This document shows positions 1 to 64,000 of a stretch of 64,000 nucleotides of DNA, piece after piece; positions within the stretch are counted from its first letter, which is position 1; every line of letters begins with the position of its first letter. The DNA lies in assembly GCF_041146795.1 (NCBI RefSeq), contig NC_135169.1, positions 14,050,352-14,114,351 of the forward strand, given 5' to 3'. Origin of the DNA: Maylandia zebra (taxonomy: Eukaryota > Chordata > Actinopteri > Cichliformes > Cichlidae). The position numbers and the translations under genes are program-made. The notes under the pieces were generated by a model. It did not search any database. It saw nothing but the letters and a program-made list of their open reading frames with translations, and was not told the origin of the DNA.

Positions 1-418
1 CTTTATTTGTTTGTCATCTTTTTGTTTGTCGAGGTACATAAAGTCCTACTGAAAAATAAAGTTTTTAAATGTATACATTTATTGATAAACATTTGAAGCA
101 TTAACAATGGTTAGGTGGTGTTCAAAACAAGTCTGACTGGACAGAAGTACACAAGAATTTGAATGTAGTTCTCATCCTAGTTCTTGTCGTTGACAAAACA
201 ATTTAATTGTGTAAGTTACAATTATATTGCAGAGAAAAAAGCGTCATCATTTCAGACTTTGGCAATAAATGGTGTTTAATATATAAAAGAAAGGCATAGC
301 ACACATTTTAAAACAATAATGTAAAATCAAAAGAAAATGAATCATAAACAACAACTGCAAAACAAAACTGGAGGATCACTGAAGAAAAATCAACAAGCTA
401 AGCAGAGATCCGTTCAGC
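1..418 (-). other. Probable 3' UTR and flank of the Fc-receptor-like gene
   Basis: This stretch lies downstream of the stop codon at 419-421 of the minus-strand Fc-receptor-like gene. It is AT-rich with no convincing coding. On the minus strand, AATAAA appears as TTTATT near 2-7 and 77-82, so polyadenylation could occur near the window edge. The small plus-strand reading frame at 337-612 overlaps the last exon and looks like chance. Confidence 0.5.
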
Positions 419-2442
419 TTAGAGGTGATGCTCTCTGGTGGCATAATTATTGTTCAATCCCTGCTCAGTCTGGACACGTGGGGTTCTCACCATTTCATTT
501 CCTGCAGCTACAGCAGGTGACAAAGACAAGGTACAAAATGTATCAGCTGTTAACACATAAAGTATTCAGACAGAAAAAGGTATTAATCATCAGTGTATTG
601 ATTGACCAGTAAATGATTCAGCGTTACCTGCAGCCCTTTGTTGATATAAAGACACTATTAGTAGGGTGCAGACGAAGAACAGACAGAACATTCCTCGGAA
701 CACACTGATCACTCTGAACCAAAGCTGGAGGGAGGAGGAGTCAGGGGGTGGAGTGGTGGAAAGGGGCACAGTTGTGATGTCGAGTTTCATTGTAAAAGTG
801 GGTGGGCCTCTGGTAATAGCACCTGGGGCTGTTGTAATGGTGGCTGGGGTTTTGTTGGAGGTTGGTTGGTCTGTGGCATCGGTAGAAGTGATGGACCTAG
901 TGCGGTTGGAGTTGTTGGCTGTGGTGATAGTGTTGGTTGGAGGGGCTCTGGTGGAGGTGGTGAAGGTGGTAGTGGGTGTAACTGTAGAGATATGCAAACC
1001 ACTGGTGGGGTTGGTGGTAGTAGACAGTGTTGTAGGTTTACCTGCGGAGAGAATCTGACCTGTTCAGGTTATTATAGCTTCTTTTCCACTAGTACCTACT
1101 CATCCTCACTCAACTCTTCTCTACTCAGCTGCCATCATTTTCCATTACAACTGAGTATCACCTAATGTGTGTGATATTGATACAGCAACAAGGCTATGAT
1201 GACATTTGTATGCAACACAGACACAATACTAAAAAATGGGTGATCATATACCTGCTGCTCGGTCAATGGATTCTTGCAGACTCAGGTGGCATGCAGTCTG
1301 TTGACCTCACAGACTGCATGTGACTCAGGTCACTTGGAACCCCAGCCAAGCAGGTACTAAAAAAACCACAGGGTACCAGAAACTAAAACCCTAAAATTCG
1401 AGTTGAGCAAGTCGAGCAGAACTGAGTAGGTGCTAGTGGAATAGGGCAATTATTGGTTAAAAAAAGGAGTGAAGCTGCTCACCTGTGACAGTGATCCAGC
1501 TGGATGGAGACTCTCCATGACCGCTGATGTCACACTTGTAGAGGCCTTCATCAGACCTGGAAACATGCTGGATGGTCATGTGACCTGTAGGCTGCTTCCT
1601 GATGAGGGAGCCATCTTTATAGAAAGCAGCTGTGAGGTTGGAGGGAGTGGTCTTTGTTTTACAGAGCAGAGTGACGTCATCTCCCTCCATCACAGGGAGG
1701 ACAGGACTCTGCAGGATCACTGATCCACCTCAACACAGAGACAAACTACAGCATTTCATCCATTTACACACAGCTTCATCAACACTAACTCCACACTCTC
1801 AGCTTACCAGTGACTGTCAGGTTAACCATGTTACTGATGGGACCCTCTCTGGACTCACACCAGTAAACGCCAGTGTGCCATGGAAAGATATAGCTGATTT
1901 TGCAGGAATTCCCAGTAGATTTCCCCCATTTAACTCCACATTGGGTCCTGGTTTCTTTGCTTGTGTTTCTCCTCAGAGTCCATACAGCAGAGCTGTCATC
2001 TTCTTCACAGCTCAGAGACACAAAGTCTCCTTCAAAGATTTGAGAGCTGCTGGGACTCACAGTCAGACGAGCTGTGAGGGCTTAAATAAAATATTTAGTC
2101 ATATTCTTTTCCTCTACTTGTTAATGAAAACTAGACCAGCGAGATGTCTGTAAGAACTGCATGATCATCTACAAATGAAATGCTTTCTACATCCTCCTTA
2201 GTCATCACTCCTTAAGAAAGAAGTTACTTATAATTATTACTTACAGTCTTCAGGATTTCAAAAATATAACATTTGATAAAAGATGCTGACTGACCTTGGC
2301 TTGCTGTGCAGCCCAGCAGGGAGAGCAAAACTAAAAGAGAAATGAACTTTAATAACTGTGATCATCTCTCAGAATTCAGACACCAACACAGATCCAGCAG
2401 GTCGGACTCACCCAGCAGCATCTGTACAGATGTTCCCTCCAT
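419..2442 (-). CDS. Fc-receptor-like type I membrane protein, two Ig domains, mucin-like stalk
   Basis: Probable cell-surface immunoglobulin or ligand receptor of the teleost Fc-receptor-like group. Six exons fit on the minus strand: 2442-2412 (ATG and start of signal peptide), 2330-2295 (rest of signal), 2071-1808 (Ig1), 1728-1483 (Ig2), 1041-628 (stalk and membrane segment) and 501-419 (tail, stop TAA). All have GT/AG borders and phase-1 junctions, and sum to 1074 nt (357 aa). The signal begins [18 protein letters not shown]. Ig1 has VSLSC and GVYWC; Ig2 has VTLLC and GLYKC. About 95 Thr/Ser/Pro-rich residues precede a hydrophobic segment that contains two arginines. The short tail has one tyrosine (NNNYATRE) and no clear ITIM or ITAM. 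An inverted paralogue at 30.6 kb confirms the exon plan. What ligand it binds cannot be told from sequence. Confidence 0.85.
628..1041 (-). other. Stalk and transmembrane exon with charged membrane segment
   Basis: This 414-nt exon of the minus-strand receptor encodes a long Thr/Ser/Pro/Asn-rich stalk, likely O-glycosylated, then [16 protein letters not shown] and a hydrophobic run ending LLIVSLY. The paralogue at 31685-31923 has only about 30 stalk residues before the same type of segment, which also has an Arg after LQLVI. Arginines in this place are known in Fc receptors that pair with ITAM adaptors; pairing here is inference. The plus-strand Gly/Val-rich frames across this exon are shadows of the low-complexity stalk. 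Confidence 0.7.
1076..1448. mobile_element. MITE in an intron of the Fc-receptor-like gene
   Basis: A 373-bp insertion with imperfect inverted ends: TTCCACTAGTACCTACTCA on the left and the complement of TGAGTAGGTGCTAGTGGAA on the right. It is flanked by a 5-bp direct repeat ATTAT at 1071-1075 and 1449-1453. The same intron in the 31-kb paralogue is only 75 bp and lacks it, giving an empty site. The centre holds a hairpin around 1272-1332, with arms like GCATGCAGTCTG and CAGACTGCATG. It is non-coding; the superfamily is not settled. Confidence 0.7.
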
Positions 2443-3149
2443 CCTGCAGCTGGCTGAAATGAGATCAGCAGCAGTTTGACAGAAATTAAAATAGTCCTAC
2501 TTCCTCTTTCTGTATGTGTCAGAGGGTCCGTGTGCTTTTCTCTGTAGTGGCTACCAGGCAACACTTTTTTTTCTTAAAAGTGCTCATGCACATAAAGCAT
2601 GGTGAATGGACTGGTTCTTATACAGCACTACTTTACCTGAGTCCTCAAAGTACTTTGCACAATTGTCTCATTCACCCAAGCACTTTTTTCTTAGTACTTC
2701 TGATCTAATGTTCACACTCCTCTGGATGTATCATTGTAACACAAATATTAAATTACATCATTTAACAGCTTCATTAAACTTTTGTTCTGTCAGTTTTATA
2801 TCTTTTGTATTATTTTCTTAAATTAGTTTTTTGATTTTTTTAAAGTAATTCTGAAACGTGAGCTAAAGTTAAACTGAAACTGGACTTAGGAGAGTGAAGT
2901 GAAGCTAAATAACTCTGACTGCACTGTCATTGGGTTTTTGCCTCTGCTGGAAGCGACATCATATCCAGAGAAACAGGACTCCTCTTTATAATTTGATCTG
3001 TGTGTGAATTCCTTCAAGATCCCAACAGCAAGAACAAACAATTTTATATATATTTATATGAGTGGGAATGGTTCCTTGCCCTGGGGTGTCCCAAGCTGGT
3101 GGTATAAACTATTCAGGAGTCTCCTGCATCATCCACTAGGACTTTCTAC
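2443..3149. other. 5' flank of the Fc-receptor-like gene; no gene seen
   Basis: An AT-rich intergenic stretch with no supported coding. Its first part should hold the minus-strand promoter (see the PU.1-like site). Several short reading frames on both strands lack splice or domain support. Confidence 0.4.
2499..2510 (-). promoter_or_regulatory. PU.1/ETS-like site upstream of the Fc-receptor-like start
   Basis: On the minus strand the sequence reads GAAAGAGGAAGT, a good match to the purine-rich PU.1 core GAGGAAGT, about 57-68 bp upstream of the ATG at 2442. PU.1 boxes close to the start are known in mammalian myeloid Fc receptor promoters. The site is seen; its use is inferred. Confidence 0.35.
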
Positions 3150-3480
3150 TCATGCTGTTGGAGACTGTTTGCCTCACAGCCGTTTCACACCTGCAAGTCC
3201 AGGAGAACACACAGAAGTTGGAGAGGTCAACAAAGGGAATGTTTTTGTACTGTTTTATCTTTGGTGTTGTTGCTGCTATTTTTCTTGTCAAACCCCAAAC
3301 TCAGGGTGCAGGGGACTGAACCACTCTGACAGCTCTGGGGAGAAGCTTACGAGACAGCTGAACTGTGAGTCTTGTGCTGAATTTCTTTATGCTTTTGTGT
3401 TGAATGACAGACAAGCATCAAGCTGCAGAGGCTAAAGACATTTTAAAGTGGTACTCAAGAGAATCAGACAGTCGACAATT
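3150..3480 (+). pseudogene. Decayed transmembrane exon of a V-set receptor gene
   Basis: This segment is a diverged copy of the 3' end of the V-set gene at 10 kb. It keeps a degraded acceptor (CACCTGCAAG), a Val/Phe-rich run that includes TTTGGTGTTGTTGCTGCT, a region like GCAGGGGACTGAACCACTCTGA, and 3' UTR-like sequence around 3360-3470 matching about 10860-10985. No V-set exon is present nearby, so only the tail of a former duplicate survives. Confidence 0.55.
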
Positions 3481-5214
3481 TGTGGCAGCATCTGTTCCAG
3501 GCTTTCTGGAAGACTATTAACCAATGTCCAAAGAAGTTTTCTTTGAACATTGGCTACTTTTTCACTCTTTGTAGCTGACTATTTTCAGAGGAACATTTGT
3601 TGTTTGTTAAACCACTGACCTATGAATCATTCAAGCAATAAAAGGCACATAACTCCCCAGAAAAAAAACAAAAAACAGGAGACCTGAACTTCCTTGGCCT
3701 TCTGTCAATTTTTGTCCATGCACAGGCATGACAGCACACCCAGCATGGGCATATTACTGGTGTCTATTGGGAGCAGGCAGGAGTAAAGCAGGAGAGCTTT
3801 ACAGAACTGTAGTTATGCAAGTGACCACATGGAGACACTATTGTAGTATGTTTAAATGGAAAACCATGTTTGTAGCATTTAGTGTGAGAAAGAAGACAAC
3901 AGCTTGCTTCAAAAGATGTTGTTGATTAGACTTTGTAGAAATTCTGTTTTTTACTCATAACCTACCTGATTACGATACAGCACAAACAATACTTTTTAAA
4001 CTCTTCTTAATTGTGACTAAACTGTTTGTAATGCTTCACAGTTAATATGAGTGCAAAACATTTCTCAGCATAAACTGTATCAACTGACCAAAACATTCTT
4101 TCGGTAACTTTTGAGTGATGACCCACAAAGTTGACTTCATGTTTAATCTGATGCTGTCATGTGAAGACGACTCTGGGCGGTCGTCAATGCTGACACATGT
4201 TAGAAAGAAATCTGGAACTCTTGCATTGAACTAATGTATTAATTGGTAATTTGCAAAATATAAACTGTATTTAGATGGTGGCAAAAATATCAAATTAATA
4301 TTTAGAAGTTGTGTTGAATTCTAGGAAAAAACAGCTTTAAAATGAAATGATATTAATGTGCAGATTTAGGTCCACTATATATTGCTTAAATTAAAAAATA
4401 TATATATACCGAAAATGTAATTAAAAGAAAAATGCTTGATTTGTAAAACTGGTTTTACTTACTTGAATGAATAGATTCTCAGTAAATATGAGATTTATCT
4501 GCTAAGAAAGACTTAATGTCACTTAATAAATATGTTTCTATGTTTTCTATGTTCTTTGTTTGGATGGGTCTTATTAATTTGATATGATAGGATGTGTGGC
4601 CATAACTTTCCATTAAAAAAATTAAATAAAAATGTGCACATATTTGAATTTTAAAACTACATTTTGAAACACTTCATTGATAAGCTGTTAAAACCAGATT
4701 TACACACTAGTGCTGTGCCATACTTCAAATTCCGATATAGATTTGACACCAAGTAAATACGGGGCCAGTATTTCCAATACTGATAAAGATGCTTTTAACA
4801 TATAGAGGCAGCTTATACAGCGGAAAGCAGTGTGTGATTCATGAGCTGTACTGAAATGTGAAAGTTGAGAAGCCACAGCAGGTGGACACAGAAGAGAGAA
4901 AGGAGGCTAAATTAGAGTACTCTCAAGGACTCGTTTAAATTCTGTGCGTCATCAAAATGAAAGTGAAAGTGTCCAAGAGACATTTTTGTCCCTGATGATA
5001 AGGAAAAATGTCTGGAACAGTGGGAGCCCTAATCGTATTATTTTACAGTATTGCAGAGGTATCGCAATCTGGTGAGTGTTTATTCTGTTACTACTTGACT
5101 TGGCACATATATTCCACCCATCATTTTCTTAACTGTGTGTCCAGCTCAGTGTGTCAGGAGGACTGATTCACTGTCAGAGGCGAGCTGCAGTCTGTGTTAC
5201 TGTCAGTGCTGTGA
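3481..5214. other. Non-coding stretch with one V-set-gene intron fragment
   Basis: No gene is supported. At 3905-3965 a short piece resembles the intron between the V and membrane exons of the 10-kb gene: AAGATGTTGTTGAT, GACTTTGTAGAAA and CCTACCTGA are shared. It is therefore a second remnant, in a different order from the TM remnant at 3.2 kb. The part around 4710-5070 looks like an old DNA-transposon remnant, but I could not define its ends. Confidence 0.4.
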
Positions 5215-5219
5215 TAGAG

Positions 5220-5858
5220 TGTTACGGTCGCTGACCTCTAGTGGCTCTCCCTCTGTAGAAGAGTTGTTTTTCTCCTTTTCTTGTGTTGCAGGTCTGCCTC
5301 ATGAGCCGCAGCTGAGGTGTGTTCCAGCTCGTCAGCCACGGCATATAGTCTGCCATCCTAAACTGCCACACCCCCTGCCATTTTCCCCATGTTGCCAGAG
5401 CTGTGAGCTGTAGAGTTTTGGGCAGCGGGCCTTTGTGTGTATGTGTGTGAGAACTTACCCTCTGTGAACTTTGGTTTTTTCTTTCTTTTATTGTGAGCGA
5501 AGGTGTGCCCTTATTGTGTTAATTAGTTTGTCATTGTGGAAGCAGGTAGGGGTTCTCTGCCATTTTTGTTTCAACTGTTTTCTCCTGGTTTGGTTAGACA
5601 GGGAGCTCAGCCATTGTATTTTGTTTTTGGTTAGTGAGTACTTGGTTTTGATTTCTAGCTAAAAGGGGGTGTTTTGTTTATTGTTTTGGCCTTGGAGACC
5701 CTGAAGAAAAGAGCTTCCCTGTGTTTTTGTACTGTAGTAGTTTTAGGCAATAAATCTTGTATACAGACAGCTATTTCTCCAGTAGTTCATGTGTTCCCTT
5801 TCACTTTGTGTTACCCCTCACTCCAGTCGACACTCCGTTCATTAAGTGGGGCGTAACA
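5220..5858 (+). mobile_element. Solo LTR (endogenous LTR retroelement)
   Basis: A 639-bp element starts TGTTACG and ends CGTAACA, the short inverted termini expected of an LTR. It is flanked by a 5-bp target duplication TAGAG at 5215-5219 and 5859-5863. An AATAAA in the final third (near 5750) suggests plus orientation. There is no second LTR or internal region, so it is a solo LTR left by recombination. The intact duplication suggests moderate age. Family not identified. Confidence 0.8.
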
Positions 5859-5863
5859 TAGAG

Positions 5864-6590
5864 TCAATGAAAATTGTGTTTGTTTTTCCTTTTAAGGGAA
5901 TCAGAATATTGACGTGAGTTAAGTGTGTCAGCTATTTCTCTGTCAAACTCCTCTTCGGGTTGTAACACACAGGTTAAAGATGAAAGATGCTTTATTGTCA
6001 TTTCCACATGTAAAATGTGTTGAGAAGAAAAACAGCCCTGTGTGCTGGTTGTATTTAGATGGTGGAAAGATAATGAAAGAGTGAAAGATAATAGATAAGA
6101 TATCTATCAAGATAATAATACCAGTGAAATAAAACAGTAAGCAGATGAAAGAAATAAGATAATAAAACTAATCTAAAAAGTGGCAAATTTCACAGATTTT
6201 AAATAGCAATGGCATTTAGGGTAGTGTTTGCAATACAGTAATGTCTAGTTTGAAGGAAGGTTTTGTACTGTAGAGCTGATGAGTCTCACAGCACCCAGAA
6301 ACAATCCAAACTGTGCAAGTTTGCTGAGCGTGTACACTTCTCATTATGCTGAATGCTTGTAATCTGAAACGAGCAGCTTCTATGCTCTCTGGGGATTCTG
6401 TCATCAGGACATCTGTAAGAAATGTCCACTTGGAGCTGGTCTCATTCTCTCTGTGTCCCAGTGTCTTTGTGTGTCTCTGTTTGTAATAGAACTGCAAAGG
6501 TCTGTTCCACTGATAACAAATTCAGAAAGTCATTAAACCAGCTCTCTATATTGAAATCCTCTACATTACTTTCTCTCAGCTTGGCCGATG
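5864..6590. other. Non-coding, AT-rich
   Basis: No gene, repeat end or structured element is supported here. GATAAGATA-type simple sequence occurs around 6085-6115. Confidence 0.4.
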
Positions 6591-7640
6591 GTAATACCAT
6601 CATCCTGGGTTTTGACCCCGTGTTTTGAATTTGTTTGCTCTTGTTCTTAGTTCACTGAGTGTTGGTTCCTTCCATGTCCAGTTTGTCTTAGTCTTGTTTC
6701 TGTGTGTCTTCTCCAGTATCTCCTTTGTTAGTTTTCTGTGCCTCACTGTGAAGTTTGTCTCTCAATGTTTCTTCGCCTGTTCTCCCAATCGTGTCTCGGT
6801 GTGATTTCTCTCACTCTCTCTGTCCCGTGCCCTCTCATCCTTGTCTCTGTCTTCTCCCTCTGTTCCCTGTATTTAGTCAGTCTGCGTCTTGATGTGAGTT
6901 TCTCTTGTTTCCCGTTTTATTCTGACAGTCTCTTGTGATTTGATTTGAGTCAATTAAAACAAACCACAGATTAAATTAACTTTACAGGATTAGGTGGTCA
7001 GAGAGGCTAACTGCTGTTATAAGGTCTTAGCAGCCTTCCTATATAAGCAATGTACAGCTCTACAGTTAATAATAGAAATTCAGTGTAAACTCTGAATTTC
7101 AATGGAAGTCATTAAAGGAAAGCTACAATAAGAGCAATGTGTTTGTGCCCTCTGTCACAATCCTGGGTCTTATGACCCAGTGTTTTGAGTTTTAGTTCAT
7201 TTTGATGTTTATAGTATGTTTAAGCTCATTAGGCCTCCTATGTTCATTTGCTTATTAGTTCCCCCTTGTGTTTCCAACCCATGTTAAGTCTCCCCTGCTC
7301 TTCATGTGTTTCATGTCTGCGTCTCATTATGTTTCCTATTTTATTTTGAAGAGATCTTGTGTTTTTATATTATGGATTATGTTTTGAGTCCTTTGTTGTA
7401 CTGTTTCTTGTTTCCCTAGGTCTCAGTTATGGTTATCATAGGTTTAGTTCTTTGGCTCTGTAATATGGCTTCCCTGTGTTCCATGTTATGTCTACTGTGA
7501 CGTTTTTGTACCATGTTTCAGGTTCCTATGTTCTGTCTCCCCAGTTGCTGTTAAGTTTACATGTCTAGAGTTCAGTCAGTGTGTTTCCTGTTTTACTTTG
7601 AAGGTCCGTGTCTCATGTCAGTGTTTCTGGTATACGGCAA
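6590..7640 (+). repeat. Two diverged copies of one interspersed repeat
   Basis: Copies at about 6590-6960 and 7155-7640 share a start like CATCCTGGGTTTTGACCC / CAATCCTGGGTCTTATGACC followed by GTGTTTTGA and a T-rich body with GTCTC and TTCC motifs. A third, inverted copy lies around 34870-35060. No coding capacity and no clear terminal repeats; class unknown. Confidence 0.45.
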
Positions 7641-7889
7641 CTTTATCCTTTTAACAGCTACCCAAAGTTAAGGGACCGAGCTTAGATTATGGGATATTTA
7701 GATAGAGCGCTGTCACCGTTCTCCAGCTTCAAAATGTATTACCCTTTCACGACCTGAAGCTCAGTACTGCGCCACTACGACAGCCATATCTATCTGTTCT
7801 CTGATTGGATTGTAAAATTTGTGATTGACATGGCATTGACCAATTAGCTGAAAGGAAAAAAAATTGGATCAAAATTTGTACTTGGAAGC

Positions 7890-8975
7890 TGAAACTCACA
7901 CAGCAGGTAAACATCTGGGTCTAAAGGTGGATTGTCCCTCTGGGGGCAAGGGTACCTGGTCCTGGGGTATAGAGGATGTTTGGGGAGTGTGTGCGTAGTG
8001 TCTATTTCTGTTCGTCTCCATGTTGGACGAGTGTGTGAGTATTTGTATATGTGTGCATGAGGGTGGGAATGCATCTTTGTGTCTGTGTGTGCCTGTTTGT
8101 CTGTGTTTATATGTCAGGTTGGGTCAGAGACTCCACCTCTCTGGGAACATCTCCCCTCACCTCACTCCCTGCAGGTGGCTGAGTGTTCCTCAGTGACGGC
8201 CCCAACCGTTAGTGAGTTGGTGGTTCTTGGTATCCGGGGCTGGGCGCTCAGGTATGTACCGGCACACTCCAAGTGGCTGTTTGGCGGGGCCTGGCGCCCG
8301 TGGCTGACTTGGGCCCATTTCGGGAGGTGGGGGACCCCTCAGACCTGACGCGGCTGGCTGCCGGCGGAGCCCACGGGCACATCATTGCAGTCCCCTGTGA
8401 CTTCTGCACCATGGCTGCTGGGTTACCCTACTCCTGGGGCTGTCCTCAGGTCTTTCTGGGAGGAAAGGTTACCCCTCCAATGGTCCTCTTTGGGTTCTGA
8501 TGCACTGGGGGCCTCTGGATGTCTGGGACCTGGAACTCCCCCATGACTATGGGCTATTGCTCCCTATACCCTCTATCAGATCGTTACATGGAGAAACCTT
8601 TTGAATAGAAGTGCACTCACACACAAGGGTGTACACAACGGTGTACACATGGGTGATCACAGATACAAACTATATATTCCTTGGCTGCTACCTCAAAGCA
8701 CATTGTGCGCTGTCGGTCTTGCATGCTGCCAAACAACTGTCAATATTTACTATTTACTGTTAATTATCTAGGTTGTTGCTGTGGTCCCCATATTGTGTTG
8801 CTCTTTGATGCTTGTTTTCATTTTCATTTTTTTCTTTCAACAGGTGATTGAGCGTTTTTATAGTATTACTTCTCATACTGTCCCTTGTCCGCTCTGTTTT
8901 TCTCTTCCTCCCTCCCTTTCTTTATTTCTTTTTCTCTTTCCTATCCTCCAGTCCCGTCTGTCTTGTCTGTAATTA
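7890..8975 (+). repeat. L1-3'-region-like interspersed repeat, copy A
   Basis: This roughly 1.1-kb segment is homologous to 22610-23765 (minus strand) and to 42110-42790, where it follows an L1 ORF2 end. Shared blocks include GTGCGCTGTCGGTCTTGCATGC, a GC-rich part rich in CTGGGGC, and a pyrimidine-rich end. The open frames inside (for example 8079-8348) are not conserved between copies and are not genes. Confidence 0.6.
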
Positions 8976-10049
8976 CTATACGGCAAAGCTGTATTGGCCT
9001 TCAGACAATAATTCTGATCACTAAAGTACCAAACGGGCCAAAATAGGACCAAAAAAAAACAAAACAACTCACACACATCCAGGAAACTTGAGCACAGTTT
9101 TGCACATAGTTTTTTGCTTTGTATCTGTAACCAGACCTAAACAAAAACTATTTATAACTTGTATAAATATTTTTTTTTTGCAAACACACAAATTCTCATT
9201 TATAGATGCACAAAGATAAAAGTTTTCAGATATTTTGGTTTACAAGGTTACAAAACTCAGTTCACAACTACACATTCTGATTTACAAATACAAAATATTT
9301 ATGACCACAATTTGAGCCCATAGTGGAACGGTCTTCCGGGTGGTGATTCCTCCGTGTTGTGTGTGTGTGTGCATGTTTGGAATGATCACATCATTGCAAA
9401 CATAAGAAAAAGTCCAGCAAGCTCATCGAGTTGCAAGCTCATCCTGCTGCAGAGCTCTCGACCTTGTAGAACTGCAGCGGCTTGTTCCAGTGATCAGTCC
9501 TTAATCCATCTGCATATCTTTGCATTACCTTTGATAATAAAACTAGGGTTATAATCATATGTGTATATTATTGCACAGGATTGTGTAAAAAACTATAACA
9601 TTTGGAACAAAAGACAGTAACATGTCTCTATTAGTTACTTTCACAAGTCACTTCAAAATAGTAAAACTTTTCAAAAGATTCCCTTTTTTTAAGGCAACAA
9701 CAACAAACAACAACAATAACAACAAAAACACAGGCGACCAAGAGAGAAAACGCTCACCTCAGGGATTACGTGTGATTGAATGTACTGGAAAAATCTCACT
9801 TTTGATCTATGCTAACGCAACAGTACATCAAACGTAATGCTTGAACAAAGTTGTAAGGAACATTGACTTATAAGTGACCTATGTTTGAATGTCTAATGAA
9901 GCAGTAATGTAACTCGCCCCCTTCCTGAAAAGAAAATGCACATTTGTCTTCCCCTTCATGTGTCTTTGACTCATTTTTACTTCTCCTTTCATATCATCAA
10001 AGCCGTGAATCCATCCTCTCTGTTAACTGTAACTTTCTCGCTCCTTCAG
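8976..10049. other. Non-coding upstream of the V-set gene
   Basis: No supported gene. A signal-peptide exon for the V-set gene at 10 kb should lie upstream on the plus strand, but I could not recognise one here or further upstream. A (CAA)n-like tract is at about 9698-9730. Confidence 0.35.
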
Positions 10050-10814
10050 TCCACATGAACCTCACAGCCACCACAGCAACCGTCGGGCAGAACGTCACTC
10101 TGCAGTGTCGAGCTCCAAACAAGAAGCTGATCACAGTAGTAGAATGGAGCAGAGCTGACCTGCAGGATGAGTATGTGTTTTTGATCCTGGATGGTCATTC
10201 CGATAGAGGCAAGCAGCATCCATACTTTATAGACAGGGTGGATCTGCAGGACAAACAGATGAAGGATGGAGACGTGTCTTTGATTCTGACCGATGTGAAC
10301 ATTAATGACACTGGAACATACGAGTGTCGCGTTGCGACAGGAACAAATCGCAAGAGGAGAGCTCATCTGGAGACCGATCCCATCAGTATCATCTACCTTC
10401 ATGTTGATCCTCCAGGTGAGTGAGCAGAGTTGAGTGTGTGTGTGATCAGAGGTGAAGCTGCTTCCTGGTTGTTGATGTTTGTTTCTAAAGATGTTGTTGA
10501 TGAGACTTTGTAGAAAGCAGCTGGTCTGAGTGATGTGATCAGAGTGCAGTAGATAATGTCTGACAGCAGTTTGAAGAGGAAATGGATTCTGTTCTGTTCT
10601 TCACTCATCACCTACCTGACAGCTGACACCTCACACCTGTTTCTCACCTGCAGGCCTGCCAGGAGGAGACACAGAGGATGGATGGATTGTCATTGTCAGT
10701 TTTGTTATAGTTTTTGGTGTTGCTGCTGTTATTACACTTGGGGTTGGGGTTTTTTTTTTTTCAAAACAAAATGCGAAAAGTAGAGGCAGGGGGCTTGGAG
10801 AAACCTCACTGTGA
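10050..10814 (+). CDS. V-set Ig receptor (B7/butyrophilin-like), V and TM exons
   Basis: Two exons join in frame: 10050-10415 (V-set; acceptor CTCCTTCAG, donor GTGAGT) and 10654-10814 (membrane exon; acceptor CACCTGCAG, stop TGA at 10812-10814). The V domain shows VTLQC, VVEWSR and NDTGTYECRV, the standard Cys-Trp-DxGxYxC pattern. The second exon reads GLPGGDTEDG, then a hydrophobic stretch (WIVIVSFVIVFGVAAVITLG), then a short basic tail without signalling motifs. Teleosts carry many such B7-H/CD276/MOG-like genes, thought to be T-cell co-regulators; this one is assigned by fold only. A 12-T run lies inside the membrane exon at 10750-10761 and may vary in length. No signal exon was found, so the gene may be incomplete or start further upstream. 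Confidence 0.65.
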
Positions 10815-12407
10815 TAGCCCTGAGATGATTATTTAAGAGATACCTAAAATCTCTTCACAGCTGAACTGTAAGTGTGTTGTTATAATCCTTCATGTTACTG
10901 TGTCGAATAACAGACCAAGCTGCAAATGTTAAAGAACATTCTCCAAGTGGCACTCTCAATACTCAGAAGCTGATAGTTTTTATTTTCTTTTTTAAAATCT
11001 GTTAAACTCGAAGGCCAATGGTACAGCTAAATACATCTGATGTCTTTATAAATTTAATTTCAGAGAAAATGTTACAGATGTGATAAGAGGTGTTATAAAG
11101 TTTGATTATCACAGGGAGGTTTCACAGGTAGTAGTTGAATGGGACTTTTGTTTTGATTGGCTTCAAATAATTTCCCCTAGGGGTCAATAAAGTATTCTGA
11201 TTCTGATTTTAGTGTGAATCCTGGCTTTTTACTTAAAAATATATCTTTCAACAGCTACTGAAAACTGTTGAGTAACTTTCCTGTAATTGTTAAGACACAG
11301 AGAATGCCGTTCAGGTAATAACATCATTTTTCACGGCTAACATTAACTGATCTTTAACAAGAATAACTTGCAAAGCAAATTCACCTTGCTTTGCAGATAA
11401 CTCCTGTACTCGGAGGGGAATATCACTGGCATACAACAAAACACTGGAGTGAGTCATACAACGTATTACCTAAATTGTTTAAACATATTGCAAACAGCGT
11501 AAGAGAAAGAGCATCACCTTGATTGACAACAAAGGAAGTCTCAAAAAGTTTATTTTCTTCATCTCGACGTAGCGTTTTCAGTGAGAGAAACACAAAGTGA
11601 ACCTGTTTGTGTGTAAATTTATTTCAGATTGCTATAACACTGCACACATCTTCAGTCTTGGAGAAGTCTTGCAGACTGAATACGTCACTTGGATGAGTGA
11701 CAAAACGTCTCTGCCACCTAAAACGCTACGTCCAGATGAACAGAATTAACTTTTTGGGATTTCCCTACCTGGATGATTCCGCATGCAGACAAAGAAAGTA
11801 TTAAATGAGCCAGCTTGTATATTACTGATATGCAAACCAGCAACATGATGACAGTTAAAAGAATTTAGTGCTTCAGGCTCCATATTAATGTTCTGTGTTC
11901 ATATAATCTTACAATACAAGACATACTCAACTGTACAACCTATCGTTTGCATGCAACATTCTGACTGTACTCTGTGACCTTGGCAGAAAGATAACTATGC
12001 CTGTTATCCTTCTTTGTCAAATGCCATGCATACTGCTGCCATACTCTGTACTGCTGGTTGCTCCTTTTTTCAATGGCAAATTAAAACCTCACAAAGAGAA
12101 CGTTTTGTGTGTAATTGAATTTATTTAGATAACACTGCATGTAAGAGAAATAAAATGGGTATTTTTGCATTGTATTGTACAGCAGGAAGTTTTCTGTAGG
12201 TCACTGCTAAAACATGACTATATTGTTGATATAGTAATGAAGAAAAAGTCAACGTCATTAGGGCAAAAGCACTGAATCACAGACAATTTTTTAATTCTTG
12301 TATCAAAGACACTGCCAGTAAACATTTCCATGTCTGTGATTGGTCAGATGCTGCCAGCACCACCTCTTTCATGTGACCACGCTCATTCAGTAAGCTGCAG
12401 GAATGTC
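10815..12407. other. 3' flank of the V-set gene with a LINE tail
   Basis: No second gene is visible. At about 11150-11210 the sequence TTTCCCCTAGGGGTCAATAA followed by ATTCTGATTCTGATT resembles the 3' end and short tandem tail of a CR1/L2-type LINE in plus orientation. The rest is unassigned AT-rich DNA. Confidence 0.4.
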
Positions 12408-12411
12408 TTAA

Positions 12412-12705
12412 CCTCCTAAGACCCGAACTCTTCCACAGCATTTTTAATTTCTCTTTGATATTTGGGCTGATTGGGACCTGATGAATGTAAAAACAAAGAA
12501 TTACTAGATTTTTTTAAACCTAATCTTTGTTTCTAAGAAACATGAGAGCCACATATGAGGATATTCATTTAACATTTCGATAGAACAGTAGCAGTATAAT
12601 GTCCTTGTAAGTGGATATCAGGCCCTTGCAGAGCAAAATTGAGTATTTTGGTGTAAATAACCCAAAATGTGATGTCCACATATGTGGACGCAGGGTCCTA
12701 GGAGG
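12412..12705. mobile_element. TTAA-flanked MITE (piggyBac type)
   Basis: A 294-bp element begins CCTCCTAAGACCC and ends GGGTCCTAGGAGG, a near-perfect terminal inverted repeat. It is bordered on both sides by TTAA (12408-12411 and 12706-12709). TTAA duplication is the signature of piggyBac transposition. It has no coding capacity and so would depend on a transposase supplied in trans. Confidence 0.75.
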
Positions 12706-12714
12706 TTAAAGACA

Positions 12715-13560
12715 TAAAGACCTGGATGGCCTCAAATTTTCTGCTTCTAATCTCAGATAAACTGAAATTATTGCCCCAGATTGAAAATCTATGTAATCAG
12801 ATTTTCAATCTGGATGGCATTACCTTGGCCTCCAGTCACACTGTGAGGAACCTTGGTGTCATTTTTGACCAGGGTATGTCCTTCAATGGACATATTAAAC
12901 AAATATGTAGGACTGTTTTCTTCCATTTGCGCAATATAATTAGAGTCATCCTGAAAAAATACTTGGTTTATTTATTACTTTTAAGATCAACTAGTGTAAA
13001 TCACTATTATTTGGCTATCCTGGCATGTACTTCATCCCTTACATGCTCACTAGCAACTTCTTGTCTTTAAATATATTATCTCCCCCTGCTAGTACTGAAA
13101 TTTCTGTATGTAGTACTGAAACATGTCTAATATACACTTTGCTATGATATTGGGTTCCTATGATAATTAACAATCGAAAGGGAGACCGTTTGGATTTGGG
13201 AGACAGGCATCCACTGTTAAGATTAGGCTTAAAACTTTCCTTTTTGATAACGTGTGTAGTTAGGATTCCTCCCTTAGTTACACTGCACTAGGCCCAGGGT
13301 GCTGGGGGATTCCCATAATGCACTGAGCATTTCTTCATCACTCAGCCCCTTTCATTCACTATGTGTTTTCACATCACTTTTGCAAGTGCTTGCTGATAGG
13401 GGCTTCATCTAATTGTTGGGGTTTTCTCTTTAATATTGTCAGGTCCTTAAGGTACAGTATTCAATATAATTATGAGGGTACATGGGGTTTACGCTGATTG
13501 TGTGCTGCTGTTTGTTATTATATCTATATGCATAAGTATGTAGATGTGTTTATGACATAG
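12715..13560 (+). mobile_element. Degenerate LINE fragment (CR1/L2/Rex1-like)
   Basis: The segment encodes pieces such as LDGITLASSHTVRNLGVIFD and FFHLRN, matching the LINE at 51.1 kb (LDGITLTSSNTVRNPGVIFD). It continues into a C-terminal/3' region with AGATTAGGCTTAAAACTTTC. An internal deletion and stops show it is dead. It starts just after the right TTAA of the adjacent MITE. The clade is not fixed by eye. Confidence 0.6.
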
Positions 13561-15365
13561 ATACAACAACTCGAGTTGCTTTTCTGCTTTTTAGAAAATG
13601 TTCTTTAACGTTATGTTTACGCCAGGCTTTCACTGCTTTATACAAACCCCCACAGTGACGTATACTGATTCCAACACAATATTTTTGTCAAAGTAACAAG
13701 ATACCACACATATAACACAAATATGATAATGTGCAAATACACTGTGTACTCAAATGCATCATATGATATTCAAATAATGGATAAACTGACTATAGAAAGC
13801 TTTTCAAGCTTTTCCCCTTCCTCCTCTTTCATCCTGATCCAACTGTTCAGCATCACTGCAGACACCACCCCAAACCATCAGTTAGTCTCTTGATCCACTC
13901 TCCGCTCACTAATAAACAAGACCCTGAGATACTCTCAAACCCACTCTACTCCAGAGTTCCCTTTTAAATCTGTAATATGAATATCCTTGTAGTTTTCCTC
14001 TGTTCAGATTATTCTAAAAGAAGCATCTCAGAGCTGATTTACATTTTAAGGGCTAAAGTGATGACAATAGCCAACCAAGTGAAGGATGCTTGGCCGCAGA
14101 GTAAAATCCAAAAATTAAAATAGTTATCTTTAAGCTAGCAGCTGTTACACACAAAAGCTGGTAGCGTAAGAAATACAGTAATCCAGACCAGGAACAGGCA
14201 AAAGGCAAAGAAGGAAGAAACAGAAGAAGACCCTTTATGAAGATAACAAAAACGACTGAAAAAAGAACAAAAACAAAAAAGCGTGGAGTGACGTAAAAAC
14301 TGAGGTTGAAACCTAAGTTACAAATGAAAATCCTACAATTTTCTAACTAAATATCTCATGTTTAATACCAGTAATAACTGAAGCCTTTCATCTGTTAATG
14401 ATAACCATTTTTTGCTATGTGTTTTTCATTTGCATTACGATGTAAATACTTAGTGGAAACATGATTTCTGAAGTCATGCAGGATTCTTGTTGTTCTATCA
14501 AATTAAATAAACAATGAAAATTCATATTCAATTCAACATACGCTGAATGCGATGTTGCCTTCTACAAACTCTGTGTCTGTGAATTTCCTAAAGTTGCTCG
14601 TAATACTATCCTCGAATGCTAACATTAACATGTAATGTGTGTTTTTGCTATGGGAACAAACTCCAATCGAAACAGAGTTTGATGGGTTTTGACTTATTTC
14701 ATGGTGATGTTTCATTGTAGTTCTTTCTACCATAGTTTTACTGGAGAAACCTTCAGGTATTGATGATTGCAGAATTGAAAGTGACCCTGTTTCAGATGAA
14801 TAGATTTAAGAGATTTCTTGCATATATTTTCCAAAGGTAAAAGTTTAGATTCATTTTCCATTTAGACTGTATTTATTACCAACAAATGGATTACTGGAAT
14901 AATAATCCACTGTTTTTGTTGGTGGGGGGTTAACCCATTTTTCTGGTAACACCTAAATAAACTTTAGTCTCCGTGGAGCCTTTGTAGGTACAATAAGCTC
15001 TGCCTGGATGTGCTGGTTGTAGGGCCAAGGACAGCCCAGCTGTTTCTTGATAGTGCAGAGATATTTGTTTCTTATCTGGAAAGTTGATGTAGGACAGAGT
15101 TTATGAAATATCTGAGAGTATGAGAGTAGGCCTGTCGCAGTCTGTCTGATCACATGTTCTGTTTCTTTCTGTATTTTTTCTAAAATCAACATTTTTTTGT
15201 ACTTTTTTCACTTTTTGCTTTTCACTGCTTTAAATTAGAAACAGTGATTTCAGATGTGTCATTGTTATTGATTTTTTTTTCTTCACACAGTTCATTGTTC
15301 CTCTGTGGTGCTGACCCACACAGTGCTGAATCAGTAGCGAGCACTTCACATCAGGTAGCTCCACT
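13561..15365. other. Mostly non-coding stretch
   Basis: No recognised gene. A minus-strand exon-like reading frame lies at 14953-15192 and is listed separately. The rest is AT-rich with no clear repeat ends. Confidence 0.35.
14953..15192 (-). CDS. Unrecognised exon-like reading frame
   Basis: On the minus strand a frame of about 75 codons follows a possible acceptor (TTGATTTTAG near 15182) and ends at a TAG. The peptide is not low-complexity; it contains YSQIFHKLCPTSTFQIRNK and KKQLGCPWPYNQHIQAE. I do not recognise the family, and no neighbouring exon on this strand was found. It may be a terminal exon of an unknown gene, a processed fragment, or chance. Confidence 0.2.
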   Translation of the reverse strand: MLILEKIQKETEHVIRQTATGLLSYSQIFHKLCPTSTFQIRNKYLCTIKKQLGCPWPYNQHIQAELIVPTKAPRRLKFI

Positions 15366-16181
15366 GTGGACTCCACCTCTTCTCTCCTCTGGGGTGTGGA
15401 CCGCCTGAAGGATGCAAATAAAGAGAGAGAGACAGAGAGAGCAGCAGTTTGTCTCATACAGAGACACCAACAGATGAATCTGCCCATCTGCTACCTCCTC
15501 CTTCCTCCTCATCCTCCATCAGAGCTGCAGAAGGTAAGAGAAGCTGGACACGCTGCACACCTCTACTCTCATTTTAGCTTTTGGACCAAACAGCAGCACC
15601 GCTCAGTGGATACATCCACAATTCAGAGCTCTGAGAGACAAAGGAAGACTAATAAACACATAACACGAAGGATGATAAATAATTATAAATAGGCTGATTT
15701 CCACATGGGGATCTGTAGCACTGTATTTCAGTTATGATATTCATTAGTGTGCGTATTTTAAAAAAAGGACATATTTCTACTTGTCTTTATTCTCTGAGGG
15801 TGAAGGTTTCAAACCTTGGTGTTGGATTATAAAAATAAACTTCTAGTTTGGAGATTAAATCTGTCAAATGTCTATGTGAAGAATCAGATTTGACAGATGA
15901 GTACAGGAGCAGCAAGATGTTCGAACAACAACTTAAATCCATTTCTGTTTGTTTAACAGCCTCAGTATTAACACACAAACTCTGTGTCTGTGTCCCAGCA
16001 ATCGTCAGTATCAAAGATTCTTTGACATCAGTGGATGCAGATATGATGGTTGGTGAATCTCAGGCTTCAAAACTTGACCCATGTGTTCTGTATTTCAATG
16101 TTACCATGATGTTTCTGTCAGTTGTTATTAAACTAGTCAGCGATCTTTGAGTTTTTAAACTAAACTAAACCCTCATTTCAG

Positions 16182-17064
16182 GTGGTTTGCATGAATATGG
16201 TGCAGTGCTGAGCTCAGATCTGGAAACCTGCTCTAGTCTCACCTGTTCTGACACTGCTGCACTGCAGATTTCTGGCTGTGGCCCTCTGGACCGTTGTGAA
16301 GGCAACGGCATGTAAATATATCTGTATTTGTATTTCAAAGAAACGTCTGTGATCACTTTCTTACTGGTCCCCACAGAGGGATACTCCTGCCTGAGTCTGT
16401 GTTTGTGATTTGGTGCTATATAAAGAAAATTTAATTGTATTCAATTAATGAATATGTATAAAATGTCTCTTCCCCACTGGTTTGGCGTTCAGCAGCACCT
16501 CGTGATATTTTTTTCATTCTTGTTTGTTTCCTTTCTTTCTACCAGCTGCATGTTGTACTCCACATGCACTGTGACTGGCCCCACTGTCATTGACTTCCAT
16601 GGCCAGGTTAACTCTGTTGAGGATCGGTGTTCATACTCTCTGGTCTTGACTCCATCAGTACCAGACTTCCATGTTCTGGGGAACTTCCGGGAACGTCGAC
16701 GTAAAGACGTGACCTTTTTGGACAGTGTGACACTGGTTCTGGACAGGCCCAGCATTAAAATTCATCTGGAACAAGGTGGGACAGTTCGGGTAAGCTACCT
16801 CCACCCACAGTTTAGTCAGTGCAGTCTAATGATAGTTGCTGCGAAATCAACCGGTTGTGTGTTTCAGATGTTTCACTTACTATTTCCTACACTTTGCTTG
16901 TTATCCAGCTGGACAACTCAATCCTGACCCTCAATAGTTTGCCTCAGCTGGTTCACAATGTGGAGCTCTCTAAAGACCGAACTGGAGTCACTGCCAAGGT
17001 GTCGCTCTCATACTCTACCATCTCTGTCTTCTTTGACGGCTACACTGCACAGATCCACTTAGAA
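16182..17064 (+). pseudogene. vWD-domain gene fragment, interrupted by a hAT element
   Basis: Three exons join in frame: 16182-16311 (Cys-rich; SSLTC, ISGCGPLDRC), 16546-16789 and 16909-17064. Together they give CTVTGPTVIDFHG, then RCSYSLVL, then LDNSILTL and VSVFFDGYTAQIHLE-like sequence (actual SYSTISVFFDGYTAQIHLE). This is a von Willebrand factor type D domain as in IgGFc-binding protein, zonadhesin and tectorin relatives, which are secreted or mucus-type proteins. Coding runs straight into the hAT left end at 17065, before the usual GLCGN-type end of the domain. No continuation was seen beyond the transposon. A possible first exon (ATG at 15474, donor near 15536) and an exon-like stretch at 16000-16105 are uncertain. 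Confidence 0.6.
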
Positions 17065-19615
17065 CATAGGTGTCAAACTCTGGCCCGTGGGCCAAATTTG
17101 GCCCGCAGCCTAATTACATTTGGCCCGCGAGGCCATACCAAATTACTATTAGAGCTGGCCTGCCGGTCTTATACAGTGCATGTACTGCTAATACTACAAA
17201 TCCCAGAATGCTCTGTTGGCGTTTTGGCGCGTCAGTCAGGACAGGACCCATTAACGCCCTCTCCTCTGTTGACTGTAGTCATAGCAACCGCGCGAATACT
17301 GCCGCGCTACCTCTCCCAAAATGGCGAAAAGAAAGAACGAAAACAGGAGCTTTCTGGACAGGTGGGAGACAGAATATCTGTTTACCTATGTAAAAGACAG
17401 ACCTGTTTGTCTTGTATGTGGAGCTCATGTGGCTTTAACCAAGGAGTACAACATTAGACCACACTATGAAACGAAACACCAAGAGAAGTACAAGGACCTG
17501 GACATGACTCAAAGGCGCCGGAAAGCAGAAGAGATGAAAAGAAGTTTTGTTTCACAACAGACTATGTTCAAAAAAGCCATATCACAAAGTGAGGCTGCTG
17601 TAAAGGCTAGTTTTGTTGTGGCAGCAGAGATCGCAAAATCAGCCCGGCCCTTCAGTGAGGGAGAGTTTGTGAAAAGTTGTATGATGAAAGTTTGCGACGT
17701 TGTGTGCCCAGAGAGAAGGCAAGCATTTTCAAATGTTAGCCTGAACAGAAACACAGTAGCTGATCGCACACGTGAACTTGCCAACAATCTAAATAACCAG
17801 CTGATGGAGAAGGGAAACAGTTTCGTTGCATTCTCCCTTGCTGTGGATGAGAGCAGCGATGCCTCTGATACTGCCCAGCTTTCAGTCTTCATCCGTGGTG
17901 TGGACTCAACTCTCTGTGTTACGGAAGAACTTTTAGGATTAAAATCAATGCGTGGAACAACCACAGGGAAGGAAATATTTGAGGAGGTTTCCAAATGTCT
18001 AACTGAAATGAAGTTGCCATGGGAAAAACTTGTGGGGTTAACGACAGATGGTGCACCAGCGATGTGTGGTCAAAGGAGCGGACTGGTGGGCAGGGTACGG
18101 GAGAAGATGCGAGCGGAGAACTGTGCAGGTGAGCTGACTGTTTATCACTGCATCATACATCAAGAATCACTTTGTGGCAAAGCCCTAAAGATGGAACATG
18201 TTATGACCGCAGTAACACGAGTAGTTAACTTTATAAGAGCCAAAGGTCTGAATCACCGCCAATTCAAATCTTTTCTTGAGCAGTGTGGTTCGGAATACGG
18301 AGACGTGCCGTATCACACGGAGGTGAGGTGGTTAAGCCGAGGGAAAGTACTGAACAGATGTTTCGAGCTACGCGAGGAAATATTTCAGTTTCTGGAAAGC
18401 AAAGGGCAAGACACAGCTGAGCTCAGGGAGCAAGAGTTTCTGTGTGAGCTGGCCTTTATGTGTGATATCACGAGCCATCTCGATGCGCTGAACCTGCAGC
18501 TTCAGGGACGGGGGCGTATCATCACAGATATGTACGCTGCAGTGAGGGCTTTTAAAACGAAATTGTGCCTGTGGCAGAATCAGATGCTACAAGGAAACCT
18601 GGGCCATTTTCCCTGCTGCCAAACGATGAACATGCAAATCTCTACTGCTGTGTTCCCATGCGTACAGTTTGCTGAAAAACTCTGTGTACTCAGTACTGAG
18701 TTTACCCGGTGGTTTGCCGACTTTGACGCCCAGAAATGTCGATTTGAACTGCTCAGTAATCCTTTTGCAGTTGACGTGGTAAAAGCACCAACAAACCTCC
18801 AAATGGAGCTGATTGAACTCCAGTGTAGTGACACGCTGAAATCAAAGTATGATGCTGTGGGCGCTTCACAATTTCCACATTTCATCCCTGACACAATGCC
18901 TGGGCTCCGCACCCACGCTGCTCAGATACTCTCCATGTTCGGCAGCACTTACCTATGTGAGCAACTATTCTCCTCAATGAAGATGGCCAAAACATCTCAC
19001 AGGAGACGTCTGACCGATGAACACCTTCACTCGATCCTGAGGATTTCCTCAGCTCAGAGCCTGAGCCCAGACATTGAGGAACTAGCATCCAAGAAGAGAT
19101 GCCAGGTATCTGGCTTGGACGCATCAGAGTAGATCAGTGTGTAGCAAACTGAGCTATAATTAACGTTTTCTTTGTGCAATTTGTCTTGCTACTCCCAGAC
19201 ATGGGCTTGAATGGTTTCACGTTTAATGATATTTTTATTGGTTTATTATTGTTATTTTATTTTTACATTTATTATTAGCCTGGGGAAAAAGTTTACTGCT
19301 AAAATTTAAATCAGAAGGCTGCAAATACAATTTTTATTTAAGAAATGCATTCCAGTGATATGTTATTTAATTGGAATTTTAATTTTGCATGTGTGCAATA
19401 TTAAGTTATATATGTTTATATAAGTTATATATCGTTCAGTATTAAGCGTTGCTTATTCCATATTCAGTTTTTCAGCAAAACTTATTTGAGTCTGTAAGAA
19501 AAAGTTCCTTGTTATATCTGGAGGAAGATTTTTTTCAATAAATATTAATGTTAGCCCGCGACTTTGTTCCAGTTTTGAATTTTGGCCCACTGTATATTTG
19601 AGTTTGACACCCCTG
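17065..19615 (+). mobile_element. hAT transposon (Charlie/ZBED-like), apparently coding-complete
   Basis: The 2.55-kb element has terminal inverted repeats: left CATAGGTGTCAAACTC and, reading inward from the right, CAGGGGTGTCAAACTC. It encloses one long transposase frame. The sequence just inside both ends is rich in TTGGCCC/GGGCCAA. The expected 8-bp target duplication is not visible (ACTTAGAA on the left, TTTTATAC on the right). That suggests later rearrangement at one flank, consistent with the missing rest of the vWD gene. Confidence 0.85.
17321..19132 (+). CDS. hAT-family transposase with BED zinc finger
   Basis: A single open frame of 603 codons, DNA-binding and strand-transfer enzyme of the surrounding hAT element. 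Near residues 14-56 there is a BED-type finger (VCLVCGAH, then HYETKH). Catalytic-domain landmarks are SLAVDESSDASDTAQ (first Asp), TTDGAPAMCG (second Asp) and HCIIHQESLCGK (the C/H motif). The C-terminal dimerisation region reads STYLCEQLFSSMKMAK. The frame has no stop over full family length, so either the copy is young or it is under selection. It is most like the transposon-derived group that includes GTF2IRD2/ZBED-type proteins. I see no introns and no evidence of a host promoter, so active or recently active transposon is more likely than domestication. Confidence 0.85.
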   Translation: MAKRKNENRSFLDRWETEYLFTYVKDRPVCLVCGAHVALTKEYNIRPHYETKHQEKYKDLDMTQRRRKAEEMKRSFVSQQTMFKKAISQSEAAVKASFVVAAEIAKSARPFSEGEFVKSCMMKVCDVVCPERRQAFSNVSLNRNTVADRTRELANNLNNQLMEKGNSFVAFSLAVDESSDASDTAQLSVFIRGVDSTLCVTEELLGLKSMRGTTTGKEIFEEVSKCLTEMKLPWEKLVGLTTDGAPAMCGQRSGLVGRVREKMRAENCAGELTVYHCIIHQESLCGKALKMEHVMTAVTRVVNFIRAKGLNHRQFKSFLEQCGSEYGDVPYHTEVRWLSRGKVLNRCFELREEIFQFLESKGQDTAELREQEFLCELAFMCDITSHLDALNLQLQGRGRIITDMYAAVRAFKTKLCLWQNQMLQGNLGHFPCCQTMNMQISTAVFPCVQFAEKLCVLSTEFTRWFADFDAQKCRFELLSNPFAVDVVKAPTNLQMELIELQCSDTLKSKYDAVGASQFPHFIPDTMPGLRTHAAQILSMFGSTYLCEQLFSSMKMAKTSHRRRLTDEHLHSILRISSAQSLSPDIEELASKKRCQVSGLDASE

Positions 19616-19884
19616 TTTTATACAGTCGGTGGCAGTGTCCCAATTCAGGGTCTACACGCTTGAAGTACGCATTTTAAGTGCGGTTACGTCACCGCCACGC
19701 GACGACGGCTGTCCCAATTCGAAGTGTACTTCAAATGCATACTCCAAATGCGCCGTCGATTTCCCCAAATATCAAGCGTGGTCCGGTGCACGCTTCGTGG
19801 TCCCATATATCGCACAATTCATAGCGCGCCGGTGGGTGTGGATAATTTTGCCGCAAAATACGGCAGAAGGGAGCGGCCGAAGAG

Positions 19885-20259
19885 GTTTTTTTTTTTTCAA
19901 ACTTTATTGAACTTATAAAGCGAACAGTCAGTCATTCCAGTTCAGTTTGTACAGTAGACATACAAGGCAAACAAGAGTAACAATATACAGTACAATGAAA
20001 TAAGAAGGATAAATAAATAAAGGATAGAAAAGAAAAAAAGGGGGGAATGTGACAGACTTCATAACAACTTTGTACTTGAAAGCTGTGACAGCTCATTCGT
20101 TACACATTTCTGAATGAATTTCAATCAATGATAAACCTTTTTTATTGGAAGTTAATTTAAGAGAGTTTAAGTAATATTCAATTTCAATCAAAAACAAATT
20201 AAATGATGGGGTTGAGTTTTGAAATTTACATTTATGTATGTGGATTTCCCTAATAAGAT
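19885..20259 (-). mobile_element. 5'-truncated LINE insertion with target duplication
   Basis: A 375-bp insert begins on the plus strand with a poly-T run and CAAACTTTATTGAAC, that is, a poly-A tail on the minus strand. It is bordered by a 15-bp direct repeat GGAGCGGCCGAAGAG (19870-19884) / GGAGCGGCCAAAGAG (20260-20274) with one mismatch. This is the expected result of target-primed reverse transcription. Confidence 0.75.
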
Positions 20260-20375
20260 GGAGCGGCCAAAGAGTGAACTGTCAAAAGTACTGAATATGA
20301 CGCCACTTATTTATGTGCGAATGTTTAATAATTAAAGTCAGTCATATATCCACAAACACAACAAGCTGAAAGTCA

Positions 20376-20378
<3 letters not shown>

Positions 20379-20422
<44 letters not shown>
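20379..20422. repeat. (TA)n microsatellite
   Basis: A pure alternating AT run inside the inverted-repeat element. A short tandem pair of TAATATTGGCCATAT units follows at about 20443-20477. Confidence 0.9.
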
Positions 20423-20424
<2 letters not shown>

Positions 20425-20888
20425 TAATAATCTGACAATACTATAATATTGGCCATATTATAATATTGGCCATATTATATTTACATTACCACAGTGAGAT
20501 GACTTTAGTCTCATGAACAACATTAACTAATTGTTATTTACTAACTAATCTTAAATGACTGTTCAGCACAGAAATGAAGCCCAACAATCATGTTTTACAG
20601 TCCCGTGGTCTCAGCCTCAGATACTCAACTAATCAAAGTGATGTCATGACAAAAATGAATGACCAACAGAACATTTTTCTCCTTCATTTCTGTCAAACAA
20701 TGCTGTATGTAACGTGTCTCGCGGTTAGTATCATGGTTGCTAGGCAACCTGAACAGCGCAACGAAGCGTATACCGTCCCATTTCACAAGCCTCTCACTTC
20801 CGCACTTCTCGTACTTATAGTACGCACCGTACGTAGTACGCGTAGTGTGCGTACTTCAAGCGTGCAGACCCTGAATTGGGACGCAGCC

Positions 20889-22609
20889 ATTGGGTGGTAC
20901 ACACCGTAAAAAGTTTGAGAAACACTGATAAGTTAAGTGTATGTGTGCTTTTTAAAAACATTTAAAGCTGCAGTACAGAATCTTTGAAACAAGCTTAAAA
21001 CATTTTTAGAATATAAACCGAGCATCTGCTTCTCTTTACAGCTCCTCACTCCACCAGGGCTGTTTGGCACTTTCTGATAGTGTGAAAATGTGATGTATGT
21101 ACTGCAGCAGTCATACAGATAACTGAACGGTCCAAAAGTTGGCCTACCTATTACTGGCTGTTTTAGTAGAGTTCTGGCTGAACCACATAAAAATATATCA
21201 TTAATTTTAATTTTAATCTCCCCAATCAATGATAATGTCATGTTGGAATGTTGTTAAAGAGGGTCAAAATGTTTCAACCCAGTTTGTTTTGCAGATTCTG
21301 TATAGCAGCTTTAATATAGGGAGAACACAACTTCCAGATTGTGTGAGTAAAATCAGTTTTTTTTCTTTGTCAGTTTAACAGTTTCTGTTGTGCCCGTCAC
21401 TGTTCCCTGTCTGTTTTCTTACCTGGTTCTTCCTGACCTTGTACTTTCTCTCCTCTCTTTCCTCTCTCCCTCTTTGGACTGACAATCATACACAAATAGA
21501 TTGTATTCAATTAGATGAAAAATTACATTAATATGAAGAAAATTCTATTAAGATCGCTAACAAAAGTCCCCTCTCAGTGTACTTTCAACCAAAAGGCAAA
21601 TAACCAAACCGTATGTATATCTAATTAAAAATATAAATATTGAAACACTGATCCAACATTACTCTTGTTTGACGGATCATTTGATTTTACACTTTTACCT
21701 GAATGTGGCTCCTTTTTTGAAAAAAACTTCCTTATATCCATTATGAACCTGACTGTCTCTCTGTACACACACACACACACACACACACACAACAGGAGTG
21801 ACAAGGTTAATGGGCATTCAGTCAGTTAGCTAGTTAGTATCCATTTCAAACAGGACAGTGGTAACAACAGTAGGCTGCCAACAATTTAAAGTTTTAGATT
21901 TTAAATAGGCTGTATACATTTCAATGGGAGCAACAGGACGGTCATATGTCGCTGATTTTACTACAGAGCAGGACGGATTGTAGGGTAGCAAACATCGTCA
22001 GAAAACACGTTTTCAACACTGCAGGTTACCTGGTGTAATGCTTTTGAGCTAAAAAGAAACATGGTCTGTCTCCTACCTAACTATATAAAGAGTAACTGAA
22101 GGTTAAATGCAGCTAATATGTCCTGTTTTAAGCCAGGCACTTACACCTCTTCTCCGCTGTGTCTCAGCCACCATCGCTCTGGCAGCAAGAGCGCTAGAGC
22201 AGGGGAGAGGCGAGCTGGAACAAACCATTTTGGGAGGGGGGGTTATCTATACTTTTGTTGTTAAAATGGTGTCTCAAACAAATACAGTACTGTATGCTTT
22301 TTATATTTTTAGTAGTGTGTCACACAAACAGCAAATATTGTCAAAAAAAAGTAAGAAATCTTTGGGGGTGCTTTGATTCATTTGGGGGGTGCTTCAAAAA
22401 CAAGTAAAAACTTCATTCATAGACTGATTGACCGTTAAAGAACACCTCCAAATATCAGACTCAGAATTATGAATTTCTAATCCATGGAGGATTTATATTT
22501 GTTTGTTTTTTGGGGGGGTTTTTTGCCTGTCCCGTTTGGCTCTTTTGCCATCAGAATTGTTGTCTAAAGGCAAAGAAAGATGCCCAACGGATTTACTTTA
22601 CCAAATGGA
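20889..22609. other. No gene seen; CA repeat at 21764-21791
   Basis: Intergenic DNA with a short (CA)n microsatellite at 21764-21791 and a pyrimidine-rich patch around 21440-21475. I searched for the missing distal half of the vWD domain here and saw none. Confidence 0.4.
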
Positions 22610-23765
22610 CCATCCCAACCTTGCCGTAATGGTCCATTTCACCTTTTATTGTTTATTTTATTTTTTATTTTCACTTGCTAAATACGGGACAGACTTGACT
22701 GGGGAAAAGAAAAGGGAGAAAGAAAGAGGGGAAAAAAACAAAAACCAACAAAATAAGCAGACAAAAATACAAATATCAATAACCTGGATCACCTGTTGAG
22801 AAAGAAAAAAGAAAACAAGCATTTAACAAGGGATAAACAACATCACAATGATATATGGGAATATGACTGTAAATACTAAATATCAAACATTATTGTGCAG
22901 CATGTAAGATCGACAGCGCACAGTGTGCTTTGAGGTAGGAGCCAAAAAGGGTGTAGTTTGTGTGTGTGATCACCCGTGTGTACACCTGTGAGCATGGACG
23001 TGCTTGTTTTTTTAAAAGGTTCCTTCATGTAATGATCTGCTAGAGGGTGTGGGGGGGCCACAGCCCCGTCCTCCAGGGCATGAAGCAGGTGTGGAGGAGA
23101 TCAAAACTCCAGACATCCAGAGGCCCCCAGAACACAAGAGACCAAGAAAGACCAACAGAGGGGCAGCTGCGCCACTGTCCCAGTAAGAGCTGAGGAGAGT
23201 CCCAGATGAGGGCTCACTCAGCAGCCGCGGAGCAGAAGCCAGGGGGGGTTGCAATGACGCGCCCGTGAGCTCCGCTGGCAGCCAGCTGTGCCTGAGTGAC
23301 CGAGCCCCAGGCCGAGAGGCCGGGGGCACCCCACCTCCGAAGTGGCCCGAGCGAGCCCCAGGCTCCAGGCCCCGATAAGCGGCCGCCAAGGAGTGAGCCG
23401 GTGTGTACCTGGACGCTCACCCCCGGAAACAAAGAACCACCAACGCAGCGACACCTGAGGGAGTCCGCCACTGGCAGGGGAAGTGGTGGGGTGAGATAGG
23501 CCTCCAAACCTTGGAGGGCCTGAGATGTCCCCAGAGAGGTGGCGCCTGATACCCAACCTGACATATAGACACAGACATACAGGCACACACAGACACAAAC
23601 ATCCATTCCCACCCTCATGCTCTCATATGCACTTACTCCACACTCAACTAACGTGGAGACAGACATAAAGAGACGCTGTACACACGATCACACTCCCCAA
23701 GCGTACTCTAAGCCCCGGGTCTAGGTACCCTTGCCCCTGGAGGGGGAAACTCCACCTAGACCCAG
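22610..23765 (-). repeat. L1-3'-region-like interspersed repeat, copy B
   Basis: Minus-strand homologue of 7890-8975 and 42110-42790. It is the fullest copy: a start like CTGGGTCTAGGTGGAGTTTC, the GC-rich central block, GTGCGCTGTCGATCTTACATGC, then a pyrimidine-rich tail with AATAAAAGG-like sequence near 22640. Frames inside it (for example 23012-23666, minus) reflect GC-rich repeat sequence, not a host gene. Confidence 0.6.
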
Positions 23766-26439
23766 GTAGTGTTACCCTTTTTTATATTTATATAAGATTT
23801 ATATTTGTAAAACTTTCTCAGAGCTGCAGAAACTGATTAATATATGAGGGACTTCCTGATTTAAAGTTTGTAGGTCAGGCAAATGAGTTCCACCAGAGGG
23901 CGCTTTAATACAAACAGATGTCGCTCTGAAACCTTTGAATTCAGGTTTCTTGGGAAAGAGTTTATACATATACATCGACCAGGCATAAGCTTTATAATGT
24001 ATATAATATATAATATTATATATAATAATGTCCATATATAATTTTTTTATATATGGACAAAATAAACTATTTAAACTTACAGCATGATAAGAAGTAGTGT
24101 CATGACATCAAGCAAACAAGGGCATGAGACAATCTGCATGTTCATATAGTTCAAAAACTTCCCTCCTCTGGTTTCAGCAAAGGGTGGAGATGATACAGAA
24201 TGGGGTGGGTGTGGTGGGGTGGGGGATTATTGTTCAAATCATTCTGTCAAAGGGTGGAGATGATTCAGATAACTGTTGTGAAGGCATGTCATTGGCAGAA
24301 CTTGGTCACAAATATGGACACAAAGCTGATCTTATTTTCATTTGATGCCAACAAATCAAACATTCCTGCTCAATGTATCCTGTCATATGTTAGCTTCATA
24401 AAGTGAAAGCAGCAGAAGGAAATATAACGCATTAGTAAAACATTAGTGTCTGCTGTTCGAAGAAAACTTCTTTTTACAGCGAAAAAAACCCCCTAAATTT
24501 CTGCACAAGCACTGAGTAGGACACACTTCCACGGGAATGTGAAATTCACAGAGAAACTGCCGGATCCTTCCACTGACATGACGGCCTCGACACACCTGCA
24601 CCAGGGCAAACCTCCAGCTGCCCCACTCCTGCTAAACAGGTGAAAATAGAGCAACAGGACCGCTGAGTCTTTGATTTTATTTATTTTCTGCCGTGTTTGC
24701 ATGTATTTGAAAGACTGAGTGTAAACACAAAAAATATTTCATTTTATGTGCTGGAATGTGCAGAAAATAGGTTTAAATGTTAAACAAATTTCTTCCACTC
24801 AGAGAATGTTGCATATAATTTAATTTTTGCTTGATGCTTAAAGTTAAAAGATTAAAACTGATAAAAACAAGTTTTAAAAAGAGACTTTTCCATTTGATTA
24901 CATTTTATATGATGGATTATGCAGAAAAAGTAGAATTGGGATTGGAGCGACTGAAGATCTATCACTTCATTACCTATTCAGGGTGTAAATCACATTTTTA
25001 AAACTAAGTAACTAATTACTTTCATTACATTCAGTTAAAACAAACTTTATGTTGTTGGTTGTAAAGAGATGAATGGATATTTTATTTTATTCTTTATTTT
25101 ATTTGTATTCTATTTTTTAGTTTTAGATTTCAAGATTTGGTGAATGGCCTACCCTTCTTAGTTTTGTTATTACTGCAAATTGTTATATTTGCTATAGAAC
25201 AGTGGTAGGGAACTCCAGGCCTCGAGAGCCGGTGTCCTGCAGGTTTTAGATGTGTCCTTGATCCAACACAGCTGATTTAAATGGCTAAACTAGCTCCTCA
25301 ACATGTCATGAAGTTCTCCAGAGGCCTGGTAATGAACTAACACACCACCCACCCCTTTCCTTTCTTTGTTGCCACCTGTTGTGAAAATTAAACAATAACC
25401 TGCCACACACCCAGTGATCTTGATTTGAAGTGGGTTTAATAAACACAAATGTGGAGAGAACATCTCAGTGAAACACCAGGACCATCTCTGAATTGTTGCC
25501 CTTACATCTTATATGCAGACACAGACACTCTCCAACAAAGAACATTCCACAACAGATCAATTATTATAGACCATTAACTGTTCAGTCTAAGAAAAGCTCC
25601 AACCAACCATCACCTCGTCTGCAACAGGATGTCCAGAGCCCTCAGGAGGAAAATGCTGTGAAGGTGCAATAAATCGTGGGCCCCACTAGTGATCACATTC
25701 AACATGCATACAAACTGGTGACAGGAGTGCTCTTACTATGCTAAAGTGATATGGTTAAAATATGTGGTTAGTACATGAGAAAAGAAATCTGCCACCACAC
25801 ACCATTGGCCCTGTCTAGGACCGGCCCTGGTGGCCATTACAATTTATGTCTAAAAAGGTATAGCTTCATGCCTCGGAGGGAACACTTCACTCCAGGTACA
25901 CGACACCCAGCTGAAAACACTTCACACAAGTTGAGTTGCCCGAGATTCACAGAATTTTCAGAAAAGCACTATTTCGTGATATATATTGTTATCAGGATGA
26001 GAAATGTCTTATTTCGGGATATGCGATTTTGGTCATATCGTACAGCTCTAGTCACTGGAGACCTTAATATTTACTGGTTCTTATTTAGTCACGTCCCCGA
26101 ATCAAGATGATTGTAGAAGTTGTGATCAACTCAACCATAATAACAGAAAAATACTTTTAAAAAAGCAGTCAAGGTTTCTTTGTATTATTCCTGTCATCAC
26201 ATTTTTGTGGAGCTGAATATGTTTGAAAACCCGTTAATTTGTTTACTCCATCATGTACCAACTACTACACCTGCTGCACCCTCTCACCCTTGATGGTGTT
26301 TACGGGAGAGAAACAGTTGAAATGAACAGCATCGTTCTCAAACCGCTCCTCTTCCAGGAATGAAGCACAGGCTGATAACCCTCCCTCTTCTTCCTCCTCG
26401 TAAACATAGCACCTCTCTGCCCACATGTTTGCTCATTTC
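23766..26439. other. Non-coding stretch with minor repeats
   Basis: No gene is supported. A perfect 12-bp-arm hairpin GTCCATATATAA / TTATATATGGAC lies at 24030-24058. The unit AAAGGGTGGAGATGAT occurs twice, near 24180 and 24250. A common teleost-type repeat with GGAACTCCAGGCCTCGAGAG lies at about 25200-25350. A transposon-end-like piece with CGATTTTGGTCATATCG is near 26027-26045. Confidence 0.4.
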
Positions 26440-26765
26440 CACACCATCACTTCACAACAACTAAGCTGTAGTGCCTCTTCACTTCACTGTGCAATACCTT
26501 TTGTGCAATACTCTTGTTAATAGTCAACGGTGCAATAGACTCCATACTTGAAAATTGCAATTCACTTGTATTTTTATTTTTATTCCTATTTATTCTATTT
26601 ATCCCCTTCGTATATATATGTCTCTGTATTTATATATGTGTGTGTGTATATATATATAATATTCTGTAACTCTGTAACTTCTGTCGGTTCTGTGCTTTTG
26701 GAAACCGAATTTCCCAGAGGAACCCACCCGAGGGATTAATAAAGTTTTATCTTATCTTATCTCAA
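26440..26765 (+). mobile_element. LINE 3' end fragment
   Basis: The piece ends with AATTTCCCAGAGGAACCCAC, GGGATTAATAAAGTTT and a short ATCTT tandem tail, as in 5'-truncated CR1/L2-type LINE copies of fish. Upstream T-rich and (TATG)n-like sequence belongs to the same 3' region. It sits about 140 bp upstream of the TRIM start codon. Confidence 0.5.
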
Positions 26766-26906
26766 GTTGAAGTTGGGTGTAGCCAACATGTGGTGACATG
26801 TTAGAGCTCAGACTCGAGTCACTGCAGGAACACGTTGTTCAGATCAGACCTCAAACTAGTTTATAAGGAAGAGAAACTCACGAAAGCGCTTAAACTGAGA
26901 GGAGAA

Positions 26907-28604
26907 ATGGCACAGAAAGGAGATCAGCTGGACCGAGAAACCTTCTTTTGTTCCATCTGTTTGGATCTACTGAATGATCCAGTGACTACAGCCTGTGGAC
27001 ACAGCTACTGCATGAACTGTATTAAAAGTTTCTGGGATGAAGAGGATAGGAAGGGAATCCACAGCTGCTCTCAGTGCAGGAAGACTTTCACACCGAGGCC
27101 TGTCCTGGAGAAAAACGTCATGTTTGCAACTTTAGTGGAGCAGCTGAAGCACACTGGACTCCAAGCTGCTGCAGGTGAGCAATGCTATGCTGGACCTGAA
27201 GATGTGGCCTGTGATGTCTGCACTGGGAGGAAGCTGAAAGCTGTCAAATCCTGTTTGGTCTGCCAGGACTGCTATTGTGAGAAACACGTCCAGCGTCACT
27301 ACAATACAAATCGATTACAGAAACACAGGTTGGTTTCGCCTTCCAGGAAGCTCCAAGAAGTGTCATCATCTAATTGTGAGATCTGCTCTCGTCATGATGA
27401 GGTGATGAAGATTTTCTGTCGTACTGATCAGCAGAGTATCTGTTATCTCTGCACAATGGATGCACATAAAGGCCATGAAACAGTCCCAGCTGCAGTAGAA
27501 AGGACTGAGAAGCAGAAGGAGCTCGAGGTGAGACGACTAAACATCCAGCAGAGAATCCAGGAGCGAGAGAAAGATGTGAAGCTGCTTCAACAGGAGGTGG
27601 AGGCCATCAATGGCTCTGCTGATAAAGCAGTGGAGGACAGTGAGAAGATGTTCACTGAGCTGATCCGTCTCATGCAGAAAAGAAGCTCTGATGTGAAGCA
27701 GCAGGTCAGATCCCAGCAGGAAACTGAAGTGAGTCGAGTCAAAGAGCTTCAGGAGAAGCTGGAGCAGGAGATCGCTGAGCTGAAGAGGAAAGACGGCGAG
27801 CTGGAGCAGCTCTCACACACAGAGGATCACAACCAGTTTCTACACAACTACCCCTCACTGTCAGCACTCAGTGAGTCTACACACTCATCCAGCATCAATA
27901 TTCGTCCTCTGAGCTACTTTGAGGATGTGACAGCAGCTGTGTCAGAGACCAGAGATAAACTACAGGACACTCTGAGAGAGGAATGGACAAACATCTCACT
28001 GACAGTCACTGAAGTGGATGTTTTACTGTCACCAACGGAGCCAAAGACCAGAGCTGGATTCTTAAAATATTCACATGAAATGACACTGGATCCAAACACA
28101 GCTTACACTCACCTGCTCTTATCAGAGGGGAACAGGAAAGCAATGCTAATAAAACGATACAGGCCTTACCCTCATCATCCAGACAGATTCACTTCATGCA
28201 GGCAGGTCCTGAGCAGGGAGACCCTGACTGGACGTTGTTACTGGGAGGTGGAGTGGAGAGGAAGAGGAGTTTGTGTGGCAGTCGCATACAAGATTATCGG
28301 AAGAGCTGTGTGCCCCACTGAATGTGGTTTTGGATACAATGACAAATCTTGGGCTTTATTCTGTGACACAACCGGCTACACTTACTTGAACAACAAAATC
28401 CAAACTCTCCTCTCAGGTCCTCGGTCCTCCAGAGTAGGAGTGTACCTGGATCACAGAGCAGGTATTCTGTCTTTCTACAGCGTCTCTGAAACCATGACTC
28501 TCCTCCACAGAGTCCAGACCACATTCACTCAGCCGCTCCACGCTGGACTGTGTCTTTTGGGTTTTGAAGTCAGTGCTGAGTTCAGTAAAGTCAAACACAC
28601 ATAG
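26907..28604 (+). CDS. TRIM protein: RING, B-boxes, coiled coil, B30.2/SPRY
   Basis: A single-exon gene for a probable E3 ubiquitin ligase of the fish TRIM16/TRIM25-like expansion, acting in antiviral or inflammatory signalling in the cytoplasm. I chose the ATG at 26907 (MAQKGDQLDRETF) because it sits right before the RING; an upstream in-frame ATG at 26835 would add 24 atypical residues. From this start the protein has 565 aa. The RING has all eight ligands (C15, C18, C30, H32, C35, C38, C54, C57). Two B-box-like zinc regions follow (CDVCTGRKL..., then CSRHDEVMKIFCRTDQQSIC). A Glu/Lys/Gln-rich coiled coil spans about residues 205-300. The C-terminal PRY-SPRY shows LDPNTAYTHLLLS, GRCYWEVEW and ILSFYSV. 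The frame is intact, with no sign of decay. The target is unknown. Confidence 0.9.
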   Translation: MAQKGDQLDRETFFCSICLDLLNDPVTTACGHSYCMNCIKSFWDEEDRKGIHSCSQCRKTFTPRPVLEKNVMFATLVEQLKHTGLQAAAGEQCYAGPEDVACDVCTGRKLKAVKSCLVCQDCYCEKHVQRHYNTNRLQKHRLVSPSRKLQEVSSSNCEICSRHDEVMKIFCRTDQQSICYLCTMDAHKGHETVPAAVERTEKQKELEVRRLNIQQRIQEREKDVKLLQQEVEAINGSADKAVEDSEKMFTELIRLMQKRSSDVKQQVRSQQETEVSRVKELQEKLEQEIAELKRKDGELEQLSHTEDHNQFLHNYPSLSALSESTHSSSINIRPLSYFEDVTAAVSETRDKLQDTLREEWTNISLTVTEVDVLLSPTEPKTRAGFLKYSHEMTLDPNTAYTHLLLSEGNRKAMLIKRYRPYPHHPDRFTSCRQVLSRETLTGRCYWEVEWRGRGVCVAVAYKIIGRAVCPTECGFGYNDKSWALFCDTTGYTYLNNKIQTLLSGPRSSRVGVYLDHRAGILSFYSVSETMTLLHRVQTTFTQPLHAGLCLLGFEVSAEFSKVKHT

Positions 28605-30597
28605 AGGGCATGTTCTTGAGTATCAGTGTACTTTTGTTATGATCTAAAGCAGTTTCTACATCTTCATTTAAATTTTTTATTTCATACATGGTACAGCATT
28701 AATTCATTTCCTACACTAAAAACCTTGCATTCAGTTAATGTGGCACTAATCCATGCATGAAAAGGAGCAGGGAGAGAAGCTCATGAATTCATTGTAGGAA
28801 TGCAAACACAAATACAAACTCTAGCTGGGTCGCTCTTTAGCTGTGACTCTGCAACATTTCTAATGCCATATTCCCACATTTTTAGTACCTAAAATATTTA
28901 AAGGCAGTAGATCAGAACCAGTGAGTGATGCATATTTTAAAGGAAAAAGATAATTACACTGTAAGTAATTTTTTTAAGTACTGGGTACCCTGAGGGTAGG
29001 ATAAACATGTTGTCTAGTATGTTAGGATAATCTGCGATGAAGCCCACACTTCTAATACATCTGTACAAAGTTACTTATTACTTTACAATAAATCTTGAAT
29101 TATATAATATTTGCTACCCAGTTCTAAGTATTTTTAGGTACTGAAACTTGTGTTCTGAAGATTACCTGATATGTGTTGGTAAATTACTCCATAAATCAAA
29201 GGCTGTATTATAAAGAGATATTGAAAACTACATGTGTGAAAATCAACAAAAAAAAAAAAAAAACATAAAAAGTGGAACAAAATGATTTGATATGACAGAG
29301 AAAGGAGAAAAGTGCTTTAATAATAGTGCAGTAATGTTAAAGTGATAAAACTGGTACTTTACAATTGACAGATCTTGTATTTACTCTACTCTTCATGTTC
29401 AACACATATTACACAGTTAGATAGTTTGATAAGCGAAACTATTATATACTTGTGGTTACTGTTGCATTGGGTTTTCATGTGATTAGTCGGTTTAATGAGT
29501 AGAGGACAATTTTTTTTGTGATTGTCTCAGTAATTTGTTAAGAAACCTCAACATTTCATAAGTTTCTTCTCTTTAATATATGATGATAAAGTGATGTTTT
29601 TGAACTGCTAACATTATTCAATTACTATTTTCTCTAATAGTTAAATAAGTTTGTTTTTGATTCTTGTCATTTGATAGTATTACATGCTACTCATTGATGA
29701 TTGATGTCACATATACACTGATGTATAATGTAATAGCATTTTCTTTATATTGTAGAAGAATATGTAGAGAGAAGTTTATTTAAAGTGGGTTTGGGAAGCT
29801 TAGAATCACCACGCTCCAATAATCTAAAGTTCAGTTTCAGTTCACCTGCTTGATGTTTATGAAAGTTTAATGTCCTTTAACATTTTTGATCAGTTTGTGT
29901 TCAGTCTGTTCACTCGCCTGCTGGAAATGTCTGCTAAACTACAATTAAACAAAAAAAAAAAAAAACCCGTGTGATTCTCTGGTTGCACTCTCTGTCACAA
30001 ATTACTCTAATGTTCATTAAAGCAGTATGAAACCAGCTGAACAGATTAAATGCTGTGCATGGAGACAGATTCACTTTACTATTAGCCTTACAGATTGTAA
30101 TCAACAAAGCCGCGGAGCCTCAAAGGAGATACATAACCTGTTAGCGTAGTTTGCTGTTTCCTCTGTCCATCTGCAGATCAGCATGCTCCGTTTTGTTGGC
30201 TTCCTTTTTTGCTATTCCGAGATGGATGTTGTGCAAGCTGCTGGGTGAGTATGAAGGAATTCACCCTGCATCTTATAAGGAGGAAGTTTGGTTTCAACAC
30301 TTCATGTTAGCATAATTTCCCCTCTGCTGTGGTTTTTAAGACCTTTAATGAGATCATAGTTTTCACTTCCTCCATCTGTGTTAGTTTGTGTGAAAACCTC
30401 ATTTCAAGCTCATTTCGCTCCTTGAGGTTATAATAGTGTTTTTTGCTGTTCGCTCCCAGACTGTTGCCAGAACCTTTGAATCCATCCCGATATTTCTGTA
30501 GATAATAATCCCATTCGCTGCTCTATTGGTGTAGAGACACCAGATCATTACAGTGGAAAGAGAAGGAGGAGGGTTAAACCTGACGCCAAACAGCAGA
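28605..30597. other. Non-coding between the TRIM and Fc-receptor-like genes
   Basis: Contains the TRIM 3' UTR (AATAAA near 29089 is one candidate signal), two poly-A runs at about 29251-29266 and 29950-29964 that may mark short retrotransposed pieces, and the promoter region of the next gene. No coding is supported. Confidence 0.4.
30361..30370 (-). promoter_or_regulatory. ETS-IRF composite-like motif upstream of the Fc-receptor-like gene
   Basis: Read on the minus strand the sequence is GGAAGTGAAA, an exact fit to the ETS-IRF composite pattern GGAANNGAAA bound by PU.1 with IRF4/IRF8. It lies about 230 bp upstream of the ATG at 30598. Chance matches are common, so use as a promoter element is inference. 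Confidence 0.3.
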
Positions 30598-31923
30598 ATG
30601 AAGCAAACTTGTCTGCAGCAGCTTTTCTGTAAGTAAAATTTGTAAATTATCAACTTGATTATTGAACGTAAGCAGTTAGTGCTTTTTCTTTGCTTTCAAG
30701 CAGGTGTAAACCACCTTGTACCCAGCAGAGGTGTTCTAGTTTTCTCATTTAAAATCTAAAAAGATTCTCATGTTTGAATTATGTGTGAATGTTTTCTCTG
30801 GTTGTGAAAGATTTTTTTAAATTTCCCCTCAGGGCTGAACTCAGTACTGTGCTGCAGACTGACTCATGGTGCGTACATCTCGTAAGCCAAATGTGTCTTA
30901 GTTTCAATAGTCAACTTACCAAAAAATACCCTGTTTCAATTTATTTGGAGTGAACAACCTAAAGCATGTCAGCGTTTATTCTACACTAAACTAAACTGCA
31001 GCATCGTGAATATTTCCTTCCAGCTCGTCTGACTGTGAGTCCCAGCAGCTCTCAGTTCTTTGAAGGAGACTTTGTGTCTCTGAGATGTGAGGAGGACGAC
31101 AGCTCTGCTGGATGGACTCTGAGGAGAAACACAAACAGAGAAACCAGGACTGAGTGCAATGAATGGGGAAGATGGTCTGGTTCATCCTGTAGCTTCAGCT
31201 ACATCTTAACACTGGACAGTGGAGTTTACTGGTGTGAGTCCAGAGAGGGTCCCATCAGTAACATGGTTAACCTGACAGTCACTGGTAAGCTGAGTGTGTG
31301 GAGTTAGTGTTGATGAAGCTGTGTGTAAATGGATGAAATGCTGTAGTTTGTCTCTGTGTTGAGGTGGATCAGTGATCCTGCAGAGTCCTGTCCTCCCTGT
31401 GATGGAGGGAGATGACGTCACTCTGCTCTGTAAAACAAAGACCACTCCCTCCAACCTCCCAGCTGCTTTCTATAAAGATGGCTCCCTCATCAGGAAGCAG
31501 CCTACAGGTCACATGACCATCCAGCATGTTTCCAGGTCTGATGAAGGCCTCTACAAGTGTGACATCAGCGGTCATGGAGAGTCTCCATCCAGCTGGATCA
31601 CTGTCACAGGTGAGGAGCTTCACTCTGATTTCACCTCTTATTTCATCCACATATTCACCTGAACAGGTGGGATTCTCTCTGCAGGAAAACATACAACCAC
31701 ACCTCCACCTACCATGTCTACAACCTGGCTCCCTGCATTAACTCCCACCCCTGCTGCATCGCCTGACTCCTCTACCCTGCAACTAGTGATCAGACTGGCC
31801 CTCCATCTGCTGGTGTTCTTTCCATATTTCATCTCCACCCTCCTCCTGGTGTCTTTATATCGATGCAGAGCCACAGGTCTTGACTCAGCCCAACCTGCTG
31901 AGCAGGGACTGGATGATAAGTAA
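30598..31923 (+). CDS. Fc-receptor-like type I membrane protein, two Ig domains, short stalk
   Basis: Inverted paralogue of the gene at 419-2442. Exons: 30598-30628 (ATG), 30833-30868, 31024-31284 (Ig1), 31364-31609 (Ig2) and 31685-31923 (stalk, membrane, tail; stop TAA). All junctions are GT/AG and phase 1; the total of 813 nt gives 270 aa. The signal reads [18 protein letters not shown]. Ig1 has VSLRC and DSGVYWC; Ig2 has VTLLC and GLYKC. The Ig2 exon is nearly identical to that of the other copy, whereas Ig1 and the 3' exons differ more. The membrane segment [20 protein letters not shown] holds an Arg near its outer side. The tail is short and has no tyrosine motif beyond the membrane-edge SLYRC. 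Likely an Fc-type or related surface receptor; ligand unknown. Confidence 0.85.
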
Positions 31924-33055
31924 GATGACATTATGGTTACTGAATAAACTAGTGACTCGTTCATCCTTGTGTTTTAACCTATTTACTGTCCTACAGTCTG
32001 TCTGTATCCACCTAGTTTCATTTGAACATCCACTCTCAACAAATTAACAATAAAACAATAATCCGAGTACAGCATCAAATCAGTTAAACTTAAACTGCTT
32101 CTGATATGTTAAGCAGCAGAGAAGGTTCTTAATCCTTTTTGGCAACACCAAATGGTTTTTAGCTTTCAGTGGAGGCTACTGATACTTTTGGTTTGACTGT
32201 TTGTTTCTTTCACTAGTTTTGCATTTGATTAGGCTCATTGTCACTACTGGTGACATGAGTTGATACTTGGACCCTGCAGAGGTTGCACAGGTAGTCCTAC
32301 TCCTCCAGGATGCCACATCGATGTGTGCCATTTGAAGATTTATTTTCTAGCATAGTCTCAAGGGCTAATTCTTATAGCTCTTTTTTGTAACTTGAAAATA
32401 GGAAGAGTATTTGTTTTATGTGCATTACCTCATATCTCTAGACAATAAGTCATATATGCATATATGACTGTTGCTTCCATGGAAGCAACAAAGAACAATA
32501 AAGGGTGTATAATGATTTCTTGTTCAGGACATGCTTTGTTTTGTAGAGAATAGCAATGTTTTTTGACATTTTTGTTTTCACATGGTTTATATGAGACTTC
32601 CAGCTCAGCTTATCATCAATTATCACTTATTTTAAGGATTTACTAGTGAGAACATGCAACAGGTTTTCAGGCCTGGACAAGTTTGAAACTTTGGTTCCTC
32701 AACAATGGAAAATGGCTGAAAATAAATAAAGGTAACACTCTAGTCAGCTCATAGTTTTATAGATTCTGCACTCAGCCTTGCAGCCTCCAATATCATTGAA
32801 ATGCAGCCTGATGCATCTCATTTTGCGTTTTCTTCACTTTTTCCTGACATGCACATTCTGTGTATCTGGCTTGTAACACCACACTTGCTGTCTTCCATCT
32901 GCCTCCTTCCTTCTTTCACATAATGGTATGATCCCAGTTTGTCTTTGCATGTGATTGGCTGCACTGTGTGCCCATGAATAAAGTCCCACCCCTGCCTGCA
33001 TGGATTCAGTTCCACATACAGCAGTTAGGCCGTTCATTGCATGCACACGTACACA

Positions 33056-33057
<2 letters not shown>
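31924..33057. other. 3' flank, no gene seen
   Basis: 3' UTR of the Fc-receptor-like gene (AATAAA-type sequence near 31943 and 32050) followed by unassigned AT-rich DNA. No repeat ends were recognised. Confidence 0.4.

Positions 33058-33138
<81 letters not shown>
33058..33138. repeat. (CA)n/(TA)n compound microsatellite
   Basis: About 68 bp of uninterrupted CA followed by a short TA run. The reading frames across it are artefacts. Confidence 0.95.
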
Positions 33139-33189
33139 GACATAAGAGAGAAAATAGAAATCTCACCTTTGACATTTATTGAGGTTATT

Positions 33190-34130
33190 TTAATACTGAT
33201 AAAAGTGAAGTGAGTGGTTGAGGTGTCAAATGGCTTGATGGTAAAAACTGTTTTTAAGTCTTGTAGGCCAAGCAGGCAGACTCCTGTAATGTCTGCCAGA
33301 TGATAGCAAGGAAAACAGCTGATGTGCTGGGTGGCTGTGGTCCTTGATGCTGTGTGCTTTACAGAGACACTGCTGGAGATAAATGTCCTGAATGGCAGGA
33401 AGCCTCATGCTTGTGATGAGCTCTGCTGCCTTCCCCACCCTCTGTAGTGATCTCAGGCTGCTGGCAGAACAGCTTCCATACCAAACTGTAATGCAGCTTG
33501 TCAGTAAGCTCCTGTAGACATTTGAGGTGATGCTGGCATTCATGCCAAACCTCTTCAGCCTCTTCAGAAAGTAGAGTCCCTGGTGAGCTTTCCTGATTTC
33601 AGTGCCTGTGTGAAGGGTCCTCGTTGATGTTGACTCCAAGGAATTTGAAGTTGCTGACCCTTTCGACCTTGACACCATTGACGTAGGTAGGCTGGTGTTC
33701 CCGACTGGTTGTTTCCGGTAGTCCACTATCATTTCTCTTGTTTTGCTGATGTTGAGAGTCAGGTTATTTTCCAGGCATGACTTGTACAGCGCCATCACCT
33801 CCTCTCTATAGGCCGTCTCGTTGTTGTCTGTGATGAGGCCTATGATGGTTGTGTCATTCACAAACTTGATGATGGAGTTGGACTTATGTTTAGCAACGCA
33901 GTCGTGCGTGAACAGGGAATATAGGAGGGGGCTAAGCACAGATGCCTGTGGCATTCTTGTGTTTAGGATGAGTGATGAGGAGGTGTGCTTACCAACTCTC
34001 ACCACCTGAGGCCCGTTTGTGGGGAAGTTCAGAATCCATCAGCAGATTGGTGTTCCCAACCCAAGGTCGACAAACTTCGGGGCAAGTTTTGAGGGGATGA
34101 TTATGTTAAATGCCGAGCTGTAGATCACAC
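33190..34130 (-). mobile_element. LINE reverse transcriptase fragment (L2-like)
   Basis: On the minus strand the frame 34005-33226 encodes the palm and C-terminal part of a LINE reverse transcriptase: MPQASVLSPLLYSLFTHDC, FVNDTTIIGLI in place of the usual FADD box, and LNISKTREMIVDYRK. An upstream continuation to about 34130 reads SSAFNIIIPSKLAPKFVD and is separated by a stop. The altered catalytic box and the stop show a dead copy, truncated at its 5' side. Confidence 0.75.
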
Positions 34131-37100
34131 TGTGCACTGTAACATTTTAATCTCACTTTATGCTAACTCATAGTTAGTTGGTAGTTCTGATAGCTGCATT
34201 TTTATGACATAGACCCACGTTTTGCTTAATTAACATGTTTCACAAGTAAGAAAACTGTAGATTGTGCGAAATATACAGTCATTGTTAAATGTTAATGCTT
34301 CGAAAAAATGTATCATTTACTTTTTAAAACCAAATAAAACAATAGCAGAGATGCAGACAGCTGGTTTAACACAGTTGTAGCAGTTTTGTATCCACAGCCT
34401 GGAAGAGATTAGCTTTCACAGAGTTAGAGCTGTTACACAGTATAAGCATATCTACCATTATATTGACTGACTTTCATTTCATATCAAAGACTAAATCATA
34501 TAGAAATAAGGCGCATGATACTGTGCATGTAACAAGTGGCATTATAAGGAGCACGAAAAAGTAGTGGACCTTGCAATTGTATACTTCCGATCATTCACAA
34601 ATGTCACTCTTATTTAAAACAGTTGTCATTTGAACCACTAGATGTCAGTAAAGAGTTTCTCCATGGCCTGCAAGCGCTTTCATTTATCCGAGTTTTTTTT
34701 TCCAATCTAACATTTTAAGCTGATTTTACTTCACTTTCATTATGTCCAGGGACCCTGCTCTTATGATGTTTCTTGATCTTCTCAAGCTGAAAGATTAGAA
34801 ATAAGGACAGTGAATCATGAATTAAGCCTAATTAACCACATTTGTTGGAAAGCTGATTTCATTTTCACTACTCTCAGGCATGATTACATCCAGACCTGTT
34901 GAACAGATCAGGAATTAAAACAATTAAACTTGGGAGCACTGTGAAATAAGAGAGGGCCAAATGAGTAAACAATATAAAACTAAAACTTAATACATAGGAA
35001 ATCCAGAAATAAAAACAAACACAAAACACTGGATCAAGGACACAAGACCATGACATCCAGGAGCGGCGGGCCTACCAAAGCTATTCAAAGAGTGCAAGAG
35101 AAGAGTCATCCAGGAGGTCACAAAACAAAACAACTTCTAAAGAACTGCAGGCCTCAAGTACGACTTGCTGTAGCTTTTGGATCCATGAATTCTGCTCTGT
35201 ACCAATAAAATCCTGGTGGAGAATGTTCAGCTATCAGTTCATCCCCGAAACTCATAAAACACAAAGCAAATCTACTTCTGAAAGGCTAAAAGACAAATAA
35301 ATAAAGACTAGTTTTTGCAAAGGCTAGTTTCAGTAATTGATTAATGTCTTCTGGTTTATTGATAGATATAGCCATATAATATGGCTATATCATAATAATA
35401 CAGCAAAAGGGAACTGATATCATTTACAGACATGTAAATGATATCGGTCCAAAGTTTCTTATTTGTCCATCCATACATCCTCTTCTCCTTATCAGAGTAG
35501 GAGGGGGAGCTGGAGCCTATTTCAGCTACCATAATGCAAGAGGCCGGGTACACTCAGGAGCCACCAGTCCCGTCACAGGGGTAACAAAAAGAGACACAAC
35601 ACCATTCACTCTCAAATTCACACCTGTGGGCAATTTAGAATCACTACTACTAGAATCACTTAGTGCTAATCACTGCACTGCCAGCACGGTGACACGGTCG
35701 TTAGGACTTTCTTACTTGCTTGGTGTTTCCTGTACTTAATGCTCATGTCCCAGTGTTTTATATGCAGCATCAGCTATGATACATTTTCTCACTTTCTTAC
35801 TCATATTTTTGGCAATCTCCATCCAGGAATTTGCTGGCGTATGTGAACACTTATGCTGAAGCTACATTATTCTGTCCAAAAAAGAAGGGAGAAATGCATA
35901 GAAGGTACCGACACTACTTAACAGGCCTATTAAGAGAGAGATATGCTACACGTCAACAAAACGTAGCTACATTACCAGAGTGGTACATATCAGGTCATGG
36001 TGTAAGTTATGGTGCAGGGGCTATAGGTATGACATATCTACATTGTAGTTTTCACACAGAGCTATAAATCCCGTGTGAGACTTTTTGTTGGCTTCCCTTC
36101 TATTTTCTTAATTTTCATTCAACACTTTCCAAACAGACTGACTACACCAACAGTTTCATTTTATAAATTTTTACATTCTGGTATTTTGTCTTAATTCTAT
36201 CCCTAGAGGTTAAAAACACATTTTCAGTGACTCGTCTGGGTAAATAAATGTTTCACTGAGTCATCTGGTGGTCCAAAGGGGTATTACACATAGATGCAGC
36301 CCAGTGCCTGTTCAGCCTCTGACTTATAGTCACCATCATATCATTTATATTTCAGATCTGATCGCTGGCTATATCCTTTCAGACTAATGCTATTCAAAAT
36401 AGGAGTAACTATCAAAACACACAATTAGTAAATTAAATAGAAACTTCACAACATACAGGCTTTAACAGATTCAAACACTAATGGTTTGCTCTAAAATTAC
36501 ACTAGCTACTTCTCCTTTGATTGGAGTAGATGATGGACATTGATTAAACTTCTGTCTCAACTTGTGAACACTATTTTCAGTTGTCTTCGCAATGCATGAT
36601 GATGCAGAAATAACATAGAATGAAACCTAATTAGAGGCCTGGATGTTTTTAGTAGCACATATCATCAGCATCAGTTTGTCAGGTCCCAGGGTCAATGCTT
36701 GTAAGTGCCCTGTGTTGTAAAGCAAGTTGGGCTGGTGGTGACTAAATAAATAAACAGTTTTTCAAAATTGGAGACATGCTTTGTTTAAAAGAAAAATGAG
36801 AAAGTGAAGAAACAGAGCAAGGCGAGAAAAGGAGAGATAAGAAGGGATAAGGAGGAGTTGTGTCCTGTTGTTGCTGCTGCAGAAGAGACTGGACATGAGA
36901 CACAACTTTAAATCAAACTCATTGTTTAGATGTTCAGAGAGTGCAGGATAATTGATCATGATGCTCAGGTATACTCGGGGCTAAAGTACGGCGTTGTCTT
37001 TTTCTTTTCTGCTCTCAAAGCTTACTCAGACCCTTGTACTGGAGTGAGTAACCATGGTTACAGAAAGCCTCTCTGTGGCTGTCTCTCTGAAACACTCATG

Positions 37101-37300
37101 ATTCATAATAAACAACCTCAGGTCATTATGTCCATGGAAAATGAAGAATGTAACATTACTGCCATTTTTATTTATAACATTAATTACTCCATTAAACAGA
37201 AAAAAATATGCACTCTACATCATTAATCTGTTTTAGAAGGTAATAGTGAAACCTTCACTTGAGTGGCCTACAGCTAGCAAGATAGTGTTGGCATCCATTT
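34131..37300. other. Non-coding stretch with diverged repeats
   Basis: Holds an inverted copy of the 6.6/7.2-kb repeat at about 34870-35060. A common teleost-type interspersed repeat occupies 35465-35645 (GGAGCTGGAGCCTATTTCAG, TTCACACCTGTGGGCAATTT); related pieces occur at about 46060-46150 and 59940-60260. No gene is supported. The frame at 35831-36067 has no recognisable domain. Confidence 0.4.
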
Positions 37301-37307
37301 CAATCGC

Positions 37308-37350
37308 AATCTGAATCAGAGTATTGTATTAATCCCTAAGGAAATTGATG
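37308..37350 (-). mobile_element. LINE 3' tail fragment
   Basis: On the minus strand it reads TTTCCTTAGGGATTAATACA followed by CTCTGATTCAGATTG, like the CR1/L2-type 3' ends at 11.17 and 26.7 kb. It is very short and 5'-truncated. Confidence 0.4.
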
Positions 37351-38118
37351 ACTATTGAGCTCAAAGTGCTCATGAGCTACTTCATTAATATTGAATTCTG
37401 CAATCTATTCTAAATTCAGAAATTTCATATTTTTAACGTGTCCAAATATGTTATTAGTTGAGTAGATGTATAAAATAAGTTGGTAAATAATGTGTTAAAT
37501 CATCTCATCAGAAATTACAGATTTGGACAGAGTTTGATTGATGCATGCTGAGAGAGGGCAAAAAGAGAGAGCATAGGAGATTAAGAGTGCAGGAGATTGA
37601 TGAGGAGAGGTGAAAGAGAGGCCAGACAGAGATGACAGTTTAAAAAGGACCATCATGACACAATAAGGAAATAGCAAGCAGCTTAGGAAAACTTTAAAAT
37701 TGGATTAAATACTGACAAATACAAATAAATAAATTCTAGCAAAGTTGAAAAACTCAAATTGTTCTTGTTAGAGTTTGTATTGTTGATTGTCATTTATGCT
37801 TAGAAATATTTAACCATAGATGCTTAGAGGTGTATAATCAATTGTGTAGTGATAAGTTGTGTGATCTTTAACAGGCTACAGAGGCTTGGTGTGCATTCCA
37901 CACCTACATCCTGGGAGCATGAGAGAGGTCATACCTTCTCTTATTGTTTTATGGTAGGATTAACGTAGTTACGTCTGTTCTAGTCTAAGTGCTTTTTGTG
38001 TATAAATGAACTGCTGGACTTCCTTACTGTGTTATCTAGGATGAGGGGGGGTCTACCCTCTTCCTGACCAAGGATGTTTGCTTGCGTGCTTTTATGACCC
38101 TTTGATCAGCAGTACCCG

Positions 38119-38119
<1 letters not shown>

Positions 38120-38177
<58 letters not shown>
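38120..38177. repeat. (CA)n microsatellite
   Basis: A pure CA run of about 58 bp. Confidence 0.95.
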
Positions 38178-38179
<2 letters not shown>

Positions 38180-38565
38180 CAAGGTACTCTTTGTGTGTAT
38201 GTAGACGTCATATGTTAATGAACCTATGCATATTCATGTAACCTCAATAAAAGGACAGTGGTACGGGAGAACGGACGAGAGCAACTGGGGTCAAGCGAAG
38301 GGACGGCGCTCTGTCCGGTCTCTCCCGTGCACGAGTAACATGAAGAACTTTGCCTACTTGTGTCTTGCTTTGCAGTGTAATTATATTGTCTTCAACGTTC
38401 CAGCGGATGGGTTCAAGCTACAAACCTATCAGTTCTGTTTGTTCATTTCAGCATCATTCAGTAGAATTGAGGGAGTAACCATGGTTAAAGAAAGGCTCTC
38501 TGTTTCTGTCTCTCTGAAACGCTCACAATTCATCAGAAACAACCACAGGTCATTGTGTCCATGGG

Positions 38566-39740
38566 GACCAGCACCCATGCAGAAGAGGCCAGCCGCCCAG
38601 CCCGGGCAGAGCAACTGCCTCTGCAAGCACCCTGGGCAATAGAGGGATATTTAGCATAAATATTTTAAAAGCAAATGCCTGTAAATGGTAATAAAACATA
38701 AGATTTTTCCATTTTACTATTGATGGCAGTGTCTGTTAATGTTAAAGAAAATGTACATAACTTTGTTTTTTGGAGTTAAACAAAATGCAAATGGTACAAT
38801 GGATCTACTGTAAATCTATCGAAGTCTTGGTTTCACCGTTTATGGAAAAGTCTGTGAACTTCCTTAAAAATGTGGATAATGTACAGGCAGAGAATTATTT
38901 TTAAAGTTCAGGCTTAAGACACTTTACCGTGGGGTTTGTCGATAACTTATGGACAGTCTGCAGGGTATGTGTTGTTGTACACAATGGGTAATTTCATGCC
39001 AGTGGTTTTTAGTCATTTAAAATCAAACTCTGGTTTGTTCGCTGTTTGCCTTGGTGTGGTTTGTTTCTGCAGGTGTGAACAAAGTAATGACTTGGGTGCA
39101 AAAACCAAAACAGACCCATCAAGAAGCCATACATGCTATTGATTCTGAATGTCTGTACAGGTTTGCAAATAGCTGTGGAATGAATGCAAATTGTCCTCAT
39201 TATCAAGTAGTCCAGAACACAGCAGCTTCTTCCTGTATTTACTTTTGTTGCTTCCACCTCTGAGACATCTGGCAAATAAGGGGACTGAATATTCTCACGT
39301 GGTTTGCAGTAACACATTTTAGGTCATTTGGATTCTCCTTAGTGTGAAAAAAATCAAAACACTTCGAAAAGCTGCAAGTTTTCCAATTCAACAACTGAGT
39401 AAATGAACTAGGTGTGAAAATGCCTGCCTGAGTCTGCTATCTCGCTTTTAATGAAACAGTTACTGGCAAACAGCTGCTGCAGCCTCTGGAAGACATGTCA
39501 GTCCTCATGTTTGAGGTTTGAGTTGCAGAAAAGAATTTGGTGTCACACACAAACAGGTACACTGGTAGTAAACGTTTTAATACATAACTACAATCACATG
39601 TTACCCAACAGTAAGTTAAACACGTTGACAAGGTCAATAACAATTTACAGTCACAACAAAACATTTGCAGCATGAAACTAACATCTGAGCCAGGACTTCT
39701 GCATAATTTTAACTCTATAATGAGTTTTTAACTCTATAAT
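38566..39740. other. Non-coding; nothing recognised
   Basis: AT-rich intergenic DNA with no supported coding frame or repeat end. Confidence 0.35.
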
Positions 39741-39746
39741 CTATAA

Positions 39747-39781
39747 CGGCTTTCTTACCAGGAGAGCTGGTGAGAAAGCCG
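39747..39781. repeat. 15-bp-arm hairpin
   Basis: CGGCTTTCTTACCAG and CTGGTGAGAAAGCCG pair over 14 of 15 positions around a 5-nt loop. It lies about 290 bp upstream of the L1 ORF1 start and may be part of that element's 5' region. Confidence 0.6.
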
Positions 39782-40234
39782 AGAAAGACAAAGCTGATTC
39801 TGCGTGAGAGGTAAGTGACGGAAGTGACGGACAAGGTAAGCGACTCATGTTGTAACTGACGTCAGACGCCAGAGATTTTGGCGGAAAATTAAAGCGAATG
39901 GTAGTTTAGAATTGAACAAATTCCTTTAAGCTTCAGTATTACCAAATACACTTATCAATTGTCTTATAACTAACAACATTTGTCTAAATCATCTCCAACA
40001 CCCTTGACAACGGGGAGAGTTTAGAGGCTCTCCAAGATTACATCAATCAGTGCTTCCAGGATCTTGTAATGAAGAAGGCCCAGAGTGCTTCCCCAGCCAA
40101 ATCTGAGACACCGTCGTCGAAAAGACTTTACCCGGCAGATTCCCCCGGCTCAACATCGCCAGCCGGCAAAGATATTGCCGACATACTGGAGTCAATCGAC
40201 AAACGATTGTCCATTTTCAATGCAAGGCTGTCCT

Positions 40235-40745
40235 TGTCAGGCTCAGGAGAAACTCAGAGGCAGACCCTTTGTAAAGTTTCACAATTTATTTTACACAGAC
40301 ACCAGGTGCAGATATATACAGGTGAGGGGGTACGGGAAGAGGGTCTTCGGAGAACACAGGCACGGGAAGGGGACACATGGGGCTATATACACAATCCTTC
40401 GCTGATGCTCAGGCTTTAGCTCACCAAACAGCGGTCCTCAGGCTGACGAGAAATCTGGCACAGGGAGGAAGAACAGGTAAGTTGCGGCACGAAAGAAACT
40501 CGTGGAAAAGCTCAGACTTGCAATGACACTGACAAGTGTTACACAATAATCCAGCGAAGAAGCATTCTCGGCAGCCGCCTTAAGAAGTGAGCGTGGTGAT
40601 GAGACGATTGCTTGCAGGTGTCTGAGCCAGGGGCTGGAGTCGTCATGACTACGCCCCGGTAGAGCGCAGGAGGAGAGAGAGACGCAGCACAACAGAAACA
40701 CCTGTAGCCATACAGAGTCAGCCAAGAATGCACAGGGTCATGACA
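40235..40745 (-). mobile_element. Solo LTR inserted in L1 ORF1
   Basis: A 511-bp element with TG...CA ends and a 5-bp target duplication GTCCT (40230-40234 and 40746-40750). On the minus strand it starts TGTCATGACC, has AATAAA near its 3' third and ends GAGCCTGACA. No internal region is present. The L1 ORF1 sequence flanks it on both sides, so the LTR element arrived after the L1. Family not identified. Confidence 0.8.
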
Positions 40746-42109
40746 GTCCTTGATGGAGATTCTTCACCGAGAATTTAAATGCTTGCGAGAATCAGCAGCA
40801 GGTGGAAACGCTCGCTGCTGAAAATGCCACGCTAAGGGAGTCGGTGAAATGTCTCACAGAGAATGTTACCCAGCTCAATAGAGAAAATAACAAAATGAAA
40901 GAAACAGTTATTGATCTACAAACTTGTGGCATACGTGATAATCTGGTATTTTCTGGTACTTCAGAAGCCGCTGGAGAGGACGCAGAGACTACAGTAAAAA
41001 GCTTCATCAAAACCCACCTGAAGCTGCCGGAGGACACGGTGAAGAACATCGCCTTTGATAGAGTGCATCGCATCGGCCCCATGCGGGCTGCGACCGGGAG
41101 ACCACATCCTATTGTGGCCAAATTCGGCCACTTCAAACAAAAGGAACAGGTGAAAAGTCGCGGCAGGGAATTAAAAGGAACGGACTTCAGCGTAAACGAC
41201 CAGTTCCCAAAAGAGATCCTGGAACGACACAGGGTCCTCTTCCCAATCCGACGCGGCTTCATCCAGAAGGGCTCCCACGCTGTGGACGTGGATGGACAGC
41301 TTTACCACGACCCCAGCATCTCTCCGTGGCTGTACTAACTTCAGACCAGATAAGAATCCGCTACACCCTTTCCCTATCCACTCACACTAACTTGCATTAA
41401 CATCTGTTTAACTTATGAGTATCAAATCACATCTTAAGTGTGATTTCATAGCAGAATTAACACCGTCACTCTCCGTCAGTGATTTAATTGGAATGTTTCC
41501 GGGGGTTTTTTTCTTCATGCAAACGTACACCTATCTGGAACAACCCTGACATATTACAAAACAATAATATGATAAACTTTTCAGATTGGAGTGGTAAAGG
41601 AATCAAATATTAGAAGGAACAGAATTTATTTCATTTGACGGACTAGTTACACAATATGGGATCAACAAGAAAAGATTTTTAGAATATCAACAAATTAAAT
41701 CCATAGTAAAAAAGAAATTTAAACTGGGTCAAGTTGAACTACAAACACCACCAAGTGTAGTTCAATTTCTTACTCTTAAAACCCCAAAATTACTATCCAA
41801 AATATACAGAATGCTTTCTAAAACAGATGAATCAATATCACTTCCTATTGCAAAATGGGAAGCGGATTTATCAGTTAACTTAGACCAAAACTTCTGGTCT
41901 CAGATTTGCTTAAAAACCTTTCATTTAATTAGAAATCCCAATCTTCAATTAATTCAATACAAAATATTACATAGAGTGCACTATACAGGTCATCGGATGT
42001 TCAAGATGGGCTTTACGTCTACCAATAACTGCTCACACTGCCAAACCAATTCACCGAACAATTATATCCACGCTCTTTGGTTCTGTCCACCAGTACAGAA
42101 GTTTTGGCA

Positions 42110-42790
42110 CGAGATGGCCTATCTCCCACCACCACTTCCCCTGCCAGTGGCAGACGCCCTCAGACATCGGTGCGTTGTTGGTTTGTTTGTGTCTGGGGAT
42201 GGGCGTCCAGGTACACACCGGCTCACTCCTTGGTGGCCGCTTATCGGGGCCTGGAGCCTGGGGCTCGCTAGGGCCTCTTCGGAGGTGGGGTGCCCTCGGC
42301 CTCTCGGCCTGGGGCTCGGTCACTCAGGCACAGCTGGCTGTCGGCGGAGCTCACGGGCGCGTCACTGCAACCCCCCCTGGATTCTGCTCCGCGGCTGCTG
42401 AGTGAGCCCTCATCTGGGACTCTCCTCAGCTCTTTCTGGGACAGTGGCGTGGCTGCCCCTCTGTTGGTCTTCCTTGGTCTCTTGTGTTCTGGGGGCCTCT
42501 GGATGTCTGGAGTTTTGATCTCCTCCATACCTGCTTCATGCCCTGGAGGACGGGGCTGTGGCCCCCCCACACCCTCTAGCAGATCATTACATGAAGGAAC
42601 CTTTTAAATACAAGCGCGTCCATGCTCACAGGTGTACACACGGGTGATCACACACACAAACTACACCCTTTTTGGCTCCTACCTCAAAGCACACTGTGCG
42701 CTGTCGATCTTACATGCTGCACAATAATGTTTAATATTTAGTATTTACTGTTATAGTCACATATATCATCGTGATATTGTTAATTATATT
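42110..42790 (+). repeat. L1-3'-region-like repeat, copy C, joined to ORF2 end
   Basis: From CCTATCTCCCACC to about 42790 this matches copies A and B, but the first roughly 230 bp of copy B are absent. The join to L1 ORF2 falls on the shared block GGCCTATCTC. This links the repeat family to L1 3' sequence. Confidence 0.6.
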
Positions 42791-44847
42791 GGTCTCTCTC
42801 TTGGGAGAGAGAGAAAGCGAGTTTTGAGATGTGAGAGATTTGTGACGTTTAGTGTGTTTGGAGTGTGTAGTTAATGTGTTGTCTTGTGTAGTTAGTGTGT
42901 AGTGTTGTGGATAGTTTTGTGTTGTGTGTCAGAACAATGAGGTGACTGCTGTCTCCAAGTATAAAAGAGGAGTGTTACACCTGCTGCTGTCAGACCTGCA
43001 GGTATCAGGCTGCGATGTTCTCCTTTATAGTGGACAGAAATTATTTTTTTGGAGTGGCATCTTATTGAATGCAGAACAGCTGATTGTTCTGTAAATAGTT
43101 TGAAATGGTTATTTAAAAAATCAAGGTAAAAGTTAAATGGATGCAAATAACTTTGTTGTTTGCAAAACTTGTGCATATGATTTTAAAATTGACAATTTAT
43201 ATTTGCATTTAAAGTTATGAAATATGATTCATTAAACATGTTTGTGGTTGTTACAATAAAAAAATGTAACTTTTTCTACTTTGATTTTATGTTTTTTGTC
43301 TGATTTTAGATCAATTGTGTTAATACAGTATGTCAAAATAAACTTTCTAAAACATAAAATTCATGAAAGAATCAGTGTAAATATGATGACGTTAGAAAAA
43401 AATGTAACAGTTTGCAGTTCTAGGAAGGATGATTAAGGCTGATTCACTCAAAGCTGAGTGCTTCGACGGATAGTCATACATAGATTCACCATGGCAACAG
43501 GTAAATACTCTACTTGAGTGCAGTGGATTGAGGACTGTGCTTCATTGTAGACCATTATTTATATTTATCTTTCATAAAAAAGGGAAAAAACTATTTTTTC
43601 CTGTTCAGGGTTGTTTACTCCTCATTTTACCCAACTTCATTTTTACTTCATGCTGACAAACCTAGACTCTGGCCAAATGATGCATTTAATGTTTACATCT
43701 AATTAATCAAATAAAGATACAAATATCAATCAAACAGAAAAGACACATTATATATCCAGTGAAACCAGTTTTTGTGATTTCCAACACTTATACATACACT
43801 GGACATTTAAACATTTAATGACTACATTTGAACATTTACACATATTTCAACATGAAAAACAATAAGAGTGCACTTGGATTGTCTGCAGCCTGGATTTGAA
43901 AACTACTCTAAGCTACATTTATTTTTAGGTTTTTTTGGATGTTGGAGAACCAGAAAATTCATCCACCATTGCTACGATTGCTGTCTGCATTAGTCACACT
44001 GCTATCATGTGTAGTATTAAAACCACATAAAGTTTTCCTTTTTTTTTAAAAGCAACATGTTTTTTTTTCTCAGAAAGCTCAGAAGCTGCACATGAAACAA
44101 TAAAACTAATGCTAACGTAGACAGGAAACACTACATGTGGCAAGGCAAATTTATTTTGGGATCATCTACCTGCTTCTCATTACACTAGCACTCTTGCTAT
44201 CCTTCTTCACTCAATCCACAAATCTTCTTTGTGGTCTTCCTCCATCTTCAAAAGCATTTGTCCAGTATAAACATTGTATCTCCACTGTTTCCACTTTGCT
44301 TTTTTTTTTTGTCTCTGAACTGCTCTGCCTTGCCTGTTCCTCTAATGTACTAATTTCTATTTTTTATTTTTTTAATTCTGGTCTCTCATAATCAAAATCT
44401 TAACATCTCCAACTCTCTGACCTTCAGCTCAGCCTGCTGTCTTTCTTTCCCACCATCCTAAATCCTACATCACAGCCAACCCTCAATGTTTGACCAAAAA
44501 AACATATAACATACCACCTGGGCTCTTTACAGTTAATTTTAACAAACTGTTAAACAATATTACATGAACAGAAATACATTAATAACTAAACCTAACACTG
44601 AAGAAGTTCAAAATGTTTGAAGAAAAAAATTATTCTTTAATAAGCAGTTTGGCTATGCATGGAGCTGCCTTATGCCAGCAAACACAATATTTCAAAATAC
44701 CTATGATGACAACAGTAGCTCCCATAGCAAAAACAAGTGGCTGAAAAAATGTAGCTGGATCACACGCTTCCAATCTCTGGTCAATCTCAAACCCTTCTGG
44801 TACTGGTACTGTTGGTGAGAATTAGAAGAGAGGTGTCAGACATGATC
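42791..44847. other. Non-coding; nothing firm
   Basis: Begins with GT-rich sequence (42830-42925) that may still belong to a retroelement 3' end, followed by AT-rich unassigned DNA. No gene is supported. Short hydrophobic frames such as 44137-44391 lack any splice or family support. Confidence 0.35.
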
Positions 44848-44849
44848 TA

Positions 44850-45194
44850 CAGAGTGGGCCGTTTATATGGATACACCATAATAACATGGGAATGGTTGGT
44901 GATATTAAAGTCCTGTTTGTGGCACATCAGTATATGTGAGGGGGCAAACTCCTCACACCACACCATTGTTTTTCTTGTGACATTACCAATAAGTTTGAAG
45001 TGTCACATGACCCTCTTCCTATTGAAAAAACAAAAGTTGTATCCAAGATGGCCGACTTCTAAATGGCCACCATGGTCACCACCCATCTTGAGGAGTTTGC
45101 CCCCTCACACATACTAATGTGCCACAAACAGGACTTTAATATCACCAACCATTCCCATGTTATTACGGTGTATCCATATAAATGGCCCACCCTG
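44850..45194. mobile_element. Hairpin MITE with TA target duplication
   Basis: A 345-bp near-palindrome. The left end CAGAGTGGGCCGTTTATATG and the right end (complement) CAGGGTGGGCCATTTATATG start inverted arms of over 100 bp. The arms include CATGGGAATGGTTGGTGATA and GGACTTTAATATCACC. It is bordered by TA on both sides (44848-44849 and 45195-45196), as for the Tc1/mariner group. It carries no coding capacity. Confidence 0.8.
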
Positions 45195-45196
45195 TA

Positions 45197-46202
45197 CTAT
45201 TATTGCTTTATGCAGTCTCATCAACAACATGTTTACAGAAGAATACATAAAATTAAATTAAAAGATAAATAAATGCATGTTCCTTTCTCACAACAACAAT
45301 CTGACACCTGTACTACAAAGCAAGGTTTGGATCTCAAAGAGTCAGCTCTGGGTTTTCAGCGTTGAGCTACATTCACAGTGGATTCTGGTTCAATGAAAAG
45401 TTAATGGCATTGGATGACTTCAGATGAGTATAGGCAAAGTAACCTTCAACACAGGTGAGTGTGAGCGGTGAGTGCTTGAAGCTACTACCAATGAGAATGC
45501 AGTATGCAGTGTACCACCGAGTGACGTTTGACCTGGAAGTAAATACAGTTGAGGTTACCTAGGCAATGGAATTATGGGATGTGTGCATGTGACCGGTCGT
45601 CTTCAAAGCAATGTGCAACGACTTAATCAATTCCAGTTTGGATGCAGCTTTAGGAAAGCGGTTCACTTCTTATTGGGCTACAACACCACGTGAAACTCAA
45701 TTGCAGACCTAAGGCTGATCAGTCAGTTATCTGGAAAACAGCATCAGTAAGAAATTCACATTCACTTTATTACTGACTTCATTAGGTACAGGATGTTCAG
45801 CTGCTCATCAGTTCAGGCATCTAGTCACCCATTTTCATAGTTTTAACTGAATGAAACTAGGCATGGGGGAGAAAGGTGATATGAGTGACTGTTAATGTGG
45901 CACCAACAGCAATTGGGTTATTTCAGTTTTTCAGAAACTGCTGATCTGCTGGAATATTTCAACACAACCATATCTAAGATTTACCGAGGATATCCACCCT
46001 CAAGTGACACCTAGAGGAACAGCAGTTTTTACATGTTGGCTTCTTTTGAGCATCAGTACACTTTGGACAGGTAGGCAGCCTATCACAGGGCGGCACACAG
46101 AACCACAAAAAACATTCATTCTCACATTCACACCTACAGCCAATTTAGAATCAATAGTCAACAAAGCAAGCAAGTCTTTAGACTCAGGACAGAAGCCAAC
46201 AA
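45197..46202. repeat. Unassigned DNA with common interspersed repeats
   Basis: At about 45755-45995 the sequence (ACTTTATTACTGACTTCATT, TTTCAGAAACTGCTGATCTG) matches a repeat widespread in fish genomes. 46060-46150 is another (CACATTCACACCTACAGCC). No host gene is visible. Confidence 0.4.
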
Positions 46203-46309
46203 TTGGGGGTGGGTTTAAAAATCAATTTCCAGATTCAAATCATTTTTAGTTTGAATAATGCGATATTGATTAATTTTTGATTGATTGATTTTGTTCCACA
46301 CAAAGTTGT

Positions 46310-46352
46310 AAACACAAAGATGTAAACACTTTATGTTTACATCTTTGTGTTT
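46310..46352. repeat. Perfect 18-bp-arm hairpin
   Basis: AAACACAAAGATGTAAAC and its exact complement GTTTACATCTTTGTGTTT flank a 7-nt loop. Role unknown. Confidence 0.85.
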
Positions 46353-46513
46353 AAATCTTTACTTCCTGCACAGTGCTCTCTCTCAGTGTACTCAGAGCCG
46401 TTTACCATCAGAAATCTCTGTTTATTACACGATTCGCTTACGACTCTGCTGTTCAGTGCTCTCCACCACTATTTTTTTGTTTGTTTCTTCTTTTAATGAC
46501 AAAAAAGCCTAAT

Positions 46514-46826
46514 ACAGTGGAACCCCAACTTACGAAATTAATTTGTTCCCGAGGGTCTTTCGCAAGTCGAAACTTTTCGTAAGTCGAAGCACCCAGTGAG
46601 TGAGGTGATGCTGAATGATAAGCTATAGGCTAATTGCTAACAACAATAGGTCGTTCAAGGGGTTGTAACATGATCCGGTAGGCATTGTAGGCTCAGCCAA
46701 TCAGAGCCAGTGGATTTCGTTACACGGTCATTTTGCCGTAACACGGGCAGAAATATTGCCATTCAGTGCCTTCGTAACTTGAATTTTTCGTTAAATGGGG
46801 TATTCGTAAGTCGGGGTTCGACAGCA
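46514..46826. mobile_element. Pogo/Tigger-type MITE
   Basis: Starts near CAGTGGAACCCCAACTTACG and ends near CGTAAGTCGGGGTTCGAC, approximate inverted ends typical of Tigger-like short elements, which duplicate TA. TA is seen on the left; the right edge is eroded. No coding. Confidence 0.5.
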
Positions 46827-47428
46827 TCTTTTACAAATTACGCCCTCTGCTTCACTTCAGCAGCATCAGGTAATGTTCATATGTTGATTCTGGGTTTTCT
46901 TCCGTTTTTGTTCTACTGCAGAATATTTTTAAGGAGGTAATTTGCTATTCTGTGTTTTATCCTCAGTAACATTGATACAAAGGTATGCTGCTGTGATGGT
47001 TACACCTCTGATGAAGTCTCACAAGTGTCAGCTTTGTTTTTCTACACAGATATAAAAATATGGGTATGCACTGAGAAATGACCAGAAGCATAATAGTTCT
47101 GACAGAGTCTAAATTGAATTGAGTCGAATCAAATCGATTCAGGACTTTTGAATCAGAATTGTATTTTATTACAATCAGTGATGATACCCAGCCCTTTTAA
47201 CAGATAATGTGACAGTTTTCACTGTGTTTGTAAGTCACTCTGCTGACATTGGACAGAAACTGAACTTCTGATTGTTTAAAGCAGCTAGATTAATAAACCC
47301 AGTGTTGACTTACTGATCTAATAAACACCCTGATGTGAAACCAAATGAAGAAAAGATAATCTGGATATGTTGAACTTGTTTTGTAGTACAGGCTCCAGGA
47401 AGAAGATTCATTTCTTCTACAAACTCAC

Positions 47429-48219
47429 CTATTGTCAGCTTGATGATTGTGATGGGCGTAGTCTTTAAAATGGCTGCCTTAGAGTTGTTTGTTCCTACCT
47501 GGGTGACATGACACTCGTACGTTCCATCATCATCAAATGTCGTGCCATACAGAAACAATGTCAATTTCCCTTTTTGCATGTCTGTATACATGAGCAGAGC
47601 GTTCTCACTCCCGAGGCGTAACATGTCGACGTTTTGTCACGTCCCGCGGCGTTCCTGAGGAACGCGAAAGGAGACCTTCGGCGTTCTTATGGTACGCGGT
47701 GGGTTATGGCTGGAATCCAGTGCAATGACGCTCCCGCGGTAATAGACGTTCCAGCCCTGTATTCCAGCCCTAAACCTAACCTTATCCCTAGCCCTAACCA
47801 TAACCTTATTCCAGACCGTAACCAGGACTTTAATGATGTTAAATAGCGTGTTTCTAAGCGATTTGAAGAAAAAGAGCGAACATGTGTAGGTTCAGTCCAG
47901 ACGGTTCTCATATTTCCTCTTTTTCCGAGGTCGTCGTTTAGGAACGTGGTGGGTAGCCGAAAACGTAATATGGTGACGATTTGTCACCTAGCGTAAAATG
48001 TTACGCTTTGGGAGTGAGAACGGGTTGACATGAGACGTACTCGGTTCGCATAATGTGGCGGCTGAGTGCTTGGATCAGATGCATTGCTCTGGTAAAAAAG
48101 TTCTTTTTCTAGATTCAAGACAGATCTGGTCCACATCACAGCTCCAATGGACTCCTTATTTGGAACCTCGCATGGCAGAATGGCAATTTCTCCAGGTGCA
48201 GCGAAGACTTTCATTGGTT
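47429..48219 (-). pseudogene. V-set Ig exon split by a MITE
   Basis: Tandem duplicate of the V exon at 52957-53307. Upstream half: FAAPGEIAILPCEVPN, GAVMWTRS, NASDPSTQ, NRVRLM. Downstream half: YTDMQKGKLTLFLYG, DDGTYECHV, NNSKAAIL. Acceptor (CATTTCAG) and donor (GTGAGTTTG) are kept. A 433-bp MITE plus one 7-bp target copy interrupts it. Without these the exon is 351 nt, exactly the length of its paralogue and still open, so this is the only visible lesion in the exon. Flanking homology with the 53-kb locus runs from about 47268 to 48465. No signal exon or TM exon was found for this copy, so it is likely a non-functional gene fragment. Confidence 0.8.
47595..48027 (-). mobile_element. 433-bp MITE inserted in a V-set exon
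   Basis: Termini CAGAGCGTTCTCACTCCC (plus, left) and the complement of CAACCCGTTCTCACTCCC (right) form imperfect inverted repeats that continue into GCGTAACAT. The target duplication ACATGAG is perfect on both sides (47588-47594 and 48028-48034). A second, oppositely oriented copy is at 57254-57687. The body contains degenerate CCCTAACC-type hexamers. The frames on both strands (for example 47634-47846) recur in the other copy but look like repeat sequence, not a protein. Superfamily open: 7-bp duplication, or 8 bp with one mismatch if the ends are shifted by one base. Confidence 0.85.
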
Positions 48220-48465
48220 CTGAAATGGAGAGGAAACAACACAAAACAGTTTAGAGCTAATATGATACCAAACAAACCAGAATACACTGCATGCTAAATA
48301 TTTAAAAATTACTGAGAATCACATGAGGAGAATAATTTAGATTCCCCACAACACAAATAGAAATCAACTATAAATTTAAACCTGTCACAATCTAAGGATC
48401 GTCTATTAGATCAAGTAACACTGGAAAAAATGTCGCTCTCCCTCAAACAGAAACTTACATTACAG

Positions 48466-48760
48466 AATTACACTAACATGCTCCAGAGTGGTCAAATGTC
48501 ACTCAGGTTCCTATTTATTGGATTATGGTTCATTGTTGCTTAACATTTCTCTTTTGTTATATTAATTTCTACATTCATCATGTCCTTTTATCTTAAAAAT
48601 GACTAAAAGAGTAGTTGTAAAATAACAAACTGATCATCTGAAGAGATTTCAGAGCTCACAGTACAGAAACAGCTTTAGTGAAGGTTTAAAAAGGTTTAAG
48701 GTTCGTATGGCCTCTGACAGTGGATTCATCTCTGTGCTTGACCTACTGGAACTAAATGCA
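48466..48760. other. Non-coding
   Basis: Unassigned DNA between the V-set duplicate and a hAT element. The homology to the 53-kb intron fades at its left edge. Confidence 0.35.
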
Positions 48761-48768
48761 GTATTCAG

Positions 48769-49780
48769 TAGAGATGGCTACCGGTATCCGGTGCCATTAT
48801 GGCAGACCGAAAAGCAGCGCACATTCCGGTGCTTCATTTCTGTGCTTTCTTTTTTTCCTGAGATGTCATACACTTTAGATTCTAGCCAATCATTTTACAT
48901 TTGCAAGCATAGTAGGCGGGTCCAGGTACGTACGTTCATTTAGAGCAGAGCTACAGATTAAAAATGCCCAAGGCGGAGCGGTCAAAAGTCTGTCTGTACT
49001 TCACAGCAAAAGATGCAAACTCAGCAGCCTGCAACAAGTGCTATTATGCTGATACTGTGATACTGTGCAAAGGAGGTAACACCTCGAATCTGATGAAACA
49101 CCTGGCATAGCGTTTTTTTAAAACCTGAGAAATGCACCGTATTTGATAGCTTGCTGCGAGACCTCACACCGAGCACATCAACTGTGTGGTGCCTGTTATC
49201 AACCCGGAGTTAGCAACATGAACCCGAAGAGGAGAGTCCTGGCCCCTAGCCCTGCCAGTGTAGCAGAAATGATGACGGATGATGATGGCAGCAGCAGCCG
49301 TTCTTCTCTGCGTGAGTAGCTTAATGTTGTTCGTGTGTAATTTACATTGAGTAGGCTAACCACGTTATTACATTAATGCATGTAAGGTGAACTAGCAAAC
49401 ACCGTCGTAGTTACATGCAGCTGTCTTCTTGTTTGATGGCAGATACTCCCTTCACCCTGGCCAAAAAGGCTAAAATGACCAAAGAAAAAGAGGAAAACAG
49501 CTAAACATGAGAGGTTTTTGGACAAAGTTGGTGGTTTTTTTTCCATTGATTAAGCACTGCTTCCAGCCAAGAGTGATACCATATATGCCCCATAGCTGCA
49601 GAAAAGGCTAACATTGTTATCTTTTTACAAAAAACAGCTAAACATGAGAGGTTTTTGGACAAAGTTTGTGTTCTTGATTCTTTAAGCACCGGTTCGAGCA
49701 CCGTTTAAGCACCGGCACCGTTTCCAAAGTACCGGTTTGGTACTGGTATCGGATAAAAACCTAAACGATACCCATCCCTA
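48769..49780 (+). mobile_element. Internally deleted hAT element with BED finger
   Basis: A 1012-bp element whose right end, read inward, is TAGGGATGGGTATCGTTTAG; the left end is TAGAGATGGCTACCGGTATC. The 8-bp flanks GTATTCAG / GTGTTCAG match except for one base, as expected for hAT. A start at 48964 encodes MPKAERSKVCLYFTAKD, then AACNKCYYAD and NTSNLMKHLA, a BED-type zinc finger. The catalytic domain is absent, so it is non-autonomous. Confidence 0.8.
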
Positions 49781-49891
49781 GTGTTCAGTACTGTTGACTG
49801 TAATATTCTATTAGGGTGATTAGAGGATAATGTAGGTATTGCAGGTAGTGCGCTCCAGTGTTTTTCACAAAGGACTACATAAAGTGCAATA

Positions 49892-50704
49892 CAGTGGTCC
49901 CTCGCTATAACGTGGTTCACCTTTCGCTGTTTCGCAGATTTTTTTGGGGTGTCATTTTGCATGCTTTTTTTTTATTTATTTTTTTTAACAGTGCAATTTG
50001 TTCTGTGTCCTGATTGGCTGTAGACCATTGTCAATCAATCTACTCCATGCCGTGTCTCCAGTACAGTACAGAATGCGTTCAGCTTGTCAATAATCTGGCA
50101 GTGTCGCCCTCAAGTGCTGTACAGTATGTTTGTAAGTTTTCTCCCCAGCAAACACAACAATGTAGACGAAACATTTTGCACCGTCAAAGGCACCTGCGCT
50201 AGCACCCAAAAGGCAGAGGAAGATGCTAACCATCGCACAAAAAGTTGGACTTCTGGACATGCTAAAGGAAGGTAGAAGTTACCGTATTTTCCGTATTGTG
50301 AGGCGCATTATGGAAAACAAAACAGTCAGATAAGTCAAACTTTACTCAACTCATTCTTCTTGCTTCCTCTACTTCCATACCATTGATTCATTAATGTTGA
50401 GTTCTCTGGCAGCTGCTCTATTCTCATGTTCTGGACCTGAAAACAGGGTTTGATCTTTGGTTTCATTCTATAATACTTTTTTTTCTACCAAGGTTTGAAC
50501 TTTGAGAGTATTTAAACAAGACAGAAAAGTGTGAAAATGTTCAAGGTTGTCTGAGAAAAGTGTATAAAGTGTGTAGTTAGGGGTTTTACAGCCTTAAAAC
50601 ATCTATAAAATTGTTAAAAAATAATAATAAAGCTGACTATGCAGATTTCACCTATCACAGGTTATTTTTAGAACGTAACTCCTTTGATGAACGAGCGACC
50701 ACTG
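49892..50704 (+). mobile_element. Tigger/pogo-like element keeping a transposase N-terminus
   Basis: The inverted ends CAGTGGTCCCTCGCTATAAC and (complement) CAGTGGTCGCTCGTTCATC are bordered by TA on each side (49890-49891 and 50705-50706). At 50223-50282 it encodes MLTIAQKVGLLDMLKEGRSY, matching the CENP-B-type helix-turn-helix start of Tigger transposases. The frame then breaks, and a sequence like CCGTATTTTCCGTATTGTGA follows, possibly a second inserted element. Non-autonomous. Confidence 0.75.
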
Positions 50705-50819
50705 TATGCAAAAATCGCAAAAAAACAAAACAAAGACAGCGCAACAGGCACAACAGACTGATACAGTCACAAGACGGTGCAGACACTGCAACAATGACAG
50801 TGGGTTGTGCAAAAGACTG

Positions 50820-51103
50820 AGCACTGTGTGTGTATGAGGCTGGGCAGATAAGTGCTTGAAATAGTGACCTGTATGAACGTGTGTGTGTTTGTGTGTGTGT
50901 GTCAGTCCACTCATTGAGTGTTCAGGAGTCTGACATGGGGAAGAAACTGTTTTGCAGTCTGGCAATGAGGGTCCGGTACCTCTGGTACCTCTTACCAGAA
51001 GGCAGCAGGGTAAAGAGTGTGTAGGAGGGGTGTGTAGGGTCTTCCACAACTGTGGTTGCTTTGCAGATGCAGCAGGTGTGATCAATGTCTGTGATGGAGG
51101 GAA
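50820..51103 (-). mobile_element. LINE-derived fragment
   Basis: Sequence such as GGGAAGAAACTGTTTTGCAG and GTACCTCTTACCAGAAGGCA resembles a common fish L2-type LINE segment. I assign it to the minus strand with low confidence. It has no coding value. Confidence 0.35.
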
Positions 51104-52790
51104 GTGAGGCTCTGTGGTAAAGGCTGTGTAAATTCCAATAAAACTGAGGTTATTGTAGTCGGCCCTAAAGATGTTAGAAATATGGTATCTAACCAGATTC
51201 TTACTCTGGATGGCATTACCTTGACCTCCAGTAACACTGTGAGGAACCCTGGAGTCATTTTTGACCAGGACATGTCCTTCGGTGCACATAATAAACAAAT
51301 ATGTAAGACTGCTTTCTTCCATTTGCGCAACATCTCTAAAATTAGAAATGTCCTGTCTCAGAGTGACGCTGAAAAACTAGTTCATGCATTTATTACTTCC
51401 AGGCTGGACGACTGTAATTCATTATTATCAGGATGTCCTACAAAGTACATCCTGAGTACTGCTGCTCACCTACAAGGTCGTAAATAATCAGGCCCCATCT
51501 TATCTTAATGACCTTGTAGTACCACATCACCCTATTAGAGCACTTCGCTCTCGCTCTGCAGGCCTACTTATTGTTCCTAGAGTATTTAAAAGTAGAATGG
51601 GAGCCAGCTTTTATGCCCCTCTTCTGTGGAATCAGCTCCCAGTTTGGATCACCTGAATCCTCTCTTATTTATGCTGGATGTTTTTAAACACCTTTCTCCA
51701 TTTAATTATTAGTTATTATTAATCTCTGGCTGTCTTTCGCAGCATCTTACCCCCCTCACCCAGAACTGGTCATGGCATGTGGCCGCCCCTCCCTGAGTTA
51801 GGGGGGAGCTCGCACCATCCGCTCCAAGCTCCCTGACCTGCACTCAATCTACAGCAGGCGGTGCTGGACCAAGGCCAGGAAGATCGTGAAGGACCTCAGC
51901 CATCCCAACAACAGACTGTTCTCTCTGTTGAGGTCAGGAAAGCGATTCCGCTCCCTGAAGACCAACACAGAGAGACTGAGGAGGAGCTTCTTCCCGCAGG
52001 CGATACGGTCTCTCAATCACACCACCACACAGTACTGACCCACACATACAGTTCTTACACACACACTGGACTTTCTGGACATTGTTTTCACTTCATCACT
52101 TAAATCACTTAAAGCATATTTGCACTGCACAAGACATAATGTGGATTGCACAACACCGGTCACTATATTCTTCATTTCCAGTTAATACTTGTACAGCTGC
52201 TGTTATTGTGTATATATTTATTTATATTTCTTCATACATTCTTATATAGTTCTATACTGTGTATTGTGTATTTTGTTGTACAGTTATTTTATTTTCAACT
52301 TTAATTTATATATTTTATCTTATTCTTTCCCAGTTAAATTTACCCTTCATTCTAATTTGTGTTGTACAGTTATTTCATTTTTAACCTTAATTTATATTTT
52401 ATTGCTTCCTAGTTAAATTTACCCTTTTTAATTTTTCATATTTATTTCCTATCTTATTCATAGCCTTTTCCTTTTTTGTTTTCTTTAGGTCACGAGCAGT
52501 TGTCCAAGCATTTCACTACATATCGTACTGTGTATGACTGTGTACGTGACAAATAAAATTTGAATTTGAATTTGAATTTGATTCTGCTGGAGGTTTCTTC
52601 CTGTTAATATTTTTTTTCTTCCCACTGTCACCGAAGTGCTCGCTCATAGGGGGTCATATATCATATTTTCTCTCTTGTCTTTGTATTATTGTAGGGTCTT
52701 TACCTTGCAGTATAAAGTGCCTCAATGCAACTGTTGTTGTGACTATATAAATAAAGTTGATTTGAATTGAATTACTGGTGACATCAATTT
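51104..52790 (+). mobile_element. LINE 3' half with a second LINE nested in it
   Basis: The outer element encodes LINE C-terminal reverse-transcriptase pieces (KTEVIVVGPKDVRNM, LDGITLTSSNTVRNPGVIFD, FITSRLDDCNSLLSG). After 51780 it is interrupted by another LINE 3' end at about 51797-52580 (LPDLHSIYSRRCWTKARK, SLLRSGKRFRSLKTN; tail of repeated GAATTT). It resumes with TTCTGCTGGAGGTTTCTTCC and ends near 52780 with AATAAAGTTGATTTGAATTG. Both are 5'-truncated and dead. The outer one is of the same family as 12715-13560. Confidence 0.7.
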
Positions 52791-52956
52791 GGTCATGTTA
52801 ATATTTCTGATTGTTTAAAGCAGCTAGTTTAATAAATACAGTGTAGACTTGCTGATATAATAACCACCTTCATGTGAAGCCAAATAAAGGAAAAGATCAT
52901 CTGGATATGTTGAACTTGTTTTCCAGGAAGAAGATTAATTTCTTCTACAAACTCAC

Positions 52957-55179
52957 CCATTGTCAGATTGAGAGTGTTGATTGGCTTGGTCTTCAAAATG
53001 GCCGCCTTAGAGTTGTTTGTTCCTGTCTGGGCGACACGACACTCGTACGTTCCAATCTCAGCAAATGTCGCCTCCACTATATACAAAGACAATTGACCAT
53101 TCCACATGTCTGTATGCAGCAGATATATGCGACTCAGAGAAGGTGACTTCTGAGTGTCTGGATCAGACGCATTGCTTTGGTAAAAAAATACATATTTTGA
53201 ATCCAAGTAAGACCTGGTCCACATCACAGCCCCAATTGATATATCATTTGGAACGTAACATGGCAGAATGACATTATCTCCAGGAAAAATCTTGAGGGTT
53301 GTGGAGTCTGAAAGAGACAAAAAATACAACACAGACCAGTAAGCTGGAGTTACAGCTGATACCAAACAAACCAGAATACAGTGCATGCTGAATATTAATA
53401 CAATTACTGAGAATCACATGAGGAGAAACATTCAGAGAGAATCGGTTGCCCACGAAACAGATAGAAATCAAATATAAATTTAAACCTTTTACATGTAAGA
53501 ATCCATTAGATCAAGTAACACTGGAAAATATGTCTCCCTCCCTCAAACAGAAACTTCCTGCTCAGTTGTTTTTGTACACATGTTACATTGCAGCAAAAAA
53601 ACCCTGAAATGTCTGGTTCCAGCAGCCTCCTGTCAAAAGCTTTTAGTGTCTCAGATTGGATGAGTCACCCACTTCACCCCAAATCCACAGGTACCATTAG
53701 AGTTACCTGTACCTGAGCTGGACTGCAGTAAACATAGTTTAAATGAAAATCACATGTGAGCTTTAGACACAATCAGGTAAAGACTAGTAGTTGAAAGTAT
53801 GGAGATAATTCAAAGACAAAGGCATCAATTTAATTAAAAAAAAGAAAAAGCCTCTCCTCTCCCATCATCAATTTGCCTGAAAAAAAAATTACACAGAAAA
53901 AAACACTCTTACAACACTAATAGAAAATGTATAAATAAATGCCAAAATGTTAAAAAATCAATTTTCAGATAATAAGAGAGTACACTATATTATATTAACA
54001 GAAACTAGAATGATTTCAGTTTCTGTGAACACCTGGGGAATATCACACTGAAGCTGGACCTTTGTACTTTTAAGCTTTAATATCTGTAAAACTATTAACA
54101 ACGATTTGCACAGTTTAACTAGAAGTTTATGCCTTAAATATGGAAATTTGTGCATAAAATATCAATCCCCTACCCGCTACACAATTGTCTTTGAAATCTG
54201 CTGTCAAAGATGGGACAGCCAATAATTTCAAGAATCCATCTTTCTGTGTGAGCTTCACCTCTGAGAGTTCACATTCATACAGCCATGCGATGTCCCTTAA
54301 AGTGTTTTTTTAGATAACAGGATTTTAAAATATCCTCTACAAAGAGTATCAGCAAAATTTCTAACAACACCCTGATACCTGCTCATATGTAATTGAACAT
54401 TTAATTTTCTCAAACAAAAAATTATTACAACAGGGACCTAAAAGTTTGCATAATGTACATTGAGAAGTTTAAAGTTGCCTTAATTTTTTTCCGGCAAATC
54501 TGGGATGATCGGGTGAGAGGTATTTAATGAACTGATATGGAAAGATCCCAAAAATGAAACATTTTTGAATTAAAATCACTTGAATTAAAAGCCTTCCGAG
54601 CTGAGAGTATCTTCACAGATCCAACAGAAACATGTGTCTCATCGCTTTTGATGTTTTTTCATGATAAAAAATAAAAAAATATTTCATGATTCCCCCTTTA
54701 ATACCTATTAAGGAAAATTGATCTTGAATCAATGAGTTTTGATGAAAAAGATCAGCATTGTGCTCCACATTGAAAAGCATTCTGATTTTTCTTCTGCATT
54801 TGATTCAAATTGAGGCTCTGCTGATTAGATATTTTTGTCGTGGTGATTCCTGATAGATCCTTCAGATGGTTTTCATTACTCACACGTGTGATCTTAACAC
54901 CTGTCTGTCCTCCACCTGTTGATATTCATCACTAAGACAAACATGCTCTGTCAAAATCCAAACACTAAGTGCAGCACACGAAGTATCTAACATAGTACAA
55001 AGTAGGAGAAATACGCATCTCTGTATATACATGTGTCACTGCTGGCTGCAAGTCTGACATCAGACATTCAGCCAAAAGAGCTGATTTATATCATTCTAAT
55101 GAAAAACCTCACCTCCAGAAGATGATGGTGACAGACAAAGGAGAATCAAACCCAGCACGGCTCTTCTGGACACGTTCAT
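52957..55179 (-). CDS. V-set Ig receptor (B7/CD276-like), signal and V exons
   Basis: Exon 1 (55179-55113) encodes a signal peptide MNVSRRAVLGLILLCLSPSS with a phase-1 donor. Exon 2 (53307-52957, 351 nt) encodes one V-set domain: FPGDNVILPCYVPN, GAVMWTRS, GTYECRV, NNSKAAIL. Acceptor CTCTTTCAG and donor GTGAGTTTG match the duplicate at 47 kb. The intron is 1.8 kb. Such proteins are usually membrane co-regulators of lymphocytes, but no transmembrane exon was recognised downstream (lower coordinates). It is either in the repeat-rich 43-52 kb stretch and missed, or lost. Function beyond the Ig fold is therefore open. The V exon is intact. Confidence 0.65.
53308..55112 (-). other. Intron of the V-set gene
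   Basis: AT-rich intron without a recognised repeat or nested gene. Its first roughly 250 bp are homologous to sequence upstream of the V exon at 47-48 kb (about 48220-48465). Confidence 0.5.
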
Positions 55180-56067
55180 CTTCGTCGGAAGTAGCAGTAA
55201 CGTTGAAGAGCTGCTTCTTCTTGGTGCGTTAGGGTGCTGTGAGCACTTGTACTCTTGTCTAACTGGCCACAGTCTCCACTGTTCAATCGCAGGTTTTCTG
55301 CTTCAGCCCATCTGCCTCATCCTTCAGACTGGACGCAGAGTTGGAGGTTTGCTGCTCTCTACTGTTCATGTGTGAACTGCCTTAAATCCACATTCAGTTA
55401 TTATTAAATCAACACTGAAAGTGCACAAAATGGGGAAGGAGACTACACATAAGATATTAACATTTGTTTGAGACACTTCCATGTTTGAAATCCTCAATCA
55501 AATTGACAAGTATAATCCAAGTAAATAGAAAATGCAGCTTTGAAATGATGATTTCATTTGCTAAGGGGGAAAAAATTATCCTACCTTCCTGGGACCACGT
55601 GAAGAAGTAATCCTCCCCCAAACCTGCTATATGGTTATGTTACTACTGGCAGGGGCAATCAACCATTTGTAATAACTGTAAATGAGTCTTTGACATCACT
55701 GTGGAGGAATTTTACCCACTCTGCTTTGCAGAATATGCAGCAAACTGAGAGACCAGGAGGAGGCTAAATACTTTTTACAGCACTGTGAATTGGTTTACCG
55801 CCCTTTAATGTAAGCAAGATAGACTTTATATGCTAGAAAATGAGATTCATATGTATAATAACCATTTTTAAAAATAGTTGAGTGTTGAACTGCACACACA
55901 GACAGCAGGGGGCATCTGTTTCTGCTGTGATGAACACCATACAAGTAAAAAGAGATCATGCTAAAGGATGTTGACTGACTCTTAGTCAGTGTGTTGCAAC
56001 TCTGTTAAATGTGGACTCACAGACAGATTCACTCATTTCAGAGCAGAGGATATCACTACCTACTGCG
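55180..56067. other. 5' flank of the V-set gene; no gene
   Basis: Presumed promoter of the minus-strand V-set gene followed by unassigned DNA. No clear TATA box or composite immune motif could be singled out. Confidence 0.35.
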
Positions 56068-56282
56068 TGGGCAGGGATAGCTCAGTAGATAGAGTGGTGG
56101 CCCCATGATCTGAAGGTCGGGGGTTCGACTCCACTGAACGGCTACCCTGAGGTACCCCTGAGCAAGGTACCGTCCCTACACGCTGCTCCCTGGGCGCTGC
56201 ATTGGTGGCTGCCCACTGCTTCACTGGGTGAATGGGTTAAATGCAGAGGAACTATTTCCCTATGGGGACCAACACACACACT
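56068..56282 (+). mobile_element. tRNA-derived SINE
   Basis: The head has RNA polymerase III promoter boxes: A-box-like TAGCTCAGTAGATAGAG near 56078 and a very good B box GGTTCGACTCC at 56122-56132, spaced as in a tRNA. The body continues CCCCTGAGCAAGGTACCGTC and TGCCCACTGCTTC, a common fish SINE body. It is no longer a tRNA gene. Confidence 0.75.
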
Positions 56283-56454
56283 TTACTTAACACTGCCTTG
56301 CATGAACTTCATAACAAACATTCATAAAGCTGCTCGGAAATCAGGGAAAGACTTCAGTTCCCACAGTTTTATTCTCCTCTGGTTTAGTTTTAGTCTGAAT
56401 TTGTCTTCAGTCTGACTTTGATGATAATCAGACTTCTCTGGTGAAATGACCCCC

Positions 56455-56690
56455 ATGACTCTGAGTTGTGTATTTACACAACCAACAGAAGAAGACGGCC
56501 GTAGTGATAGACGGAGCGGTTCCGAACGACAGCAACATCAGGAAGAAGGAACACAAGAAGCTGGAGAAATAAAAAGGCCTCAGTGAAGAGCTGGAGAAGA
56601 TGTGGAGGGTGAAGGTAACAGGAACAGCTAAGCGACTGCGCAGGACCCTCAAGCTCCCAGGCCTCTGGTAGATATTATCATATAATTATA
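56455..56690 (+). mobile_element. LINE C-terminal fragment
   Basis: Encodes KKTAVVIDGAVPNDSNIRKK, ELEKMWRVK and RRTLKLPGLW-like peptides, as in the C-terminal end of a LINE polyprotein frequent in fish and amphibians. A stop and an internal deletion are present. The opposite-strand frame 56428-56652 is its shadow. Confidence 0.55.
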
Positions 56691-57246
56691 AATTATTATT
56701 GTAAAATAAGTGGATTTTATAAATATCCTGAACAGAAATGTTAAGTTATTTAATTGCAAAGATGGTGACTAAAGTTTAAATTTCAGGTGGAAAAAAATTG
56801 ATTTCCTTAATTAAGGCATAAAAACTGTACTGGACCAAAATCAGAAATGTGCAGAGTGCAGCAAACCAGGGGCGGTCCTAGCATGTTTGGTGCCCTAGGC
56901 TCTGCAGTCGTTCACTTTCCTGTTTCTCCGTATGAATAAAAGATACATAAGCTGAGAGTGTTTCTCAAAACTGGGTTGTTCATTTTAATCTCTTTGTCTT
57001 GTTTTCAGAAAACATCAAATTTTAATGAATTTAAAATAATAATATTCTGCATGTACACCCATCAAATACATAATATTTTAGGTTGTTCATTTGATGTAAA
57101 ACTGCTTCCAGGTTTGTTACACCAACTGTTTCACTTCATAGATGCTTTTCTGATCTAGTTATTTTTTTTCTGAAAATCTAAAATTTTACAATCCTACTAT
57201 TTATCCTAATATGATTTATCCTAAAGTCCCAAAGAAGGATTTACTT
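56691..57246. other. Non-coding
   Basis: No gene. Around 56871-56910 GGGGCGGTCCTAGCATGTTT looks like one end of a DNA transposon, but no partner end was found. Confidence 0.35.
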
Positions 57247-57253
57247 ACTTGGA

Positions 57254-57687
57254 CAACCCGTTCTCACTCCCAAAGCGTAACATTTTACGCTAGGTGACAA
57301 ATCGTCACCATATTACGTTTTCGGCTACCCACCACGTTCCTAAATGACGACCTCGGAAAAAAGAGGAAATGTGAGAACCGTCTGGACAGAATCTACACAT
57401 GTTCGCTCTTTTTCTTCAAATCGCTTAGAAACACGCTATTTAACATCATTAAAGTCCTGGTTAAGTTCAGGAATAAGGTTATGGTCAGAGCTAGGGATAA
57501 GGTTAGGTTTAGGGCTGGAATACAGGGCTGGAACGTCTATTACCGCAGGAGCGTCATTGCACTGGATTCCAGCCATCACCCGCCGCGTACCATAAGAACA
57601 CCGAAGGTCTCCTTTCGCGTTCCTCAGGAACGCCGCGGGACGTGACAAAACGTCGACATGTTACGCCTCGGGAGTGAGAACGCTCTG
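57254..57687 (+). mobile_element. Second copy of the 434-bp MITE
   Basis: Opposite orientation to the copy in the V-set exon and nearly identical in sequence. Ends CAACCCGTTCTCACTCCC and (complement) CAGAGCGTTCTCACTCCC. Perfect flanking duplication ACTTGGA (57247-57253 and 57688-57694). High similarity and clean duplications suggest recent activity of the family. Confidence 0.85.
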
Positions 57688-57694
57688 ACTTGGA

Positions 57695-58936
57695 CTAACA
57701 TGAACAAAGAAAAAAGTCAATAAATGCTTGCAGCATCTAGTGCTTTCAACTAGGACATTTTGTTTATTTATTATATGTATTAATTATATATAAAGTATTG
57801 AATTATTGCAGTCAACACTGAGAGGACATTTATTCTGTCGGCATCTGTAGCTCTAGTACCTCCAGTAGCCAGAGCTGGAGATTTTTATGAATGGGAGTCA
57901 CTGGTAGGATCAAGAACAAGGGTGACGGTGGTGTTGGCATTTGGAAAAAAAAGTGAAAGAAAACATATGGCATTAATTCTATTTTAATTAAATGCTTATT
58001 TGTATTATTTTATTATAATTTAACATGTACTTTACAACGGACAAAACACATGACCTGCTGCGCAAAGTATTCCCTTGAGTGGGTAGTAGGTACATTTATT
58101 TTTAGTATAACTCCAAAAATGGTGCTCCTGTGTGTTAACTCGCAAAAACAAAGAGAATTTTTTTTCAAAGCAGTTTTATTTATTTACCTTCACTTCTGGA
58201 CATAATTGGCAAGCTAGTGAAACAATAATAGGCATCTATCTGTATATTATGAAAATGATGTTAAAAAAAACAAATAATCAACTCAATTAGCAAGCACAAT
58301 GCAAGAAGAAAGGAAAAACTACTTCACACTCAAGTCAAGTCTCAACAAATCAATCGATAAGCTGTGACACAGATTTGGAGGATAACTTTGGTCCGCTTCT
58401 TTACTGGCCTCTCTTCCCACTGACAAAAAGGCCCATAAAAAGGAAAAAATGTCATTCAGTGAAGCATCAAATCCAAGTGATGTAATTGGTTTACCAGCAC
58501 AATGGAAACACATAATTATATAAAATCACATTTAGAGAAATAATATTTTAGGTTCTTCCCATCTTAGGAACACACTGGAACATGTCAGCTTTGCTGGTTG
58601 TTTTTCATTTTTACCCCCTCACGTTACTATTTTATGTTTGGTGTAATAACTAAAAAGTAAAACTGGCTTTTTGAAATGGATTTTGATTTAATATTATGAA
58701 TATTGAAAGAAACAGAAAATACGAAAGGGATAACAAAATTGTTTTGGTTTTTCCCTCAGTAAATATAAAAGCACTAATAAAAAAAGCCCCAATTGAAGTC
58801 TAAATAGAACCCAAGAGTTGACATTACAGTGGAACTGTGAAAACCGGAGCAGTCTTCATAAACTGCACTGTGAAGAGTGAAGAAGATAGATTAGATGAGG
58901 ATTGAATATGTTTATAGATGGAGTACTGAAACACAT
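57695..58936. other. 3' flank of the NXPE gene
   Basis: Probably includes the minus-strand 3' UTR of the NXPE gene. AT-rich, with no other gene supported. Confidence 0.4.
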
Positions 58937-60672
58937 CTATCCACCCTTTGGAGGACATATGTAGGACAACAGAACATTAATCATGTTCTTGATAATTGGA
59001 GGTTGTGGGTGCATGAGGTGTGGCAGGTGGTGGGCCAGAACCATCTCCCAGGCATCCACCAGATGGACATTCAATCCTTTGAATATAGCCTTGAGTGCCT
59101 TTAGCCGCTGAAAAGTGTACCAGTCGCTGTTAACAAATGCACCAAGAATTGTATAAGGTTTGGGATTTCCAGTCCGAATGACAACCACTGTGCCTGGAGC
59201 CCTGGACAGTAGCCGTACCACTGCACTGCGGATGGTCATCAGTCGACGGATGTAGAACCCAATAGGGAAATTGTCAAAGTGTGCCCAGATGCCAAAAACT
59301 ACTACAGTGTTACTGCCTCCAAGCACATTGTCCAGCTCATTGGCAATATAATGCAGCTCCATGGATGGGACAATGACAGTACGTAGAGGAGGACCATGGG
59401 TGCGGTACCTTACAAAGATGTTATTCGCATAGTCCAGGGCCGTTAAAGGTCCAATTGATTTGCGGCTATGAAGGTTAAACTCCTTTAGATCTAAAAGAAT
59501 TCCAAAGGGAATAAATTAAACTACATAAATAAAATAGTGTGAATAAATTATTGTTCTTTGCCAGAAAGGTTTGCAGAGCAGCTACCTGGTAGTGCTGCAT
59601 TAAGGTACTCAAACCACTGCCTCATTGTGGAGTCTCCATACATATGGACCAGCTTTCCTTTCAGACACTGAGTGATGGCTGAGGAAGTGTTGAACTGATG
59701 AACGGTAGTGCCACCTAGTGCTCGCCACACACCCTGGTAGTAATAGCCAGACGGTTCAGACTCCACACTGCTGCTGCTCACCTCTGACTGACCTGGTAAG
59801 CAGTAAAACAGACAATGTGTATTTTAATAAGTAAAAATACACACACACACAAACAAAGCCTTTCCTTAACCTGTATAAACTCAATTAATCTGACAAATGC
59901 AGCATATGCAGTGTGCAGATACAGTACCTGGTCCATGAGGCACTGGAAAGTGGCTGGTTAGGGCAAAAGCCAGGGTACACCCTGGACATGTCACCAGCCT
60001 GTCACAGCGCTAACACATAAAGACGAATAACCATTTACACCAGATTCAAATCTATGGACAATTTAGATTGACCAATTAACCTAACCCCACATACTCCATG
60101 TCTTTGGACTGTGAGACGAAGCTGCAGTACCTGGAAAGAACCAATGCAAACACGGGGAGAAAATGTAAACTCTAGAAAGAAAGGCCCCAACCATGTGTCG
60201 GAATTGAACCCAGGATCTTCTTACCTTCTTGCTACTAATTGCACGACTATGCTACCTGGTTCAGGTATGTCGTTGAAAATAAAATCTCAGGACTTACCAC
60301 AATTCACTGATCACATTTAGTTGGTGGACCGATACATCATGTTCACCAAGGAGAAAGGTGGCAGGTTAGCCTTCTTGGAGGCCTTCTGTGAGGTTTGCAT
60401 CAGTAATGACGGACATTTAAACCTTGATGTGTACCATAAAGTAACCCATACAAATAAGTATTTAAAGTTTGACCATTGGCGTGCAAACTGGATGTCATCG
60501 CACTGTGAGACAGAGTGAAAACCATCCCCACAGAGAGGCCAGGGAAGATATGGAGATGAAGATTAAGATATAGATGTTAGCAGTAAGATTTGTATTTTTA
60601 CCTTTCTGTTTTGGCAAAACAGTGACACTGGCAGGTCCTGAAGCTGGAATGGATACTTTCATGTTTACGCGG
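58937..60672 (-). CDS. NXPE-family protein, 3' exons (PC-esterase-like domain)
   Basis: Three minus-strand exons fit: 60672-60602 (VNMKVSIPASGPASVTVLPK), 59792-59586 and 59490-58937 (stop TAG). Phases agree. The middle exon has GYYYQGVWRALGG and LVHMYGDSTMRQWFEYL, where GDS is the PC-esterase-type motif. The last exon has VVVFGIWAHFDNFPIGFYIR and VDAWEMVLAHHLPHLMHP, with the distal His-containing motif. NXPE proteins (neurexophilin and PC-esterase domain family) are secretory-pathway glycoproteins; their biochemical role is poorly known. The 5' exons are not visible up to 64000, so the gene either continues beyond the window or is 5'-truncated. The introns hold a Penelope fragment and a common repeat. 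Confidence 0.8.
59940..60260. repeat. Common interspersed repeat in an NXPE intron
   Basis: TACACCCTGGACATGTCACC, CCAATTAACCTAACCCCACA and GAACCCAGGATCTTCTTACC mark a repeat found widely in fish. Related shorter pieces are at 35.5 and 46.1 kb. Confidence 0.5.
60310..60520 (+). mobile_element. Penelope-like element fragment
   Basis: Encodes FTKEKGGRLAFLEAF, then DGHLNLDVYHKVTHTNKYLK, matching the distal reverse-transcriptase region of Penelope-like elements (usual form: LPFLD..., VYRKPTHTDQYL). It sits in an NXPE intron in opposite orientation and is short and dead. Confidence 0.65.
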
Positions 60673-60969
60673 CTGAGGAAAGTACATACATTACAATCTT
60701 TTCACAAAAATTGGAAAGTATTAAAATGATTTTTAAACTAGAGATGTACTAGATACAGTGAATCAAATTCAATTTTTTATCATTGTCATATTTAGGTAAC
60801 AATGGCACATCACTACTGACAATGAAAATTTTAGGCTCAGTAGGCAGCAAACATAGCTTGAGTTATAAACTACCAATCATTAAGCTACAGACCAGATAGA
60901 GAAAATATGGAACATTTTTCCAGGTAGCAAGCTACATAGTTCCATCTCTATTCTAGCAAATCTAACGAG

Positions 60970-62101
60970 CTTGGAAAGAAAAGCGTCTGGACTTCTTTGA
61001 GTTGCTTGAAGACGTCTCACCTCTCATCTGAGAAGCTTCTTCAGTTCTAAGGTCAAATGGTGGAGAGTCCCAGATTTAAACCCAGTGGGAGTTTCCCCCC
61101 AAAGAGGGACAAAGGACCCCTGATGATCCTCTACCTAATCACATGAGCCAAGGTGTGAAAGCAGGTGTGGGTCACAATCAGCCATTTCTCTGCAACAGTT
61201 GCCCATAGTGGACCTCATCACAGCCACAGAAACTGCCATACGGATTAATAAATTATCACAGACAGAAGCAGAGCAAATCAGGATGAAAGTCTCAGCCACC
61301 CTCTCCAGTGCCAAAGTCCCTCCGTCTAACCTCACATTACAAGAAAAGATGGCTGTCGCTTCCCTGAGCAAAGACCACAACATCACTATATTACCAGCTG
61401 ATAAGGGAAGGTGCACCGTGGTCCTAAACACAACAGATTACCACACAAAGATCACTACTCTCAGGTAGTGACAACAATACCTACAAAGCCTTAAAGCGAG
61501 ACCCCACAAGCAGCTACAAAAAGAAAGTTATAGCTTGCCTTCAAGACCTTGAAAGGGACGAAATCATTGACCGCCTTACATATCACCACCTTTACCCAGG
61601 GGATGCCATACCCTGCATTTATGGACTTCCTAAGATCCACAAAGAAGGTGTCCCACTCAGACCCATTGTCAGTAGCATAAACTCAGCCACTTATAACATT
61701 GCTAAACACCTTGCTACCATCCTAGCACCTCTTGTGGGGGAACACCCCACATCATATCAAAAACTCCACCGACTTCACCGACAAGATCCAGAAACTTACC
61801 CAGGACCCAGATGAAACCATGGTGTCCTTTGATGTAGTCTCTCTCTTCACTTGGATAAACACCACAGAGGCAGTGGAGACTGTCAGAAAATGACTACAAG
61901 ACAGCTCCTTGGAAGACAGGACCAACTTCACACCCGATCAGATTTGCACACTGTTAGACCTCTGCCTCACCACTACATATTTCAAATACAACGAGGGTTT
62001 CTACAGACAAAAACATGGCTGCGCCATAGGCTCCCCGTGTCACCTATTGTAGCCAACCTTTACATGGAGGAAGTGGAAAGAAAGGCTCTTGGTTATTTTA
62101 A
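60970..62101 (+). mobile_element. Penelope-like element, 5' region and part of the RT
   Basis: A leader like CGTCTGGACTTCTTTGAGTT and GAAGCTTCTTCAGTTCTAAG precedes coding remnants. An open frame at 61199-61468 ends in NITILPADKGRCTVVLNT. After frame breaks, pieces such as YGLPKIHKEGVPLRPIVSS, MVSFDVVSLFTW and HGCAIGSPVSPIVANLYMEE follow. These are Penelope-type reverse transcriptase motifs. The copy stops at 62101, where another element begins, so the YxDD-containing part and the GIY-YIG region are missing. Dead. Confidence 0.75.
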
Positions 62102-62720
62102 CCCTTTAAGACCTACCATAGAACCAAGTCCGCCAGAGCCCGGTGGGCCGCTGGCGATTTTTTGTTTTTATGGGCCGATGGATTTTTTTTTTTTTTTTTA
62201 GGAAGGGTATATTTAATGAAAGGTGTTGGATTGGCCAATTGGTCATGATCGACTCTGGGCTGGAGCAATTACAGCCGAGGAGGCCGGATACACCCTCCCC
62301 CTTGTTTAGCAATCATGCCGGCTCTATCAAGCCTTGGTCAGCTATCACGCTGGTGGATAACGCAGCTCTCTGACAACGTGGAAGCACTTTTGCAAATATA
62401 TGATATTTTGATAAATTAAGTAGATATTTGAGCATTACACAGCTACATTCTCACCTGAAAATATCTTAGAAGGTTATTTTGTGACCCAGAAAGGGTAATC
62501 TAGGGAAAAGGAGGATCGCATTTGTCGGCCGCGGTTGTCGGAGCCTGTGCATTCTTGTAAGCGCGGCAATGGCGGAGGAGCACAGCTAAAAAACTGTTAA
62601 ATATTACTTTTTCTGGGTCACAAAATAAACTTTTAAGATATTTTCAGGCAAGAATGTAGCTGTGTAAAGTTCAAATATCTGCTCCAGCTCAAGACATCAC
62701 ATATTTGCAAAAATGGATCA
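62098..62720. mobile_element. Inverted-repeat element, possibly piggyBac-like
   Basis: Begins TTAACCCTTTAAGACC directly after the Penelope sequence. It carries a long internal inverted repeat: ACACAGCTACATTCTCACC through TTTTGTGACCCAGAAAGGG (about 62436-62500) pairs with CTTTTTCTGGGTCACAAAAT through AAGAATGTAGCTGTGT (about 62608-62667). A TTAA start suggests piggyBac, but the right end was not found. No coding. Confidence 0.4.
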
Positions 62721-62790
62721 AAGGATCAAATCAGCTTCTAAAAAATGTTCTGTTTTTTCTCCCTCTGCTTGCTTCTTACTGTCTTTGCAG

Positions 62791-63579
62791 CTCGGGACCA
62801 GCACTCCTGCTGTTGGACAGAAAGACATCAACTCAGTGGTAAGTATTTTGGTTTTCCAATATATTAGCAACTGTCAGTGACATTTATATTAATCAGGCTG
62901 AACTTTAATCATACTTTAGATCAGCCTGTTTTACTTATTGTTTTATTTGTGCTTTGGTTTGGGGAAGTTGTTTCTTTACTGATCTTTTCCTGTCTTCTGT
63001 CATTAGACTTGAGATATGACTGCACTATGCTGTTGCTGTTGATTCCAGTAAATTCTACAAGACACGCTGTGTAAGTAAACAAACAACAACAGTTTGGTCT
63101 GCATTTCTTGAAAGATCACATCCCCAAACTTAGTTTAGAGGGTCTATACTGTATATAGTGAAATCTGCAAGTTTTCTAACAGCAAAATTTTCTTTGTGCC
63201 CAAATCATTTTGCACATCATTAGAATGAAAGTTATTGGCCATGTTTGCATCGCCCTTTTTAAAATCATGCTTTCATGATATTATCGTATGTTGGGTGGTG
63301 GTCAGGGCTATCCAGACTGACAAGTGGGACATTGAATGTCACCTCTCCGGTGGGGAGGGAGCCTGAGACTGTCTAAATTGGAGTCTGTTCTATACCAAAT
63401 GCAGAAAAAAATGTTTTAAGAAAGTAATTAAGTTCATGTTCCAAAAAATATGATTGTTTGGTTGCAGGACACCAGGAGAGATGAGTACTCCGTCACAGAT
63501 GGTGTGGTCAGTGAAGATGGTTGCCTGCAGGTTCAAGCTCATTGCATCTCCAACCCACATCCACTGCCACTGTACTTAA
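62791..63579 (+). CDS. Possible small spliced gene of unknown identity
   Basis: Three exon-like pieces have good splice sites: 62791-62838 (TTTGCAG / GTAAGT), 63007-63070 (CATTAG / GTAAGT) and from 63468 (GGTTGCAG). One frame stays open through all three to a TAA at 63577-63579 and includes DLRYDCTMLLLLIPV. In the last piece another frame is open longer (to about 63632; GVVSEDGCLQVQAHC). AATAAA signals follow near 63762 and 63956. I do not recognise either peptide. It may be the 3' end of an unknown plus-strand gene, a non-coding transcript, or chance. Confidence 0.25.
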
Positions 63580-64000
63580 GGGAAGTTAAAGACTTTCTTC
63601 TGCACCTACATTTGGATCACCTCGATCCATGATAGTCATTCAGGCAGTAATGCCTGGACTGGAAACAAGCCATCCTTAAAATATTACAACATTCCAGCTC
63701 AGGTGTTGGAATGAAAAACAAATGTGTTGTTTAAATTAGAGACTGCACTTATGACAGAACAATAAATATTTTATTTTGATTATATAAGTAATGTAAGTAC
63801 AAAACAAACTTGTGGTAGGCCTAAACTTATTTTCATAATAATTACATCTGAGACTTTGTTTCATTGTAAGATTATAACAGTGATGGCAATATAATTGTTT
63901 GATGTACAAGAGAACAGTGTCCAGTATGTTGGCTGTTATACTTTGTTGTGTTTGAAAATAAAAGTTGGGCTGATTTTAACATCATTACAAAAAGTGTTGT

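Follow-up and report, generated by a model that had tools for sequence, protein, structure and literature searches.

The window analysed here is a stretch of 64,000 nucleotides from Maylandia zebra (NC_135169.1, positions 14,050,352 to 14,114,351), and positions are counted from its first letter. Its minus strand carries two V-set exons, V1 and V2, the latter split by a short transposable element. The features of the locus are the following:

57254–57687, minus strand: second copy of the MITE family, 434 bp, with duplication TCCAAGT and 96.8% identity (sequence comparison)
55113–55179, minus strand: predicted leader exon MNVSRRAVLGLILLCLSPSSSG, ending in phase 1 at a GT donor (prediction from a leader scan)
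52957–53307, minus strand: V-set exon V1, intact, 351 nt (PF07686, E 2.2e-8, above the cut-off)
48220–48456, minus strand: intron stretch upstream of V2, common to V1 (191 identical of 217 ungapped positions)
47429–48219, minus strand: V-set exon V2 of phase 1-1, interrupted by the element and 351 nt long before the insertion (V-set matches on both halves)
48028–48034, no strand: target-site duplication ACATGAG, right copy
47595–48027, no strand: element with terminal inverted repeats (MITE), 433 bp (boundaries set by 41 copies)
47588–47594, no strand: target-site duplication ACATGAG, left copy
47266–47428, minus strand: intron stretch downstream of V2, common to V1 (138 identical of 151 ungapped positions)
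44630–44808, minus strand: weak candidate for a transmembrane/tail exon, phase 1 (low acceptor score of 0.7; absent from the results of the transmembrane scan)

V1 matches the Pfam V-set family with 34.7 bits (cut-off 26) and, among solved structures, is closest to CD226 (E 8.2e-6). V2 lies 4.7 kb away. Once the element and one duplication are removed, it measures 351 nt, exactly as V1 does, aligns with V1 without any gap (254 of 351 nt and 57% of the amino acids identical) and reads through the junction (NRVRLM / YTDMQKG) in the V frame of the minus strand without a stop. The state of the exon before the insertion can thus be read, as an earlier note on this DNA had claimed, and this empty site provides an easy marker for genotyping. 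V-set domains are recognized by two cysteines, a tryptophan and a DxGTYxC motif, and V2 carries these hallmarks (LPC, MWTRS and DDGTYEC). Searched separately against the Pfam V-set family, its halves reach 21.4 and 20.2 bits (E 3.1e-4 and 7.3e-4), each under the cut-off of 26. The exon is bordered by a good acceptor (TTTCAG/AA) and a good donor (AATAG/GTGAGT).

The element begins with CAGAGCGTTCTCACTCCC... and ends with ...GGGAGTGAGAACGGGTTG, and 25 of the first 30 positions agree between its inverted terminal repeats. It is flanked by a perfect 7-bp duplication, ACATGAG. Since the boundaries are set by other copies, the probability that such a match arises by chance is about 4^-7 (our own arithmetic). 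The claim of a 433-bp MITE lying cleanly within a V exon, between perfect copies of ACATGAG, was confirmed to the base, with boundaries and duplication length compared across 41 copies. The longest stop-to-stop frame within the element is 98 aa, and 433 bp are too short to encode a transposase. Terminal inverted repeats, a short and uniform length, numerous copies and a target duplication of fixed length all fit a MITE.

The family was searched in the whole genome (962 Mb in 63 contigs), where 40 of 729 first-look candidates were scored. The 41 copies compared (39 fetched ones, the copy at 47595–48027 and that at 57254–57687) are those nearest to the 47595–48027 element, so that the set leans towards young copies. 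Their length is exactly 433 bp in 40 cases and 434 bp in one, and 33 of them are bordered by a perfect 7-bp duplication at identical boundaries. The remaining target sites show one mismatch (three copies), two mismatches (one), an 8-bp duplication (one), a shift by one base (one) or no duplication (two). Base counts at the 33 perfect sites suggest, by eye, a dyad pattern T.T.Y...R.A.A, with T (17/33) and A (22/33) just outside the ends of the duplication. Four copies share one and the same sequence, and other pairs without any difference are found at separate loci; the family is young and was recently amplified.

The termini of the family read CAG..CGTTCTCACTCCC, with a 7-bp duplication. A 29-base pattern of the left end with two free bases has 216 matches in the genome, and the same pattern read backwards, used as a control, has none. 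As some of the 100 matches listed have a variant end, CAGCCC, the figure of 216 counts the ends of a wider family rather than full copies. A 7-bp duplication was recognized by eye around three of the four CAGCCC-end copies that were fetched. One of these three, at positions 616–701 of L072 on the minus strand, is a derivative shortened to about 86 bp; it may reveal how little end sequence is required for movement.

The second copy in the window lies within a block (56573–64000) that is 99.8% identical over 7.4 kb to positions 113940–121362 in window numbering, about 57 kb to the right; a counterpart of this copy, bordered by the same duplication, is found there. The block was either duplicated in tandem very recently or duplicated falsely by the assembly. 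Two frames on its minus strand, at 58937–59823, match the family of NXPE4 C-terminal domains.

The earlier note also viewed the insertion as recent, on the ground that the exon shows no other lesion. The recency stands; the argument is weak on its own, since chance alone can keep an exon of 351 nt open over a long period. A better clock is provided by the sequence of the element itself. Nine of the 40 copies of 433 bp belong to a subgroup defined by at most three differences from the 47595–48027 element and marked by five sites, one of which is absent from one member. The copy inserted in V2 differs from the majority of this subgroup by one private base in 433 (element position 342). At the cichlid mutation rate of 3.5e-9 per base per generation (estimated from Lake Malawi trios, cited in PMC5524536), one difference in 433 corresponds to about 0.66 million generations (95% interval 0.017–3.7 million). 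These data support a recent insertion, and the interval is too wide to place it before or after the origin of the species.

The private base also bears on whether the element was misplaced during assembly. Near-identical copies exist elsewhere, and a duplicated block of 99.8% identity, real or not, lies nearby. Against this, a local 7-bp duplication at the exact ends of the element together with a private base are the marks of real transposition, a misjoin would not produce a target duplication, and the V2 halves match nowhere better than about 43% except at V1, in a search run with V1. An assembly artefact is thus scarcely credible.

The relationship between V1 and V2 is less straightforward. 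The earlier note spoke of a "47-kb copy", as if V2 belonged to a gene copy of its own, which now appears doubtful. The introns that flank both exons are identical at 329 of 368 ungapped positions when the two flanks are combined, which implies a local duplication that took in intron sequence as well as the exon. The leader scan found a single candidate upstream of V1 (55113–55179), none between V1 and V2 (48230–52950, minus strand) and none on the plus strand of both stretches, used as a control. These shared flanks and the leader scan are the reasons why V1 and V2 are read here as one gene. However, the silence of the scan between the exons is weak evidence, as the scan also missed the leader of the V gene located at 10 kb. 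The transmembrane scan gave no match on the minus strand, either beyond V2 or in the stretch that separates the two exons. It detected the candidate transmembrane exon of the 10-kb gene and gave 2 and 1 matches on the plus-strand controls, so that it is neither sensitive nor specific. As to the candidate last exon at 44630–44808, no homologue was found elsewhere in the genome at E <1 (best E 1.1), and its weakness means that V2 could be an orphan exon. Translations of the gap between V1 and V2 resemble what we take to be pieces of transposons.

It is accordingly worth weighing whether V2 is a separate gene copy that was turned into a pseudogene by the insertion. The 4.7 kb between the exons, their 57% identity in protein, the weakness of the last exon that they would share and the ability of the scan to miss leaders, as for the 10-kb gene, are all consistent with this. 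Conversely, the interval 48230–52950 contains neither a leader nor a minus-strand transmembrane candidate, even though the same approach retrieved the predicted leader at 55.1 kb and the candidate transmembrane exon at 10 kb. A separate copy is therefore unlikely, and V1 and V2 are probably two V exons of one gene rather than two gene copies, as judged from the sequence. Close pairs of V hits occur elsewhere: among 150 scored V hits in the genome, there are 25 neighbouring pairs on the same strand within 6 kb. Two of these correspond to the pair of V2 halves and to the V2–V1 pair, which leaves 23 others.

No further copy of the V1/V2 gene with more than 43% identity to V1 was found among 150 scored of 505 genome candidates, besides V1 itself and the V2 halves. 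Flanking sequence searched over 100 kb in each direction, with N over the 5 kb next to the window on its left, adds only two V hits; both are of the 10-kb type and share about 35% identity with V1 and V2. The 10-kb gene (10076–10700) has a V-set exon on the plus strand, then a candidate transmembrane exon at 10654, and the leader scan found no leader for it. Two relatives, 67% identical, lie to the left of the window at distances of about 26 and 33 kb. On the genome scale, large clusters of V-set exons are found on contigs C24, C3 (0–4 Mb) and C7 (7.4–8.2 Mb), among 150 scored of 505 candidates. The window also harbours an inverted repeat of about 600 bp (1467–2074 and 31021–31625, 93% identical). 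It contains a protein fragment that looks Ig-like, and the tblastn match of this fragment to V2 is at chance level (E ~8).

V1 and V2 differ at 97 of 351 positions in the exon and at 39 of 368 in the flanking introns (Fisher P 4e-9). The exon is thus about 2.6 times more divergent than the introns (47266–48456 compared with 52805–53556), the intron figure being taken from local alignments, which are biased towards the similar part and ignore gaps. The differences are spread almost evenly over the three codon positions (32, 29 and 35, each of 116), and third positions alone (35/116) also exceed the introns (P 2e-6). There is no evidence of positive selection between V1 and V2 by dN/dS (0.93, bootstrap 95% 0.57–1.62). 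Taken together, these values point less to simple positive selection than to divergence or conversion specific to the exon. The excess could stem from gene conversion or from another V exon having taken the place of the original one.

As V2 now stands, the V frame enters the element from the duplication and reaches a stop after 14 codons (RVRLM / STRSHSQSVTFYAR, stop). Inclusion of the exon with its element would therefore shift the frame and place a stop within an internal exon, and such stops should trigger nonsense-mediated decay. In contrast, skipping V2 would keep the frame, since the exon is phase-symmetric (1-1). Splice sites were scored with approximate textbook frequencies, which give 6.2 for the native acceptor and 7.0 for the native donor of V2 (sum 13.2). 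On this scale, an acceptor located in the element reaches 7.0, against 6.2 for the native one, which would favour the idea that the element became an intron or an alternative exon and that a functional variant of the receptor is retained or gained. Joined to the native donor, however, this acceptor defines a piece of 226 nt that shifts the frame. In addition, none of the 48 open GT–AG pairs that would allow in-frame splicing within V2 is plausible, the best summed score being only 0.1. Such an exonisation is thus highly unlikely.

Taken as a whole, the history of the locus can be viewed as follows. A non-autonomous DNA transposon from a recently amplified family would have been mobilized by a transposase acting in trans and, as its anatomy indicates, would have entered, through a staggered cut of 7 bp, the second V-set exon of a receptor gene with two V domains. 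The transcript would then either skip V2, which would join the leader and V1 to the downstream exons and yield a receptor with one V domain fewer in the same frame, or include V2 and be degraded because of the stop. We consider this account, from the trans-mobilized young MITE to the skipping or degraded transcript, to be probably correct. The loss of one Ig domain is a likely effect of the insertion, as far as can be told from the exon phases and the interrupted frame. That the insertion segregates as a domain-loss allele, some fish or sister species having a receptor with two V domains and others, through the skipping of V2, a receptor with one, is conceivable and on the whole rather doubtful.

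The event is ordinary in kind and well preserved, and no new principle is needed to explain it. It offers a clean and datable case in which a coding exon of a large V-set family was disrupted by a young MITE family. If V2 is skipped, the modular phase 1-1 organization of Ig exons would act as a buffer against transposon damage. If the domain-loss allele segregates, it would provide a natural presence/absence test of a domain of an immune receptor.

With respect to known systems, V1 shares its V-set domain with receptors of the immunoglobulin superfamily such as the CD226, MOG, CAR and B7 types, a likeness at the level of the domain. The 433-bp element resembles MITEs of DNA transposons in general by its short and uniform length, terminal inverted repeats, numerous copies and target duplication of fixed length. 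In the published literature, neither a text search with the core of its terminal repeat nor one on cichlids, MITEs and immunoglobulins retrieved it, the matches listed being unrelated by their titles. Transposons of the hAT superfamily generate 8-bp target duplications. As 7 bp were found in 33 of the 41 copies and 8 bp, at identical boundaries, in only one, duplication length speaks against a membership in hAT.

Duplications of the P superfamily range from 7 to 8 bp, so that the 7-bp duplication of the element matches this superfamily without being specific to it. The P-type transposase domain PF21787 has six matches at four places in the genome. Three of these (all except C3:11379302) were scanned over about 4 kb on each side (about 8 kb each) for an autonomous partner, using the 13 bases at the core of the terminal repeat and allowing two mismatches at most. 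The pair of terminal repeats of the MITE was present at none of the three, and the core came close to matching just once, in L068, where two bases differ. By duplication length, the element resembles Galileo, a P-superfamily transposon of Drosophila for which 7-bp target duplications are implied in PMC3573991. An analogous case among Lake Malawi cichlids might be piggybac-5, a non-autonomous element derived from piggyBac that, according to PMC11202377, is suggested to be still mobilized. It would have in common with the element in V2 the lack of a transposase of its own.
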